NCBI RefSeq assembly: GCF_000153485.2
Contig: NC_018721.1
Location: 3,658,001 to 3,722,000 of the forward strand
Length of the DNA stretch: 64,000 bases
Reading direction: 5' to 3'
Source of the DNA: Psychroflexus torquis ATCC 700755
GTDB lineage: Bacteria; Bacteroidota; Bacteroidia; Flavobacteriales; Flavobacteriaceae
Part shown: one piece after another, positions 1 through 64,000 of the stretch
Layout of the letters: each line of letters opens with the position of its first letter
How positions within the stretch are numbered: the stretch's first letter is position 1
Notes under the pieces: model-generated
What the model was told of the DNA's origin: nothing
The model's input: only the letters and a program-made list of their open reading frames with translations
Databases searched by the model: none
Position numbers and translations under genes: made by a program

Positions 1-420
1 GTTTTGATGTTGAGCACTTGTTTTTTGTCTAGAACTATAGTATTTGCTAAACAACCAAATAATGAGCACACCAATACCTATAATAACGAGAATTTTTAAA
101 ATTAAAGCCACGTAATTCCAAAGGTTTCCCTCTTCTATACCAGACAGCAACCAATTCAAAAATTTATTCCACTGTAAGTTTAGCCAATTTTTAAATTTAT
201 CCCATGCTGAAGGCTCAACGATCGTTTTGAAGTAATTATAATTATCATCAGTCTTATAGGACTCTATAATACTTTTATCAAATTCGATAGGTGTAGTATC
301 GAGTTGAAGGCTTTCTTTCTGTAAAATAGGTGCAGAGTATAGTGCAGGAGGTAAGCCTCCTAACTTCAAAAAGAGGAGTAAAAACACGAATAGTCTAATG
401 GCTTTTGTTTTAATTTCCAA
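1..420 (-). CDS. DUF4129-like membrane protein, C-terminus outside window
   Basis: An open frame of 140 codons runs leftward from a TTG at 418-420 to the window edge without a stop. It begins with a hydrophobic leader rich in Leu and Phe, continues through a polar Trp-rich stretch (residues ~40-90), and then has a strong membrane segment (about residues 105-125) followed by a basic tail. This architecture and its place after a SpoIIM-like gene and a membrane protein suggest the DUF4129 protein that usually sits in this flavobacterial cluster next to MoxR/DUF58 genes. It overlaps the upstream gene by 11 bases, so translational coupling is likely. The family name rests on context and layout more than on motifs; the start codon is uncertain. 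Confidence 0.55.
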   Translation of the reverse strand, partial: MEIKTKAIRLFVFLLLFLKLGGLPPALYSAPILQKESLQLDTTPIEFDKSIIESYKTDDNYNYFKTIVEPSAWDKFKNWLNLQWNKFLNWLLSGIEEGNLWNYVALILKILVIIGIGVLIIWLFSKYYSSRQKTSAQHQN

Positions 421-1291
421 TGCCGTCTATATCTTCTAGAGTACCAGTTTTGTTGTGGATCTCATTCAAATTAAAATAAATTAAAGCCAGTGAAATAAGA
501 GTGATTAATCCTAAGATATATTGAGCAATGGAAGCGAATATATACAAGCTAAGGTATAGCCAATTATTTCCTAAGCCTAGAACCCCAGTTGTATCACCAC
601 CTTCTTCAAGTGACGTAAATGTTTCTACAGCACTTAATATGACTACTGGAAGTTGAAATATTCCGCCTATAACTGATACTAATATACTTATGACTAAAAT
701 GGTTGCAAAAGTAATCCACCAATTTTGTTTTATGAGTTGAAAACATTCAGAAAATGCATCAGAAAAGGATTTCTCTTGAAAGACGATTATCGAAAAAATT
801 AAGGATAAAGGCACCACTAAATATACGCCTGGTAGAAAGCATAATAAAAAACCAATAAAGCAAAGGATACCAAAGACGAATAAACTAAGAAGGGTTTGAC
901 CAAAGAAACGTCCAATATTTAAACTCACCTCCTCATCCTTGATCTCTCCTTTATTATCGACATAGCTTTTGATAATACTATTGATCGTAGTTAAGCTCAT
1001 TGCTGTGTAAGCTATGGAAGTTAAAAAAACGAGAAGTAAGGAAAATCCAGTATTCTGAAACGTATTGAGTAAAAAGGCTTCGGCGCCATTTTCTAAAAGC
1101 AAATTGGCAGAGTTCAATGAAGTATACTGATAATAGGTGCCAGTCGCAACTGCAAGGAGTAATAGCCATCCCACGTGTTTTAAATATAACCTGAAAATAG
1201 TTTTATACTCTTGCCTTATGAACTTAAAAGTATCTGAGATAATGGCACCAAGATCTCGTTGTTTTTTAAAGAGGATGTAATTGTTCAGCAT
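410..1291 (-). CDS. multi-pass membrane protein of the SpoIIM-DUF4129 cluster
   Basis: This 293-residue protein has about six hydrophobic segments, including a long Leu/Phe-rich central stretch, and ends in a short acidic tail. No catalytic motif is visible. It overlaps the SpoIIM-like gene upstream by 26 bases and the DUF4129-like gene downstream by 11 bases, so the three are almost surely one transcript. Genes of this kind occur between SpoIIM-like and DUF4129 genes in flavobacteria and are annotated only as hypothetical membrane proteins. A role in envelope or membrane-complex assembly is guesswork from neighbours. The ATG at 1289-1291 is the chosen start. Confidence 0.7.
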   Translation of the reverse strand: MLNNYILFKKQRDLGAIISDTFKFIRQEYKTIFRLYLKHVGWLLLLAVATGTYYQYTSLNSANLLLENGAEAFLLNTFQNTGFSLLLVFLTSIAYTAMSLTTINSIIKSYVDNKGEIKDEEVSLNIGRFFGQTLLSLFVFGILCFIGFLLCFLPGVYLVVPLSLIFSIIVFQEKSFSDAFSECFQLIKQNWWITFATILVISILVSVIGGIFQLPVVILSAVETFTSLEEGGDTTGVLGLGNNWLYLSLYIFASIAQYILGLITLISLALIYFNLNEIHNKTGTLEDIDGIGN

Positions 1292-2240
1292 GTTTTTTAT
1301 AAATTATGTGTGGTAAAAAGACGTAATAATAGAGAATAAGAGCTAAAGACGATATAATAATTAATATAGCCAACCAATCTGGCATGCCAGTTAAACGGGT
1401 AACAAAACCTTCTAAAAATCCAGCTATGATGAAAAAGGGTATCGTGCTTATAACAATTTTGAGCCCAGCTTTTACTCCTTGAATAAAAGATTGGAGTCTT
1501 GTGTAGGTTTTTGGAAATAGGAGACTCTTTCCCATAACTAGGCCAGCGCAGGCAGCAACGATAATAACAGAAATTTCTATAGTGCCGTGAATCCAGATGG
1601 TTCTTGCAGATTCCCATAGCAAGCCTTGGTCATAAAAAAAATACTGAAAAGATCCAAGCATAATTGCATTTTGTAAGATGATGTAGACGGTACCTAACCC
1701 AGCAAAAATACCCGCAATAAATGCATAAAGAGCCACTTTTATATTATTTATAGTAATGCCAAGAAACATATCTGTTTCGTTGGATTTTTTGTACACTGCC
1801 ATAGGGTCCCCGTTTTGGATATTATCGATAGTGGAGTTGACATAGGCATCTCCCAGAATTAATCTCACAAAGGCATCGTCGGAGGATGCAGAATAAGCTC
1901 CTATAGCGGTAAAACTCGCAAAAAGAATAAAAGCGAGTAAAAGCATCGAGCGGTGCTTGTGAAAAAAAAGTGGAAATTCTTTAAAGTAAAATTGAAATAT
2001 TTTGTTCTTGGATTCCTTTTTGGTTTTATAAATCTTCTGATGAGCTCCTACAGAAAGCTCGTTGAGATAAGCTAAAGTTTCACTGTTAGCGTAAAAAGTT
2101 TGGGCGTAATTTAGATCTTCGTTCAGTTCCACGTAGAGTTGAGATATCTCATCTGGTAAAATATGAATATTATTTACTAGAACTCTTTCGAATTTTAACC
2201 ATTTGTCTTTATTTTGCTTAACAAAAGCGGCCTCACGCAT
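1266..2240 (-). CDS. stage II sporulation protein M-like (DUF95) membrane protein
   Basis: The 324-residue product has a soluble N-terminal ~90 residues, then a membrane domain with around five transmembrane helices typical of the SpoIIM/DUF95 family: a first helix near residue 100, a periplasmic loop, and a Gly-rich helix (AGIFAGLGTVYIILQNAIM) followed by a region with FFYDQGLL and HGTIEIS. The HGTIEI motif is a recognisable mark of the family. Flavobacteria do not sporulate, so the name reflects homology only. The gene starts 32 bases from the divergent RDD-family gene, a pairing commonly seen in Bacteroidetes, and is the first gene of the leftward membrane cluster. Confidence 0.85.
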   Translation of the reverse strand: MREAAFVKQNKDKWLKFERVLVNNIHILPDEISQLYVELNEDLNYAQTFYANSETLAYLNELSVGAHQKIYKTKKESKNKIFQFYFKEFPLFFHKHRSMLLLAFILFASFTAIGAYSASSDDAFVRLILGDAYVNSTIDNIQNGDPMAVYKKSNETDMFLGITINNIKVALYAFIAGIFAGLGTVYIILQNAIMLGSFQYFFYDQGLLWESARTIWIHGTIEISVIIVAACAGLVMGKSLLFPKTYTRLQSFIQGVKAGLKIVISTIPFFIIAGFLEGFVTRLTGMPDWLAILIIISSLALILYYYVFLPHIIYKKHAEQLHPL

Positions 2241-2272
2241 CTTTATTAAATTTATTCAAAGAAACGCAATTC

Positions 2273-2986
2273 ATGAGTCATTTTCAAATAGAAACTGCAC
2301 AAAATGTGAAGATTCAACAAAATGTAGCTACAGTCTGGGATAGGATTCTAGCTTACATCATAGATTTTACTATTATCCTAGCTTATGTATTTGCTACTAT
2401 CGCTGTGATGAGTGGGCTAAACGTCTCTCCTTTTGAGGGTTTTGCCACCTCTCTTGTCATCGGTTTGCCTCCGTTTCTATATCATTTATTGATGGAAACT
2501 TTTCTAAATGGACAAAGCGTAGGTAAAGCATCCATGCATTTGCGAGTAGTCAACCTAGATGGCTCAAAGCCTCAATTTTCTGGATATTTAATTCGTTGGT
2601 TATTTAGGATTATAGACATAAGCTTGGTGAGTGGTGCTATTGCGGTTTTGGTTATTTTGCTAAATGGTAAAGGACAACGGCTTGGCGATCTTGCTGCGAA
2701 AACAGCAGTGATTTCTGAACGAAGGAAAACAGGCTTTGATAAGATGTTGAATTTCGAAATTGAAGAGTCTTACACTCCCCGCTATCCACAAGCAGCCTCG
2801 ATGACAGACAAAGATGTGAGGAAAATTAAAGCTGTTTTTGATAAAGCTCATAGAAAATCCGATCACTTTATCATTATAAAACTCAGTGACAAAGTAGCCT
2901 CTCAATTGAACATTAAACTAGACCAATCTCCACAAACATTTATACAAACCCTGTTAAAGGATTATCACTATTATAGTACTCGCTAA
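2273..2986 (+). CDS. RDD family membrane protein
   Basis: The 237-residue protein begins with a short polar stretch and then the RDD signature: WDRILAYIIDF around residues 22-32 provides the conserved Arg and Asp, followed by hydrophobic helices and the second conserved Asp in GQRLGDLAAKT. Three or four membrane segments span residues ~25-150. A soluble charged C-terminal tail of ~75 residues follows. Function of RDD proteins is unsettled; some act as cation/proton antiporters. It is divergent from the SpoIIM-like gene and overlaps the TRIC-type gene downstream by one base (TAATG), implying co-transcription with it. Confidence 0.88.
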   Translation: MSHFQIETAQNVKIQQNVATVWDRILAYIIDFTIILAYVFATIAVMSGLNVSPFEGFATSLVIGLPPFLYHLLMETFLNGQSVGKASMHLRVVNLDGSKPQFSGYLIRWLFRIIDISLVSGAIAVLVILLNGKGQRLGDLAAKTAVISERRKTGFDKMLNFEIEESYTPRYPQAASMTDKDVRKIKAVFDKAHRKSDHFIIIKLSDKVASQLNIKLDQSPQTFIQTLLKDYHYYSTR

Positions 2987-3615
2987 TGGATTACATTTTA
3001 ATTTTAGACATTTTAGGAGTTATCGCTTTTTCTATATCGGGTGTATTGTCCTCGTTAAGAAAGCGAATGGATGCTTTTGGTATTTTGATTATTGCTTTTG
3101 TGACTTCGGTAGGAGGGGGAACTTTAAGGGATGTTCTACTAGGTCTTCCAGTCATGTGGATGCAAGATATGACTTACGTGTATGTGATTATAGTGACAAC
3201 AGTTCTGGCTGTGATTTTTAGAAAAAAATTATCTTATTTAAGAAAATCACTTTTTCTTTTCGATACTTTGGGAATAGGTTTATATACGGTTGTAGGGGTC
3301 GAAAAAGGTATTTCTCAGGAGCTACCTGCAATCATTTGTGTAGCCTTAGGCACGATGAGTGCTTGCTTTGGTGGAGTTATTCGGGATATTTTATGTAACG
3401 ATATTCCCCAGATTTTCAGAAGGGAAATTTATGCAACTGCCTGTATTTTAGGTGGATTGAGCTATTTTGTTTTTCTAAAACTCAACTTCCCAGAGAGCCT
3501 GATTTTTTTCATTTCAGGATTGGTCGTTATTATTGTTAGACTCTCTGCGGTGATCTTTAAAATATCTCTGCCTTCTGTCTACAAAAAAGATGAGGATATT
3601 AGGGATTACTGGTAA
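2986..3615 (+). CDS. TRIC-type (UPF0126) cation channel family protein
   Basis: The 209-residue protein shows the internal duplication of the UPF0126/TRIC family: two three-helix repeats each containing a Gly-rich motif followed by RD, at VGGGTLRDVLLG and CFGGVIRDILCND. Six to seven membrane segments are predicted by eye. Bacterial relatives (YadS/YvgT class) form trimeric K+/cation channels; the small substrate here is unknown. The start ATG overlaps the stop of the RDD gene (TAATG), so the two are translationally coupled. The stop lies two bases from the convergent cyclophilin gene and no hairpin separates them. Confidence 0.88.
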   Translation: MDYILILDILGVIAFSISGVLSSLRKRMDAFGILIIAFVTSVGGGTLRDVLLGLPVMWMQDMTYVYVIIVTTVLAVIFRKKLSYLRKSLFLFDTLGIGLYTVVGVEKGISQELPAIICVALGTMSACFGGVIRDILCNDIPQIFRREIYATACILGGLSYFVFLKLNFPESLIFFISGLVVIIVRLSAVIFKISLPSVYKKDEDIRDYW

Positions 3616-3617
3616 GT

Positions 3618-4337
3618 TTACCGAATCACTTTCATGTCTAGGCCTACGTTGGTGAGTGGCCATTCGCTTCCATCGGTTTCCATATCGTCTATTTTTTCTA
3701 TCACTTCCATGCCTTTTATTACTCTCCCAAAGACCGTATGATCTTGGTCTAGATGATAAGCGCCATCAAGTTTTGTGACAATAAAAAATTCAAAAGGAGA
3801 AGAGGCATTACTTATATTTTGCTCCGCATATTTTGCAGCGGATAAAGTACCATAATCGTGTTTATGCCGACTTATAAATTCATTGGGTATTAAAAAATTG
3901 CCTAAAGCATTTCTAAAGTCGTATGTGCCCATTCTATCGCTATTTCCACCTTGTATCACGAAATTATTAGCGACTCTATGAAAAACAGTGGTGTCAAAAT
4001 ATCCAACTTTAACCAGTCTTATAAAATTCGCTCTGTGTAAAATAGGCTCAGCATAAAGCTCTACAGTAAAGGATCCCTTATCGGTGATCACCTCAACAAT
4101 AGTTTCAGGATTGTCTTCGGCGTAGGCCTTTAGAAATGGTATTAATTCTTCTTGTGTTATTGTTTTGATTTTTGATAAATCTCGATCACTTTGTCCATTA
4201 GAGGGAATATTGACTTCAACTTTCTTTTCAGTCATTTTTTTCTCAAGGCTGCTTTGTATAGTTGAATTATCTTTGTTTTCTTTACAAGATGTAAAAACGA
4301 ATACTATACTTAGAATTAAAAATGGAATTTTCATCAT
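3618..4337 (-). CDS. cyclophilin-type peptidyl-prolyl isomerase, lipoprotein
   Basis: This encodes 239 residues with a lipoprotein signal (lipobox VFTSC, acylated Cys at residue 18) and a cyclophilin domain from about residue 75. The motifs FHRVANNFVIQGG and the HTVFGRVIKGMEVI segment identify the fold; the Arg of FHR and the Gln of IQGG are catalytic-site residues of the family. It would catalyse proline isomerisation in the periplasm or at a membrane face. Residues 20-60 are a charged linker. Its start region overlaps the divergent Nudix gene by 16 bases; the second Met codon (4332-4334) would reduce this to 13. Confidence 0.9.
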   Translation of the reverse strand: MMKIPFLILSIVFVFTSCKENKDNSTIQSSLEKKMTEKKVEVNIPSNGQSDRDLSKIKTITQEELIPFLKAYAEDNPETIVEVITDKGSFTVELYAEPILHRANFIRLVKVGYFDTTVFHRVANNFVIQGGNSDRMGTYDFRNALGNFLIPNEFISRHKHDYGTLSAAKYAEQNISNASSPFEFFIVTKLDGAYHLDQDHTVFGRVIKGMEVIEKIDDMETDGSEWPLTNVGLDMKVIR

Positions 4338-4960
4338 TAGAATATTTAATCACAAAATTAAAGAAAATAGAGCTTCCTGGCGAATCTTTTCATTACCAAC
4401 TCGCGCCTTTATTTCGTCAAAAAGAATTGGAAACCTTAAGTGAGAAACGAAAAAACGCCAATTATGCTGGGGTAATTTCGCTATTATACCCTAAAAATGG
4501 TGAAATACATATGGCTTTCATCTTGAGGAAAACTTACAAAGGGGTGCATTCAAATCAGATTGGATTTCCTGGTGGGCGCTATGAAGAGGTTGATTTGAAT
4601 CTTGAACGAACAGCCTTAAGAGAAACGGAAGAAGAAATTGGAGTAGAGGCAAACAAGATTAAATTGATAAAGCCACTTACACAGCTTTATATACCACCTT
4701 CCAATTTTTTGGTTTATCCATTTCTGGGCTATGTTGATTTTGAACCAAGTTTCGTTTTACAGGAAAGTGAAGTGGAAAATATGATAGAAATCCCTCTGTC
4801 CATTTGTTTAGATAAAAACAATTTGAATACAGAAATCATTCAAGCTTCTTACGCTAAAAATGTAGAAGTACCTGCTTTCAATTTTAACGGTAATGTGGTT
4901 TGGGGAGCTACTGCTATGATTTTAAGTGAAATAAGAGAACTCTTTTCTAGGATAGCATAA
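4322..4960 (+). CDS. CoA pyrophosphatase-like Nudix hydrolase
   Basis: The 212-residue protein has a Nudix box at residues ~84-108 with GFPGG, a longer variable insert, and the metal-binding RETEEEIGV core. The segment just before it (LRKTYKGVHSNQIGFPGG) fits the UPF0035 signature of the NudL/PCD1 CoA pyrophosphatase subgroup. It would cleave CoA and related nucleotides in the cytoplasm to 3',5'-ADP and phosphopantetheine. It is read divergently from the cyclophilin gene with overlapping coding starts, so its promoter must lie inside that gene. It probably shares a transcript with the acyltransferase gene 41 bases downstream. Confidence 0.88.
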   Translation: MEFSSLEYLITKLKKIELPGESFHYQLAPLFRQKELETLSEKRKNANYAGVISLLYPKNGEIHMAFILRKTYKGVHSNQIGFPGGRYEEVDLNLERTALRETEEEIGVEANKIKLIKPLTQLYIPPSNFLVYPFLGYVDFEPSFVLQESEVENMIEIPLSICLDKNNLNTEIIQASYAKNVEVPAFNFNGNVVWGATAMILSEIRELFSRIA

Positions 4961-5001
4961 GCCTATAAAACCGTATATTTGAAAATTAATTTTTTTGAGA
5001 T

Positions 5002-5829
5002 ATGGGCTTATTAAAGAAAAATCCTTTTGGACATTATCTGTTTTTAAAAAAGTGGATAATAAGGATTATGGGTGGAATGACCCATCAACGTTATCGAGGT
5101 TTCAATGATCTCCAAATAGAAGGATCTTCCATTTTAAAAAATTTGCCCGATAGAAATGTCTTGTTTGTATCCAACCACCAAACTTACTTCGCAGATGTGG
5201 TTGCTATGTATCATGTGTTTAATGCTTCCTTAAGCGGAAGAGATGACAGTATTAAAAACGTAGGCTATTTATGGGATCCTAAGTTGAATATTTACTACGT
5301 CGCAGCTGCTGAAACAATGAAGAAAGGTTTCTTGCCAAAAATTCTAGCCTATGCAGGATCCATAAGTATAGATAGAACTTGGAGAGCTGATGGGCAAAAT
5401 GTAAATCGCCAAGTAAAAATGAGCGATATTTCTGATATAGGAAGAGCTTTAGATGATGGTTGGGTCATCACCTTTCCTCAAGGCACGACGAAACCCTGGA
5501 AACCAATAAGAAAAGGAACAGCCTTCATCATAAAAAAATACAAACCTATTGTTATACCTATAGTTATAGATGGCTTTAGACGTTCTTTCGATAAAAAAGG
5601 AATCCGTATCAAAAAGAGAAATATTCTTCAATCTATGGTCATTAAAGAGCCACTAGATATAGATTATGATACTGAAGGAGTGGATAGCATTATAGAAAAA
5701 ATTGAATATGCTATAGAGCAACATCCCTCGTTCCTTAAGGTGATTCCAGAAAGTGAAATTGAAGCTCACGAGTCGCTAAACGAGAAGCGTCGCTATAGCG
5801 CCGATACCAATAAAGATAAAGATTTGTAG
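5002..5829 (+). CDS. 1-acylglycerol-3-phosphate acyltransferase-like protein
   Basis: This 275-residue protein carries the PlsC acyltransferase blocks. Block I is SNHQTYFAD with His59 and Asp65, a spacing one residue longer than the usual HX4D. A later block FPQGTTKPW corresponds to the substrate-binding EGT motif with Gln in place of Glu. A short hydrophobic segment near residue 20 may anchor it to the inner membrane. It would transfer an acyl chain to lysophosphatidate or another lyso-lipid; the variant blocks leave the acceptor open. It follows the Nudix gene in the same direction. Confidence 0.82.
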   Translation: MGLLKKNPFGHYLFLKKWIIRIMGGMTHQRYRGFNDLQIEGSSILKNLPDRNVLFVSNHQTYFADVVAMYHVFNASLSGRDDSIKNVGYLWDPKLNIYYVAAAETMKKGFLPKILAYAGSISIDRTWRADGQNVNRQVKMSDISDIGRALDDGWVITFPQGTTKPWKPIRKGTAFIIKKYKPIVIPIVIDGFRRSFDKKGIRIKKRNILQSMVIKEPLDIDYDTEGVDSIIEKIEYAIEQHPSFLKVIPESEIEAHESLNEKRRYSADTNKDKDL

Positions 5830-5904
5830 TTAAAACTAGTTTAAACCCAAACTTTGTTTTTGTTTTCAGTATCTCCAAAACTCTACTTATATAAAATAAT
5901 ACTT

Positions 5905-6856
5905 ATGAAAACTTTGCGATACACTAATTAACGATGAGATGGATGCCATTGGTTTAGGAACCTGGAAATCTGAACCCAGTGCTGTCAAAAAAGCTGTCAA
6001 ACACGCCTTAAAAATCGGTTATAGGCATATCGATTGTGCAGCAGTTTATGGAAACGAAAAGGAAGTGGGCGAAGCTCTAAAAGAGGTTTTCGATGAAGGG
6101 ACTATTTCCAGACCTGAGGTTTGGATTACTTCAAAATTATGGAATACCAACCACAAAGAAGAAGATGTAAAACCAGCTTTGGAACGCACATTGAAAGATC
6201 TTCAACTAGATTATATCGATTTGTATTTAATTCATTGGCCAGTAGCTTTTAGACCTGGATTAGAAGGCTTCCCTTCTTCAGATGATGATTTTCTATCCCT
6301 AGAGGAAGTTCCTATAAAAGAAACTTGGGAAGCTATGGTTCAACTAAAAAATCAAAGTCTTATAAAACATATTGGTGTATCCAATTTCAGCAAAAAGAAA
6401 TTAGAAGAGTTAATGTCCAACTCAGAGGTGATTCCAGAAATGAATCAAATTGAATTACATCCTTATCTACATCAAGACGATCTCGTAAATTTTTGCCATA
6501 AACAGGGTATTAACGTTACGGCATTTTCACCTTTGGGCAGCCAAGATAGAATCGAAGCCATGAAAGCAGACAATGAACCTTCTCTATTGGAAAATAAAGT
6601 GGTCACTGCCATCGCCAAAAAGCATGATGCTTCTCCTGCACAAATACTTATCCAGTTTCACCTTGAAAGAAATGTAGCTACTATCCCTAAATCCACCAAT
6701 AAAGAAAGAATTCAAGAAAACTTAGATAGTCAAAAGCTTAATTTAGATGAAGATGACATGAAGGGTCTAAAATCTATTGATAATCATTACCGATACGTCA
6801 ATGGGAAATTTTTCGAAACTTCAGATGGAAAGTATTTCAATATTTACGATGAGTAA
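5905..6856 (+). pseudogene. aldo/keto reductase with a frameshift after codon 8
   Basis: The long open frame starts at ATG 5939 and gives 305 residues of an aldo/keto reductase with the full catalytic tetrad (Asp32, Tyr37, Lys66, His99 counted from that Met) and the SNFSKKKLEEL and IPKSTNKERIQEN motifs that bind NADP(H). The family normally begins about a dozen residues earlier. At 5905 an ATG opens MKTLRYTN and then meets TAA at 5929; removing one T there restores NDEMDAIGLGTW in frame. So a one-base insertion separates the native start from the body. Translation could restart at 5939, losing the first beta-strand hairpin, so activity may be reduced or lost. It may instead be a sequencing error. 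Confidence 0.75.
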
Positions 6857-6858
6857 CA

Positions 6859-7040
6859 TATACCAAATTATCATCTAAATGACGTATAAAATCAGTTTCT
6901 TTTTCACTTACTAATCGTCATAAAATAGAACCATAACTATGCTTATATTTTTTTCCTCAACTAAGTAAAAAACCTATGCTGAGCTACGTCGTAGTATATT
7001 TCAAATTTTTAATACAGCATTTAAAAACTAAATTGGTATA
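6859..7040. repeat. MITE-like element, copy 1 (182 bp)
   Basis: The segment begins TATACCAAATTA and ends CTAAATTGGTATA, giving imperfect terminal inverted repeats. It is the near-exact reverse complement of 37871-38056, including an internal stretch reading ACTACGACGTAGCTCAGC in the other copy. It has no coding capacity. Short size, terminal inverted repeats, AT-rich flanks and two dispersed copies in opposite orientation fit a non-autonomous miniature transposable element. Its ends resemble the end of the dead ISL3-like element near 29991 (ATACCAAATTAG), hinting at the parent, but this is only a 12-base resemblance. Confidence 0.75.
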
Positions 7041-7041
7041 A

Positions 7042-7088
7042 AATAATAACCCCTGAAAATGCAAGTGTATTTTCAGGGGTTATTATTT
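7042..7088. terminator. bidirectional intrinsic terminator
   Basis: A near-perfect hairpin pairs AATAACCCCTGAAAAT with ATTTTCAGGGGTTATT around an 8-base loop, with T-rich and A-rich flanks on the two sides. It lies between the end of the MITE (after the aldo/keto reductase) and the end of the leftward dnaX-miaE unit, so it can serve both convergent transcripts. Confidence 0.85.
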
Positions 7089-7113
7089 TTCATCTTAAGC
7101 TAAATCAAGTCGA

Positions 7114-7698
7114 TTACCAACCGTGTACCGAAGTTCCAGATTGAAATGACTCTAGTATTTTTGCCTCAAAATCAAGTAAGTCCGACCACTTTTGATTCAC
7201 TTCGGCTTCATCATGGTATTGCCTTGCAAACTTCAAAAACATAGTATAGTGCCCTGCTTCACTTATCATTAATTTTCTATAAAAGCGCCTTAGCTTTTCA
7301 TCGCTTAACTCTTCAGACAAGAGGCGGAAACGTTCACAGCTTCTAGCTTCAATAAGTGCAGCATAAAGTAAACGATGTGCCAATTGCGTTTGTCGGCTTC
7401 CTCCTTTAGGGAAAAAAGTGATAACTTTAGCTACATAAGCGTCCTTACGATCTCGTCCCAAAGTTACATTTCGTTCTTTCAAAAGATCGTGAACCATTTT
7501 AAAGTGACTCATTTCCTCCTGGACCAATCCAGTCATCGCTGTGATTAACTCGGTATACTCAGGGAAGGAAACAATTAATGAAATAGCCGTAGATGCTGCT
7601 TTTTGCTCGCAATAGGCATGGTCTATCAAGATGTCATCAATATTTTTTTCAGCAATATTTGCCCATCGTGGATCTGTTGGTAATTTTAGTCCTAGCAT
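7114..7698 (-). CDS. miaE: tRNA-(ms2io6A) hydroxylase
   Basis: The 194-residue product matches MiaE in length and motifs. Diiron ligands are supplied by DHAYCEQKAAS, EEMSHFKMVHDLL (ExxH), LIEARSCERF and SEAGHYTMFLKFA (ExxH). It is a ferritin-like non-haem diiron monooxygenase that hydroxylates the isopentenyl group of 2-methylthio-N6-isopentenyladenosine at position 37 of tRNAs reading U-initial codons. It starts five bases after the dnaX stop, so the two are co-transcribed, and ends before the hairpin at 7042-7088. Confidence 0.92.
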   Translation of the reverse strand: MLGLKLPTDPRWANIAEKNIDDILIDHAYCEQKAASTAISLIVSFPEYTELITAMTGLVQEEMSHFKMVHDLLKERNVTLGRDRKDAYVAKVITFFPKGGSRQTQLAHRLLYAALIEARSCERFRLLSEELSDEKLRRFYRKLMISEAGHYTMFLKFARQYHDEAEVNQKWSDLLDFEAKILESFQSGTSVHGW

Positions 7699-7703
7699 AA
7701 TTA

Positions 7704-9548
7704 TTAGATATCTAAATCAAACGTTTTTCTTAGTAATTCTAAATTTGGATTTTTCTCATTCAATTTTTCAAATTTCTCTCGCGGTGTATACACATACTTC
7801 TTTTCAGACTTATGATTTATAGTAATATCGAGACTGATTTGAGTATTCTTTAGTCTGTCTTTCAAAAAATTCATTAAATCGCCTTGGTCTTGGAGCAAAT
7901 TCAACTTCATAGACTCATTGGGCAACTGTACTTTTATCTGTTTTCCCTCCAATATAGGCTCATCTGTAGACATCACCGATGACACGATTTTACTTCCTCT
8001 TTGGTTTAGAATTTCAATATAATCTTTCCATGCTTTCTTCAAGTCGACCTCCGTAAAATGCCCAGTGAGTTCAGTATTTTCAGGCTTATTCTTCTTAAGC
8101 TGTTCCTTTAATTTTTTCTTTTCCTGAATGCTCTTTATGGAAAGGCTATTCACTTTTTTTGGCCTATCCTCAAGTTTGGGAGTCAGTTTTTCTGCCTTTC
8201 TCTCAATTTCAACAGGTACATCTTCTTTTTTTTCTTCTGAATTTGCTCCCGTTGATGTGTTGTCCTCGACAGCAGAAACTTTAGATTCCAAGGTCTTGGT
8301 TGGTGCGTCTGGGGTTTTAGGCTTCTCTGAATGTTTATCTGCAGATTTAAGATGACGATCTTTTGAAGCATTTTGGACACTGGGCTTATCATTTATTTCA
8401 ACTTCAGAAGTCTTGGAATAGTGTCCGGCTTGCTCTTGAACCTGTTGAGGGCTTAAGATCTGGTGTTCAGTCTTTTTTTTTTGAGACGAGTCTGGGTCGG
8501 TTAATGAAGCCAGTTTCATCAAGCACAATTCAACGTGCAAACGTTGGTTTTGACTCAACTTGTAATTAAAGTCACAGGTATTGGCTAAGTCGATACCTTC
8601 CTGTAGAAAGGAATACGAAGTCGCTTGCGACTGCTCAAAGTATTTTGTTTTTGAACGCTCTCCAACCTCGAGAAGCTCTATAGTTTTTGAATACTTAGAT
8701 ACCATTAAATCTCTAAAGTGAGAGGCCAATCCCGCAATAAAATGTTGTCCATCAAATCCCTTGGAAAGGATATGGTTAAAATAAACCAGAACTTCAGGGA
8801 TATTATTTTCTAAAAGTAAATCTGTTGTTTTAAAGAACGTGTCATAATCTAAAACATTTAGGTTTTCGGTAACAGCCTCCGTAGTAAGATTTTTACCGCT
8901 AAAACTCACAACTCTGTCGTAAGTAGAAAGAGCATCTCGCATGGCTCCATCTGCTTTTTGAGCGATGATATGAAGCGCATCCTCATCGGCTATAACGCCT
9001 TCTTTTTCAGCAATTTTAGCTAAATGTTCTTTGATGTCCCCAACGGTGATTCGTTTAAAGTCAAAAATTTGACAACGCGATAATATGGTGGGGATAATTT
9101 TATGCTTCTCTGTTGTTGCTAAAATAAAAATAGCATGTTTTGGAGGCTCTTCCAACGTTTTTAAAAAGGCATTAAAGGCTTGTTGAGAAAGCATGTGTAC
9201 CTCATCTATAATATAAACTTTATATTTTCCAGTTTGAGGTGGAATTCTAACTTGGTCGGTTAGATTCCTGATGTCGTCTACAGAATTATTGGAAGCGGCA
9301 TCCAATTCAAAAATATTGAAAGCGAAGTCCGTATTTTCATTGTCTGTGGCTTCTTGATTGATTTTCTTGGCCAAAATACGAGCACAAGACGTCTTTCCCA
9401 CACCCCTTGGGCCAGTAAACAATAGGGCTTGAGCCAAATGATCGTTATTGATTGCATTAAGAAGTGTGTTGGTGATTGCTTTCTGACCTACAACATCTTC
9501 AAAAGTTTCGGGTCTGTATTTTCTAGCAGAGACAATAAAATGTTCCAT
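7704..9548 (-). CDS. dnaX: DNA polymerase III subunit gamma/tau
   Basis: The 614-residue protein opens with an AAA+ clamp-loader domain: Walker A GPRGVGKT at residues 46-53, Walker B with DEVHMLS, the TLEEPP motif and sensor 1 (ATTEKHKIIPTILSRCQ). Residues ~245-360 form the collar-like third domain. A long low-complexity charged linker (~365-490) leads to a C-terminal tau-like domain. The four-Cys zinc module usual after Walker A in E. coli-type proteins is absent, which is usual for this lineage. It loads the sliding clamp and tethers replicative polymerase and helicase. The Lys/Glu-rich linker contains an AAAAAAAG run but the family need not use frameshifting here. Confidence 0.95.
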   Translation of the reverse strand: MEHFIVSARKYRPETFEDVVGQKAITNTLLNAINNDHLAQALLFTGPRGVGKTSCARILAKKINQEATDNENTDFAFNIFELDAASNNSVDDIRNLTDQVRIPPQTGKYKVYIIDEVHMLSQQAFNAFLKTLEEPPKHAIFILATTEKHKIIPTILSRCQIFDFKRITVGDIKEHLAKIAEKEGVIADEDALHIIAQKADGAMRDALSTYDRVVSFSGKNLTTEAVTENLNVLDYDTFFKTTDLLLENNIPEVLVYFNHILSKGFDGQHFIAGLASHFRDLMVSKYSKTIELLEVGERSKTKYFEQSQATSYSFLQEGIDLANTCDFNYKLSQNQRLHVELCLMKLASLTDPDSSQKKKTEHQILSPQQVQEQAGHYSKTSEVEINDKPSVQNASKDRHLKSADKHSEKPKTPDAPTKTLESKVSAVEDNTSTGANSEEKKEDVPVEIERKAEKLTPKLEDRPKKVNSLSIKSIQEKKKLKEQLKKNKPENTELTGHFTEVDLKKAWKDYIEILNQRGSKIVSSVMSTDEPILEGKQIKVQLPNESMKLNLLQDQGDLMNFLKDRLKNTQISLDITINHKSEKKYVYTPREKFEKLNEKNPNLELLRKTFDLDI

Positions 9549-9632
9549 GATACAAATATAGTTTTCTGAAATTTATACTGCAAAGCTAGTTTGAATTTAA
9601 TTTGGAATATAAACTTTGATAGTCTTAAAAGC

Positions 9633-9970
9633 CTATTCAATGTTATCATCAGCTATTTTATCTTCTTCAGGACTAGCTTCAAGTTCCTCTTGTTGAGTTT
9701 CAACTTTTTTATTTAGGTCCATTTTGATGTAAATAGGAAAATAATCGAACTCCATTTCAGGTAAGACTTGCATTTTGGTGAGGCTAAACTCTTCGCTATG
9801 AAAAAGTGATCCAATTGCAATCTTAAAAATTTATATGGCGCATGAAAACTACTGTAGGGACCCCGACCTCCTCTTGAATTTAATAATCCACTTATTTTTC
9901 TAAATAATAATGGACTCACAGACCAAGCTAAATCCTTCAAATCCTCAAAAACAATAACAGGATTTTTCAT
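9633..9970 (-). pseudogene. small unknown gene with apparent frameshift
   Basis: An ATG at 9968-9970 opens about 50 residues of plausible protein (VSPLLFRKISGLLNSRGGRG, then APYKFLRLQL). Around 9815-9825 the sense seems to move to another frame, which continues HSEEFSLTKMQVLPEMEFD and YFPIYIKMDL, then a Glu-rich tail ending in TAG at 9633-9635. Both halves have ordered hydrophobic/charged spacing and the second ends cleanly, so one frameshift in a ~110-codon gene is the simplest reading. I do not recognise the family. It lies 85 bases upstream of dnaX on the same strand. Confidence 0.45.
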
Positions 9971-10470
9971 TTTTTTTACACGATCTGTAGCTAAAATTTA
10001 TTTTGAAGCTCAGTTGGTCGATGTTTTGTATCAGTTTACTCTGCTGTATGAGTTTTACCTTAATTGAAAATTACCTTATAAAGGAATTAATGTTATGACT
10101 TTATTGAAAACTAAATCTGGCTTGAAAGTGGGTTATGTTGTAGATGCTCGCCTGGGTTCTTAATTTATTCCTCAATAATTTAATGACTTTCTGTGATTGG
10201 TATCTTTACTTTCAAATAAACACAAACTCTAGAAATCTAATTTTAAGCTGTCAATAAGTGTATTCATTTATAAAACGGTTAAATTTAAAATCAATGACTA
10301 TTTTATGAAACTATTTTGATGCGAAAACCAAAGTAGATTTAAACTTTACTTCAGCGAGAGATAAGTATCATAAATGTGATAATTGTTTTTAAATATTTTG
10401 AAATAAAAAATGGTGTCACCATTATCTTAGCAGAAAGGCACGCTTTATATTTTTTTAGAGTAAGTCAAAT
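9971..10470. other. gene-poor AT-rich stretch
   Basis: No convincing gene, hairpin or repeat was found. A short rightward run near 10110-10163 reading SGLKVGYVVDARLGS before a stop could be the last codons of a lost outer-membrane protein gene, but it is too short to assign. Confidence 0.4.
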
Positions 10471-10503
10471 AAAAAAGGAGCAACGCCAGTTGCTCCTTTT
10501 TTA
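10471..10503 (-). terminator. intrinsic terminator of the dehydrogenase gene
   Basis: AAAAAAGGAGCAAC pairs with GTTGCTCCTTTTTT across a 4-base loop. It lies 22 bases past the stop of the succinate-semialdehyde dehydrogenase remnant and works on the leftward strand; the symmetric A/T tracts would let it work both ways. Confidence 0.85.
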
Positions 10504-10524
10504 TATTTTAAGAACTCGAATTCA

Positions 10525-11905
10525 TTATGCAAACAATACTGATTTAACATTTACAAATTCTTTGAGTCCAAAGCCCCCGTGTTCTCTTCCATAACCTGAC
10601 TCTTTAACACCTCCAAATGGCATATTAGGTTTTGCAATTCCAAAGGAATTAATAAATACCATTCCCGTATCAAAATGCTTTTGAGCCAATTCTTTAGCCT
10701 TATTTTCATCTTTGGAAAAAATTCCTCCTCCAAGACCATATTTGCTATCATTAGCAATTCTCATCGCATCATCGGTATCTTTTGCTTTTATAAGAGAAGC
10801 TACAGGTCCAAACAGCTCATCATCATAAGCGGGTTGTCCAGGCTTTAAGTTGTCTAGAATAGTGGCAGGATAATAGTATCCTTCGCCCTCTGGAATTTTA
10901 CCACCACATAGTATTTTCGCCCCTTTTTCAACACTTTTCTCGACCTGCTCATGTAATTCATCTCTAAGATCCTTTCTGGCCATAGGTCCAAGTTCACTGT
11001 TTTCTTGTGTAGGATCTCCGAGTTTGATATTCTTCATCTGCTCTATAAAAGCATCTCTAAATTTGTCATATACCGCCTCTACAACGATAAATCTTTTTGC
11101 TGCAACACAGGTTTCTCCATTATTATAAAGTCTTCCGATAACGCAGGTTTTAACTGCTAGTTCAATATCAGCATCTTCTAATACGATATAAGCATCGTTA
11201 CTACCAAGTTCCAATACAGTCTTTTTTAAAGCTTTGCCAGATTTTTCACCAATGATTCTCCCTGCTCTTGGGCTTCCGGTTAAAGTAACACCACGCACAT
11301 AATCATTTTCGATTACTGCATCACTTTGATCGTGAGAGATCAATAATACTTTAAATAAATTTTCAGGTAATCCTGCTTCCAAATATATCTTTTCTATTAG
11401 CAATGCACTTCCAGTAACGTTTTCAGCATGTTTTAATAGGACTCCGTTACCTGCCATAAGATTAGCAATAGAATATCTCACTACTTGGTAAGCAGGGAAA
11501 TTCCATGGCTGTATTCCGTAAATTACTCCACTTGGAGAATAAGTAATAAATCCTTTGCCACCTTCCGGTAATGCTCTTTCCTCATCTTTAAGACTCTCTG
11601 GGCCATTTTCGGATGTATAATCACATATTGCTGAACAAAGATCGACCTCTTGTTTTCCTTGCTTTTCTAATTTCCCCATCTCCTGAGTCATTAATTTGGC
11701 AAGTTCGTCTTTATGTTCGGCTAATTTTACCTATATTTTTAATGATTTTTGCTCGATCTTCCGTTGGCATCATTTTCCAGTCTAAAAAGGCTTCATGACA
11801 AGTGTCTACAGCATTATTCATTTCACTATCAGACATTAGATCATAGTGTTTGATATTTTTACCCGTTGCAGGGTTTATAGTTTTAAGCTTAAAATCCTTC
11901 GACAT
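10525..11905 (-). pseudogene. succinate-semialdehyde dehydrogenase-like, frameshifted
   Basis: Two frames together give one aldehyde dehydrogenase of about 455 residues. The first (11905 to 11711) reads MSKDFKLKTINPATGKN and stops at IGKISRT; the second resumes from about 11722 as KLAEHKDELAKLMTQEMGK and runs to 10525. They overlap in sense with a one-base shift, so a single indel broke the gene. The body keeps the PWNFPAYQVVRY motif, the ELGSND glutamate region and the catalytic Cys in NNGETCVAAKRF. The layout fits the NAD(P)-dependent succinate-semialdehyde dehydrogenase group (GabD-like). The C-terminal part alone lacks the N-terminal NAD-binding strands and is probably inactive. A sequencing error would also explain it. 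Confidence 0.8.
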
Positions 11906-12215
11906 AGTATTTTATTTAATAATTTATTAGTTTTATCAATATAGTTTATATCTATAGAATTCATCGTAATAGGGCGTTAAATCCTTAGTGCTCATGCCCC
12001 ATTAATAATTAAAGTTTTAATAAAATAGCTCACGAAGTCATTATATTTCAGATAAACTTTTAACAATTTTTTCAAATCGGCAAGTTATTTTCTTGATAAT
12101 CTTACTAATTTTTACTGCTAAATAGAAATCGAAAGGCAGCTAACGTCTTTTTTGAAATTTGAAATTAATATGATTGGCATTGCTTCTTGTGAATAGAGAA
12201 GGGCCAAAAATGAAA
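11906..12215. other. gene-poor AT-rich stretch
   Basis: Upstream region of the dehydrogenase remnant. No gene or clear hairpin is seen; a leftward promoter for the dehydrogenase would be expected near 11930-11960 but no good match to the Bacteroidetes TTG/TAnnTTTG pattern was found. Confidence 0.35.
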
Positions 12216-12512
12216 TTGAAAGCATGTTCTAATCCAAGAGAATATATGCCATATTAAAGAAATTTATAGTCCACAAAAATTTATAGATTTTGACTTCATA
12301 ATTTCATAAGTGCTTTCTTATTTTAGCTTAAGAGTCATGCTATAATGAAGAATTTTATGTGTAAACTAAAATTTAATGATCTCTTAAAATACCAAATCTG
12401 GTCTGCAAATTAAATAAGTCAACTATTTTCATAAGATTTCTAACTTACTCTTTAATAATTTTATGGGTCTCGGCTGTTTGACGACCTCTTTTTTTAAAAA
12501 TACAGTGCAGGG
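12216..12512 (-). pseudogene. decayed copy of the GH16 gene's T9SS end plus downstream flank
   Basis: Read leftward, 12500 to 12442 contains a damaged GRQTAETHKIIKE ending, the same C-terminal motif as the GH16 gene (ends at 32883). The following ~225 bases match 32655-32882 base for base over long runs, including GCATGTTCTAATCCAAGAG and TTTATAGATTTTGA. It is therefore an old duplicate of a T9SS sorting-domain end with its 3' flank, without the enzyme domain. Frameshifts leave no usable frame. Confidence 0.6.
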
Positions 12513-12739
12513 AATTAGTTTTATACAATGAAAGATAATAGCTGGTGTCACCATACCCATACATCTCAATATAGAATCAAATTGAAGTAAAACAGCAAGA
12601 AAACAAACCCAAAAGGCTCAAAGCTAAACTTTGGGAAAATCAAATAACCTTATCACCCAATGCTCTATCTTGATGAGGGTTATAAATGAGAATAAACACA
12701 CTAGGACGTAGTAAATAATAATGGTGGTGAACATAATTG

Positions 12740-12904
12740 CTACTTATCGTTTTTAGCAATAATCCATACAGCATGCATAATCCCTGGAACAAAGCCTAAA
12801 AGTGTTAATAAAATATTCAGCCAAAAGGCCCCTCGAATCCCAACGGTTAAAAATACACCTAGTGGAGGCAAAATGATCGCAAATAGGATTCTAAGGAGAC
12901 TCAT
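12740..12904 (-). CDS. YqaE/Pmp3 family small membrane protein
   Basis: A 54-residue frame from ATG 12902-12904 gives two hydrophobic helices separated by a short Gly/Arg turn: ILPPLGVFLTVGIRGAFW then NILLTLLGFVPGIMHAVW, and a polar IIAKNDK end. The paired PPLGV and LGFVPGIMHA(V/I) motifs are diagnostic of the Pmp3/UPF0057/YqaE family. Family members are stress-induced inner-membrane peptides thought to affect membrane potential; their exact action is unknown. It stands alone between the T9SS remnant and the peroxidase operon, read in the same direction as the latter. Confidence 0.85.
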   Translation of the reverse strand: MSLLRILFAIILPPLGVFLTVGIRGAFWLNILLTLLGFVPGIMHAVWIIAKNDK

Positions 12905-12988
12905 GTAAATATATTTTATAATTTAACTAAGGTATTTTTTTAAGAATTCTAATTTAACCTAATAAGTTAATTTAGTTATTCATTTATA

Positions 12989-14128
12989 CTAAAAATTTGA
13001 AGATAAGGTTTTTATAAATGCTATAAGTGCAGATTTTTCTTCATCAGATAATCTCAGATTTCTTAGAACAGTAGAGGTTTTTGGTAAAGTTCCTTTATGC
13101 TCTTTTAAAACCTTTTTTTGAATTGGTGAAGGATTACCCAAATTATAGTAATCTATGATTTCTGTTAAAGTCAAAAAATTACCATTGTGCATCCAAGGAC
13201 CAGTTTCATTGACTTCTCTTAGACTTGGGGTTCTAAATTTACCCATATCTAAGCTATCCTTTGTTTTTTCAAATAATCCTAAATCTTGATGGCTGGAGCC
13301 AAAAAGAGATTGACCATCATTATGAAATTGGTTGTCACTGAAAAGAGGAGTATTGTGACAACTTATACAATTAGCTTTAGTTCTATAAATATGTAAGCCT
13401 AAAACTTCTTCATCTGTAAACAGATTAGTTTCACCATTTATAAACTTATCGAATTTACTGAATCCACTTGTTTTAGTTCTTTCAAAAGTAGCAATAGCTT
13501 TAGAAATGAGTTCTGCAGTAATGTGCTTGGTACCAAAAGCATTTTCAAATTTTTCGATATACCCAGAGGCATTTTTTATGTTTTCTACAGCTAGATCTAA
13601 GGACAAATTCATTTCTCTAGGGTCTTCTATAGGAAATTTCACTTGTTCTTCTAGGGTTTCTACTCTGCCATCCCAAAATAATTTTTTTACATAGGCGGTA
13701 TTTAAGATACTCATAGAATTTCTGTTTCCTTCCAATCCATTGTGACCTTTAGATTTTCGATTGGGATCTGCCCAGGCGTGAGAGGGATCATGGCAAGATG
13801 CACATGCTATTTGTCCACTTTGGGATAAGCGTTTTTCAAAAAAAAGTTGTTCACCAAGTTCAGCCTTTTCCTTGGAGTAAGGATTCGACTCTGGAAATTC
13901 TACTTCAAGTAAGGTTCCAAGGTCTTGGAATTTATTTTCATCGATACTAGGATCCAATACGGGTTCTGGCCATAGAGTCTGGTCTCCACTGCCATATAAC
14001 TTTCTTAACTCGTCATAGTCATTATAACTTGCACTTTCATTTTTATCATTGGCTTTAAAAGCTAAGACTATAAAAATTAAACCTGCAAGTATTAAAAATG
14101 AATAAATGTGTTTAATTTTCAATGTCAT
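12989..14128 (-). CDS. di-heme cytochrome c peroxidase (MauG/CCP family)
   Basis: About 379 residues with an N-terminal membrane anchor or signal (IYSFLILAGLIFIVLAF) and two CXXCH haem sites, CASCHDPSHAW and CISCHNTPLF, the bacterial CCP/MauG hallmark. KFRTPSLREV and the MHNGNFLTLTEIIDYYN segment are conserved in the family. It would reduce peroxide, or oxidise a substrate, in the periplasm. The start chosen is the ATG at 14126-14128, which overlaps the TGA of the upstream lipoprotein gene (ATGA); an ATG at 14149 would add seven residues. It is the last gene of a five-gene operon with SusC/SusD, an unusual partner set. Confidence 0.9.
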   Translation of the reverse strand: MTLKIKHIYSFLILAGLIFIVLAFKANDKNESASYNDYDELRKLYGSGDQTLWPEPVLDPSIDENKFQDLGTLLEVEFPESNPYSKEKAELGEQLFFEKRLSQSGQIACASCHDPSHAWADPNRKSKGHNGLEGNRNSMSILNTAYVKKLFWDGRVETLEEQVKFPIEDPREMNLSLDLAVENIKNASGYIEKFENAFGTKHITAELISKAIATFERTKTSGFSKFDKFINGETNLFTDEEVLGLHIYRTKANCISCHNTPLFSDNQFHNDGQSLFGSSHQDLGLFEKTKDSLDMGKFRTPSLREVNETGPWMHNGNFLTLTEIIDYYNLGNPSPIQKKVLKEHKGTLPKTSTVLRNLRLSDEEKSALIAFIKTLSSNF

Positions 14129-15621
14129 AAAATTACTTGTGTTCCGCACTCAAAGCCATTTAGAGGCTCTGGATCTTCGCCTACATTTTCATTATAAATA
14201 TAAAGAAATTTTTCAACGCTTGGGTTACCGCTAATCTGAGTTTCGTCGGTGATAAAAGTTAAAAAAATCTCCCAGCGGTCGTTTTCACTATCATAAGTAT
14301 AAGTTCCATTTCCACATACAGGTATATTGATAGTTTCTCCATTCACTAAAAACTCTAAATTTTGAATGCTCAACTTCACACTCCCTCCAAATTCATTTTC
14401 TGGAAAAAATTCTAAAGATTCCATTTGTGAGAAAGCTGGGGAAAGGACTGATGCTCCATCATAAAAACGTCTTAAGTTGAAGGGGTTGGTACCTATTATA
14501 TCCCCGTTTGGATTTCTAATGATATTTCTAAAGCCTATTTTGTACTTGTGAAAGCCTGTGCCATTATCAAATTCACTGCCAGATTCAACTTCTACAGGTC
14601 TAGTAAAACTCTGGAAATTTTGCCACTGACATTCATTATCAGTTTCATCAAAAGCCCAAGCTTTACCAAAAGTTCTGTAAAAACGATTGGAAACATTATA
14701 AAACGATGCTGCAGGATCTCCAGATCGTATAGGCACTTCACCAGATTTGAAAAATTGAATGAGGTTTTGTCCTTGTCGAGTAAAGTTTATGTCCTCTATA
14801 TCTTGCAGTCTTATATTTAAACTGGAAGGAATATTTTCGAAATTTTCTAGAATTTCAATTGAATACCTCAATTTTTTACTAGGAGTTTCAAGAGTTTGAA
14901 TTTCAAGATTAAAGTCGAAATTGAAAGTCACTTCATCAGAGCAAGAATTTTGAACAAAATCACTATCAAGCCAGTTTAAGTTATTGACATTTTCTGAATT
15001 CACTATTTGATCGAATTCAATATCGATAAAGTAATTTTCATCCTGAACCCCTTCAATTTCTACACTAGAAGTATCAAATTGATAGGTGACTGGCTCAAAA
15101 TTGACTAGGCTAAGACTGAATCTATCTAGTGGATTTAAAGTATTTGGATATCCAATGTTAATACTTGAATCCGATATCGAATTTATCTGGAAATCAATTG
15201 AAGCATTGCTTAAGTTTTGTAATCTTTTATTTGGGACAATATAAATGGTGTCTGAAAGCTGATTTTGATCAAATTGAAGTTTACCACTTGTCGTAAAAAT
15301 TGAAAAGTTAGACTCATCTACATTATTGTATTCAGTTTTGAAGACGACTTCAATATTTGTAATTGAGTTTGGAGTAGTTAAAACTAAAGGAAGTTTGATA
15401 GTGTCGCGTTTTGAGAGAGTAAAACCAGAGCGTTCCTCTTGGTTATTTCCGAAATTTGGAAATTGTAGAGGTTCGTTATTAGAATCAGTCTGAAAACTAA
15501 ATCTTATAAATGAGACGTCTAACCTTGCTTCAGACCCAGGTTTATCATTTTCACAAGATAACATAAGTCCACAAATTAATGTTAAGAATACAAATTTGAG
15601 AGTAAAACTAATATCCTTCAT
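14125..15621 (-). CDS. SusD-linked surface lipoprotein, unknown function
   Basis: A 498-residue protein with a lipoprotein leader (GLMLSCEND, acylated Cys at residue 23). The body is rich in beta-type segments with many Asn/Asp and aromatic residues; the first half resembles the Ig-like calx/DUF4843-type lipoproteins found beside SusD genes. No catalytic motif is visible. It overlaps the SusD gene by 14 bases and the peroxidase gene by an ATGA, so all are translated together. It may be an outer-surface ligand-binding accessory of the SusCD pair; the ligand is unknown. Confidence 0.65.
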   Translation of the reverse strand: MKDISFTLKFVFLTLICGLMLSCENDKPGSEARLDVSFIRFSFQTDSNNEPLQFPNFGNNQEERSGFTLSKRDTIKLPLVLTTPNSITNIEVVFKTEYNNVDESNFSIFTTSGKLQFDQNQLSDTIYIVPNKRLQNLSNASIDFQINSISDSSINIGYPNTLNPLDRFSLSLVNFEPVTYQFDTSSVEIEGVQDENYFIDIEFDQIVNSENVNNLNWLDSDFVQNSCSDEVTFNFDFNLEIQTLETPSKKLRYSIEILENFENIPSSLNIRLQDIEDINFTRQGQNLIQFFKSGEVPIRSGDPAASFYNVSNRFYRTFGKAWAFDETDNECQWQNFQSFTRPVEVESGSEFDNGTGFHKYKIGFRNIIRNPNGDIIGTNPFNLRRFYDGASVLSPAFSQMESLEFFPENEFGGSVKLSIQNLEFLVNGETINIPVCGNGTYTYDSENDRWEIFLTFITDETQISGNPSVEKFLYIYNENVGEDPEPLNGFECGTQVIL

Positions 15622-17071
15622 TTTGAATCATGTTTTGATTTATAAGTATAGAACTCTCAGGGATAGGCAATACAAATCTTGGGTTTGGATAACTAAGCGT
15701 ACAAGCTGAAATTGTGCACCCATCATTTCGAACTATATTTTTGTTATTTCTAGCCAAATCAAAAAACAGATGACCCTCAAAGGCAAGTTCTCTTCTTCGT
15801 TCTACTAAAATTTCATTTACAAGTTCATCTCCATTTGAAAATAAGAGCTCAGCATCAGGATTGGCTCTCAATTTTATTCGATTAAGGTTGTTTAAAGCTA
15901 AATCTTGCTGCCCAGTCTTAGCATAAGCTTCAGCTAGATTCAAATAGATTTCGGAAAGTCTAATGACTATTGCACCATCCTGTTCTGTAAATTTCTGAGT
16001 AAAGTTGAAGGGTAAATCTTGGAGACCAGACGATGTTTCGGTAGGTATAAAATAAGTTTTGAGTAGGCTATTTGTCCCCCTTATATCATTCTCGGCATAA
16101 AGAGACGATAAATCTCTAGAGGTTGCGTAGCGTTTATTTTCTAGAATACTTCCTTCTGAATTTGTGATGACTTGAAAATAAGTGGAAACTGAGGATCTAA
16201 CTGACCCATCATCTAAGCTCCTAGGAGGAACAAGTTCTAATAAGGCCTCGGATATAGGGAGAAAGCTGAGCCATTCTTCAAGCAATACATCTCTAGAGGT
16301 AAGTTCTGGACCTTCAGCAATAACTTGATCGGAATAGACAATTACATTTTCCCATTGTCCCATGTAAAGGTAAAGTCTGGATAACAAAGCCTTAACGTTT
16401 AGAGAATTCATATAATAAACCAAGGGTTCATTCGGGTTTTCAGATGCGTTTTCAAAAAACTCTATAGCTTGAAGATAATCTGCTTCTGCTAAAGCATAAG
16501 CTTCTGAAACAGAGAGCCGACTTGGAAAATCCACACCAATATCTATGGGTTCTGTATTATAAATAATTCCCAAATGTTCAGCATTCAATGTAAAATTATA
16601 GGGTTGTGAGTAAAGTCTAAGAAGGTCGGCATGGAGGTAGGCTCTCATAGCTAAAGACTGCGCTCTTATAATATTTTTATCGGCTTCACTACCATCTACA
16701 TCATCTATTCTAGCTAAAATTAGATTGACAGCGTTTATAATTTGGTAAGAATTTAAGTAAACAAATTTAAAATTACTATCATCTTCGACTTCTTCAAAAC
16801 GATATGTCCTTTCAAAAAGTGGATCAATTGAGACTAATCTTTGCGTATTAGGAGCAAACTTCACATTTCCAGCTAGAGCATCAGCGTATACAAACTTGAG
16901 ACTAGATCTCAACTCTTCAAACTTTGTATATGCCCCTTCTAAAGCTTGGTAGTGACCTTCGAGGGTTGAGAGTTGTTCGTTGAACGAAATTTGTTCTACG
17001 GGTTCTCTATCCAAAAAATCATCACACGAGGTTAGAATTAACACTAAACAAATAAGGCTATATTTTTTCAT
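15608..17071 (-). CDS. SusD/RagB-family outer-membrane lipoprotein
   Basis: This 487-residue lipoprotein has lipobox LILTSCDDFLDREP (the CxDFLDxxP start is typical of SusD proteins), TPR-like helices in the N-terminal half, and the C-terminal RRRELAFEGHLFFDLARN motif that marks the RagB/SusD family. It caps the SusC barrel and binds the transported ligand at the cell surface. Its ATG overlaps the SusC stop by four bases. Pairing with a di-heme peroxidase and an unknown lipoprotein, and no glycoside hydrolase nearby, argues that the cargo is not a common polysaccharide; this is inference. Confidence 0.92.
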   Translation of the reverse strand: MKKYSLICLVLILTSCDDFLDREPVEQISFNEQLSTLEGHYQALEGAYTKFEELRSSLKFVYADALAGNVKFAPNTQRLVSIDPLFERTYRFEEVEDDSNFKFVYLNSYQIINAVNLILARIDDVDGSEADKNIIRAQSLAMRAYLHADLLRLYSQPYNFTLNAEHLGIIYNTEPIDIGVDFPSRLSVSEAYALAEADYLQAIEFFENASENPNEPLVYYMNSLNVKALLSRLYLYMGQWENVIVYSDQVIAEGPELTSRDVLLEEWLSFLPISEALLELVPPRSLDDGSVRSSVSTYFQVITNSEGSILENKRYATSRDLSSLYAENDIRGTNSLLKTYFIPTETSSGLQDLPFNFTQKFTEQDGAIVIRLSEIYLNLAEAYAKTGQQDLALNNLNRIKLRANPDAELLFSNGDELVNEILVERRRELAFEGHLFFDLARNNKNIVRNDGCTISACTLSYPNPRFVLPIPESSILINQNMIQNEGY

Positions 17072-20000
17072 ATTCCTAAATTTATTCCTGCTGTTATTGT
17101 TCTCATTTCAGGATAAACAAAACGCAATTCTGCAATCCCATTATGTCCTTCACTGCTTCCGTTTTTATACCAATATCCTATGTTGTCTGCATTTATAAAT
17201 ATATTGGCATTTGAAATATTCAAGATCTCTAAGAATTTAGGACCAATTTTATAATTGAGGCTAAAATTTTGAAATTTGATGTGAGTATTGTCGTAGACGT
17301 ATTTTGTAGAATTACTAACGATAGGTTGTCCAGGTGATGGTTTAGAATTTCTAGCAATGTCTCCAGGTTCTTGCCAATAATTTAACAAATTTACGATCAT
17401 ATTACGGTTTGGTAATAGTTGGTCTGTAGATTCAAAATTTCTATTTACAAGAATATCTCCACCAATATTATACACGAACCTAGCTGTTAGACTCCACTGA
17501 TTAAAAAATTGAAAATTGGCTTGTAATCCGCCGTAGACTTCGGGCAATCGATCACCTATAACCTCCCAATGACTTGAGTCAAAATTTTGGCTAACATAAT
17601 TGCCTGAAAAGATTTGACCATCCACACGATATAAATCTTGACCATTTGCTGGATCTACACCAATCCATTGATAACCCCATATTGCACTAGTGCTTTCACC
17701 AACTCTCAAAGCTGAGGCCCGTTGAGAAGCAGAAAACTCTGAGCTTAAATTTTCTATATTCAGGACAGTATTTCGATTTCTAGACAAATTAAAATTTAGA
17801 TTGAATTTGAATTGGTCTTTATCTATAATCTCAGAAGACAAGGAGAACTCAATCCCTTTGTTTTCCATACTACCAGTATTGGCTTGAACATTAATAAATC
17901 CGCTTTCGGGGACTGCATTAGTAGATGATATAATATTGGTTATTTTATCTCTATAGAAATCTACACTAAATTTAAATCTGCTCAAAAGATTGAAGTCGAT
18001 ACCCATATTGAATTTGATATTGCGTTCCCATCCTAGATCTGGATTAGGAGCAGTAGAAGGAAACGTGGCTGAGCCAAAGTTGTAACCTCCAGCAATTGAT
18101 TGTACATTGGTATTATATAGTCCTCTAGCACTAAAACTTCCTATTCTTGAGTTTCCAGAAGACCCATAACTGATGCGGTACTTTAAGAAATATACGGCAT
18201 CAATTTTAAAAAAATCCTCTTTGCTTAATATCCAACTTAATCCCACAGCACCATTATATGCGGCGTTAATATCTCCTCCAAAAGCAGAGCTTTTATCTTC
18301 CCTAAAGCTAGTCGTTATAAAGTATTTTTTTAAAAAGTCATAATTGAGCTGAGTAAAAAGAGAAGTCCTCGCATTTTCTGAGGTGAAAGAATTGAAGACG
18401 ACCTCATTTGCTTCTTCCAAACTGTTATCCCTATTTTGCAAAATGTATCCCCTCCCAAAAAAGCGTTCAGCTTTAATACTTTCCTCTCTGACTTCTGTTC
18501 CCAGTATGCCATCAATAGAGTGATCTCCAAATTGCTTATTGTAGCTTAAAACAGCGTTGAATTGGTAAGATTCTACGCTTCTATTTTGAATCAGTTTTCT
18601 TCCCCAGTTTGGGAATGTTACTTCATCTACTTCAAAGGTTCCAGAAAATCGACCACTAGAATTATTACCTGAAAAAAAATTATCTTGTTCTTTATCTGTA
18701 AGATCGGCTCCTACAATTGTAGAAATCGACCAATTTTCATCAACATCATACTTAAGGTTAAGTGTGGTTAATAATCCAATAGTTTTTGATGTAGCCTTAT
18801 TTTGATTTAATACTGCAAGAGGATTACCTATAGATCCTTCACCTATAATATTAAATTCACCATTTTCATCTCTTGGAGATATATTAGGTCGCAAGGGAAA
18901 ACTAAAAAGAGTATTTGGATTATTTTTAATAACATAGGAAGGAATAAATCTCAAATTGGCTTCTAGTTTTTCGTTAGAATAGCTGAAGCTAACCGACCCT
19001 CTTATGTTTTCATATTGATTATTTATTTGCACTTCATCATTATTTAAATAAGATACATTGGCTCTATACCCCAATTGCCCTGTAGATCCTTCAAAATTGA
19101 GCTGAGATCTTGTAAAGGTCCCGGTTTCGTTAGTTAGGTCAAACCAGTTGGTGTTTACACTATTAGATCCAGCCAGAGCACTCGCATTGCTTGGACTTTC
19201 ACCACTATTAATATAATAATCTGTTAGTATGGAATGGTATTGTGGACCATTCAAATAAATAATAGGGTTGATAGGCGTGGAGAAGCCTGCTTGTTGTGAA
19301 AAGTTAATTGAAAAATCAGTTTTCCCTGCCTTTTTTGTGGTGATTAAGATTACCCCATTTGCCCCATCGGCTCCGTATATACTTACAGCAGAGGCATCCT
19401 TAAGTATAGAAATGCTTTTTATATCTTCTGGAGGGATCTTGGCAAGTGGATTTAAAAACTGTTCGCTAAACCGACCTCCACCATCAAATAGATTATCATC
19501 AAATCCATTTTCTTCAGATAGGATTACTCCATCTACAATAATAAGCGGCTGAGCAGATGCATTTAATAGATTACCATTGAGAGGCGTAAATGTGCCTTGA
19601 CCCCTTATATTAATTCGTGTTGAAGTTCCTAGTTGTGAATTCCCTTCTATTTGCACTCCAGGTGCAAGGCCATCTATCATTTTATCGATAGTCTCAAAAC
19701 TTTGATTAACATTAAGATCCCTTTCATTGATTTGAGAAATACTCGCGACTGCTTCCTCCTTTAGCTTCGTTGTGCCATAAGAAGTTGTGATAATAACTTC
19801 ATCTAGATGGTCTGTTTCAGGCTGAAGATAAATTGTAAAATAATTTTGGCTTTCTAATGCTATAGTTATAGTTTTAAAACCTAAATAGTTAAAAACTAGC
19901 TTTTGACCACTAATTGGCTTTTTTTTTACGGTATAAAAAAATCTGCCACCTAAATTGGTTACTGCTCCAGCATTGGTGCCTTTTATGATGATGTTAACAC

Positions 20001-20121
20001 CAGGAAGAGGAATACTATCCTTGGCATTATAAACTATACCAGAAATATCCCTTCCGTTTTGTGAAAGGGATATCCAATTGATACTTAATAAAATGCAGAG
20101 AGAAATTAAGCGTAAATTCAT
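17068..20121 (-). CDS. SusC/RagA-family TonB-dependent transporter
   Basis: About 1017 residues: signal peptide (1-21), carboxypeptidase-regulatory-like beta-sandwich (~25-110), TonB-dependent plug (~120-260) with the SusC-type signature ISILKDASAVSIYGADGANG, then a large beta-barrel ending in an aromatic-rich final strand. It imports a SusD-delivered ligand across the outer membrane using TonB energy. The ATG at 20119-20121 lies three bases after the stop of the secreted protein gene upstream, so that is the preferred start over the TTG one codon earlier. No anti-sigma (FecR/STN) extension is present at the N-terminus. Confidence 0.94.
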   Translation of the reverse strand: MNLRLISLCILLSINWISLSQNGRDISGIVYNAKDSIPLPGVNIIIKGTNAGAVTNLGGRFFYTVKKKPISGQKLVFNYLGFKTITIALESQNYFTIYLQPETDHLDEVIITTSYGTTKLKEEAVASISQINERDLNVNQSFETIDKMIDGLAPGVQIEGNSQLGTSTRINIRGQGTFTPLNGNLLNASAQPLIIVDGVILSEENGFDDNLFDGGGRFSEQFLNPLAKIPPEDIKSISILKDASAVSIYGADGANGVILITTKKAGKTDFSINFSQQAGFSTPINPIIYLNGPQYHSILTDYYINSGESPSNASALAGSNSVNTNWFDLTNETGTFTRSQLNFEGSTGQLGYRANVSYLNNDEVQINNQYENIRGSVSFSYSNEKLEANLRFIPSYVIKNNPNTLFSFPLRPNISPRDENGEFNIIGEGSIGNPLAVLNQNKATSKTIGLLTTLNLKYDVDENWSISTIVGADLTDKEQDNFFSGNNSSGRFSGTFEVDEVTFPNWGRKLIQNRSVESYQFNAVLSYNKQFGDHSIDGILGTEVREESIKAERFFGRGYILQNRDNSLEEANEVVFNSFTSENARTSLFTQLNYDFLKKYFITTSFREDKSSAFGGDINAAYNGAVGLSWILSKEDFFKIDAVYFLKYRISYGSSGNSRIGSFSARGLYNTNVQSIAGGYNFGSATFPSTAPNPDLGWERNIKFNMGIDFNLLSRFKFSVDFYRDKITNIISSTNAVPESGFINVQANTGSMENKGIEFSLSSEIIDKDQFKFNLNFNLSRNRNTVLNIENLSSEFSASQRASALRVGESTSAIWGYQWIGVDPANGQDLYRVDGQIFSGNYVSQNFDSSHWEVIGDRLPEVYGGLQANFQFFNQWSLTARFVYNIGGDILVNRNFESTDQLLPNRNMIVNLLNYWQEPGDIARNSKPSPGQPIVSNSTKYVYDNTHIKFQNFSLNYKIGPKFLEILNISNANIFINADNIGYWYKNGSSEGHNGIAELRFVYPEMRTITAGINLGI

Positions 20122-20124
20122 CAA

Positions 20125-21537
20125 TTAGTTTGAAATGATTTTAAAACTTTTCTGCTTTTGATCTATAGTAACATTCAAAATTAAAGTGCCCTTAAATGAT
20201 GAAAGATTTATGGAATTGTTTTCTATAACACCATTATCAATAAGTTGTCCTTTTAGATTGTATAGATTGTATTCTACTCCATTAAGGTTATTGGTAAATC
20301 TAACAAGATCTTGAGTTGGGTTTGGATATAATTTCAACTCAGCAAATGGATTTTCAGATTGTATAGAAAGTGTATTAGGATCGAAAGAAAACAACTCATT
20401 TCCTGTAATACCTTCCTCATTGGCTCTAAAGAAAATTCTATTGTCAAAAATTTCTAGCTCGGAAACATCAATAAAGGTTTCATTAAGTTGTTCTACGTTT
20501 GTACCGTTGGTTCTCCATAAATGGGTTTCAGAATCAGTTTCATCTTCTGCAGAATAATAGATGAAACCATCAAATACGATATAGTCACCTGGATCATGAT
20601 TCATATTTTCTCCAGTATTGTTGCTCAATTGTATAACTAGTTCGTTTTGTGGATTGTATTTCCAAAGTTGATCTCCACTTCCAGCATCTCCTTCAAAATA
20701 TAAATCTCCATTCCAAGCAAAAAAAGCTCTCGTATTATCTATTCCAGCATTTGCGATACTTTCAATTAATACAGTTCCTTCGTTACTACCATTAGTTTTC
20801 CAAACTTGAGATTCTGCTTCAAAATATACATCTCCGTCTAGTTTTATAAATTCACTTATGCTAGAGCTCCCAGTACCTTCATCGATATCCTTAATAAGAC
20901 TAAATTCTGATGAGTCTAAATCGTAAAAGAATAATTCTATGCCTACATCTAAATTATCAGATGCCATATATAACAAAAATCCATTATTGTAATCTATAAA
21001 ATTGCCTCCAACGACAGATTCTGATCCAGACCCTGAAACTTCACCACCAGTCGTTCCATCATACTCTATAAATTTGTTTGGAGTAAAATTGGAATCAAAA
21101 CCAACAAAATAAATTTTTCCATAAGCTACTATTGGGTTAAAAAGACCTGAGAATTGATTAGGGTATAAACCCTCACTGTTGGCAGATGTTCCATTATAAG
21201 AAAATAAATCTACTCCACCTTTGTTAGTATCAAAAGCTGTAAAAAACAATTTATTATTGTAAACTACTAAATTATTCGGTGAGCTACTTCCTTCAGGTCT
21301 CAGATCTGTAATGAGTGAAGCGCTACCATCTGTTGTAAATCTGAATAATTCTCTTCCACTCCCTCCGTTGTCTGAATCTCCATTAGTTGCTCTAAATATC
21401 AATTCATCATTAAAATTTGTAAGATTTGTAGGACCGGAGTTTTCAATCCCAGAATTGATGTCTGCCTCAAGAATTACTTGAGCTCTTAGACCAATTGAAA
21501 TGATCATTAACATTGATAATAAGTAAATGTGTTTCAT
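20125..21537 (-). CDS. secreted ELWxxDGT-like repeat protein with T9SS domain
   Basis: About 470 residues. A signal peptide (MKHIYLLSMLMIISIGLRAQ) is followed by beta-propeller-like repeats carrying variants of ELFRFTTDG, LWRTNGTN and ELFSFDPN, i.e. degenerate ELWxxDGT repeats. The last ~75 residues are a type A T9SS sorting domain (AELKLYPNPTQDLVRF, then YNLKGQLI) for export across the outer membrane. The start at ATG 21535-21537 fits the signal peptide; an ATG seven codons earlier is possible. It is the first gene of the SusCD-peroxidase operon; the SusC ATG follows its stop by three bases. Confidence 0.85.
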   Translation of the reverse strand: MKHIYLLSMLMIISIGLRAQVILEADINSGIENSGPTNLTNFNDELIFRATNGDSDNGGSGRELFRFTTDGSASLITDLRPEGSSSPNNLVVYNNKLFFTAFDTNKGGVDLFSYNGTSANSEGLYPNQFSGLFNPIVAYGKIYFVGFDSNFTPNKFIEYDGTTGGEVSGSGSESVVGGNFIDYNNGFLLYMASDNLDVGIELFFYDLDSSEFSLIKDIDEGTGSSSISEFIKLDGDVYFEAESQVWKTNGSNEGTVLIESIANAGIDNTRAFFAWNGDLYFEGDAGSGDQLWKYNPQNELVIQLSNNTGENMNHDPGDYIVFDGFIYYSAEDETDSETHLWRTNGTNVEQLNETFIDVSELEIFDNRIFFRANEEGITGNELFSFDPNTLSIQSENPFAELKLYPNPTQDLVRFTNNLNGVEYNLYNLKGQLIDNGVIENNSINLSSFKGTLILNVTIDQKQKSFKIISN

Positions 21538-21630
21538 TGTATAATTTTTTGCAAACATAGTTATTTATATTAAGTCTAAATAAACTTAAGCGTTTTTTTT
21601 TGAAATTATGTCATTAAAATTTAATTTCTA

Positions 21631-21760
21631 AAATCTATAGCCTAGTACATAGTTGGGATTGGTATAATACTTATCGATTATAAGATTATGAGTGCCGAGT
21701 TGTTTAAACGCATTTTTAACGTAAAATTTAATTGTTTTGTATTTTCAATTCAAACGTATA
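21631..21760 (-). pseudogene. 3' remnant of a GNAT acetyltransferase
   Basis: Read leftward this gives IKFYVKNAFKQLGTHNL then DKYYTNPNYVLGYRF and a stop. It parallels the end of the second acetyltransferase remnant (FYKKNDFKIIGTHNFK, YSNPNFVML) about 400 bases away, so the two derive from a tandem pair. Only the last ~40 codons survive. Confidence 0.5.
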
Positions 21761-21799
21761 GTTATATATGAATTATATTATTTTTCATAAGTTTTCTTA

Positions 21800-21949
21800 T
21801 TAATCTTGATCCATAAAATAGCTCTAAAAGGCGGAGACACTCAACAAGAAGAAGCCTTAGATCCTCTAAATACTCAGGAATTTAAGATGAAACCTGAGCT
21901 AGAAGCCCCTGTGAGGTGGAAGCTACCAAAAGGGTATGATAAGAATTAA
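21800..21949 (+). pseudogene. 3' end of an unrecognised gene
   Basis: A 50-codon open run (LIHKIALKGGDTQQEEAL ... EAPVRWKLPKGYDKN) ends in TAA and is followed 20 bases later by a strong terminator hairpin. It has no start codon or ribosome site, so it looks like the tail of a gene whose 5' part was deleted. I do not recognise the family. Confidence 0.45.
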
Positions 21950-21968
21950 TGGAGCCAAAATAACGCTA

Positions 21969-22016
21969 ATCACAAAACGCAAAAGAAGCTTCTTTTGCGT
22001 TTTGTGATTTCTTTTT
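21969..22016 (+). terminator. strong intrinsic terminator
   Basis: An almost perfect palindrome, AATCACAAAACGCAAAAG paired with its complement around an AAGCTT centre, is followed by TTTCTTTTT. It matches the end of the gene fragment at 21800-21949. Confidence 0.85.
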
Positions 22017-22024
22017 ATAAAAAC

Positions 22025-22542
22025 TTATAACAATTTCAACATCACGAAATTGGGATTGGAATATTGGTCACTTATTTTGAAGTTATGAGTGCCAATGATT
22101 TTAAAATCATTTTTTTTATAAAACTTAAGTCCATTCTCATTTTCAGTCCATACGAATATCCAAAAGGCTTTTTGTTGATGTGTTCTAGCAATTTTTATAT
22201 CGTGTTTTAGAAACTCTTTGCCAAGTCCAAGGCCGTAAAATCTTTTAAAAGATAAAGCCTTTCAAATTTAGCTATTGGCGAGATATCGGTAAGAGGATGA
22301 GGTTTGTTTACTGTTAATTTGGAATAACCAGCTAGTTGGTTGTCAAAAAGTATTTTATGGAAGTAGATATTGAAGTTATTAAGAGCTTTTAATAAAGTTT
22401 GGGTGTTGAACTGATAATAAACATAGTTTTGAATATCAGTTTCAGTGGCGCTATGTCCATGGGATTCTTAAAATGTCTTTTGGCTTAACTCTGCGAGTGA
22501 TTCAACTTCAGAGGAACTAAAAGGTTTAATACTTATCTGCAT
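22025..22542 (-). pseudogene. GNAT-family acetyltransferase, nonsense and frameshift
   Basis: From ATG 22540-22542 the reading is MQISIKPFSSSEVESLAEL then QKTF and a TAA, followed in the same frame by ESHGHSATETDIQNYV and continuing to FERLYLLKDF. A shift of frame then gives the acetyl-CoA-binding-like part GLGLGKEFLKHDIKIA, TENENGLKFYKKNDF and IIGTHNFK to the stop at 22025. One nonsense codon and one frameshift are thus present in an otherwise complete ~170-residue GNAT gene. A second, shorter remnant of the same family lies at 21631-21760. Confidence 0.65.
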
Positions 22543-22644
22543 CTTTTGATTTTTTGCAAATAAAAGCAATAGCACCAATTTAACGTCATAATAAAAGTTG
22601 AATTATCATTGAACATCGAGTCAATTAAAAATAAAATCAGAATA

Positions 22645-23022
22645 ATGACATATCATCACCTTAGAGATGCTACTTCTGTTATCGAAACAGAAACTGAGCA
22701 TATCTATCGTGCGTTTAGCGGAGTGGGAAGTATAGAATCATTTACTTTTAAACACTTTCCGCCTCTTATGAATTCTTTAGTCGCTTTACCAGATCAAGCC
22801 TCAGACGTATTAGTTAAAACCACGAAGGCCTTGATTACTCACCAACAAAGAGACCACTTGGATGAAGCTGGAATCGATTTCTTAAAAGAAAGACAAATCC
22901 CTATAACTTGCAGTAAGTTGGATGTGGATGCTCTAAAGTCCAAAGGTTTACATGTTGTCCAGGAATTGGAGCATAACAAAGCCGTTTCTTTTTCAGACTT
23001 TTGGAGGTTTGTAATGTCATAA
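22645..23022 (+). pseudogene. truncated MBL-fold metallohydrolase
   Basis: The frame reads MTYHHLRDATSVIETETEH ... FTFKHFPPLMNSLVALPD ... ALITHQQRDHLDEAGIDFL and stops at 23022. This matches the N-terminal part of UlaG-like metallo-beta-lactamase-fold hydrolases, but the zinc motif HxHxDH has become HQQRDH (second His lost), and the last ten residues belong to unrelated sequence joined at about 22995. About half of the usual length is missing. The break joins directly to the orphan T9SS remnant at 23012-23320. It cannot be an active zinc enzyme. An earlier in-frame ATG at 22609 is less likely. Confidence 0.65.
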
Positions 23023-23320
23023 CCATTTAAAAAACCAAATCTTATCCACAAATTAAATAAGTCAACCATTTTCATAAGATTTATAACTTATTCTTTAATG
23101 ATTTTATAGGTCTCGGTTGTTTGAGGTCCTCTTCTTTGTAAGAAGTATATCCCCGGCGACCAATTTGAGGTGTCGATACTTGTGCTTTGAGAGTAGAGGA
23201 CAAAATTATTAATAAGTTGACCTAGAAGATTATATATAAAGACTTCTTAACCGATAGCCTGCTTTGGAGAATGGATAGTGGTTTGATTTTGAGCAGGGTT
23301 TGGAGAAAAAGTTTATTACT
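23012..23320 (-). pseudogene. orphan T9SS C-terminal domain remnant
   Basis: Read leftward, 23315 to 23088 encodes NPAQNQTTIHSPKQAIG, a stop codon, then EVFIYNLLGQLINNFVL and WSPGIYFLQRRGPQTTE to the same KIIKE end as the GH16 gene. It is nearly identical to 32883-33110, plus ~75 bases of shared 3' flank, yet no enzyme precedes it. So a ~300-bp duplicate of the sorting-domain end of the GH16 gene was placed here and joined to the truncated MBL gene. Confidence 0.75.
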
Positions 23321-23340
23321 GATCAGAAATAGATGATGTG

Positions 23341-23855
23341 AGTAATAGTTGGAGCTGCGATTTAAAATCCGAATAATAAATCAAATTACTTTTTATAAAA
23401 AAATCAATATTAAAAGTTATGATGCCCATTAAGATCAGATTGTTTTTTGAGCAAGGTGGTTGCTTAAATACATTAGACACTAAGAAAAATTCAATCTAAT
23501 AATTAGACCTATTTGAGATGCCAAATGTTAAATAGGAGACACCTATGAGGAAAAACCAGAAAGGATATGTTCAGCAATCGCATGTTTTAATAAAATTTAG
23601 AAAATGAAATCGAGACTCTATTTTTACAATTTTGCGACCAGATTATGATAAGGAGTAATCATACAGAACTATTCAAAGGATTTTAAAAAAGAGTATTAGT
23701 GAAAATAATAGATATGACAGAAGTAACATAATAAATACATCATAAAATTAACAAAAATTATTTTTTAAAGATTATTTATGTTAATAATTTTAACTACGTT
23801 AGTTTAAATTATCTAGGATATTCTAGAAATTAACAAGTAAATTAAAGTTCTAAAA
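23341..23855. other. intergenic stretch before the repeat adhesin
   Basis: No gene is supported. A short ATG frame near 23545 (MRKNQKGYVQQSHV) ends after 20 codons. The last ~120 bases are very AT-rich and should hold the adhesin promoter; TAATTTTAACTACG near 23784 gives no clear -7 match. Confidence 0.35.
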
Positions 23856-25426
23856 ATGAAAAAAATTACATTTTTACTAACACTTCTAGTGTTTGCATTT
23901 GGCTTTAGTCAATCTCCTAGTCCAACTAATACGGACAATAATGGATATGTTCCAACAAAGGGACAGGCTGTGAGTCAATCTGAATCTATTATTTTCGGAG
24001 ATGTTAACATGCTGGAAAGCGCTTCTCTTGGTAGTTGTATTACAGAAAATTTTGAAACATATAATCTCCCTAGTGGGTTAGCGGCTATCTTGACCGATGT
24101 TTCAATGCTACTGTTGTAAATGGTCAAGGACCAGGTCTTGTAGAAGATGGTTGTGTTTATATATCGCCGAACGGTCCAATCCAATGGAATGGTGAAGGTT
24201 ATTTTGGTCAGGCAGATCAAAATATCAATTCCAACAGTCTCGATGGTGTACTTATAATGCGATATGATCTAACAGTAGATGCTATTGACTTTAACTTGAG
24301 TGCATATGATGGTTTTCCAGAATCTGTTACAATAGACATCTTTAATGATAGCGGTGTCTCACTAGGGACACTAGGACCAATAGATGTGCCAGTAAGCACA
24401 CAAGTTCCAGTTTCTATAGCTGCTACGGGTATCAAATCAATAAGAATTATGGGAATCAATGGTGGCCCAACTGGTTTTAGCCCTCTTATTAATGACCACG
24501 TGTTTTGTCCTGATGGTAGCGTCCCTACCAATGACCTTTGTACAGACGCAGTTGCAGTTGTTTGTAATGATACTTTTACAGGTAATACTTCTGTTGCCAC
24601 AGATACAGGTGGAAACTCTACACCAGATGTTTGGTACTCATATGCTGGAACTGTTGCAGGACAAGTTGTTACTTTTTCATTGTGTGGTGGAACAGGCTTT
24701 GATTCTGTTTTAAGAGTATTTGATGCGTGTGATGGTGCAGAAATAGATGTGAATGATGATTTTTGTGAAGCCCAATCTCAACTTACATTAACATCTGATG
24801 GTTTTTCTACATACTTAATTATGGTAGAAGGTTCTGGTAGTGCTAGTGGTGAATTTAGCTTAACTGTTTCATGTGATCCAGATAACCCAGCTGAAAACGA
24901 TTCATGTGATGGTGCAATTCCAATTACGTGTAGTGAAACTGTATTAGGAGACACATCATCTTCTACAGACACAGGTGGAAACATTGCACCAGATGTTTGG
25001 TATTCATTTACCGGCGATGGTGTAGAACGACCTATTACTTTGTCATTATGTGGTGATGGAACAGACTTTGATTCTGTTTTAAGAGTATTTGATGCGTGTG
25101 ACGGTACAGAAATAAATGTGAATGATGATTTTTGTGGAGAACAATCTGAACTTACATTTTTATCTGACGGTACTTCTACATACTTGATTATGGTAGAAGG
25201 TTCCGGTAGTGTTACTACTGGTGGTGCATTTAGCTTATCTGTTTCATGTACACCAGATAACGATCTTTGTGAAGATGCAGTCCCATTAGTATGTGGCGAG
25301 ACTTATAGTGGCAGTTCTTTATATGCTACAAACACAGGTGGAGAACCTTCATCAGACGTTTGGTATTCATATACTGGATCTGGAATTATGGAAGATGTCA
25401 CTGTGTCTATAAGTGAAGGCAACACC
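23856..25426 (+). pseudogene. giant T9SS repeat adhesin, 5' part (frameshift, then IS)
   Basis: A signal peptide (MKKITFLLTLLVFAFGFSQ) starts a secreted protein. At about 24081 the frame breaks: the reading SGLAAILTD soon stops, but the sense continues one base shifted as GYLDRCFNATVVNGQGPG and onward to 25426. From ~24527 come repeats of ~115 residues with the plan NDxCxDA, CGxT, TDTGGN, DVWYSFTG, LSLC, FDSVLRVFDACDG, NDDFC, LTFTSDGTSTYLIMVEGSGS. Repeats one, two and half of three lie here. An ISAs1-family element then splits repeat three. The intact ancestor would be ~1575 residues, with eight such repeats, two of a second type and a T9SS domain. A surface adhesin or carbohydrate-binding role is inferred. 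Confidence 0.85.
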
Positions 25427-26691
25427 CAGGGCGAACGCATTAAAAAAAGTTTAAGTTAATTGGGTAAAAATGAGTGTTAATCACTTAAAATTCATCATAT
25501 TATTTGTTGTTTTTTAGTTTAAAATATTGTATATTATATTGATAACCAATACTTTATACATTTTGAAAACTACCCAAAAGCTAAAGACCATATTTGGTCA
25601 AATACCCGACTTTAGACGTTCTCACAAGCAACTTTACGATTTAGAAAGCATCCTTCTCATCGGGATTATTTCAGTGATTTGTGGAGCAGATTCATGGAAT
25701 GAAATGGAAAACTACGCCAACTCAAAAGAAGAATTTCTTCGTAGCTTCCTTGATTTGCCTAATGGTATCCCCTCGCACGACACATTTAATCGCGTTTTTT
25801 CTAATATTGACAGTAATCAATTTGAAAAATGCTTTATACAATGGGTTAGTGCTCTTGCACAACTACAGCCCAGAGAAATCATTGCTATAGATGGTAAAAC
25901 AATTAGAGGTGCTAAAGCTGGTGGTAAAAAATCCCCAGTACACATGGTTAGTGCTTGGGCAAATGACAATAATTTGGTTTTAGGACAAGTGAAAGTTTCC
26001 CAGAAGTCAAATGAGATCACTGCCATTCCAAAATTATTAAAAGTCTTATCCATAGAAAATACTATTGTAACTATTGATGCTATGGGATGTCAAACTAAAA
26101 TAGCTAAGGCCATCGTTAAAAAAAATGCAGACTATATCTTGGCTGTAAAAGAGAATCAACCTCAGTTACTAGAGCATATTGAAGATGAATTTAGATTTGG
26201 AAAAACTATGGAATCAAACCTTAGCCAAGAACTAGACCATGGCAGAATAGAAACCAGGACGTGCAGTGTAATCAGCAACTTTAAGTTTATTTTAAAAAAC
26301 AATAACTGGGAAAACCTAACAAGTGTTATAAAAATAGAAAGCAAACGTGAGTTTAAAAACTCACAAAAGCCTGCACAACACGCTATACGATATTATATTT
26401 CAAGTATAAAGGCTAGCTCCCAAGATTTTCAAAAAGCCATTCGTTCTCATTGGTCTATAGAAAATAAGTTACACTGGACTTTAGATGTTGCTTTTTCAGA
26501 AGATGCTTCTAGAAAAAGAACAGGTAACTCCACTCAAAATTTCTCCATACTCAATAAAATTGCATTAAATTTATTGAAAAATGAAAAATCATTAAAAACA
26601 GGGGTGAAGAGCAGAAGACTTCAAGCGGGATGGGACAATCACTATCTGATAAAAGTGCTGAATCTAATGAAAGTTTAATGCGTTTGCCCTG
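25427..26691 (+). mobile_element. ISAs1-family insertion sequence, 1265 bp
   Basis: Terminal inverted repeats CAGGGCGAACGCATTAAA (left) and TTTAATGCGTTTGCCCTG (right) bound the element. It is flanked by an exact 10-base target duplication AGGCAACACC at 25417-25426 and 26692-26701. Removing element and one duplicate rejoins the adhesin frame perfectly (SISEGNT/SFLEGFRMFD). Exact duplication and intact transposase point to a recent insertion. Confidence 0.95.
25527..26678 (+). CDS. ISAs1-family transposase
   Basis: The frame gives up to 383 residues. Motifs of the ISAs1 group are present: FGQIPDFRRSHKQLYDLE at the N-terminus, IAIDGKTIRGAK (first catalytic Asp), VTIDAMGCQ (second Asp), ILAVKENQP, and RSHWSIENKLHWTLDVAFSE with the catalytic Glu. 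The first codon at 25527 is TTG in poor context; a TTG at 25563 (KTTQKLKTIFG) fits the family start better. The gene is undamaged and fills the element, so the IS is probably active. Confidence 0.93.
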   Translation: MYIILITNTLYILKTTQKLKTIFGQIPDFRRSHKQLYDLESILLIGIISVICGADSWNEMENYANSKEEFLRSFLDLPNGIPSHDTFNRVFSNIDSNQFEKCFIQWVSALAQLQPREIIAIDGKTIRGAKAGGKKSPVHMVSAWANDNNLVLGQVKVSQKSNEITAIPKLLKVLSIENTIVTIDAMGCQTKIAKAIVKKNADYILAVKENQPQLLEHIEDEFRFGKTMESNLSQELDHGRIETRTCSVISNFKFILKNNNWENLTSVIKIESKREFKNSQKPAQHAIRYYISSIKASSQDFQKAIRSHWSIENKLHWTLDVAFSEDASRKRTGNSTQNFSILNKIALNLLKNEKSLKTGVKSRRLQAGWDNHYLIKVLNLMKV

Positions 26692-29600
26692 AGGCAACAC
26701 CTCTTTTCTTGAAGGATTTAGAATGTTTGACAGTTGCGGCGGTTTTGAAACCCTAGCAATTCAGTTTACACCTTCAATAACATTTACATCTGACGGGACT
26801 TCAACCTATTTTATTATGATTGAAGGTATAGGGAATCAATCTGGGGATTTCAACTTAGAGGTGACGTGTGAAGTTGCTTTTCCAGACAATAACGAATGTG
26901 TTGATGCAACCCCACTCGTATGTCGTGAAGCTGTAACTGGAGATACGTCACAAGCAACGAACTCTGGCGGTAATTCTTCACCAGATGTTTGGTACTCATT
27001 TACAGGTCTAGAAGGCATAACGCAGGAGGTTACTGCATCATTATGTGGGAGTAGTTTTGATACCGTACTCCGTGTATTTGATGCATGTGACGGAAATGAA
27101 ATTACCCTAAATGATGACTCGTGTGGAGCGCAATCTGAACTCACATTTACGTCTGATGGAACATCGACATACCTTATTCTAGTAGAAGGCTCAGGCTCTA
27201 ATGCTGGTGAGTTCACTTTAGAGTTAAGCTGTAGCCCAGACGATCCAATAAATTATGACAATTGTCTTGATGCAGTTGATATCAACTGTGGTGATACTTT
27301 TGTAGGTGAAACAATAACGGCAACAGACTCTAACACCAGTTTTGGAGGAGATGTATTTTTCTCTTTTACAGGTGAAGGTGTTATGCAGGAGATTACGGTT
27401 TCATTATGTAACGATATTACAGACTTTGATACAGAACTTTTAATTCTTGATGAATGTGGTGGAAACATAATTGCTGAAAATGATGACTTTTGTGGAGACC
27501 AATCTCAACTTACATTTACATCTGATGGAACTTCTAGATATATCATTATGGTTGATGGAGGCTTTTTTGCTTCTGGTAATTTTAGCTTAAGCATTTCTTG
27601 TAGTCCAGGTGATCCAGGATCAAACGACAATTGTGAAGATGCAGCACCTGTTGGTTGTGGAAATAATGTAATTTTAGGTGACACTTCTATAGGGACTGAT
27701 ACAGGAGGAAATGCTGCTCCAGACCTTTGGTATTCATTTACTGGAAATGGAAATGACCAAGATGTAACTTTATCACTATGTGATGGCGGAACAGACTTTG
27801 ATTCAGTGATCAAAGTATTTGATGAGTGTGGCGGTACTGAAATTGCAGTGAATGATGACGCATGTGGATTACAATCTGAACTTACATTTACATCTGAAGG
27901 GACTTCAACATACCTTATTATGATAGAAGGTTCTGGTTCTAGTGCAGGTGCATTTAGCTTAGCAGTAAGCTCTATTGCTTGCCCTGTTCCCTGTGAAAAT
28001 CCAATCCTTGAGATTAATCAAGATGCTGGAGATGCATGTTTGGCTTTTCTTTTTCAAGCAGATGTTATACAGTCTTATCAGCCTGTTGAGGCCATAAGCT
28101 CTGGAGCAGGTTTCCAGTTTTTAAGTGCGCCAACCGCTGGCACAAATTTAACATTAACACTATATGATGCTCTTCCTAGTGATGGAGGTGTTGCTTTAAC
28201 TAGTGGAACTGCTGTTGCTGATGGAACGGCTGTATGGTTAGATGTATCATGGACTGTAGCTTCTGTTGTTCCTGGAGACACCTACTTTATTGGACTAACG
28301 GGAACAGCTGGCCAATGTGTAAGTGGATCAACTAGTGATTTGTATCCAGGCGGGAACTTTTTTGTTGGTGGTAATCCTTCTCCAGATGCAGACCTTATAT
28401 TTAGAACCTACAGTTGTAAGGCCCTCGATGCTATAGCAAACGACGATTGTTCAGATGCTATTCCGGTTGATTGTGGCGTAACTGTTACAGGAAGCACATT
28501 AGATGCCACCGATTCTGGAGGAAATGCTGCTCCAGACCTTTGGTATTCATTTACTGGAAATGGAAATGACCAAGATGTAACTTTATCACTATGTGATGGC
28601 GGAACAGACTTTGATTCAGTAATTAGAGTATTTGATGAGTGTGGCGGTACTGAAATTGCAGCGAATGATGACGCATGTGGATTACAATCCGAACTTACAT
28701 TTACATCTGAGGGGGCTTCAACATACCTCATTATGATAGAAGGTTCTGGTTCTAGTGCGGGTGCATTTAGCTTAGCAGTAAGCTGTGTTGTTCTTGGAGA
28801 TTCCTGTGACGATTCATCGCTTGAGATCAATCAAGATTTCGGAGACGCTTGTATAGCTAATATTAGTCAAGGAGCTATTACACAGTCTTATCAGCCTTTT
28901 GAAGCAGAGAGTTCTGGTGCAGGTTTCCAGTTTACAAATCCGCCAACCGCTGGTACAAATTTAACATTAACACTATACGATGCTCTTCCAAGTAATGCAG
29001 GCGTTGCTTTAGCTAGTGGAACCGCAGTTGCTGACGGAACGGCAGTATGGTTAGATGTATTCTGGCCTATAACTGATGTTGTTCTTGGAGATACTTACTT
29101 TATTGGAGTAACGGGATCAGCTAACCAATGTTTAAATGGAGTACTTAGCGATGTTTATTCAGGCGGGAAGGCTTTTGTTGGAGGGAATACTTTTCCAAAT
29201 TTCGACTTTACATTTAGAACGTACAGTTGTAACTCCACCGGAGGTGTAGTCAATGACGATTGTACGGATGCTATCGCGGTTGATTGTGGTGAAACTGTTA
29301 CAGGAAACACAACAGACGCTACTGATTCTAGAGGAGAACCTAGTGGAGACGTATTTTATAGCTTTACGGGAACAGGAATTCAAGAGGAAGTAACACTGTC
29401 GCTTTGTGATGGAGGCACCGACTACGATTCTATTTTATACGTATTTGATGATAGTTGCGGGTCTTTAAACGAGATTGCATTTAACGATGACTTTTGTGGC
29501 ACGCGGTCTGAAGTAACATTTATCTCCGATGGAACAACTACTTACACTATTATGGTAGAAGGTTTTGAATCTAACACAGGAGATTTCTCAATGTCTGTTT

Positions 29601-29863
29601 CTTGCGGAAATTTAGGAATTGATGATATTGATTTTTCTCAATTTAATTATTATCCGAATCCTGTAAACGAGACTATCAACTTTAGTTCTCAAGTAAATAT
29701 CGATAGCATCACTATCTATAACATTCTTGGGCAACAAGTAGTGGCTCAATCAGTAAATGCTATTTCTGGCCAATTGAATGTTTCTAACTTACGAACTGGA
29801 ATTTACTTTATGAAAGTATCAGTTGGTTCTAAATCAAAAACATATAAAGTGATCAAGAGATAA
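26692..29863 (+). pseudogene. giant T9SS repeat adhesin, 3' part
   Basis: This continues the adhesin after the insertion. It holds the rest of repeat three, repeats four to eight of the DVWYSFTG/FDSVxRVFD type, and two copies (about 28005-28416 and 28815-29230) of a second ~140-residue domain with GAGFQF, PTAGTNLTLTLYDALPS, GTAVADGTAVWLDV and GDTYFIG motifs. It closes with a type A T9SS domain (FNYYPNPVNETINF, YNILGQQVV, GIYFMKVSVGSK). Without a signal peptide this part cannot be exported even if an internal ATG such as 26723 is used. Repeats six and seven are nearly identical in DNA. Confidence 0.88.
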
Positions 29864-29910
29864 TAATCTATTAAAATATAATAAATTAAAGTTAGTATAT
29901 AATTAGATGT

Positions 29911-29946
29911 TAAAGCCGTTCCTGTTTTATAGGTGCGGCTTTTTCT
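29911..29946 (+). terminator. intrinsic terminator after the adhesin
   Basis: AAGCCG pairs with CGGCTT, with an inner CCT/AGG pairing, followed by TTTTTCT. It lies ~50 bases past the adhesin stop. Confidence 0.7.
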
Positions 29947-29990
29947 ATTGGGATGAATCTAGGCACTTGTATCAAGAAAGGAAAGACTAA

Positions 29991-30178
29991 TACCAAATTA
30001 GACCTATAAAGGGATCAAACACTATTTTAGGGGAGCAGTCCCGATTAAGCAAATAATTTAGTTAATCTATATAGAAAGAATTTCACATCTCTAACGCCTC
30101 TAAACTGAGCTCTGAACTCTTTAATTTTCGCATTAAAAGATTCTGCTGAAGCCGTTAGTGCTTCTATTATTCATTTGC
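29991..30178 (-). mobile_element. 3' remnant of an ISL3-like transposase
   Basis: Read leftward the sequence gives NNRSTN, one extra base, then ASAESFNAKIKEFRAQFRG, VRDVKFFLYRLTKLFA and a stop at 30045. This is the highly conserved C-terminus of Bacteroidetes ISL3-like transposases. The element end is probably near 29991 (ATACCAAATTAG). The N-terminal part of what looks like the same transposase lies at 32059-32654, separated by a hypothetical gene and an IS982 copy. Confidence 0.7.
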
Positions 30179-30243
30179 CTAAATTGTTATAAAAAAATGA
30201 TTTATTTCACTCTTTTTTTGTGAAGAAAATATTTGGTGATATT

Positions 30244-30290
30244 AGTGAGTTGCGACTCATGTAGTTCGAATCTCTTTGCCTCTGCAAATA
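30244..30290 (+). other. possible 3' fragment of a class II tRNA
   Basis: TGAGTTGCGACTCA could be a long variable arm, AGTTCGAATCT a T-loop, and CCTCTGCA an acceptor 3' strand as in leucine tRNAs. The T-stem pairs poorly and no 5' half is present. A large hairpin follows at once. It could be a tRNA relic left by integration, or chance. Confidence 0.25.
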
Positions 30291-30339
30291 CCAAAACCCA
30301 AACGAAGCTTAGACCTTGTTTGGGTTTTGGTATTTGCAG
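30282..30339. repeat. 22-bp perfect inverted repeat
   Basis: Two 22-base arms (30282-30303 and 30318-30339; core CAAATACCAAAACCC) pair perfectly around a 14-base loop. It is stronger than any other hairpin in the region but lacks a following T-run on the plus strand. Similar hairpins often end tRNA transcripts in flavobacteria, which would fit the tRNA-like fragment just before it. Confidence 0.7.
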
Positions 30340-30428
30340 GCTGTCTCGAGGTAGGACAGTGGCCACGGTAAACTTGATAATTTAGTTATTTTGAGATTCT
30401 GATTTTATAGCTCTAGAGCCTTAGCTAA

Positions 30429-30947
30429 CTACTCCTTACAATCATTTGAAGGAGTCAGTAACGCTAGACTTTTTCCTTTGGGAAGAGCGTACACAACCTC
30501 GACACATTTATTAATATCACTTAAATATCTGCTGTATGTAACTCGAAATTTGAACTCAACAGCCCTATCTCCTTTTGGTCTGTCTCCACCAATAAACACA
30601 TCCATTAGTACACTAGTACCTGGAAAAACAGTTAGACTAGTTTTCTCAACAGCTTCAGAACTATCATGCATGTTTAAAGCTGTATATTCTGTAATACTTA
30701 TTGGTACAGAACTGTAATTTTTGGCTCTTATTTCTACCTTACCTGATAATGCAACTTCATCAAAACCTCTGAAATTATCTACAGTTAAGTAAAGGATTGG
30801 CTCTTTTTCAATTTCTGTCAATCCTACAAGTCGGTTGTTGATTTCGATTTGCTTCTGACCTATCCATACAGCCATGATTCCAGTAAATAAAACCACCAGC
30901 ACTCCAACAACACTAATACCAATCTGCCATTTCTCAAAATCTGTCAT
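30429..30947 (-). CDS. hypothetical membrane-anchored protein
   Basis: A 172-residue protein begins with a polar start and one membrane helix (IGISVVGVLVVLFTGIMAVW), then a short helical linker and a beta-rich domain of ~120 residues with no catalytic motif. The layout (N-terminal anchor, soluble domain) recurs in small accessory genes of unknown role. It stands alone between the ISL3-like remnant and an IS982 copy, within what was once possibly a continuous transposon, so it may have arrived as cargo or by rearrangement. No start other than ATG 30945-30947 is likely. Confidence 0.65.
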   Translation of the reverse strand: MTDFEKWQIGISVVGVLVVLFTGIMAVWIGQKQIEINNRLVGLTEIEKEPILYLTVDNFRGFDEVALSGKVEIRAKNYSSVPISITEYTALNMHDSSEAVEKTSLTVFPGTSVLMDVFIGGDRPKGDRAVEFKFRVTYSRYLSDINKCVEVVYALPKGKSLALLTPSNDCKE

Positions 30948-31017
30948 AAATTTTATAAATTATCTCGAGCTAGATCGAGGATGATGCGGAGAGTGATCCA
31001 CTTATTAAATGTATTAA

Positions 31018-32058
31018 TGCGAATCAAGAGTTAAACAATAGTGTTATAAATGCTGCTGCCAGTCGACCATAAACATGTAGATTTAAGCCTTTAGTAGATC
31101 TTACTTTGCTAGCTTTTTGTATGTCTGATTTTTCAATAAGCCAACTAAATAGCGCTTCAATTGGTTGTCTAATTTTGGATACAGCTCTTGAATATAAATC
31201 GTTTGCAGCGCGATCAAACTTTTTTAAAACATCGGGCATTCCTTTTACAGCCTTCACTGGTGTTAACATTTCCGAATTAAAATTAGCATACATATCTGTG
31301 AAAAAACTTTTAGATTGATATATTTTATCCCCAAAAAACGTTCGATTTTCTTTTTCTGACCAAGCTTCTTTAAATAGCGCAAAGTCGTTTACAGAAGCCG
31401 CAGTAAATATAATTTGTTCTGGATGTGGTAATTTAGTTGGGTTACAAAACCCTAAAGCATGCAATTTCATTCCATAATAATACATGCTTTTTGTGGAGCA
31501 AAATCCTTTATCTGTAATATCGGGTGCAACTTTACCCGAGCGTTTTCCAGAGCAAGTGACAATAGGCATTGAATCTAATACGCTAAATTTTGTCGAACAT
31601 TCCTTTGGTGTAAATTCGGTTAAAATCATCCCTACAAGAGTATTCATAACATTAGAAAGCCTATTTATTCTGCGGTTAAAAGCTTGATAGCTAACTAAAT
31701 CTGGAAACCAACTCAATAAATACTCACTTGCAAATTGATGTATTTTATTCATTTTAAAAATCCCTTGATGCTCCATTACAAATAGATAAATCGTGACGAT
31801 TTCTTGATCTGTAAGTTTTGGAGTATTATTATTGCTAAAACGCATAGATTCGAATTGTAGCTGTTCATCAAACTTTTTACATACATAATCATATAATTTT
31901 ACTAACTTATAATCCTTGTTATTGTTCTTTGTATTCAAAATAATCTCGTTGAAATTGACTATTAAGATACTGAAAATCAATAACTTAAACAAGTTTAAGA
32001 GGCTGATTTTCAACTAATTAAACTTGTTTTTTATCTTTATTTCAAACCTTGATTCGCA
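31018..32058 (-). mobile_element. IS982-family insertion sequence, copy 1 (1041 bp)
   Basis: Ends TGCGAATCAAG and CTTGATTCGCA form the terminal inverted repeats. The copy is the same length as copy 2 (47052-48092) and differs at a handful of bases. The flanks (GTATTAA left, TTGTTAT right) do not match, so there is no target duplication here: one flank has been changed by deletion or recombination after insertion. Confidence 0.92.
31024..32013 (-). CDS. IS982-family transposase, copy 1
   Basis: A 329-residue DDE transposase of the IS982 type: N-terminal helical part with FDEQLQFESMRF and LTDQEIVTIYLF, then FSVLDSMPIVTCSGKRSGK with the first catalytic Asp, YYYGMKLHALG, FFGDKIYQSK (second Asp) and RQPIEALFSWLIEKSDIQ (catalytic Glu). 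The first codon is a TTG at 32011-32013; no ATG is available before conserved sequence. It is complete and presumably functional. It is almost identical to the copy at 47058-48047. Confidence 0.92.
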   Translation of the reverse strand: MKISLLNLFKLLIFSILIVNFNEIILNTKNNNKDYKLVKLYDYVCKKFDEQLQFESMRFSNNNTPKLTDQEIVTIYLFVMEHQGIFKMNKIHQFASEYLLSWFPDLVSYQAFNRRINRLSNVMNTLVGMILTEFTPKECSTKFSVLDSMPIVTCSGKRSGKVAPDITDKGFCSTKSMYYYGMKLHALGFCNPTKLPHPEQIIFTAASVNDFALFKEAWSEKENRTFFGDKIYQSKSFFTDMYANFNSEMLTPVKAVKGMPDVLKKFDRAANDLYSRAVSKIRQPIEALFSWLIEKSDIQKASKVRSTKGLNLHVYGRLAAAFITLLFNS

Positions 32059-32654
32059 TTGTTATTAAAAATATAGGTTAATCCTTGTGCTAAATTGTAT
32101 GCTTTTTCAATGGTTGGGTATAATATAAATAGAACCTCAGCTCTTTCTCTCTGTTCTAGAGTCCATTTTGTTTTGGATTTGAATAATAAATATCTGCTTC
32201 TAGCGAGTAGTTGTTTATGCGTATCTCCATTGCTCGGAAGTTCTTACTTATATGTATTTCCTTTCTCCAGAGCCTTTATTATATCGCTATTTTTCTGCTC
32301 TAATATCTCCTACCTTAATCTTATACGCTCTTCTTGTACTGCTTCTGAGGCTAATTTTTGGACATGAAATCTATCAGCAACTATTTATGTTTTAGGAAAA
32401 CATTTTTTAGCAATTAAATTCATGCTACCTGCCATATCAACTGTAACTTCTTCTACCACATTTCGTCTCTCTAGAGGGATCTTATGGAGTATATTAATGA
32501 CATCAATGGTTATAGTTCCTTTTACAATAGGAATTATACTCGCTTTTTTACCCTGAGCATTCTTGTTGTTTAAGATGGTGTATAGCTCACCTTTAGATAA
32601 GGGGGTTTCGTCTAGACTTAAATAGGTGCCGATATTCTTGGCGAAGAGTAGCCA
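32059..32654 (-). mobile_element. N-terminal/middle remnant of an ISL3-like transposase
   Basis: Leftward translation gives DWLLFAKNIGTYLSLDETPL, KGELYTILNNKNAQGKK, TVDMAGSMNLIAKKCFPKT, a stop, IVADRFHVQKLASEAVQEE, a stop, then LPSNGDTHKQLLARSRYLL and AYNLAQGLTYIFNN up to the IS982 boundary. These are the DDE-domain motifs of Bacteroidetes ISL3-like transposases (SLDE, VDMAG, DRFHV). At least three stop codons are present, so it is dead. IS982 copy 1 abuts it directly. Confidence 0.8.
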
Positions 32655-32882
32655 ATCTTATGCATGTTCTAATCCAAGAGAATAGAAACATAGTATAGAA
32701 ATTTATAGTTCACGAAAATTTATAGATTTTGATTCTACAATTTCAGAACTACTTACTTATTCTAACTAAGATTCATCCTCTAATTTAGAATTTTTTATAA
32801 AAGCTATAATGTCACAACCATTTAAAAAGCCAAATCTCGTCCACAAATTAAATAAGTCAACCATTTTCATAAGATGTCTAAC
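32655..32882. repeat. 3' flank shared with two distant sites
   Basis: This stretch after the GH16 stop recurs at 12216-12441 over its full length and, for its last ~75 bases, at 23012-23087. Recognisable runs are GCATGTTCTAATCCAAGAG and AAATTAAATAAGTCAACCA. No gene or clear hairpin is seen in it. Confidence 0.65.
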
Positions 32883-34505
32883 TTATTCTTTAATGATTTT
32901 ATAGGTCTCGGTTGTTTGAGGTCCTCTTCTTTGTAAGAAGTATATCCCCGGTGACCAATTTGAGGTGTCAATACTTGTGTTTTGAGAGCGGAGAACAAAA
33001 TTATTAATAAGTTGACCTAGAAGATTATATATAAAGACCTCTTGTCCGAGAGCCTCCTTTGGAGAATGGATAGTGGTTTGATTTTGAGCAGGGTTTGGAA
33101 AGACGTTTAGTTTCACTTCTGAGTTAACTTCACTAATCCCTAAGTTACTTTCTTGGTATATCCTTACATAATCTATTTCCATAGTGCTTTGCGTAAAGTT
33201 AGGATCTATAATGGATTGGATTGCCGTGTTTAATAAAATGTATTGATCCTCATCAAAAGGCCAAGTCTCGTCGTTTTGTACATCAGGCTGATAAGTATAA
33301 TGCACATTTCCGTCTACACTGAACACCATGCGGTCTGGATACCAGTCTAGAACGTAATTATGAAAAGCTGTTGAAGCCGTTTGAATAATTTGACCTCCAA
33401 AATTAGATGTGTTTCCAAAGCTAGAAGGGGTGTGTAATGCACTTGAGATATAATTCTGGTTATCGCCCCAATGCTCCATAATATCAATTTCCCCACAGGC
33501 AGGCCATGGGGTGGTTCCAAAGCCTTCGTTATCCCAATATCCACCAGTCTCCTGGATATTTTGACCCAGTAGCCAGATAGCAGGCCAAGTACCAACACCT
33601 GTAGGTAATTTCGCTCTCACTTCAACCCGTCCGTAGGTAAAAGCAAATTTGGAGTTGAGTCGGGCAGAAGTATACTCTTTAGTCACTCCTTGGTCTGTAA
33701 AGGTTTCATTTTTAGCAACCAAGTTTAAGTTGTCATTTTCAACAAACGTATTCTCAATTCTATCTGTATAATGCTGTATTTCTCCATTGAACCAAGAGTC
33801 ACCTTGAGGTAATTTAGTTTGATGGAACCATTTATTTGTATTTATGGCACCGTCTGTATCAAACTCATCAGACCATACTAATTCGTCGTAGACAGGATCA
33901 TTTGGATTTCCAGGTTCATCTTCACTATCTCTGCCTTCAAAATAAAAATCATCTATAAAGGCAATTACTTGGTCGGTATTGTTTTCTCCATTAAGTTGAA
34001 GCACCACTCGATTGAAATCGGTCCTCATTAATGGATCTGGAGAATTAGAGTCCAAATTGATAAATTCATCTTGAGAAAAACTGAAACTTACAGTTTGCCA
34101 TTGATCCAATTCTAATGTTTTTATAATTTCACTTTGGGTGGACCATGGAGTTGACTGATTTCTATTTTGAAGTTTCAAAGAAATTTGATTGGTTTGATTT
34201 CCTGTTAGTTCTGAGGAGAGAACATAAAGTTTTAAGCTAAATGTTGAATTCTGGTCTAAAAGGATAGCAGAAGAACTATCAAACCCAATATTTGCAAACA
34301 GTCCGCCTGCATCTTCATATTTCAATACTGCTTCAGAAGGGTTGGAGGAATCTATAAATGGATTACTAAAGTTTATATCCATCAAAGCTTCGTCTTCATA
34401 CCATGTGGATATGGTCGAATTCCCTTCAAAATCATCTTCTAAAATCTGTGAAAATCCTGTAAAACTTGTGAATAATAGCAATGAGGAAAGTAAAACTTTA
34501 AGCAT
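32883..34505 (-). CDS. secreted GH16 beta-glucanase (laminarinase-type) with T9SS domain
   Basis: The 540-residue protein has a signal peptide (1-19), a beta-sandwich carbohydrate-binding-like domain (~24-190), a GH16 catalytic domain (~208-452) and a type A T9SS sorting domain (~466-540). The catalytic motif is GEIDIMEHWG with Glu339, Asp341 and Glu344 (the EXDXXE form typical of laminarinases). WPAIWLLG and ALHTP also fit beta-1,3-glucanase members. It would be exported and cut algal laminarin or mixed-linked glucan. Its C-terminal end was duplicated at 23012-23320 and 12216-12512. It is divergent from the S9 peptidase gene. Confidence 0.93.
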   Translation of the reverse strand: MLKVLLSSLLLFTSFTGFSQILEDDFEGNSTISTWYEDEALMDINFSNPFIDSSNPSEAVLKYEDAGGLFANIGFDSSSAILLDQNSTFSLKLYVLSSELTGNQTNQISLKLQNRNQSTPWSTQSEIIKTLELDQWQTVSFSFSQDEFINLDSNSPDPLMRTDFNRVVLQLNGENNTDQVIAFIDDFYFEGRDSEDEPGNPNDPVYDELVWSDEFDTDGAINTNKWFHQTKLPQGDSWFNGEIQHYTDRIENTFVENDNLNLVAKNETFTDQGVTKEYTSARLNSKFAFTYGRVEVRAKLPTGVGTWPAIWLLGQNIQETGGYWDNEGFGTTPWPACGEIDIMEHWGDNQNYISSALHTPSSFGNTSNFGGQIIQTASTAFHNYVLDWYPDRMVFSVDGNVHYTYQPDVQNDETWPFDEDQYILLNTAIQSIIDPNFTQSTMEIDYVRIYQESNLGISEVNSEVKLNVFPNPAQNQTTIHSPKEALGQEVFIYNLLGQLINNFVLRSQNTSIDTSNWSPGIYFLQRRGPQTTETYKIIKE

Positions 34506-34560
34506 GTTTTTTTTATTACAATATATTCATTTGCGTAGTATTAATAAAACATGTAATGTT

Positions 34561-34614
34561 AAACTTAATAAACTTAATAAACTTAATAAACTTAATAAAC
34601 TTAATAAACTTGAT
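34561..34614. repeat. 9-bp simple tandem repeat in a divergent promoter region
   Basis: Five copies of AAACTTAAT and a sixth with one change (AAACTTGAT) lie head to tail. The array is in the 179-base gap between the divergent GH16 and S9 peptidase genes, where both promoters must be. Such arrays can vary in copy number by slippage. Confidence 0.9.
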
Positions 34615-34684
34615 TTAACAAAAAAAAATATTTGAAAGTTACTCATAGTTTTTATAAATTTAATGTCAACTATTATCACAAACT

Positions 34685-37108
34685 ATGAAAAATAAATTAT
34701 TAGTGCTGTGCACCCTTTTGCCTTTAATAGGCTTTAGTCAATTGGATTTAAACTACCAACTACCACACAAAAACATACTTGAACTTGCAGATGCCCCTAT
34801 GCCACCATCTATGAGTATAAATCCCAATGGGAGTAAGGCTTTGCTTATTTACAGGAATCAATACCAAACTATTGTAGATCTAGCTGAAGATGAGTTAAGA
34901 TTGGCTGGTTTAAGAATAAATCCTAAAACAAATATCTCAAGTCGTACCCGTTTTTATGTGGATTTAAAATTATTTGATCCAAGTAAGAAAAAAGAATTTG
35001 AGATTCAAGATTTGCCTTCCAATCTTAAGATTTCAAATATCAATTGGTCTCCAAACTACAATTATATAGCATTCACAACTACTCTACCTACAGGAAATGA
35101 ATTATGGGTCATCGATTATAAAAAGAAATCTGCTAGTCGGTTGACTTCTGCTGTGGTTAATGGAAATTTGGGAACTACATTGGCATGGTTGCCAGACGAA
35201 TCTGGTATTTTGGTTAAGACTTTACCAAAAAAGCGGCAAAACCTCATTGATGCTGATAATAAAGTTCCAACGGGACCTACAGTTTCCGTTAATGAAGCAG
35301 GTGTTGAGGCTCAAAACCGAACCTATCAGGATCTTTTAAAGAATAAAGTTGATGAATTTAATTTTGAAGTTTTGGCAACTTCAGAAATTCATAAAGTAGA
35401 TTTAGAAGGCAACCAAAGTCTTTGGAAAACAGCGGCGATGTATGGAAGTATGTCTATTTCTCCAGATGGTAATTATGTGATGGTTTCAGAAATTAAAAAG
35501 CCATTTTCTTATATAGTTACTTACGGTAGATTTCCAACTTCACACACAATTTATACGGCAGATGGTGACTTAGCTCACCTTATTGCAGATATCCCCCTTA
35601 TGGAAGAAATGCCCAAAGGATTTATGTCTACCAGAACAGGCCCTAGAAATATGTCTTGGAGAGATGACCAACCAGCAACCCTAGTTTGGGTAGAAGCTTT
35701 AGACGGTGGAGATGCCGATACCGAAGTAGAGTTTAGAGATGAAGTGTATCAATTAAAAGCCCCTTTTACTGCTAAAAAAGAGGATTTAGCCAAAACTAAA
35801 TTGCGTTTTTCTGGAATAACTTGGGGAGATAAAACTACCGCTGTTTTAAGTGAATATTGGTGGAATACGAGAACCTTGAGAACGAGTATTTTTAATCCCT
35901 CCAATTCAGAAGTGGAGTCTGTCCTTTTTAACGAAAGAAATTATCAAAATACCTACGATGATCCAGGGAGTTTTGTAACCACAAAAAATAAATTGAATCA
36001 ATCTGTCTTGCAGATCTTGAACGGAAAACTAACGCTTACTGGACAGGGGTATTCCGAAGAAGGAAAATTTCCTTTTGTAGATGAATATGATTTGAAATCT
36101 AAAACCAGTAAACGCCTTTTCCAAGTTAAAGAGTCTGACTATTTAGAGTCTTTTGTGAATATGATCGATGCTAAAAAAGGCTTGATTCTAACTAGATTAG
36201 AAAGTAGTAATGAGTTTCCAAATTACTACTTTAGAAATTATAAAACCGGAAGTCTAGAGCAAATTTCCAACTTCGAAAATCCATTTAAGGCCATACAAAA
36301 TGTAGATAAAGAAGTTATTACTTACAAGCGTGATGATGGTCTTGAGCTTTCTGCTACCTTGTATCTTCCAGTAGGCTATGATAAAGAGAAGAAGGAAAAA
36401 ATGCCAATGTTGATGTGGGCTTATCCACGGGAGTATAAGGATAAAAATAGTGCTTCTCAAGTGACCTCTAGTAGCAAAGAATTTACTTATCCATACTATG
36501 GCTCCCCAATTTATTGGGTCAACAGAGGTTATGTCGTTTTGGACGATGCTGCTTTTCCTATCATTGGAGAAGGGGAGGAGCAACCCAATGACAGCTTCAA
36601 AACTCAATTGGTCGCCAATGCCAAAGCAGCTATCGACGCTGTGGATGAGCTAGGATATATCGACAGAAATAAAGTAGCTGTTGGAGGGCATAGTTATGGT
36701 GCGTTCATGACCGCCAATTTATTATCACATTCAGATCTTTTTGCGGCAGGTATCGCTCGTAGTGGAGCTTACAACCGTACGTTAACCCCCTTTGGTTTCC
36801 AGTCTGAAGAACGCAATTAATGGGAATCACCCGAGGTTTATAACACGATGTCTCCTTTTATGAATGCGCACAAGATGAAAACACCCTTATTGCTTATTCA
36901 TGGACAAGCCGATAATAATTCAGGAACCTATCCTATGCAAAGTGAGCGCTATTTCAACGCCTTAAAAGGGCTTGGTGCTCCCGCAAGATTGGTTATGTTA
37001 CCAAAAGAAAGTCACGGCTATGCTGCGAAAGAAAGTATCATGCATATGTTATGGGAGCAAGATCAATGGCTAGAAAAATATGTTAAAAACAGAGAACTGG
37101 AGGAATAA
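34685..37108 (+). pseudogene. S9-family serine peptidase with internal stop
   Basis: A signal peptide (MKNKLLVLCTLLPLIGFSQ) leads a glutamyl-endopeptidase-like S9 protein: N-terminal beta-propeller (~30-540) and alpha/beta hydrolase domain with the nucleophile in GGHSYGAFMTA. At 36818-36820 a TAA interrupts the frame between SEERN and WESPEVYNTMSPFM; the codon position is usually Tyr in relatives, so a single TAT/TAC to TAA change is likely. The frame resumes without shift and includes the catalytic Asp (IHGQADNNSG) and His (PKESHGYAAK) up to 37108. The truncated 711-residue product lacks two triad residues and should be inactive unless the stop is read through. Confidence 0.9.
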
Positions 37109-37130
37109 AATTTCTTCTGAATTTGCTTAT

Positions 37131-37170
37131 AGAAAAGACTAGAAGTTATCTTCTAGTCTTTTCTATTTCA
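37131..37170 (+). terminator. intrinsic terminator of the S9 peptidase gene
   Basis: AGAAAAGACTAGAAG pairs perfectly with CTTCTAGTCTTTTCT around TTAT. It lies ~25 bases after the original stop codon, confirming where the intact gene ended. Confidence 0.88.
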
Positions 37171-37179
37171 GGATAATCT

Positions 37180-37497
37180 CAAGCCTTCAGAATGACACTT
37201 GCGAAATATCATTCCGACGTTCGTTAGGAGAAATCTCCTTGTCATTCCGACAGAGAAGCCCTTTTGCTTCGACGAGGAATCTTTTTGTCTTTAGGGAGAG
37301 ATTCTTCATTCGCGAAAAGCTCCTTTAGAATGACAGTAGCGTGTTGTCATTCCGACAGAGAAGTTTTTTACTTTGATGAGGAATCTTCTTGTCATTCCGA
37401 CAAAGAAGTTTTTTACTTCGACGAGGAATCTTCTTGTTTTTAGGTAGGGAGATTCTTCAGTCGCGAAAAGCTCCTTCAGAATGACAGTAGTGAAATG
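37180..37497. repeat. GTCAT/ATGAC palindromic repeat array 1
   Basis: Two to three units run from GTCATTCCGA to TCAGAATGAC, each with internal CTTCGACGAGGAATCTT and AGATTCTTCAGTCGCGAAAAG. They are in the same orientation as the larger array at 43283-45297. The array stops at GTCA exactly where the IS66-like frame begins. Confidence 0.88.
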
Positions 37498-37890
37498 TCA
37501 ATAAAGCCAACATATCAAGAGTTGTATGCGACGTTTACTTCTCGCGCTAGACGAGTAAATGAACTTGAAGGCTTGGCAAATCAGGACAAAGAATTGATCC
37601 AAGAGAATCAAGAATTAATTAAAGAGAACCGAGGTATCATAAAGCAAAATCAGCTACTGTTAAAAGAGAATAGACAGTTAAAGGATAAATTATTTACCTA
37701 CGAAAATCCAAAAAACAGTCGCAACAGCTCTATGCCTCATTCAAAGGATGAAAACCATCCTAAACCAAATCAAAGTTTGCGCAAATCATCTGATCGAAAA
37801 GTAGGCGGTCAAAAAGGACGAAAAGGTAAAACTTTAGAGATGACAGCTCATCCCGATGAGATTATAGAATTATACCAATTTAGTTTTTAA
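37495..37890 (+). pseudogene. IS66-like transposase N-terminal remnant
   Basis: The frame gives a Gln/Glu/Lys/Asn coiled coil (residues ~20-75: KELIQENQELIKENRGII) followed by NPKNSRNSSMPHSKDEN and GGQKGRKGKTLEMTAHPDE, the N-terminal region of IS66-type TnpC proteins. It ends at residue ~125 where the MITE at 37871 begins; the zinc-binding and DDE domains are gone. Its ATG and Ser codons are the ATGTCA of the repeat array, so the native start has been lost too. The fragment is inert as a transposase. Confidence 0.75.
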
Positions 37891-38056
37891 ATGTTGCATT
37901 AAAAATTTGAATTATACTACGACGTAGCTCAGCACAGGTTTTTTACTTAGTTGAGGAAAAAAAATAAGCATAGCAATAGTTACGGTTTTATTTTATGACA
38001 ATTAGTAAATGAAAAAGAAACTGATTTTATACAACATTTGAATGCTAAATTGGTAT
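37871..38056. repeat. MITE-like element, copy 2 (186 bp)
   Basis: It runs from TATACCAATTTAG to CTAAATTGGTATT and is the reverse complement of 6859-7040 with scattered differences. It interrupts the IS66-like frame at codon ~126. The target flanks are AT (TTA on both sides), so a short TA-type duplication is possible but not provable. Confidence 0.78.
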
Positions 38057-38076
38057 TAGTTACGAAGAATTAAACT

Positions 38077-38441
38077 ACGGGTATTTTTTCTTCTCTTTTA
38101 AGAAACACGGGGGCTATTGAAAATGGCAAACTGGAAAAGGATTTCGGCAAACTTTTAATTTCTTCTGAAAATATTGAAGTTGGATTCAAGTTGATTTGGG
38201 ATACCTTTATTTTTATAAATAAGTGGCTTATCATTGTTGATGTTCAGTGGCTTACATGTAAAAAAATCGAATATTTTTCAGTAAACTATAGAAGCATTCT
38301 GGTTTAGCATAGAAACTGCCGAAAGTTTTGATCAGGCGGCAGAACTAAAGATTTGGATCTCCGGGGGAACAAACGCTTTCTGTGACAAAGAAATTCAACA
38401 AAAGTGTCGACATATATGAAGTTCAGAAGGTATTGGCATAA
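38077..38441 (+). pseudogene. PH-domain (bPH-type) protein remnant
   Basis: The sequence reads GIFSSLLRNTGAIENGKL, EKDFGKLLISSENIEVGFK, DTFIFINKWLIIVDVQWL, KKIEYFSVNYRSI, then after frameshifts FSIETAESFDQAAELKIWIS and TKKFNKSVDIYEVQKVLA with a stop. This is the bacterial PH-domain protein family of about 125 residues. The likely start codon is ACG (38077-38079) instead of ATG, and there are at least two frameshifts. The gene is dead. Confidence 0.65.
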
Positions 38442-38861
38442 TTTACACTATAAATCCTTCTCCCGGAACTGCTTAAAAAGTAGTTCCGACCTCTCCGAAT
38501 GAGAGGTGAAGGAAATCTCTGAGTCGTCGTGGAATTTATAATTGGAAATAACAGTCGGAGTTAATCGGGCTGTTATTGTATTAGGTTTCTTTGAAACTTG
38601 TGGATTAGATATCAGTGTTGTGTAAAATTTTATCGGTGAAATTTATCCCCCTTAAGATTGTATGTTTTCTTGTGAATATGTACATTTCAACTGCAAGGAT
38701 ATTTTCACCCAAATAGGTAGAAACAATGGAAAGGGAAAATACTGTGAAGAATTGTTTTTATTGACTTTTTCCACTTTTTTATTAACAATTACTTCCAGAT
38801 TTAAGGTTTAATATTACTTTGCAGCCTTATCAATTTGAAATACCAATAAATTAAAATTTAA
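38442..38861. other. leader region of the helicase module
   Basis: No gene is seen in these 420 bases. A weak hairpin GGAACT ... AGTTCC lies near 38466-38488. The last 100 bases are AT-rich; TACTTTGC at 38816-38823 resembles part of a Bacteroidetes -7 element and would place a transcript start ~30 bases before the ATG, but no good -33 TTG is at the right distance. Confidence 0.35.
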
Positions 38862-41675
38862 ATGAAGATTCTTTATTACAACGACCTTGACTTTTCCAAA
38901 GTAAAGAAACAATTTGAAAAAACATTGGGCTTTCTCCGCAATGGGGATTTCAAATCGGCGGAGATAAAAAAAATGCAGCCCACACCCTATTACAGGTCAA
39001 AACTTGATGTTGAAAACCGTTTGCTTTTTAAATTTGCGTCTTATGAAGGTAAAACCTATATACTTTTACTGGAAGTGATCCTCAACCATGAATACGAGAA
39101 ATCACGTTTTTTGAGGGGAGCTGAAGTGGATGAAGGAAAAATCAAAGCATTGCCATCAATAAAGGAAGTACAGCAGGAAGATATCCTTTCCCTTAGCTAT
39201 ATCAATTCCAAAGCTACCAGTTTCAACCTGTTGGATAAAGCTATCTCTTTTGATGAAAGTCAGGAGATTATTTTTCACAAGCGCCCCCCCGTTATCATTA
39301 TTGGGTCGGCCGGAAGTGGAAAAACAGCACTTACATTGGAAAAGATCAAGATGCTCAAAGGAAAGATTCTATATATTACTCTTTCGCCCTATCTCATAGA
39401 AAATTCAGCAAAACTCTATTATTCGTACGAATATGATAATGATAAACAGGAAGTGGAATTCCTGTCCTTCCATGATTTCATCCAAAGCACCCGTGTTACA
39501 CAAGGAAGGGAAATAGATTACAAAACATTCGAAAATTGGTTCAACAAGTTCCGTAACATCGCAAAGATCAAAGATTCACATAAGCTTTACGAGGAATTCA
39601 AAGGAGTGCTCACGGGGCTCAATGTAGAAAAGGAATTCCTGAGCAGGCAGGAATATGAAGCATTGGGCGTAAAACAATCTGTATTTCTCGCCGGCGAAAG
39701 ATCAGAAGTATATTCTTTTTTTGAAAAATACCTGCAATTCCTGAAAGAAAGCAATTTGTACGACATCAACATAATTTCACACCAATGGTTGCCTTTGGTC
39801 AAACCTATCTATGATTTTATCATCGTGGATGAAGTACAGGACTTTACCACGGTGCAGTTGCACCTTATCTTAAAATCCCTGAAAAAACCTGAGAATTTTA
39901 TTCTTTGTGGAGATTCCAATCAAATTGTCCATCCAAATTTTTTCTCCTGGTCAAGTGTCAAGTCTTATTTGTTTAAAAGTGAGCTGAAGGGCAAGGAAAT
40001 CAATATCCTCAAAACAAATTACCGAAATGCTCCTGCCGTTACTGACCTAGCCAACAAACTACTTAAAATCAAAACCAGCAGGTTTGGTTCCATTGACAAG
40101 GAGAGTGCTTACCTAGTCAATTCCATTAGCAAAAAAAATGGGGAAGTGGTGTTTTTGCAAAGCAACGATAAGGTTAAAGCTGATCTGAACCAAAATACCA
40201 AAGGCTCCACAAAATTTGCGGTCATTGTGATGCGGAATGAAGACAAAGCAGAAGCTAGGAAAATATTCAAAACCCCCTTGCTATTTTCCATTCATGAAGC
40301 AAAGGGTCTGGAATACGACAATATTATCCTGATGAATTTTATCAGTAACAACCATAGGGAGTTCCGTGAAATTACGGATGGTGTGGATCCTTCCGATATT
40401 AGCGATGCGCAAGGCATCAAATTTTCCCGCGGGAAGGACAAGACGGACAAATCCCTTGATGTCTATAAATTTTACATCAACTCCCTTTATGTCGCGATTA
40501 CCCGTGCAGTAGAGAACCTATACTTGCTGGAGGCATCTCCCAAACATGAGATCCTTAAGCTCCTTGACCTGGTTGAAACACGGGACAAAGTAGGGGTCAA
40601 GGAGCAAAAATCTTCCCTAGATGATTGGAAGCAGGAAGCAAACAAACTGGAAAAGCAGGGCAAAAAAGAACAGGCAGATGAAATTCGACAAAATCTCTTA
40701 AAGGTCCAGTCAACGCCCTGGGAGCCTCTTCTCAAAGAAAATATACAGCAATTAAAAATAGAAGCATTAGACCCGAATAGTTATAATAAAAAAGCAAAAG
40801 ATCTTCTTTTCCATTATTCTCTGGTCTATAACGATAGCGATGCCATTGATGAGTTGGTAGCCCATAAATACAGGCGTGCTGAGAGCCCAGAAAAAGAAAG
40901 GAATTCCCTTTTCCGAAAATACTATTCGCATTATAAAACTGATAACATCAAAATGTTGACTGTAAATATCAATAAGTACGGTATCAACTATAGGGATCAG
41001 TTCAACCTCACTCCTTTACTGGCGGCTGTTTATTCAGGCTCGGTGAAACTGATCAGGTTTTTACAGAAAAATGGGGCAGACAGTTCTGTTTTGGATAATG
41101 AAGGAAAAAATGCCCTGCAAGTCGCTTTAAACAAATCTCATTTTTCGAGAGGATATGCTGGAAATGAACTGGGCAGCATCTACAAACATATCCTTACAGA
41201 TAGTATTAAGGTAAAGGTGGATAGCAGGATGATCAAAATCGACAACCACAAGATAGAATATTTTTTGCTCAATTATATGATTGCCCTACAATCTGTACTT
41301 ATCAAAAACAAGAGTTGGGCAAAAGGGGTGAAAATGGCTGACTTTATAAGCACTGTGTACAATTATCCAGAAACCGTATTACCGCATTTTAGGAAGCAAA
41401 GGGCTTATTTAAATCAGGCCATTGCCCGTAATGAAATAGATGCCAGAGAAGACATCAGTAAAAAGTTGTTTTTAAGAGTCTCCAGGGGATTCTATGTCTT
41501 AAATCCTGAACTGGAGATTTTAATAAAGGAAGATTGGGTGAACATTTACGATTTAATGGGGGCAGAAAAAGTGGAGAAATTTGACGAGAAAGAATACATA
41601 CGGCTTGAGCGGGAAAAAATATTTAAAGGATTTCCTAAGGTGCGCAATACGGTTAAACCAAAAGGGATGAAGTAA
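38862..41675 (+). CDS. UvrD/Rep-type helicase with RelE-like N-terminus and ankyrin repeats
   Basis: A 937-residue protein. Residues 1-88 resemble a RelE/ParE-like fold: Lys-rich start, PTPYYRSKLDVENRLLFKF, then ILLLEVILNHEY. Residues ~130-560 form a superfamily 1 helicase core: Walker A GSAGSGKT (148-155), VDEVQDFT (322-329), LCGDSNQIVH (348-357), TNYRN (385-389), HEAKGLEYDNIIL (478-490) and YVAITRAVENLYLLE (543-557). A helical linker leads to two ankyrin repeats (~704-757, NLTPLLAAVYSGSVKLIRFL). The C-terminus (~840-900, YLNQAIARNEIDARED, LFLRVSRGFYVLNPEL) looks like a winged helix. It should be an ATP-dependent nucleic-acid translocase. Codon use and composition differ from neighbours, it is intact amid decay, and it is paired with the gene 29 bases on. 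Function unknown; defence or toxin-like action is inference. Confidence 0.85.
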   Translation: MKILYYNDLDFSKVKKQFEKTLGFLRNGDFKSAEIKKMQPTPYYRSKLDVENRLLFKFASYEGKTYILLLEVILNHEYEKSRFLRGAEVDEGKIKALPSIKEVQQEDILSLSYINSKATSFNLLDKAISFDESQEIIFHKRPPVIIIGSAGSGKTALTLEKIKMLKGKILYITLSPYLIENSAKLYYSYEYDNDKQEVEFLSFHDFIQSTRVTQGREIDYKTFENWFNKFRNIAKIKDSHKLYEEFKGVLTGLNVEKEFLSRQEYEALGVKQSVFLAGERSEVYSFFEKYLQFLKESNLYDINIISHQWLPLVKPIYDFIIVDEVQDFTTVQLHLILKSLKKPENFILCGDSNQIVHPNFFSWSSVKSYLFKSELKGKEINILKTNYRNAPAVTDLANKLLKIKTSRFGSIDKESAYLVNSISKKNGEVVFLQSNDKVKADLNQNTKGSTKFAVIVMRNEDKAEARKIFKTPLLFSIHEAKGLEYDNIILMNFISNNHREFREITDGVDPSDISDAQGIKFSRGKDKTDKSLDVYKFYINSLYVAITRAVENLYLLEASPKHEILKLLDLVETRDKVGVKEQKSSLDDWKQEANKLEKQGKKEQADEIRQNLLKVQSTPWEPLLKENIQQLKIEALDPNSYNKKAKDLLFHYSLVYNDSDAIDELVAHKYRRAESPEKERNSLFRKYYSHYKTDNIKMLTVNINKYGINYRDQFNLTPLLAAVYSGSVKLIRFLQKNGADSSVLDNEGKNALQVALNKSHFSRGYAGNELGSIYKHILTDSIKVKVDSRMIKIDNHKIEYFLLNYMIALQSVLIKNKSWAKGVKMADFISTVYNYPETVLPHFRKQRAYLNQAIARNEIDAREDISKKLFLRVSRGFYVLNPELEILIKEDWVNIYDLMGAEKVEKFDEKEYIRLEREKIFKGFPKVRNTVKPKGMK

Positions 41676-41704
41676 AAAAGCCTTATTTTAAAAATGATTT
41701 AATA

Positions 41705-43099
41705 ATGGATTGGAAACGAATATTGGATGTTTTAACAACAGAGGATAAAGTGCTGTTTTTAGAGGAACTGCTTGAAAAAAATGAACCGGTACGCTCGCAA
41801 TTTTTATCCCGGTTTAGGAGGGAATCTTTTAGTGATCCCTCATTGACCAGAGCGTCGCTTTTAAGGCTTTTTGAAGAAGAGAAAGCTGGGATTCTTAACG
41901 AGCTTGAAAGACTTAATTTTGTGGATTTTGATTGGGACAACTATATCCCACGGCACAGCGGTTATATTCCCGAATATGAGGCCTGTGAGTATATGGCGGA
42001 AGATATGGTAACAAAAATGTTCGATAAATATCGAGAAAAGATTTTGGTTTTCATCCGACAAGGAAAAGTTGCTGAAGGAGCCATGCTTTTAGCATCCGTT
42101 TATCAGTCTTGTACCGAAGCTTATTATGAAGAAAATTACGCTTTCGATGATACCGAAGAAGAATTCTTAAGACTGTTACAGCCCACCTATGAAGAGGTGC
42201 TGCAAGAGGTCAAATCTGTAATTACCAACGATAACCAAATCCTTGTATTTTTTGATGCCCTATTCACTCAATATTTGGGCTTTGGGGACGATCTAAAGTA
42301 TTTTGAAGCTTTATTGAAATCATTGGTACAAAATGAAAAAATGGCTGGTGAAGTGGAGGAACTGCTGAAAAAATACAAGGTTGGGGAAGAATTTTTACCA
42401 CAGCTTTTACTCCAGATATATGAACTTTTGGGCACCCGGGAAAACTGGCTGGATCATGCCCATCGCTATTTTAGGCAAGATAAGGAGCTGGCCGAGAAAT
42501 TAATGTTTCATTACCTCAAAGAGGACAACAAGAATTTCCTAAACACTGCTGGAGAAGTTTTTACTGCTTTCCCACATACCTTTGACCGTTTTATACTTGA
42601 AAACCTAGATATAAAGAAAGAAAGGGGGTATTACAAAATGGTGTTGCTCAGGATCACCGAGCATGAAAAGGATATCCACGCCTATAAAACATTGAAAGAA
42701 TTGCTTTCTTTAGAAGAAAAAGAAGTTTTTTTTGAAAGGATATGGGACAAGGTTTTTTTGACAAGGATTTTTAAACTGGAAAACTACTACGGCCGGATCC
42801 TCGATTTGGTAAATGCCAATCGCGACTCTTGGGAGTTGAATGAAATGATCCTGCCAATTATCCCTGTTTACCCCAAGGATTGTTTTGAGATTTTGGAAAA
42901 CAAAATTTCTCAATCGCTAGCCAGTGAGCGAGGAAGAAATTCTTATAAGAGGATTTTAAAATGGATGGAACTCCTCCGAAAAATACCTGGGGAATCAGAA
43001 AAAACCAATGGGATCATCCTGAACGCGTATCATCATAAACCCAATTTGCCGGCATTAAAAGATGAAATGAGAAAAGCTGGCCTGCCACGTCAATCTTAG
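41705..43099 (+). CDS. all-helical partner protein of the helicase
   Basis: A 464-residue acidic protein, seemingly all alpha-helical, with repeated helical hairpins of ~35-45 residues (for example KYREKILVFIRQGKVAEGAM and IYELLGTRENWLDHAHRYF). It has no signal peptide, membrane segment or catalytic motif. The repeat pattern is similar in feel to the helical C-terminal part of SWIM zinc-finger proteins, but the Cys/His motif is absent. It starts 29 bases after the helicase stop in the same direction, so both are one transcript. It could be a regulator, antitoxin-like partner or scaffold of the helicase. I do not recognise a named family. Confidence 0.7.
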   Translation: MDWKRILDVLTTEDKVLFLEELLEKNEPVRSQFLSRFRRESFSDPSLTRASLLRLFEEEKAGILNELERLNFVDFDWDNYIPRHSGYIPEYEACEYMAEDMVTKMFDKYREKILVFIRQGKVAEGAMLLASVYQSCTEAYYEENYAFDDTEEEFLRLLQPTYEEVLQEVKSVITNDNQILVFFDALFTQYLGFGDDLKYFEALLKSLVQNEKMAGEVEELLKKYKVGEEFLPQLLLQIYELLGTRENWLDHAHRYFRQDKELAEKLMFHYLKEDNKNFLNTAGEVFTAFPHTFDRFILENLDIKKERGYYKMVLLRITEHEKDIHAYKTLKELLSLEEKEVFFERIWDKVFLTRIFKLENYYGRILDLVNANRDSWELNEMILPIIPVYPKDCFEILENKISQSLASERGRNSYKRILKWMELLRKIPGESEKTNGIILNAYHHKPNLPALKDEMRKAGLPRQS

Positions 43100-43282
43100 G
43101 CTTCACTCTGAGACTAGTGCTAAAATAATTTATCCAGCGTAGGAAATTGACGTATTTTAATGATCTATAGAAAGTAAAAGAGTTAAAAAGGAAATAAAGT
43201 CTGGAGGATGAAAAAATTAGTTAATACCTAAGAATAAAATCTGCGGGAGAAAGCCAGAACTTTAGATAACGAGGAACGGCGA

Positions 43283-45297
43283 ATTGTCATTCCGACAATA
43301 AGAGAAATCTCAATGTCATTCCGACAGAGAAGTTTTCTACTTCGACGAGGAATCCTTTTATTTCAACATGGAATTTTTATGTTTTCGATAGGGAGAGATT
43401 CTTCAGTCGCTGAAAAAGCTCCTTCAGAATGACAGTAGTGAAATGTCATACCGACGATAGGAGGAATCTCAATGTCATTCCGACAAAGAAGTTTTTTACG
43501 TCGACGAGGAATCTTTTTATTTGAACACGAAATTTTTACGTTTTCGCTAGGGAGAGATTCTTCAGTCGCCGAAAAGGCTCTTTCAGAATGACAGCGGCGT
43601 ATTGTCATTTCGACAAAGAAGTTTTTTACTTCGACGAGGTTTTTTTTTATTTGAACACGAAATTTTCATGTTTTCGATAGGAAGAGATTCTTCAGTCGCC
43701 GAAAAGCTCCATCAGAATGACAGCGGCGGATTGTCATTCCGACGATAGGAGAAATCTCAATGTCATTCCGACAGAGAAGTTTTTTACTTTGACGAGGAAT
43801 CTTCTTGTTTGAATACGAATCTTTGTGTTTTCGATAGGGAGAGATTCTTCAGTCGCGAAAAGCTCCTTCAGAATGACAGTAGCGAAATGTCATTCCGACA
43901 GAGAAGTTTTTTTCTTCGACGAGGAATCTTCTTGTATTTCAACATGGATTTTTTACGTTTTAGATAGGGAGAGATTCTTCAGTCGCCGAAAAGCTCCTTT
44001 AGAATGACAGTAGCGTGTTGTCATTCCGACAGAGAAGTTTTTTACTTCGACGAGGAGTCTTCTTGTTTTTATGTAGGGAGATTCTTCAGTCGCGAAAAGG
44101 CTCTTTCAGAATGACAGTAATGAAAGGTCATACCGACGATAGGAGGAATCTCAATGTCATTTCGACAAAGAAGTTTTTTACTTCGACGAGGAATCTTTGT
44201 GTTTTCGATAGGGAGAGATTCTTCAGTCGCGAAAAGGCTCTTTCAGAATGACAGTAATGAAAGGTCATACCGACGATAGGAGGAATCTCAATGTCATTTC
44301 GACAAAGAAGTTTTTTACTTCGACGAGGAATCTTTGTGTTTTCGATAGGGAGAGATTCTTCAGTCGCGAAAAGCTTCTTCAGAATGACACTTGCGAAATG
44401 TCATTTCGACAAAGAAGTTTTTTACTTCGACGAGGAATCTTTTTATTTGAACACGGATTTTTTACATTTTCGATAGGGAGAGATTCTTCAGTCGCTGAAA
44501 AGCTCCTTCAGAATGACAGTGGCGTGTTGTCATTCTGGCAATAGGAGAAATCTCAATGTCATTCCGACAGAGAAGTTTTTTACTTCGACGAGGAATCTTT
44601 TTTTTATTTCAACACGAATTTTTATGTTTTTGATAAGGAGAGATTCTTCAGTCGCGAAAAGGCTCTTTCAGAATGACAGTAATGAAAGGTCATACCGACG
44701 ATAGGAGGAATCTCAATGTCATTCCGACAAAGAAGTTTTTTACTTCGACGAGGAATCTTCTTTTTATTTCAACACAGAATTTTTATGTTTTCGATAGGGA
44801 GAGATTCTTTAGTCGTGAAAAGCTCCTTCAGAATGACAGCAGTAAATTGTCATTCCGGCGATAGGAGAAATCTCAATGTCATTCCGACAAAGAAGTTTTT
44901 TACGTCGACGAGGAATCTTTTTATTTGAACACGAAATTTTTACGTTTTCGCTAGGGAGAGATTCTTCAGTCGCCGAAAAGCTCCTTCAGAATGACACTTG
45001 CGAAATGTCATTCCGACAAAGAAGTTTTTTACGTCGACGAGGAATCTTCTTGTCATTCCGACAAAGAAGTTTTTTACTTCGACGCGGAATCTTTGTGTTT
45101 TCGATATGGAGAGATTCTTCAGTCGCCGAAAAGGCTCTTTCAGAATGACACTTGCGAAATGTCATTCCGACAAAGAAGTTTTTTACTTCGACGAGGAATC
45201 TTCTTGTTTTTAGGTAGGGAGATTCTTTAGTCGCTGAAAAGCTCCTTCAGAATGACACATGCGTATTGTCATACCGACGATAGGAGGAATTTGTTTG
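43283..45297. repeat. GTCAT/ATGAC palindromic repeat array 2, ~14 units
   Basis: About fourteen units of ~105-160 bases run head to tail. A unit starts GTCATTCCGACAAAGAAG, continues TTACTTCGACGAGGAATCTT, a variable spacer (TTTCAACACG... or none), GATAGGGAGAGATTCTTCAG, TCGCGAAAAGCTCC and ends TTCAGAATGACAG. Several units have an extra GTCATACCGACGATAGGAGG lead. Ends GTCATTC/GAATGAC are inverted repeats. Short frames in all phases here are artefacts of the repetition, not genes. Confidence 0.93.
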
Positions 45298-45329
45298 TTT
45301 TTGCCAAAATCTTAATTTTTCACACCGAC

Positions 45330-45509
45330 TTCAGTTAGATCTTACAATCCCAGACGGATGTTGAGGTGAACTTTCTCACTTAAGCTGGATATCGTTAAAA
45401 GTTTAAGCTAACGCAACCAAAATCCCGCTTGCGGAAATAAAAGCTCTTATTAATACTTTCTAGCAATTGCTTTTCTATGAACTTAAGCTGTATTTTCAAG
45501 TCCTAGATT
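45330..45509 (+). repeat. ~180-bp upstream repeat, copy 1
   Basis: From TTCAGTTAGATCTTACAATC to TTTTCAAGTCCTAGATTGAA, the stretch matches 48493-48675 with few differences. It includes ACAATCCCAGACGGATGTTG, AACCAAAATCCCGCTTGCGG and a Pal CCGCTTGCGG hairpin. It ends ~100 bases before the FG-GAP gene. It may be a shared leader or a dispersed element. Confidence 0.8.
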
Positions 45510-45608
45510 GAACACTTATTTAACATATAATTTGCTAATTTAATCTTTAGTTAACAAATTTATGGCCATTTTATAGTAAATTATTTAACATTCTAAAACC
45601 AAAAGCAT

Positions 45609-47051
45609 ATGAAAATTAAAAAATTACTGATTGTATTTATTTTATTATTAGGGGTGACTTCCCTTTTTTCACAAAATGGGATGGGGAAAAAAGCTATGTT
45701 AAATGAAGATGGGACTATTTCAGTTTCAGAAGTTGAAATTCCTCAAAGCAGAGTATCTAATATAGAGGTAGAACTCCTTTTCACTTTTGGAAGGCCTGCG
45801 AGTCCAATAGTAAAAAATTCTAGAGGTGTGACTTTAGCAGATTTAAATGGTGATGGAACAGATGAGGTTATATATGGTATTAATACAACACTATTTGCAA
45901 TAAGCGGTGACGGATCTATTCTATTTGAAAAAGAAGTAGAAGGCCTTATTTTACTTCCGCCTTCTATTGCAGATTTAGATGGCGATGGCTCTCCAGAAAT
46001 CATAGTCAATACAGGTTATCCAACTACTGTTGGAAGGGTGTATGTAATTGATAATAATGGAGATGATTTGCCTGGCTGGCCTATTACTTTTAATGATAAG
46101 TGGATGATTAATGCTCCTGCCATTGCAGATCTAGATGGTGATGGAACTTTAGATATTATTACAGGCGAACGCTTTGGGAGCTCACAAGGTTTTGTACATG
46201 CTTTAAATATAGATGGTACTGAAATTAACGAAAATTGGCCTGTTGAAGTTCCTGCAACTCCTGCATTTACTCCTTCCATTGGTGATATAGATAATGATGG
46301 CAGTAATGATGTTGTGATTGCTGCATCTTCAGCAGGAATGTACGCTTTCAACAGTCAAGGAGTTATTTTAGATGGGTTTCCTTTACTGGACGCTGCTGTT
46401 CGATACAGTTATCAATCTCCCATGTTAGTTGATCTAGATGGCGATGAGACCTTAGAAATTGTTGGTGCTAACCATGGAGATAGCCCAGGCTTTTATGTGT
46501 TGAATCACGATGCAACTTATTTTCCAGGTTGGCCAATTGCTACCAATGGGTGGATCTATTCTACCCCTACTGTTGTAGACCTTGATGGCGATGAAACTTA
46601 TGAGATTTTTATGGCAGATAGAAATACGAGTAGTGATGAAACAGACTTACCTACTATCTATGGTTTAACTCCAAGCGGTGGTAATCTTTCTTTTTTCCCT
46701 ATTGAAAAATATGGAGGTAATGAAGGGGTATTAACCATAGGAGATGTAAATGATGATGGCGTTTGGGATATTATTTTTTCGAGTACAATGACTGATGCTG
46801 AGGGATTTGGATACATACATGCGTATTCAACAGATGGAAGTGGAGAAATAGAAGGTTTTCCATTGCGTCCTGAAGGATTTACTTTCTTGAATGGAGCTGT
46901 TCTAGGTGATATTGATAATGATGGAATGATGGATCTTACAGCAAACTCAAATACACTTACATTTGGCGGTGGTGTAGATATGTCTTACGTAAGCACGTAT
47001 AACTTAAACATTCCTTTTGATAAAAGTAAAATATTGAGCAATGGTTACAAA
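45609..47051 (+). pseudogene. FG-GAP repeat T9SS protein, 5' part (split by IS982)
   Basis: A signal peptide (MKIKKLLIVFILLLGVTSLFSQ) precedes eight calcium-binding FG-GAP/VCBS-like repeats with cores such as LADLNGDGTDEVI, IADLDGDGSPEII, IADLDGDGTLDII, IGDIDNDGSNDVV, LVDLDGDETLEIV, VVDLDGDETYEIF, IGDVNDDGVWDII and LGDIDNDGMMDL, the integrin-alpha-like propeller. At codon 481 an IS982 copy interrupts. As it stands, translation runs a few codons into the IS and stops at 47075, leaving a secreted propeller without its T9SS domain, which would stay in the periplasm. The intact protein would have been ~576 residues on the cell surface. Confidence 0.9.
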
Positions 47052-48092
47052 TGCGAATCAAGAGTTAAACAATAGTGTTATAAATGCTGCTGCCAGTCGA
47101 CCATAAACATGTAGATTTAAGCCTTTAGTAGATCTTACTTTGCTAGCTTTTTGTATGTCTGATTTTTCAATAAGCCAACTAAATAGCGCTTCAATTGGTT
47201 GTCTAATTTTGGATACAGCTCTTGAATATAAATCGTTTGCAGCGCGATCAAACTTTTTTAAAACATCAGGCATTCCTTTTACAGCCTTCACTGGTGTTAA
47301 CATTTCCGAATTAAAATTAGTATACATATCTGTGAAAAAACTTTTAGATTGATATATTTTATCCCCAAAAAACGTTCGATTTTCTTTTTCTGACCAAGCT
47401 TCTTTAAATAGCGCAAAGTCGTTTACAGAAGCCGCAGTAAATATAATTTGTTCTGGATGTGGTAATTTAGTTGGGTTACAAAATCCTAAAGCATGCAGTT
47501 TCATTCCATAATAATACATGCTTTTTGTGGAGCAAAATCCTTTATCTGTAATCTCGGGTGCAACTTTACCCGAGCGTTTTCCAGAGCAAGTGACAATAGG
47601 CATTGAATCTAATACGCTAAATTTTGTCGAACATTCCTTTGGTGTAAATTCGGTTAAAAGCATCCCTACAAGAGTATTCATAACATTAGAAAGCCTATTT
47701 ATTCTGCGGTTAAAAGCTTGATAGCTACCTAAATCTGGAAACCAACTCAATAAATACTCACTTGCAAATTGATGTATTTTATTCATTTTAAAAATCCCTT
47801 GATGCTCCATTACAAATAGATAAATCGTGACGATTTCTTGATCTGTAAGTTTTGGAGTATTATTATTGCTAAAACGCATCGAATCGAATTGTAGCTGTTC
47901 ATCAAACTTTTCACATACATAATCATATAATTTTACTAACTTATAATCCTTGTTATTGCTCTTTGTATTCAAAATAATCTCGTTGAAATTGACTATTAAG
48001 ATACTGAAAATCAATAACTTAAACAAGTTTAAGAGGTTGTTTTTCAACTAATTAAACTTGTTTTTTATCTTTATTTCAAACCTTGATTCGCA
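47052..48092 (-). mobile_element. IS982-family insertion sequence, copy 2 (1041 bp)
   Basis: Ends TGCGAATCAAG and CTTGATTCGCA, as in copy 1. It is flanked by an exact 7-base target duplication TTACAAA (47045-47051 and 48093-48099). Removing the element and one duplicate restores the FG-GAP frame (LSNGYK/GSNTRDGL). Confidence 0.95.
47058..48047 (-). CDS. IS982-family transposase, copy 2
   Basis: A 329-residue transposase almost identical to copy 1, with the same catalytic motifs (LDSMPIVTCSGKRSGK, FFGDKIYQSK, PIEALFSWLIEKS). Differences are a few substitutions, for example KNNLLNL for KISLLNL near the start and GSYQAFN for VSYQAFN. The first codon is TTG at 48045-48047. It appears complete, and the clean target duplication suggests recent activity. 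Confidence 0.92.
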   Translation of the reverse strand: MKNNLLNLFKLLIFSILIVNFNEIILNTKSNNKDYKLVKLYDYVCEKFDEQLQFDSMRFSNNNTPKLTDQEIVTIYLFVMEHQGIFKMNKIHQFASEYLLSWFPDLGSYQAFNRRINRLSNVMNTLVGMLLTEFTPKECSTKFSVLDSMPIVTCSGKRSGKVAPEITDKGFCSTKSMYYYGMKLHALGFCNPTKLPHPEQIIFTAASVNDFALFKEAWSEKENRTFFGDKIYQSKSFFTDMYTNFNSEMLTPVKAVKGMPDVLKKFDRAANDLYSRAVSKIRQPIEALFSWLIEKSDIQKASKVRSTKGLNLHVYGRLAAAFITLLFNS

Positions 48093-48099
48093 TTACAAA

Positions 48100-48387
48100 G
48101 GAAGTAATACTCGTGATGGACTTATTAAGGAAGAAGTTTTAAGTGTAAATGAATTCTTTGGAAATAAAAAATTAAATATTTTCCCAAATCCTGCAAGAAC
48201 ACATTTTAAAGTAAGACTAGATACCAATGATGAGCTGCAGAACTTAAGTTTATATAACAACTTAGGGCAATTGGTGTTATCCACCACAGAATCCTTTGTA
48301 GACACCACAACATTAGCTAGTGGTTTATACGTTGTTCAAGTGATAACTAATGAAGGGAAAAGAACATCTAAGGTAGTTATAGAATAA
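48100..48387 (+). pseudogene. FG-GAP protein, 3' part with T9SS domain
   Basis: This is the last 95 residues of the split gene: GSNTRDGLIKEEVLSVNEFF then a type A T9SS sorting domain (KLNIFPNPARTHFKV, LYNNLGQLVLS, ASGLYVVQVITNEGK). It has no start or signal peptide of its own and is cut off from 45609-47051 by the IS. Confidence 0.9.
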
Positions 48388-48399
48388 ACGTATCAGAAG

Positions 48400-48446
48400 T
48401 TCATAAAAAAGACTTGTAAAAACTTACAGGTCTTTTTTATGAACTA
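48400..48446 (+). terminator. intrinsic terminator after the FG-GAP gene
   Basis: AAAAAAGACTTGTAA pairs with TTACAGGTCTTTTTT (one bulge/mismatch) around AAAC, followed by a T-run. It lies 13 bases past the T9SS gene stop. Confidence 0.85.
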
Positions 48447-48492
48447 GATTTTAAAAAGTTATTTATCGAGTACCAGAAGGTATCACGCTGAT

Positions 48493-48675
48493 TTCAGTTA
48501 GATGTTACAATCCCAGACGGATGTTGAGGTGAACTTTTTCACTTAAGCTGGATATCGTAAAAGTTTAAGCTAACGCAACCAAAATCCCGCTTGCGGAAAT
48601 TAAACCTCTTATTAATATGTTGTGACAATAACTTTTTTGTGAATTTAAACTTAAGCTGTATTTTTAAGTCCTAGA
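48493..48675 (+). repeat. ~180-bp upstream repeat, copy 2
   Basis: It matches 45330-45509 in the same orientation and ends ~18 bases before the CocE/NonD hydrolase gene. Shared runs include ACAATCCCAGACGGATGTTG and GCTAACGCAACCAAAATCCC. Being so close to the start codon, it must lie in the promoter or 5' leader of this gene. Confidence 0.8.
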
Positions 48676-48692
48676 ATTAAATTAAAAACTAT

Positions 48693-50525
48693 ATGAAATA
48701 TTTAAAGTTTGGTTTCATCTTATTCTTGCTGTGCTCTGTATCTAGTGTGATGGCTCAATATGATGTCAAAGCCAATTACGACAAGCAAGAAGTAGATATC
48801 AAAATGCGTGATGGTTTAAAACTGCATACCACTATTTACACACCAAAGGACACGTCAAAATCTTATCCGATCTTGATGCAACGGACGCCTTATAGCTCTC
48901 GACCTTATGGCGAAAACCAGTATAGAAAACAAATAGGTCCCAATAAATTCCTTATGGAACAGGGAAATATTATTGTGTACCAAGATGTGCGTGGTCGCTG
49001 GATGAGTGAAGGTAAGTATGATAATATGCGCGGCTTTATCCCAAAGAAAAAGCGCAAAGAAACAGATGAGGCCTCAGATACGTATGATACCATCGACTGG
49101 CTTGTGAAGAATGTTGACAATACTAATGGAAATGTGGGGACTTGGGGAATTTCTTACCCTGGGCACTATGCTGCCATGTCGGTACTTTCTGATCATCCTG
49201 CCTTAAAAGCAGCTTCGCCACAAGCGCCGATTGGCGATTTTTACTTTGATGACTTTCATCACAATGGGGCTTATTTATTGAGCTATTGGGTGGCTACGGC
49301 AGTGTTTGGTTATGATAAAGAGGGACCAACTACAGAATCTTGGTACCCCATTCCAGATATTGGTACTAAGGACGCCTATCAATTCTTTTTGGATATTGGT
49401 CCCTTGTCTAACCTCGATAAGTATTATGGAGAAGACAATGTGTTTTGGCAACAGTTAAAAGATCATCCAGACTATGATGAGTTTTGGCAAGAACGCGGTC
49501 TTGTGCAGCATATGAAGGATGTAAAACCTGCTGTCTTAACGGTTGGTGGTTTGTTTGATGCGGAAGACCTTTATGGTCCGTTTGAAATCTATAAAAGCTT
49601 AGAAGAAAATAGCGATAATTTTAATGCTGTTGTTTTTGGACCTTGGAGTCATGGCGACTGGGCTAGACTTAGGGAGAGACAAGCGGTTGGCAATATGTAT
49701 TTTGGAGATGATTTGTCTGAAAACTTTCAGGTCAATTATGAAACCAAATTCTTTAATCATTTTCTAAAAGATGAAGGGGAGTTTAATGCTGCTGAAGCGA
49801 CTATGTATGATACTGGAGCAATGCAGTGGGATGAATACGAGATGTGGCCTCCAGAAAATGCGATAGCTACTGACTTTTACTTGGGTGACAACCAAAACTT
49901 AAGTAAGGAAGCTAATCCAAGTTTTGAAAATAAATTTGTGAGTGATATCAATAAGCCCGTCCCTTTTACTGAAGATATTAAGGTAACTTTTACACCAAGA
50001 AAGTTCATGACAGACGACCAACGTTTTGCCGCTCGTCGTCCAGATGTGATGGTTTATGAAACCGAAGTGCTGGAAGAAGATATGAAACTTTCTGGTGAAA
50101 TTTTAGCAGCTCTTGAGGTAGCAACCACGGGAACAGCTTCAGACTGGATTGTAAAAATCATCGATGTATATCCTGCCGATGCTGAAGATTCTGAAGAAAT
50201 GCAAGACCACTTGAAGATGAGTAATTACCATATGATGGTAAGAAGTGAAGTCTTTAGAGGTCGTTATAGAGAAAGCTTTTCGGAGCCTAAGCCTTTTGTA
50301 CCAAATCAAAAAACTAGTGTAGATTTCCAGATACAAGATGTTAATCACACATTTAAGAAAGGGCACAAGTTGCACATACAAGTGCAGAGCACCATGTTTC
50401 CTTATATCGATAGAAATCCACAGAAGTATGTAGACAATATCTTTGAAGCTACAGAGGACGATTTTGAAACGCATACCCATACTATTTATGGAGATTCAAA
50501 AATTGTTCTTCCTGTAGTGAAGTAA
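48693..50525 (+). CDS. CocE/NonD-family (X-Pro dipeptidyl-peptidase-like) hydrolase
   Basis: The 610-residue protein has a signal peptide (to about AQ at 21-22), an alpha/beta hydrolase domain and a C-terminal jelly-roll domain of the CocE/S15 type. The nucleophile is Ser154 in WGISYPGHYA, with Asp in VGGLFDAEDLYGPF and His in FGPWSHGDWA. QDVRGRWMSEG is the oxyanion-hole region. Such enzymes hydrolyse acyl esters, peptides or beta-lactam acyl groups; the substrate is unknown. It is secreted to the periplasm or beyond; no T9SS domain is present. A ~180-bp repeat precedes it and a strong terminator follows. Confidence 0.9.
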   Translation: MKYLKFGFILFLLCSVSSVMAQYDVKANYDKQEVDIKMRDGLKLHTTIYTPKDTSKSYPILMQRTPYSSRPYGENQYRKQIGPNKFLMEQGNIIVYQDVRGRWMSEGKYDNMRGFIPKKKRKETDEASDTYDTIDWLVKNVDNTNGNVGTWGISYPGHYAAMSVLSDHPALKAASPQAPIGDFYFDDFHHNGAYLLSYWVATAVFGYDKEGPTTESWYPIPDIGTKDAYQFFLDIGPLSNLDKYYGEDNVFWQQLKDHPDYDEFWQERGLVQHMKDVKPAVLTVGGLFDAEDLYGPFEIYKSLEENSDNFNAVVFGPWSHGDWARLRERQAVGNMYFGDDLSENFQVNYETKFFNHFLKDEGEFNAAEATMYDTGAMQWDEYEMWPPENAIATDFYLGDNQNLSKEANPSFENKFVSDINKPVPFTEDIKVTFTPRKFMTDDQRFAARRPDVMVYETEVLEEDMKLSGEILAALEVATTGTASDWIVKIIDVYPADAEDSEEMQDHLKMSNYHMMVRSEVFRGRYRESFSEPKPFVPNQKTSVDFQIQDVNHTFKKGHKLHIQVQSTMFPYIDRNPQKYVDNIFEATEDDFETHTHTIYGDSKIVLPVVK

Positions 50526-50544
50526 TATAGCTATGGCTTACTAT

Positions 50545-50580
50545 AAAAAAGACCTCGAGTGAATGCTCGAGGTCTTTTTG
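50545..50580. terminator. bidirectional intrinsic terminator
   Basis: AAAAAAGACCTCGAG pairs with CTCGAGGTCTTTTT around a 6-base loop. It lies between the convergent hydrolase and alpha-amylase genes and can serve both. Confidence 0.9.
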
Positions 50581-50602
50581 GCTAAAACTAAAACACATAA
50601 AA

Positions 50603-53395
50603 TTAGTTGATTATCAATTTTTTGGTCTCAGAGTTTTGTTGATTTCTATATGTTATAAAATATAATCCTGGGCTTAGATTTTCAATTCCAAATCTATGAT
50701 TTGCATTGAAGCTACCCTTATAGTCTTTGATTAGCCTTCCATTCATATCATAAACCTGAACAGCATCAACTTCATTTGAAATTGAAAAGTAATTGGTTGC
50801 TGGATTTGGATATACCGTATAATTTAAGGCAGAAACCTCATTTGTACTTAAAGAGGGCTGGTTATTGAAATAGATCTTAAATTCACCAGGAGCTAGAGTA
50901 AGGTTCATAGACGTATTACTAACTTCTAAACTAGTTTCAGTGACCACATCATACCAAGTTCCAGCTTCTTGGAAAAAGGGTTGAGTAGTAAGTGAAGTCA
51001 CTCCAAAGTTTCCAACAATAATGACGTACTTAGGTTCGCTACCAGTGGCATTATCATCTACCAAGTAAATTTTCTTCTCAAAGTCGTCAGCGACTTCCAA
51101 AGTAAAATTATCAGTTTTGAAAATGGGTTCATTTCGTTTTAAAGCGATTAGTTTAGACCAAACGTCATAAACGTCTGTTCTGTCAGAATTGTTGAGGTAA
51201 TCCCAACGTATTGGCTTAGGCCCAGTTCTACAGTCATTATTTATAGTTCCGTCTTCACAATAATTGATACTAAATTCATAGCCCAATTCTCCAAATTGCC
51301 AGATCATTTTGGGCCCAGGAATGGTAAAATAGAAGGCCCCTGCAAGTTCTAGTCTATCCAAAGCTGTATGGAGTTCTGTGATGTCATAAGCACCATTACC
51401 ATTTCCAAATTCTAGATTTTTATACATCAATCTTTCCTCATCATGACTTTCCATATAACTCACGTTGGATGGAGTAGACCAGTCTCTATTTTGATAGGAA
51501 ACATTGCTGAAATTCGAATCTTCATAGCCCATCGTGGATTGATTATAATTGTAATTGCTGTTTCCCCAGACCATCATGCCAGGTTCACTAGCATTGCCTG
51601 TAGCTCTGTGGTTAATGAGTTGAGTTTCTTCAGAATTGGGAGCAAAATGTTCTAAAATAACATAAGTGTCTTCATTATAACTTCTAATGTCATCGTACAT
51701 TCTATTTAAAAGATTAATTCTAGATTGATCGAAGCCACCACCATCACCAACAGTGTTGGTAAAGCCTTTGGTAAAGTCGAATCTGTAACCATCGATATTG
51801 TACTCTTCTAACCAAAATCTATTGATTTGATCCATATAGTCTTGAGTAGCTAGTGATTCGTGATTGATATCATTAAAAAACTGAAACGCCGTATTAGGGT
51901 CATTTTCATTAAAAATAGGATTGTCTGAAGTCACTTGGCCATTGTAACAGCCACCACAATCGTTGTACATTCTATAATAAGGATGTTGCCCAGTCGCATG
52001 GTTGAAAACGACATCCAATAAAACAGCAATTCCTTTTTGATGACAAGCGTCTACAAAAGCTTTAAAATCATCTGGTGAACCGTAATATTTATCCAAAGCC
52101 ATGTGTAAAGCTGGATTGTATCCCCAACTGAGATTTCCGTCAAACTCATTCACAGGCATAAGTTCGATGGCATTGATGCCTAAGTCTTGCAGGTAATCTA
52201 ATCTATTAATGACAGATTGAAAGCTATGGTCTTCATCAAAATCTCTGATAAGCATTTCGTAAATGACCAGATCTTCTTGAGCTGGTGGAGTAAAATTCTC
52301 TATTTGCCAATCGTAATCTGGTTGATTCAATTTTACCCAGCTTACCAATTCTGAAGTGGCTCCTTGTGGATAACTTGGAATATTTGGAAATGTAGAATTT
52401 TCAAGAAACTGGTCGTTGAACGGGTCTAAAACAACTTTGGAATAAGGATCTGCTACGACCAATTCAGCTTCTATACTGTATTGAAATAAGAAATCGGCAT
52501 TGGGAGCGCTGAAGTTATTCATGGTAATCCAATGTTGATTAGTAACATTATCAAAATTCAGCAAATAGGTGTTATCAATAGTCCAGTTGTTAGAGTTGAA
52601 GTTACCAATAAGATGAACAAATTCCTTTTCGGGAGCAAACAAGACTAAAGTGATTTCATTTGGATTCGAACTGTCATAATTAATACCGTTTTGAGCACCT
52701 GTTGGAACAGGAGCAATAGTCACATTTGGAGTTAACACAGCATTAAAATTAAATTCAAATGCCTGACCAGAATTAGGGTCTGTGGCTGTTAAGACAAAGT
52801 TTGAATCTCCGGTCACAGTCAAATTATTAGCATATGAAGTGATTCCGTTTTGAGTATCAATAACACTTCCGTTTGATGTTAATTCAAAATTAGCATCAAG
52901 ACTTGCTGAGGCCTCTATATTTAAAATATCTCCAGAATCGAGTAGAGTAGTGGTCTCTGTTGGACTGTTTAAGGTAACTTGAAAACTTCCAACAGGAATT
53001 AAGTTATCTTGAGTCTTTTTATCTCCAGTCCCATCTTTAGCTTTCACTAACATGCCTAACTGACCAATATCGGTAGCATTGTAAAAAGTAGTTGGAGTGA
53101 AGGTGAAAGAATAGGTGCCAGCTCCATTATCTGTCATTTTTTGAGTTTCATTGGAATTCCCCCAAGTACCATTGGTGGGAGAGTTGTTACCAGAATCGCC
53201 ATTGGTATCTATATACCAAGCCCAAAAGTAAACCTCTGTAACGCCCCATATTGAGGGGTCTACATTGGAGACAGTAATTGTAATTTCTTCATCCTGATCG
53301 AAGGTAGGAGGAGAGACGCTAAAGACCCCCTCTTGTTGTTGTGCGAATCCTACGATAGAGCATAGTAAGGCTGTAATAAGTAATAGTTGTTTCAT
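50603..53395 (-). CDS. secreted GH13 alpha-amylase with T9SS domain
   Basis: A 930-residue protein: signal peptide (1-19), an N-terminal SusE-like/starch-binding-type sandwich (~25-145), an Ig-like linker (~145-225), a CBM48-like early-set domain (~230-350), the GH13 barrel (~375-760), a C-terminal sandwich and a T9SS domain (~855-930). GH13 motifs are DVVFNH (461-466), DGYRFDF with nucleophile Asp540, LEHF with acid Glu582, and SHDEER with Asp652. It would be exported and hydrolyse alpha-1,4-glucan. It is the last gene of the leftward SusCDE run but is preceded by its own intrinsic terminator (53409-53440), so it may be expressed at a lower or separate level. Confidence 0.94.
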   Translation of the reverse strand: MKQLLLITALLCSIVGFAQQQEGVFSVSPPTFDQDEEITITVSNVDPSIWGVTEVYFWAWYIDTNGDSGNNSPTNGTWGNSNETQKMTDNGAGTYSFTFTPTTFYNATDIGQLGMLVKAKDGTGDKKTQDNLIPVGSFQVTLNSPTETTTLLDSGDILNIEASASLDANFELTSNGSVIDTQNGITSYANNLTVTGDSNFVLTATDPNSGQAFEFNFNAVLTPNVTIAPVPTGAQNGINYDSSNPNEITLVLFAPEKEFVHLIGNFNSNNWTIDNTYLLNFDNVTNQHWITMNNFSAPNADFLFQYSIEAELVVADPYSKVVLDPFNDQFLENSTFPNIPSYPQGATSELVSWVKLNQPDYDWQIENFTPPAQEDLVIYEMLIRDFDEDHSFQSVINRLDYLQDLGINAIELMPVNEFDGNLSWGYNPALHMALDKYYGSPDDFKAFVDACHQKGIAVLLDVVFNHATGQHPYYRMYNDCGGCYNGQVTSDNPIFNENDPNTAFQFFNDINHESLATQDYMDQINRFWLEEYNIDGYRFDFTKGFTNTVGDGGGFDQSRINLLNRMYDDIRSYNEDTYVILEHFAPNSEETQLINHRATGNASEPGMMVWGNSNYNYNQSTMGYEDSNFSNVSYQNRDWSTPSNVSYMESHDEERLMYKNLEFGNGNGAYDITELHTALDRLELAGAFYFTIPGPKMIWQFGELGYEFSINYCEDGTINNDCRTGPKPIRWDYLNNSDRTDVYDVWSKLIALKRNEPIFKTDNFTLEVADDFEKKIYLVDDNATGSEPKYVIIVGNFGVTSLTTQPFFQEAGTWYDVVTETSLEVSNTSMNLTLAPGEFKIYFNNQPSLSTNEVSALNYTVYPNPATNYFSISNEVDAVQVYDMNGRLIKDYKGSFNANHRFGIENLSPGLYFITYRNQQNSETKKLIIN

Positions 53396-53408
53396 AGTAT
53401 GAGGATAT

Positions 53409-53440
53409 AAAAAAGGCTATCCTTTTGAGATAGCCTTTAG
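53409..53440 (-). terminator. intrinsic terminator/attenuator between susE-like and amylase genes
   Basis: On the leftward strand AAAGGCTATC pairs with GATAGCCTTT around TCAAAAG, followed by TTTTATAT. It lies inside the 58-base gap of an otherwise single-direction gene set, so it would cut or reduce read-through into the amylase gene. Confidence 0.85.
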
Positions 53441-53453
53441 AGTAATAGATGTG

Positions 53454-54611
53454 TTATTGAAGTGAAATTAGCATGTAATTTCCTGTAAGGTCATTAAACC
53501 AAACTTCGTAAGTTCCTGCACTAGAAGGAATATTTGGACCTCCTAAAGAACCAAATCCAGAAAATTCTGTATTGCTTCCCCAGTTAGCGACGTCCCAATC
53601 GTCTTCAGCTCTAAACTTCACTTCTCCATCAAAAAGTTCAATTTCAGAGATGTACCAGACATGAGGGTCAAAAGTAGATTGAGTCATGTTGATGTCTTGA
53701 CTCCAACCCTCATCGCTTCCAGTTGTTCCAAATCCAATAATTCCAATACTTGCATAAGCCTCTGAACTTGCTTCATCAAAAGCTACCAAAGAAGAGATTT
53801 TATTTTCTGTATCCACTTCTAGGGTATAGTATCCTTCACCATCAGTAATTTGGAAAGGTCCTGGATCTCCACCAAGATCTTCACTGGTCTCAAATGAACC
53901 ATCTTGAAGACCCCACTGTGGCTGCCAAGCCCCTCTGTTTTCAATTAGTTTAAATTCATTAGTATCTCCACCTAAAAATTTACCTGTATAGGTAAAGACA
54001 TTTTCGTTTTCGGGATCTCTTACTAATGGAAAATTGTTGTTATCATTATTCCAATCTGCGGCTGTCGCATTACCTACAAAATATAGATTAGGAAATACGG
54101 GAAGTGGTTCTGGTCCACCTGTAGCAATTAAAGTCACAGTAAGTGTAGTCACTTCTGAAAGAGTTTCAGGAGAGTTTTCAGCATTTTCAGAACCAATTAA
54201 AGCTCTAACTCGAAAGTATAAATCGCCAGTATCTGGGTTTTCTGTCGCTTCATCATTGTCTAAACCAGCGGCTTCTGCTAGGCTTAACAACTGTGCTACT
54301 GTAATAGAAGCTTGGAGGTTTGACGTTTCGGCTAAAAGTTCAGGAGCCGTAAATTCAAAATCAGCTGAACCATCCAGTTGATAAGTTATTGGGGTAGGGA
54401 TTCCAAAATCTGGAGATTCCCAGGTAAAGCGTTCTGCATTATTTTGAGCGGTTTGTTCACTCAATAAATATTCTCCCAAAAAGTCGTTGGTAAACGAAAT
54501 TTGGTCTGGAGGTGTCTGAGCAGTGAACTGAATTTCATCATCTTCACTACAAGCATTAAACGCTACTATTGCGAAAAACACCATTATTAATTTTAAAATG
54601 TTCTTGTTCAT
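53454..54611 (-). CDS. SusE-like outer-membrane lipoprotein
   Basis: A 385-residue lipoprotein (lipobox AFNACSED, Cys at residue 21). The N-terminal part is a SusE-type Ig-like domain (~25-165) and the C-terminal half carries two carbohydrate-binding-like modules with FVGNATAADWNNDNN and TYEVWFNDLTGNYML motifs, as in SusE/SusF of Bacteroides. These proteins bind starch at the cell surface without hydrolysing it. It sits 18 bases downstream of the SusD gene. Confidence 0.88.
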   Translation of the reverse strand: MNKNILKLIMVFFAIVAFNACSEDDEIQFTAQTPPDQISFTNDFLGEYLLSEQTAQNNAERFTWESPDFGIPTPITYQLDGSADFEFTAPELLAETSNLQASITVAQLLSLAEAAGLDNDEATENPDTGDLYFRVRALIGSENAENSPETLSEVTTLTVTLIATGGPEPLPVFPNLYFVGNATAADWNNDNNNFPLVRDPENENVFTYTGKFLGGDTNEFKLIENRGAWQPQWGLQDGSFETSEDLGGDPGPFQITDGEGYYTLEVDTENKISSLVAFDEASSEAYASIGIIGFGTTGSDEGWSQDINMTQSTFDPHVWYISEIELFDGEVKFRAEDDWDVANWGSNTEFSGFGSLGGPNIPSSAGTYEVWFNDLTGNYMLISLQ

Positions 54612-54629
54612 GATTTTTAGTATTTAATA

Positions 54630-56225
54630 TTAATAACCTGGATTTTGTGTTAAATTTTGATTGGTCGCTAAACTAGCTGAAGGAATAGGGTATATCGCTC
54701 TAAAACTGTCGATTGAAGTTCCTGCTGATGGACCACCTTTAAACATCCAAACATATTGATTTCCAGTGTATAAGCCGAAACGTATAAGATCTTGTCTTCT
54801 ATGGCTTTCCCAGTACAATTCTCTAGCACGCTCGTCGATAAGAAAATTGAGATCGAGTTGAGCAGAAACAATATTTCCCGAAGTGTCTCCAAAGGCTCTC
54901 TCTCTTAGTGAGTTAACATAATTAAGAGCTGTATTTAGATCTCCGCCACCACCTCTTAGATGTGCTTCTGCGTACATCAGATAGGCATCTGCAAGCCTAA
55001 ACATAGGAAAATCTGCATCAGTAAAGGTTCTATCAGAACCAAAACCACCTGTAGATGTTCTATTGGAATATTTGGTAGTAATATAACCCGTATTAGGATC
55101 AGTAACGACAAGAGAAATAGGTCTGTCTTCAGTAATAATTAAATTTCTTGCATCATTTTCAAAAAGTGGATTTAGAGTAAATTTCTCAGAAAATTGTGGT
55201 CTGAGTCTAAATAATCCTCCAAAGCCACCTGGATTTACGCCTAATTCTTCACCATTTTGTTCTTGAGCTCCCACCTGGCCTTGGATTATGATTGTTGTTC
55301 CTCCATAATTTTGAGTAGCTTGTCCATCATTGGCGATAGGAAAGATAATTTCATTCTGAGCACCATTACTGTTGTTATCTGCTAAAAAGTTAAATTGATA
55401 ATCATTTACCAATTGATAACCAGAATTGATGACAGCTTCAGATCTTGATAAAGCCTCTGTATATCTAGGGGTCCCTGTATACACTTCAGCATTCAAGTAG
55501 ATTTTAGCCAAAATCATATGAACAACTCCTTGATCAATCCGTCCATATTCTCCAGAGTTTCCAGCAGGAAGATCTTCTAAAGAGTTTAGCAATAAACCTT
55601 CTACTAAATCAAATAGCTCTGGTCTGCTCAACTCTTCCCCTTGAGTAAAGCCAGCTTCTGTGGTTTCATCATAGAACGGTGCTTTTCCAAACATATCCAT
55701 AAGGTGATAATAAGATAAAGCTTTTAATACTTTAACTTCAGCTCTATAGGTTTGTATATCTCCAAGAGAACCAATTCCTCTAGATTGTAGCAACTCATCT
55801 GTAGATTGTCTTAAGAATTCATTAGAGAGTGATACAGAAAACATAGCTCTAGAATAGACACCTCTTAATAAGACGTTTTCTGGAGAAGCAGAATTTCGCT
55901 GCACTCCTCTAATTCCTGGATCATTTTCAAAAGTGAAAATAGTTTCATCTGTAGAAAGATTTTGCAGATTAAATAAACCCCTCATATATTGTCCAGTACC
56001 AGCATCTAGTCCTCCTATATTACTTCCTCCTGGACCAGTTAGGGAAGACAAAGAAAGGTTGGCATATACCCCAGCCAGAGATTGTTTATAAGCTTCTGCG
56101 GAAGTGAATATTTGGTCTCCTAAGGTGATGTTGGGATCTCTGATCTCCACATCCAAATCAGATTCACAAGACGAGAACAAAAATGCTCCAAGTAGTGTGA
56201 ATAGTATGTAGTGTTTAATTTTCAT
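54630..56225 (-). CDS. SusD-family starch/maltooligosaccharide-binding lipoprotein
   Basis: A 531-residue lipoprotein (lipobox LFSSCESDLDV, Cys at 20) with SusD features: TPR-like helices, the LRERAFGDTSGN and LIDERARELYWESHRRQDLIRF segments, and a C-terminal YPIPSASLATNQNLTQNPGY ending. It caps the SusC barrel and, given the neighbours, should bind maltooligosaccharides. It lies 11 bases after the SusC stop and 18 before the SusE-like gene. Confidence 0.93.
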   Translation of the reverse strand: MKIKHYILFTLLGAFLFSSCESDLDVEIRDPNITLGDQIFTSAEAYKQSLAGVYANLSLSSLTGPGGSNIGGLDAGTGQYMRGLFNLQNLSTDETIFTFENDPGIRGVQRNSASPENVLLRGVYSRAMFSVSLSNEFLRQSTDELLQSRGIGSLGDIQTYRAEVKVLKALSYYHLMDMFGKAPFYDETTEAGFTQGEELSRPELFDLVEGLLLNSLEDLPAGNSGEYGRIDQGVVHMILAKIYLNAEVYTGTPRYTEALSRSEAVINSGYQLVNDYQFNFLADNNSNGAQNEIIFPIANDGQATQNYGGTTIIIQGQVGAQEQNGEELGVNPGGFGGLFRLRPQFSEKFTLNPLFENDARNLIITEDRPISLVVTDPNTGYITTKYSNRTSTGGFGSDRTFTDADFPMFRLADAYLMYAEAHLRGGGGDLNTALNYVNSLRERAFGDTSGNIVSAQLDLNFLIDERARELYWESHRRQDLIRFGLYTGNQYVWMFKGGPSAGTSIDSFRAIYPIPSASLATNQNLTQNPGY

Positions 56226-56236
56226 AATTGAATTAT

Positions 56237-59149
56237 TTAAAAATTATAATTAACGCCAAGTAAGTAAGTTCTTCCTCTTGGATAGATTGTGTTATCGATA
56301 CCACTGATGTTTAATTCAGGATCTACTCCAGAATAATCTGTGATCACAAAGGCATTTTGTAAGCCCATCCAGAATCTTAAACTTGTCGATTCTCTATTAA
56401 AACCTCGGAGTGTATAGCCTAAAGTAATGTTATCCATTCTTAAGAAAGACGCGTCTTCTACAAAGAAATCTGATAAGATAACATCTGGGGTTCTTGCAAA
56501 TCCTGTTTCTAAAACTTGTACAGGTAAGTTATTAGGAGATACTAAATTAAGATTACCCAGTTGAGCTCTTGAGGAATTAACGTTGTTGTAAATATCATTT
56601 CCAAAACTAGCTCTTAGGTTAAAATTGAAATCGAAGTTCTTGTAAGTGAAGTTGGATTGGAAACCCATCAATACATCTGCTTGGCCATTTCCAGACACAT
56701 AGCGATCCCTATCATCAACTGTACCGTCTCCATTTAAATCTGCATAGGCTCCTTCTATGGGTTGCCCAGCTTGATCATATAATTGAGCATAGGTGAAAAA
56801 AGAATTTGGCCATGCTCCCTCTCTTTGAACTTGTATTGTATTCCCAGTACCTCCAGTGATTCCCCCTACAAAAATGTCTTGTCCAAAAGCAAGATTTGTA
56901 ATCTCTCTGTCGATAGCGGTAAAGTTGTAGTTCACATTCCAGTTTAGGTCATCTCTTCGAATCACATTATAATCGAGGTTAACTTCAATACCTTTTGATA
57001 CAAATTCACCGATATTTTGAAAGCCTTGGTTGGAGAAGTTTGCACCGTCTGGTACAGGAACATTCGACAAGAGATCATCTGCAGTTCTTTCAAAAACATC
57101 TACAGAACCAGACAGCCTATTGTTAAATAATTCAAAGTCTACCCCTAAGTTGATTTCGGTTAAGATTTCCCATCGTATATCTGGATTGGTATAAAGTGGT
57201 TGAAAGGGTACAATTGTATTTCCGAAATTATACTGTTGGTTAGATAAACCTGTTTGGTAACGTCTCAGGTAATCTGAGGTAGAAGGGACTTCTTGTTGAC
57301 CTAATTGCCCCCAACCAGCTCTTACCTTTAGACTGTTAATCAAGTTGCTATCTTCCAAGAAATCCTCTTCAGTTAATATCCAAGCACCTGAGACTGAAGG
57401 GAAATATTCAAACCTATTCTCTGGAGAGAATTTTGAAACCCCATCTCGTCTAATAGACGCATTCACAAAATATTTATCCTGAAAGCTAAAGTTTGCTCTA
57501 CCAAAATAACCAATTAGAACAACGTCATCTGCAACTGTGGTTCTGGGTTCTTGTGCGTTTGGGTCTAAAATTTCGTTGGTAGTAAAACGTTCAGATTCAA
57601 ATTTTTGATAAGAATAACCTGCCGTTAATTTTAAACCGAAATCGTTAAAGTCATTTTCATAAATAAAGTAAGAATCGGCAGATGTATTAGTTCTAGTTTG
57701 TTCATAGCGAGATTCGTTACCGATAAATTCTCCTTGTTCTGCATTCACTCCTAAAGCACTCGTTCCAGGTCTGGTTAAAGAGCCACCACTATCTGTCCTG
57801 TCATAACCAAGGTTGGTAACAAGCCTTAATTCTGGCAAAAAGTGAAACTTATAGTCTAGATTTAAATTACCAAATAAGCGATCGGCATTACTTATATTTC
57901 TAGTTTGAAGCAATTGCGAGACTGGATTCCTTGGGACATTTGAGGCTGCAGAGCCATCATTGTCTAAAAACTCAAAGAAACCACCATAGGGAGACCCAGG
58001 TGATCTTACTGGTTGAGTAGGATCAAAAGTTATAGCGTTGCCTTCAACACCATCTGCAAATCTATTGTCTTCATTGCTATAGTTGGCATTTAAACCTACT
58101 TTAAGATGGTCGTCAAAAAGTCTTGGATTTAAAGATAAAGAGGCTGTGGTTCTATCAAACTTAGAGGTTTGTCTTAAACCTTGCTGGTCTGAACGATTTA
58201 AGGATAATCTAGAAGGAATTTTCCCGAATAAGGCTCCACGAGCACTTAAGTTTATATCAGAAGATTTTGCATCTCTGTATATTTCATTCTGCCAATTGGT
58301 ATTGGCACTACCTAATTCTCCAAGTCGGCCTGGAAAATTCTCAGCTATTAAAGTTCTAAATTGACCTGCACTTAACACATCCACAGTATTGTCTATAGTA
58401 GTAATGTTTTGCTGAACATCTAAAGAGACACTGAGTTCACCCCTCCCTTTTTTGGTGTTGATGATAATGACACCGTTTGATGCTCGGATACCATAAATAG
58501 CAGCTGCAGAAGCATCTTTTAATACAGAAAAGGATTCAATATCATTTGGGTTAATGGTAGAAAGGATAGACCGTGTTCCATCTGCAACAGAATTATCTAA
58601 AGGCAAACCATCCAAAACAATTAAAGGAGAATTATTAGCATTGAAAGAAGACCCTCCACGGATTCTAATTTCAGATCCAGATCCTGGACCACCGCCTTTA
58701 GTGACAGACAAACCAGGGACTCTACCCTGTATAAGACTCTCTGAAGTGACAATATTTCCTTTGTTGAAATCTTTTTCTGTAACAGAAGCCACAGAACCTG
58801 AGATAGATTTCACCGTTTGATTTCCGTAGCCCACGACGACAACTTCGCTTAGGGCTTCGGCATCTTCAACCATAGACACCTCTATAGAAGTGTTCTTTCC
58901 ATTAAAGACAATATTTTTAGTTCTAAAACCTACATAGCTAAAGGATAGCGTTTCACCGTTTTCTAAAACGATTGAGTAATTTCCATCAAAATCGGTCGTT
59001 GTTCCCTTATTAGTATTTTTAACAGCGATGTTTACTCCAGGTATTGGCATACCCGAATTATCGACAACGGTCCCACTTACTGTGGATTGTGCAAAAATAC
59101 TGATAGGCAAAAGCATTAGCAGCAGACCTAAAAGTTTAATTGTTCGCAT
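56237..59149 (-). CDS. SusC-family TonB-dependent transporter (alpha-glucan locus)
   Basis: A 970-residue SusC protein: signal peptide (1-20), carboxypeptidase-regulatory-like domain (~22-100) with VSGTVVDNSGMPIPGVNI, plug (~110-235) with SFSVLKDASAAAIYGIRASNG, then the barrel ending in an aromatic residue. It imports maltooligosaccharides delivered by SusD. It is the first gene of the leftward operon; its start is 194 bases from the divergent LacI-family regulator gene. Confidence 0.95.
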   Translation of the reverse strand: MRTIKLLGLLLMLLPISIFAQSTVSGTVVDNSGMPIPGVNIAVKNTNKGTTTDFDGNYSIVLENGETLSFSYVGFRTKNIVFNGKNTSIEVSMVEDAEALSEVVVVGYGNQTVKSISGSVASVTEKDFNKGNIVTSESLIQGRVPGLSVTKGGGPGSGSEIRIRGGSSFNANNSPLIVLDGLPLDNSVADGTRSILSTINPNDIESFSVLKDASAAAIYGIRASNGVIIINTKKGRGELSVSLDVQQNITTIDNTVDVLSAGQFRTLIAENFPGRLGELGSANTNWQNEIYRDAKSSDINLSARGALFGKIPSRLSLNRSDQQGLRQTSKFDRTTASLSLNPRLFDDHLKVGLNANYSNEDNRFADGVEGNAITFDPTQPVRSPGSPYGGFFEFLDNDGSAASNVPRNPVSQLLQTRNISNADRLFGNLNLDYKFHFLPELRLVTNLGYDRTDSGGSLTRPGTSALGVNAEQGEFIGNESRYEQTRTNTSADSYFIYENDFNDFGLKLTAGYSYQKFESERFTTNEILDPNAQEPRTTVADDVVLIGYFGRANFSFQDKYFVNASIRRDGVSKFSPENRFEYFPSVSGAWILTEEDFLEDSNLINSLKVRAGWGQLGQQEVPSTSDYLRRYQTGLSNQQYNFGNTIVPFQPLYTNPDIRWEILTEINLGVDFELFNNRLSGSVDVFERTADDLLSNVPVPDGANFSNQGFQNIGEFVSKGIEVNLDYNVIRRDDLNWNVNYNFTAIDREITNLAFGQDIFVGGITGGTGNTIQVQREGAWPNSFFTYAQLYDQAGQPIEGAYADLNGDGTVDDRDRYVSGNGQADVLMGFQSNFTYKNFDFNFNLRASFGNDIYNNVNSSRAQLGNLNLVSPNNLPVQVLETGFARTPDVILSDFFVEDASFLRMDNITLGYTLRGFNRESTSLRFWMGLQNAFVITDYSGVDPELNISGIDNTIYPRGRTYLLGVNYNF

Positions 59150-59177
59150 AGAGTATTGTTTTGTGTTATTAATGAGT

Positions 59178-59343
59178 TATATTTTTACTTCCGATGTTAA
59201 AACTATATAAACTATGTTCAATAGCCTTAAAAACCTTACAGCTACAACGTTTTCGTGTTGATAACTTTTTATTTTTAGTAAAATTTGAGGCCATTTTTGA
59301 TAGAATATCTTATTTTGAGTCAGAATTATTGTAAAATCGTAAA
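59178..59343. promoter_or_regulatory. divergent control region of the alpha-glucan locus
   Basis: The 194-base gap between the SusC and LacI-family genes must hold both promoters. CAACGTTTTCGTGTTG at 59245-59260 is an imperfect palindrome (arms CAAC/GTTG, centre CG-flanked) of the kind LacI-family proteins bind. TATATTTTTACTTCC at 59178-59192 recurs at 60426-60440 upstream of the transporter gene. Neither is proven to be functional. Confidence 0.4.
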
Positions 59344-60402
59344 ATGAAACAAAAACCAACACTCAAAGTCATCGCTAAAGAACTAGATGTTTCTGTATCC
59401 ACCGTGTCTAAAGCCTTAAGAGATAGTAAAGAAATTGGGGAGGAGACCAAAAAGAAAGTAAAGGCATTTGCTAAGCTTTATAATTATAGGCCCAACAATA
59501 TTGCCTTAAGTCTAAAAAATAAAAAGACCAAAACACTTGGAGTTATTATTCCTGAAATCGTTCATCATTTTTTTACCACCGTAATTTCTGGTATAGAGCA
59601 TTATGCCAATGATAAGGGATACAACGTTATTGTTGGTTTATCCAATGAATCTTTTAAGAAAGAAGTGATTAACCTAGAGATGCTAGCCAACGGGAGTATA
59701 GATGGTTTCATTATTTCTGTAGCCAAAGAAACCCTTTCATTTAAAGATTTTCACCATTTTTCAGAAACTATAGACCAAGGTATTCCTATCGTCATGTTCG
59801 ATCGTGTTATTGATGATATTGAATGTGATAAAGTTATTGTAGATGATGTCAAAACCTCAGAAAAAGCAGTTCAAAAACTTATTGATGGTGGATGTAAGAA
59901 CATAGGAATTATAAGTACAAAAGACTATGTGAATGTAGGCAGACTTAGAACTGAAGGCTATAAAAACACACTAAATGCAAATCATATTAAAATTCAAAAT
60001 AGCCGTATTTTAAAAATAGACGATAAATTCAATTCAGATGATAATCTTGAATTTTTAGAGGAACAAATCTATACTTATTTTGAAGAAAATGAAGTTGATG
60101 GACTTTTTACGGTCAATGAGCTTTACGCGATTACAGCGATGAAGGTTGCAAGGCAGAAGGGTTTGACTATTCCTGATGATTTACAAGTAATTGGTTTTAC
60201 AGACGGTGTACTGTCTAGACATGCATTTCCTAGCCTAACAACAATAAGCCAGCATGGCTTTGAAATGGGAGAAGAGTCGGCAAAATTACTCATCGATAGG
60301 CTGGAAAACCCCAATGAAGAGGAAGAACTCTTTAAGACCATCGTCGTTAAAACTGATATCATCGATAGGGAAACTACAAAATTGCGTAACCCAAAAAAAT
60401 AA
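59344..60402 (+). CDS. LacI-family transcriptional regulator of the alpha-glucan locus
   Basis: A 352-residue regulator: N-terminal helix-turn-helix (residues ~5-50, LKVIAKELDVSVSTVSKAL with YRPNNIALSLKNKKTKTLG hinge) and a periplasmic-binding-protein-like sensor domain (GVIIPEIVHHFFTTVISGIE, DDVKTSEKAVQKLIDGGC, DLQVIGFTDG). By position it should control the SusC operon and the sugar genes downstream in response to maltose-like sugars. A hairpin-like inverted repeat follows at 60418-60457. Confidence 0.92.
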   Translation: MKQKPTLKVIAKELDVSVSTVSKALRDSKEIGEETKKKVKAFAKLYNYRPNNIALSLKNKKTKTLGVIIPEIVHHFFTTVISGIEHYANDKGYNVIVGLSNESFKKEVINLEMLANGSIDGFIISVAKETLSFKDFHHFSETIDQGIPIVMFDRVIDDIECDKVIVDDVKTSEKAVQKLIDGGCKNIGIISTKDYVNVGRLRTEGYKNTLNANHIKIQNSRILKIDDKFNSDDNLEFLEEQIYTYFEENEVDGLFTVNELYAITAMKVARQKGLTIPDDLQVIGFTDGVLSRHAFPSLTTISQHGFEMGEESAKLLIDRLENPNEEEELFKTIVVKTDIIDRETTKLRNPKK

Positions 60403-60417
60403 ATATATTTGCAGTTC

Positions 60418-60457
60418 AACAAAGCTATATTTTTACTTCCATAAGATGAGCTTTGTT
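60418..60457 (+). promoter_or_regulatory. 9-bp inverted repeat between regulator and transporter genes
   Basis: AACAAAGCT and AGCTTTGTT are perfect inverted copies 22 bases apart. The loop contains TATATTTTTACTTCC, also found near the SusC start. It may be a weak terminator after the regulator gene or an operator for the transporter unit. Confidence 0.4.
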
Positions 60458-60496
60458 AAATTATAAGGCTTATCGTTTTAACTTAAATTAGACGAT

Positions 60497-62020
60497 ATGC
60501 AAAAGCGAAAGCTTAGTTTTTGGGAAATCTGGAACATGAGTTTCGGTTTCTTAGGAATACAATTTGGATTTGCCCTTCAAAATGCTAATACTTCTCGCAT
60601 TTTTGAAACTCTCGGGGCCGACGTAGAAGACATTCCCATTTTATGGATTGCTGCCCCAGTTACTGGCTTGGTCGTGCAACCTATTGTAGGTTATTTCAGT
60701 GATAAGACTTGGACCAGATTGGGTCGCCGTAAGCCATACTTTTTAGTTGGAGCACTACTAGCCTCCATCGCTTTATTTTTAATGCCAAATTCTCCAGAAT
60801 TATGGATAGCTGCAGGAATGTTGTGGATCATGGATGCGTCCATCAATATCTCCATGGAACCCTTTCGAGCTTTTGTAGGTGATAATTTACCAGAAGAACA
60901 GCGCACATTAGGCTTCGCTATGCAGAGTTTCTTTATTGGAATAGGTGCCGTTGTAGGTTCTGCTTTACCTTATGTTTTAACCAATTGGATGGGGATCGAT
61001 AATACAGCACCAGCTGGAGAGATTCCAGATTCTGTAAAATGGTCCTTTTATGTAGGAGGTGTGGTCTTTTTTCTCGCTGTCCTTTGGACGGTTTTATTTT
61101 CAAAAGAATATTCTCCAGAAGAGATGGAAGCCTTTGAAAAAGAAAGTGCTGCTATCACAATAGAACCCAAAACTGAACAAGAAATTCGTAAGAATATAAC
61201 GACCCAGCAGAAATCTGGTTCGATCATGATTCTGGTGGGTGCCATTGTTTCGTATGTAATTTATGCCAATGCACTCACCAAGGAACTTTATATCTTATTT
61301 ATAGGACTTATCATTGTTGGAGTTTTATTTCTCATCGTTTCCGAATTAAGAAAAAAAAGCGTGAGAAATGGCTTTACGATCATCGTTTCAGACTTGTTGA
61401 ACATGCCTAAAACGATGAAACAATTGGCCTGGGTTCAATTCTTTTCATGGTTTGCCTTATTCTCTATGTGGATCTATACCACTCAAGCCGTCACAGGTCA
61501 TGTGTTTGATACACGAGACACCACTTCAAAAATTTACAATGATGCCGCCGACTGGGTTACGGTGATGTTTACTGTATACAACGGTGTTGCAGCTATCGTA
61601 GCTTTTGCTTTACCTGTTCTTGCAAAGAAAACGAGTAATAAATTCACCCATATGTTGGCTCTTATTTTGGGAGGTCTTGGTTTAATTTCTATTTATTTTA
61701 TGACGACCAAAACAGGGCTAATTATTAGCATGGTAGGAGTTGGAATAGCCTGGGCTTCTATACTTTCCATACCTTACGCGATGCTCTCTGGCTCTTTACC
61801 GTCTTCCAAAATGGGCTATTATATGGGAGTTTTTAATTTTTTTATTGTGATTCCACAAATAGTAGCCTCTACGATTTTAGGCTTTATCGTCTCCAACCTG
61901 TTTGAAAACCAACCTGTATATGCCCTAATTATAGGAGGTGTTTCTATGATTGCAGCAGGATTATTTACCCTAAAAGTAACTACAAATTCAAGAATAGACA
62001 TAAATCACAACAATGACTAA
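60497..62020 (+). CDS. MFS sugar transporter (maltose-type)
   Basis: A 507-residue, 12-helix major facilitator protein. The first helices carry NMSFGFLGIQFGFALQNANT and the cytoplasmic loop DKTWTRLGRRKPYFL, matching the glycoside-cation symporter/SLC45-like group that imports maltose or sucrose in flavobacteria. A ~60-residue charged loop lies between helices 6 and 7. It should move maltose from periplasm to cytoplasm. Its stop overlaps the phosphoglucomutase start by eight bases. Confidence 0.92.
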   Translation: MQKRKLSFWEIWNMSFGFLGIQFGFALQNANTSRIFETLGADVEDIPILWIAAPVTGLVVQPIVGYFSDKTWTRLGRRKPYFLVGALLASIALFLMPNSPELWIAAGMLWIMDASINISMEPFRAFVGDNLPEEQRTLGFAMQSFFIGIGAVVGSALPYVLTNWMGIDNTAPAGEIPDSVKWSFYVGGVVFFLAVLWTVLFSKEYSPEEMEAFEKESAAITIEPKTEQEIRKNITTQQKSGSIMILVGAIVSYVIYANALTKELYILFIGLIIVGVLFLIVSELRKKSVRNGFTIIVSDLLNMPKTMKQLAWVQFFSWFALFSMWIYTTQAVTGHVFDTRDTTSKIYNDAADWVTVMFTVYNGVAAIVAFALPVLAKKTSNKFTHMLALILGGLGLISIYFMTTKTGLIISMVGVGIAWASILSIPYAMLSGSLPSSKMGYYMGVFNFFIVIPQIVASTILGFIVSNLFENQPVYALIIGGVSMIAAGLFTLKVTTNSRIDINHNND

Positions 62021-62672
62021 AGCATTTATATTCGATCTCGATGGGGTCATCGTAGACACTGCGAAATTTCATTATTTAACATGGAAAAACTTAGCGGACT
62101 CTCTAGGTATTCCTTTTTCTGAAGAGAAGAATGAACAGTTAAAAGGGGTTTCCAGAGCAAAATCCCTTGAGAAAATTTTAGAATGGGGTCACAAAATTCT
62201 TCCTAAAGCTGAATTTGAATCTCTTATGTTTAAAAAAAATGAAGAGTACTTGTCATTTGTCAATCAAATGACTGAAAAGGATATACTTCCTGGAGTTATG
62301 AAAACTCTAGACTACCTTAGGTCTAATGGTTATGCTATAGCCTTAGGATCTGCTAGTAAAAACGCTAGGCTAATCCTATCTAAAGTTGGTCTTGAGGCTT
62401 ATTTTGAAGAGATTATTGACGGAAACGAAGTCACTAAAGCCAAACCCGATCCCGAAGTTTTTCTAAAAGGAATCGATGCCCTTGGAGGTACTCCCAAATA
62501 TGCTATTGTCTTTGAAGATTCTTTAGCAGGAATTGAAGCTGCAAACACAGCATGTATGACTAGTGTTGGCATAGGTGATAAATCTATTTTAAAAGAGGCA
62601 GATTTCAATTTTCAAGACTTCATTGAAATCGATAAATCTGTAATTGAAACGTTGATTAAATTCAAGAAATAA
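62013..62672 (+). CDS. pgmB: beta-phosphoglucomutase
   Basis: A 219-residue HAD-superfamily enzyme: motif I FDLDGVIVDTAKFHY with nucleophile Asp8 and acid/base Asp10, cap domain with the KGVSRAKSLEKIL substrate loop, motif II GSASKNAR, motif III KAKPDPEVFL, and motif IV FEDSLAGIEAA. It converts beta-glucose-1-phosphate to glucose-6-phosphate. It overlaps the transporter gene and is followed 20 bases later by the GH65 gene whose product makes its substrate. Confidence 0.94.
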   Translation: MTKAFIFDLDGVIVDTAKFHYLTWKNLADSLGIPFSEEKNEQLKGVSRAKSLEKILEWGHKILPKAEFESLMFKKNEEYLSFVNQMTEKDILPGVMKTLDYLRSNGYAIALGSASKNARLILSKVGLEAYFEEIIDGNEVTKAKPDPEVFLKGIDALGGTPKYAIVFEDSLAGIEAANTACMTSVGIGDKSILKEADFNFQDFIEIDKSVIETLIKFKK

Positions 62673-62692
62673 ATTATTAAACGACTAAAGTT

Positions 62693-64000
62693 ATGAATCA
62701 AGATTATATCACACCAGACCAATGGTCGATTAAAGAAGACGGATTTGAAATTGATAACGTTCAATCTTCAGAGAGCTTATTTAGTATAGGAAATGGCTCG
62801 ATGGGACAACGTGCCAATTTTGAAGAAACTTATACAGGGCCAAGCTTTCAGGGAAGCTATATTGGAGGCGTCTATTATCCAGATAAAACTAGAGTTGGCT
62901 GGTGGAAAAACGGATATCCAGAGTATTTCTCTAAAGTGCTAAATGCACCCAACTGGATAGGAATTAATGTGATGGTCAATGATGAAACCCTTGATTTGTT
63001 TAGCTGTAAAAAGATAGATAAATTTAGTCGTGAACTCAATATGAAAGAAGGCTGGCTTGGCAGAAGTTTTGAAGCAACACTTCAGAACGACACCATTGTA
63101 AAAGTAAATGTCAAGCGGTTTTTGAGTTTGGAGCATGAAGAATTGGGTGCCATAAAGTATGATATTACTCCTTTAAATACAAAGGCGAAAATCACTTATC
63201 AACCTTATTTAGATTCTGGGATTACAAACCAAGATACCAATTGGGATGATCAGTTTTGGCAAACCACTTATAAAGAAGTTGACCAAAACCAGGGGTTTAT
63301 AAGATCTCATACGCTTAAAACCTTTTATGAGGTTTGTTCTTTTATGGAATCTAAGGTATTTCTTAATAGTAAAGAACTAAGCACTCAGGGGGAATCTCTT
63401 CAAAAAGAGATGGAGGTTTCCATTTCATTTTCAGAGTATGTGGCCAAGGGGAGCACATTCAGCATTCATAAATTTGCAGGCTATACGACCTCTTTAAATC
63501 ATGATAAAACAGAACTTATTTCTGCAGCAAAATCCATCTTGAAAATGGCGGCTGATAAGGGTTTTGATACTTTGCTTCAATCTCAAAAAGAAGCTTGGGA
63601 TAAAATTTGGCAAATGAGTGATATTACAATTGAGGGGGATGTGAAAGCCCAGCAGGGGATTAGGTTTAATATTTTTCAACTTAACCAAACCTACACGGGG
63701 ACAGATCATAGATTGAACATTGGTCCAAAAGGATTTACTGGAGAAAAATACGGTGGAAGCACTTACTGGGATACCGAAGCCTATTGTATACCTTTCTATA
63801 TGGCTACCAAAGATCAACATGTCGCTAGAAACTTATTGAAATACAGATATAACCACTTAGGTAAAGCCATTGAAAATGCAGAAAAACTCGGTTTTTCAAA
63901 TGGTGCTGCTTTATATCCTATGGTCACTATGGATGGAGAGGAGTCTCATAACGAATGGGAAATTACCTTCGAAGAAATACATCGAAATGGTGCTATTGCT
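62693..64000 (+). CDS. GH65 maltose phosphorylase-like enzyme, C-terminus outside window
   Basis: An open frame of 436 codons starts at ATG 62693 and is still open at the window end. N-terminal beta-sandwich motifs (SLFSIGNGSMGQRANFEE, YIGGVYYPDKT) and the barrel segment GGSTYWDTEAYCIPFYMAT are those of GH65 phosphorylases. The segment EESHNEWEITFEEIHRNG near the edge holds the catalytic acid Glu region. It would phosphorolyse maltose (or another alpha-glucobiose) to glucose and beta-glucose-1-phosphate. The order transporter, pgmB, GH65 fits maltose; kojibiose or trehalose cannot be excluded. Confidence 0.92.
   Translation, partial: MNQDYITPDQWSIKEDGFEIDNVQSSESLFSIGNGSMGQRANFEETYTGPSFQGSYIGGVYYPDKTRVGWWKNGYPEYFSKVLNAPNWIGINVMVNDETLDLFSCKKIDKFSRELNMKEGWLGRSFEATLQNDTIVKVNVKRFLSLEHEELGAIKYDITPLNTKAKITYQPYLDSGITNQDTNWDDQFWQTTYKEVDQNQGFIRSHTLKTFYEVCSFMESKVFLNSKELSTQGESLQKEMEVSISFSEYVAKGSTFSIHKFAGYTTSLNHDKTELISAAKSILKMAADKGFDTLLQSQKEAWDKIWQMSDITIEGDVKAQQGIRFNIFQLNQTYTGTDHRLNIGPKGFTGEKYGGSTYWDTEAYCIPFYMATKDQHVARNLLKYRYNHLGKAIENAEKLGFSNGAALYPMVTMDGEESHNEWEITFEEIHRNGAIA

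Follow-up and report, generated by a model that had tools for sequence, protein, structure and literature searches.

An apparently horizontally acquired gene pair in Psychroflexus torquis encoding a RelE-like/SF1 ATPase/ankyrin protein and an all-helical partner, possibly a defence-like module

The window analysed here, a stretch of 64,000 nt, contains two complete genes on the + strand that are separated by 29 bases in the ORF list, as a preliminary description made from the sequence alone had reported. Since homology searches revealed full-length homologues of both, the two are not chance ORFs. The interval that holds the pair breaks up a repeat array, and the features of the locus are as follows.

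37184..37500, + strand: left part of the interrupted repeat array
37495..37890, + strand: DUF6444 fragment (Pfam PF20042) at the left edge of the gene-pair interval
38862..41675, + strand: gene 1, 937 aa, YoeB/RelE-like domain, SF1 (UvrD-type) ATPase and ankyrin (ORF, Pfam, PADLOC, AlphaFold2, Foldseek)
38862..39131, + strand: N-terminal YoeB/RelE-like domain of gene 1, residues 1-90 (alignment, PDB profile, profile-profile comparison)
39249..40541, + strand: SF1 ATPase core of gene 1, residues 130-560 (Pfam UvrD-helicase, Foldseek, motif positions)
40941..41141, + strand: ankyrin segment of gene 1, residues 694-760 (Pfam Ank_2, E 8.2e-8; ankyrin proteins in PDB)
41202..41561, + strand: C-terminal mixed alpha/beta region of gene 1, residues 781-900 (secondary structure of the model)
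41705..43099, + strand: gene 2, 464 aa, all-helical solenoid partner (ORF, AlphaFold2, homologues)
43277..45290, + strand: right part of the interrupted repeat array, with a 42-nt core in 14 copies

The immediate upstream side of the pair is broken, as had been claimed for most neighbours: an S9 peptidase ORF is split near 36820 and is followed by the DUF6444 fragment. The claim does not extend to the window as a whole, which carries many long ORFs. We take the DUF6444 fragment to be the N-terminus of an IS66-type transposase; its position at the start of the interval, together with an imperfect 8-base match between the ends of the flanking repeats (AAATGTCA / AATTGTCA), suggests that an IS66-type element may have carried the gene pair. 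Scans for promoter-like sites (20 versus 13.2 expected) and terminator-like sites (3 versus 4.5 expected) were uninformative. The anticipated enrichment of defence genes was not seen, as PADLOC matched none of the eight window ORFs scanned around the pair (20 to 50.5 kb). Likewise, none of 14 queries taken from cas loci (12 proteins of cas type and two neighbours) had a match in the window, and the sole Cas1 match of the genome lies at 319 kb.

Codon use sets both genes apart from the rest of the genome. Their GC3 values of 0.436 (gene 1) and 0.406 (gene 2) compare with a mean of 0.290 (sd 0.045) in a sample of the same genome (20 stretches of 20 kb; 135 ORFs of 300 aa or more), in which no ORF is as high as gene 1 and one is as high as gene 2. 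Synonymous-codon divergence is matched by 0/30 and 1/125 sampled ORFs of similar length, respectively, and the third-position base use of the two genes is the most foreign among the compared window ORFs. Distinct codon use was thus confirmed, whereas total G+C by itself is ordinary (23/135 sampled ORFs reach the 0.386 of gene 1 and 18/135 the 0.389 of gene 2). Full-length copies of either gene were absent from 26 searched same-genus genomes, a few of which are incomplete; one of them carries a 62-residue match that covers ankyrin only. Because of the atypical codon use and this absence, the location within an interrupted array, and the occurrence of relatives on plasmids and in a conjugative element (see below), the horizontal acquisition proposed in the preliminary description is supported.

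The central part of gene 1 is an SF1 ATPase of the UvrD/Rep type, in agreement with the earlier assignment. Walker A (motif I, GSAGSGKT, residues 148-155), a DExxQD-type motif II (VDEVQD, 322-327) and motifs III (350-356), IV (385-389), V (476-485) and VI (542-549) are all intact. Pfam UvrD-helicase matches with 35.9 bits (cut-off 23), and PcrA, UvrD and Rep are the top Foldseek matches of the AlphaFold2 model (mean pLDDT 81). The NCBIfam PcrA equivalog scores 35.8 bits, under its cut-off of 911.2, and only 86 residues separate motifs IV and V, a spacing that we judged too short given the size expected of a UvrD 2B domain between these motifs. In PADLOC the best match is partial and to the Gabija GajB helicase model (E 1.9e-13, at most 47.9 bits; no curated cut-off; best-matching stretch residues 474-556), followed by a DRT-associated helicase model.

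On profile comparison the N-terminal domain of gene 1 appears to resemble YoeB/RelE toxins. Two YoeB entries came first in a PDB profile search (E about 0.07), unrelated chains following from 0.15. Since plain Pfam was too weak for this domain (Pfam YoeB was matched by 1/10 N-termini, at E 0.2, and unrelated families scored higher), we used a profile-profile test with controls, which gave a score of 22.5 (P 0.0015), whereas 13 other gene 1 segments reached no more than 12.5 and 40 column shuffles no more than 16.6. The HHalign probability of the match is 17%. R45, R53, H76 and Y78 are invariant in an alignment of 10 diverse members, and the conserved R53, H76 and Y78 bear on a putative ribosome-dependent RNase activity.

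Gene 2 is predicted to be all-helical, as previously suggested: its AlphaFold2 model (mean pLDDT 89.8) consists of helices only and forms an alpha-solenoid. No Pfam or PADLOC family, including the SWIM zinc finger and PDC-S62, matched gene 2 at E up to 1. Foldseek points to no function for gene 2: the matches are generic alpha-solenoids and designed helical proteins (best E 2.9e-4), and none of the 50 listed has a TM-score above 0.3. The family is small and Bacteroidota-centred, with 66 homologues and a conserved C-terminal PNLPALKDE stretch. Cas genes or a CRISPR array were found at 14/45 other gene 2-family loci (13/45 in the main count plus L049, with Cas3 and DevR), compared to 0/19 helicase loci; in an example check of the cas labels, Cas6 and Cas3 were above NCBIfam cut-offs and Cas1, Cas4, Cas5, Cas6 and Cas7 above Pfam cut-offs. 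Neither this association nor the RelE-like domain of gene 1 appeared in the preliminary description. At 12/45 loci, for example L028, L033 and L035, the family member is longer and bears an N-terminal extension, and the N-terminal part of L033 matches the PADLOC candidate PDC-S62 (E 1.1e-21). The extension looks SWIM-like, an impression weakened on checking: SWIM PF04434 is below cut-off in L028, L033 and L035, and the extensions of L032 and L037 have no Pfam match at E 0.01. The nearest relative of gene 2 in a named genome, in Salegentibacter, lies between TraN-type and TraG/DUF5712 genes inside a conjugative element.

Contigs of exactly the same size (6381, 7856, 6430 and 7534) appear in the homologue lists of gene 2 and the helicase, and a further contig of 30436, with a partner fragment, is common to both, which suggests pairing in four other contigs and in one with a partner fragment. 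Among the four near relatives with apparent pairing, the gene 2 homologue has diverged to 64% identity; because contig sizes are shared exactly despite this divergence and the two genes lie 29 bases apart on one strand, adjacency appears to have been kept. The conserved pairing expected earlier was nevertheless not borne out: 36 other helicase genes with 0.9 kb or more of visible downstream sequence lack the partner, and the helicase is found at 0/45 other gene 2-family loci, although just 21/45 of these can be seen for over 3 kb on each side. Helicases of 75-81% identity (5 clusters, contigs of 14.7-57 kb) have no counterpart in the partner list. On the helicase tree the paired state takes 3 changes and on the partner tree it is dispersed, a grouping no better than with shuffled labels. 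A lone housekeeping gene of Flavobacteriia, the case named beforehand as contrary, fits insofar as the helicase is usually alone, yet its distribution is sporadic (full length in 2/60 genomes and in 3/395 genomes of the class, own genome included in both). The helicase family comprises 4698 relatives among 7998 scored candidates, and among the rows listed most are annotated just as UvrD, ankyrin or hypothetical protein. Neither protein was found in phage records; in viral contigs, 47 pattern matches included 2 confirmed helicase relatives (34-37% identical).

We tentatively read the gene pair as a horizontally acquired, defence-like genome-conflict module, a possible reading in which the RelE-like domain would be directed at the ribosome or RNA and the solenoid would be an adaptor. 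The two proteins would act together: the ATPase may translocate on nucleic acid that is foreign or stalled, the RelE-like domain may engage the ribosome or RNA, by cleavage or mere binding, and the solenoid, as an adaptor or sensor, may recruit or restrain the ATPase. In favour of this reading are the intact ORFs with foreign codon use, the intact SF1 motifs with partial GajB and DRT-helicase matches, the RelE-like domain, the cas-linked partner family with the PDC-S62 match of L033, the Salegentibacter conjugative element, the plasmid relatives and the size-matched contigs. Moreover, among the 19 flanked helicase loci, L094 and L104 have a type IIG restriction enzyme and/or AAA neighbour and L103 an AAA gene only. 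Against it stand the 36 lone helicases, the 0/45 partner loci, the partner-free relatives of 75-81% identity, the tree scatter, the PADLOC-negative neighbours, the frequency of the helicase in one genus (see below) and a RelE match whose strength varies with the measure used. The preliminary interpretation is supported in part, for acquisition but not for conserved pairing or defence-island enrichment, and no PADLOC model covers the pair (partial helicase matches for gene 1, none for gene 2). A bolder version, doubtful at present, is a new class of translation-targeting immunity, in which a widespread SF1 translocase would be coupled to a RelE-type ribosome/RNA effector and a CRISPR-associated-type solenoid adaptor would decide when to fire.

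The main rival, which we regard as rather unlikely, is that the ATPase with its RelE-like, SF1 and ankyrin parts works on its own, as an orphan protein in stress response, RNA/ribosome clearing or repair, with the solenoid as a passenger in one lineage. Besides the many lone helicases, one other genus carries the helicase in 24/61 genomes, in ordinary-looking chromosomal settings, and 8 flanked loci of this genus have a common large neighbour gene, presumably MetH. An orphan role is harder to reconcile with the four near relatives that share exact contig sizes despite a partner at 64% identity, and with the short same-strand gap. Alternatively, the unit could benefit a mobile element instead of the host, by maintaining a plasmid or conjugative element or by counter-defence; the RelE-like domain would then be an addictive toxin that the partner holds in check. 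Helicase relatives are present on 134 plasmid records, 118 of them predicted mobilizable or conjugative, and those of Deinococcus, Methylosinus, Piscirickettsia and Shigella/E. coli align over 96-100% of the length at ~38-43% identity, the RelE-like N-terminus being kept in the Deinococcus and Methylosinus copies. Toxin-antitoxin-type genes lie within ~5 kb of plasmid helicases (DUF1778 and GNAT in Deinococcus, CopG and PIN in Thermus), an XRE regulator adjoins the Methylosinus copy, a Mu-type transposase is near locus L059, and the partner is conjugative-element cargo in Salegentibacter. However, reading through the list of window ORFs revealed no tra or mob gene, and a search of 72,556 plasmid records with gene 2 found nothing, so the partner is not a general antitoxin of plasmid helicases; overall we consider this explanation unlikely. 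A decorated but otherwise ordinary DNA repair helicase of the UvrD/Rep type, as the top Foldseek matches might imply, is improbable in view of the score below the PcrA cut-off, the sporadic distribution, the additional RelE-like and ankyrin parts and the short motif IV-V spacing.

If the module reading is true, a family with thousands of relatives would be a toxin-motor fusion, and a helical family found beside type I CRISPR genes would also work without CRISPR by partnering a different motor. If it fails, the RelE-like/SF1/ankyrin architecture would still be a poorly described family that spans several phyla and occurs on plasmids of Shigella and E. coli. A link to eukaryotic TRANK1-like proteins may exist; a literature search on TRANK1 showed nothing on such a link. 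No title or abstract opening that we found describes the RelE-like/SF1/ankyrin fusion or the gene pair. Neither is described in the sections consulted of PMC1978522, PMC3710099 and PMC5512222, the last of which mentions SWIM-associated SNF2 ATPases.

Among known systems, Gabija (GajA/GajB) is similar in having two genes, one of them for a UvrD-type SF1 ATPase, with GajB as the best, though partial, PADLOC match of gene 1. In contrast to Gabija, gene 1 carries additional RelE-like and ankyrin segments, and gene 2 is an alpha-solenoid with no nuclease family match in Pfam or PADLOC, where an adjacent GajA OLD nuclease would be expected. The N-terminal domain of gene 1 appears YoeB-like and apparently keeps the Arg and His/Tyr positions of YoeB/RelE type II toxins, but it is fused to a large ATPase, and the ORF list, down to 60 aa, shows no small antitoxin gene adjoining it, the neighbour being 464 aa. 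What we take to be the YoeB Glu position is E, D or Q in the gene 1 family alignment. Orphan "UvrD-helicase domain / ankyrin repeat" plasmid proteins are relatives of gene 1 over nearly the full length, whereas gene 2 is unmatched in every plasmid record searched. The longer family members, among them L033 with its PDC-S62 match, have a C-terminal solenoid homologous to gene 2, which itself has no N-terminal extension and no PDC-S62 match. Finally, in Bacteroidales and relatives, type I CRISPR-Cas loci (for example L018, L025 and L031) encode gene 2-family proteins that are ~27-30% identical; their neighbours there are Cas6, Cas3, Cas7 and others, whereas here an SF1 ATPase stands beside gene 2.

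ORF calling bore out the gene arrangement of the preliminary description, namely two complete ORFs in the same direction with 29 bases between them:

38862-41675, + strand: gene 1, a 937-aa helicase with a putative YoeB/RelE-like N-terminus, an SF1 UvrD-type ATPase and ankyrin repeats
41705-43099, + strand: gene 2, its 464-aa all-helical partner, a solenoid
37184-37500 and 43277-45290: left and right parts of a repeat array
37500-43277: interval between the array parts, holding the pair
34685-37108: gene for an S9 peptidase, broken into two ORFs near 36820-36848; each piece matches PF00326
31024-32013 and 47058-48047, - strand: two closely similar 329-aa ORFs for DDE transposases, flanking 32-47 kb with the pair

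The helicase start is kept, as M1 is invariant in 42 aligned sequences including the window copy. Codon use, which had been described as different, proved clearly foreign: third-position G+C is 0.436 in gene 1 and 0.406 in gene 2, the top two values among 35 window ORFs compared, and 0.290 +/- 0.045 in a sample of 135 ORFs drawn from 400 kb of the genome (a single contig of 4,321,832 bases). Raised G+C had also been claimed; plain G+C is up only mildly.

The interval breaks a single repeat array in two. Between the two parts, stretches of at least 100 bases align at 69-84%, and the interval itself has no match to either part among the matches listed. Searching the genome with an exact 26-base stretch of the repeat gave seven sites, all of them in these two flanks; a looser stretch gave 55, spread over several clusters (reversed control, 0). 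The array is a dispersed repeat with core copies ~107-160 bases apart, and similar clusters lie at ~280-283, 347.7-347.9, 2002.6-2004 and 3592-3597 kb of the genome. The interval start falls within a DUF6444 fragment. A partner relative in Salegentibacter has a DUF4138 gene with a response regulator before it, and TraG-type and DUF5712 genes after it. Because of its DUF4138, TraG-type and DUF5712 neighbours, the DUFs presumably having TraN and mobilisation roles, this relative is placed in a conjugative element. The proposed horizontal acquisition of the pair is well supported.

Gene 1 matched UvrD-helicase, UvrD_C_2, AAA_19 and ankyrin repeats in Pfam, all SF1 motifs from I to VI are intact, and PcrA, UvrD and Rep were the top PDB matches of its AlphaFold2 model (42-sequence alignment; mean pLDDT 81). 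The first 90 residues make up an alpha/beta part of their own. When a profile of ten diverse N-termini was compared with the PDB, two YoeB entries came first at E 0.07, with unrelated chains from E 0.15. A second profile, built from 127 N-termini, scored 22.5 (P 0.0015) against 15 YoeB proteins of related genomes, as compared with at most 12.5 for 13 other gene 1 segments, at most 16.6 for 40 column-shuffled controls and 8.8 for the reversed profile. HHalign gave the match a probability of just 17%, and a plain Pfam search linked one of ten N-termini to YoeB, at E 0.2 and ranked below unrelated families. All ten N-terminal rows keep R45, R53, H76 and Y78 unchanged, and they carry E, D or Q where YoeB has its Glu. 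One database source independently labelled a gene 1 relative, P0108, as helicase plus Txe/YoeB toxin. Judged from sequence, a YoeB-like identity of the N-terminus is suggested: consistent, not proven.

Relatives of gene 1 number at least 4698 among 7998 scored candidates listed. The full-length gene is sporadic in related genomes (2/60) and class-wide (3/395), the own genome included in both counts, and frequent in one genus with genomes of 1.5-3.3 Mb (24/61), which we infer from gene content to be Chlorobi-like. Relatives occur on 134 plasmid records, 101 from Shigella, 13 from Escherichia and the remainder from Piscirickettsia, Methylosinus, Deinococcus, Thermus and others; the rows listed bear the names UvrD-helicase, ankyrin or hypothetical protein, or have no annotation. 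Among 50,697 phage records, no gene 1 relative was found at E 1e-10.

For gene 2, neither Pfam nor PADLOC gave a family at E values of 1 or less, and its one NCBIfam match (E 0.11) lies far under the cut-off. Its model is wholly helical (mean pLDDT 89.8), with generic solenoids as the only structural look-alikes. A search of 5.8 billion proteins gave 66 relatives among 7995 scored candidates, divided by an identity gap (18 at 56% or more, the rest at 34% or less), and a profile search gave 61 matches, four of them new. Five of 395 genomes in a phylum sample matched: the own genome, one other nearly full length and three partially. Genome contigs contain 45 partner-family loci, including L053, a remnant of only 27 residues. 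In 12 of the 45, the ORF has an N-terminal extension of ~110-200 residues, which appears SWIM-like, though the Pfam cut-off is passed by no scanned member: L033 scored 19.4 bits vs a cut-off of 19.6, L028 and L035 scored lower, and the L032 and L037 extensions had no Pfam match at E 0.01. The N-terminal part of L033 matches PDC-S62, a PADLOC candidate; L013 has, two genes upstream of the partner, a separate SWIM protein that scores above the SWIM cut-off and matches PDC-S62 as well.

cas genes or CRISPR arrays accompany 13 of the 45 partner loci, and 14 with L049, which has Cas3 and DevR; 14/45 is a lower bound because many of the loci are contig ends. L051 was counted for an array alone and L023 for Cas4 alone, a three-repeat array call in L047 was left out, and cas labels were checked on examples only. 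The Cas5-like and Cas8-like labels in L018 are our own reading, with no family matched.

cas genes and CRISPR arrays at partner-family loci
cas genes or array: L013, L014, L016, L018, L023, L025, L027, L031, L034, L043, L048, L051, L052
Cas6 and Cas3 confirmed: L018
Cas1 confirmed: L027, L043
Cas4 confirmed: L023, L027
Cas6 confirmed: L013, L018, L034
Cas5, Cas7 and Cas3 confirmed: L048

Type I CRISPR-Cas sets contain or adjoin the solenoid gene in L013, L014, L016, L018, L025, L031, L048, L049 and L052, and in L018, L025 and L031 it is flanked on both sides by Cas6-like genes. Restriction genes are likewise found, a type I HsdR gene near L033 and a methylase/HSDR_N gene near L035. An uncharacterised gene of ~340 aa adjoins the partner in L014 (8907-9887), L027 (2373-3386), L029 (11448-12461), L030, L042 and L044-L046, and also lies beside the L053 remnant; searches of its L029 product against Pfam, NCBIfam and PADLOC gave no family. 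No cas match or array was seen at any of the 19 flanked helicase loci. The own genome encodes Cas1 and carries a 26-repeat CRISPR-like array at ~319.0-322.5 kb (L133, L153), far from the pair; cas queries had no match in 20 stretches of this genome, one of which holds its own CRISPR array.

The strongest rival reading has gene 1 acting on its own, which is how it seems to work in the other loci seen. The partner HMM found nothing in 57 other helicase loci, or 38 genes by handle count, 36 of which, including the distant relative L159 and the partial L060, show at least 0.9 kb downstream (L089, at a contig edge, and the fragment L090 give no such view). Five helicase clusters at 75-81% identity, whose longest contigs measure 14.7 to 57 kb, had no partner in the match list. 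No copy of the helicase was found at the 45 partner loci (28 of them extend beyond 3 kb upstream and 21 beyond 3 kb in both directions), nor within 10 kb on each side of the Salegentibacter partner, which is 62% identical. On the other side of the balance, contigs with exactly equal lengths of 6381, 7856, 6430 and 7534 are common to the partner and helicase match lists, as is a fifth of 30436 with a 300-aa partner fragment, pairing being inferred from these lengths. Identities in the four putative pairs are 93, 91, 87 and 84% for the helicase, and 80, 83, 69 and 64% for the partner. The paired state takes three changes on the helicase tree; its distribution on the partner tree is scattered and fares no better than labels put in random order, though short contigs hide true partners. 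Weighing the evidence for and against together, the association appears to be real in one lineage and kept through moderate divergence, yet not obligatory.

In most known contexts, domains of the RelE type act as effectors directed at translation or RNA. Because of these roles and of the CRISPR company of the partner's relatives, together with restriction genes at two loci, the best-supported reading of the pair is a genome-conflict module. In such a module the ATPase and the solenoid would be in contact, the RelE-like domain might cleave RNA, and phage may be the target. The defence role proposed earlier is plausible and unproven, and rests more on the partner family than on the helicase. As for known systems, the pair is not part of a CRISPR locus, nor is it a standard toxin-antitoxin module; and it is not Gabija (the two-gene GajA/GajB system with a UvrD-type SF1 ATPase), taking GajA as the defining part.
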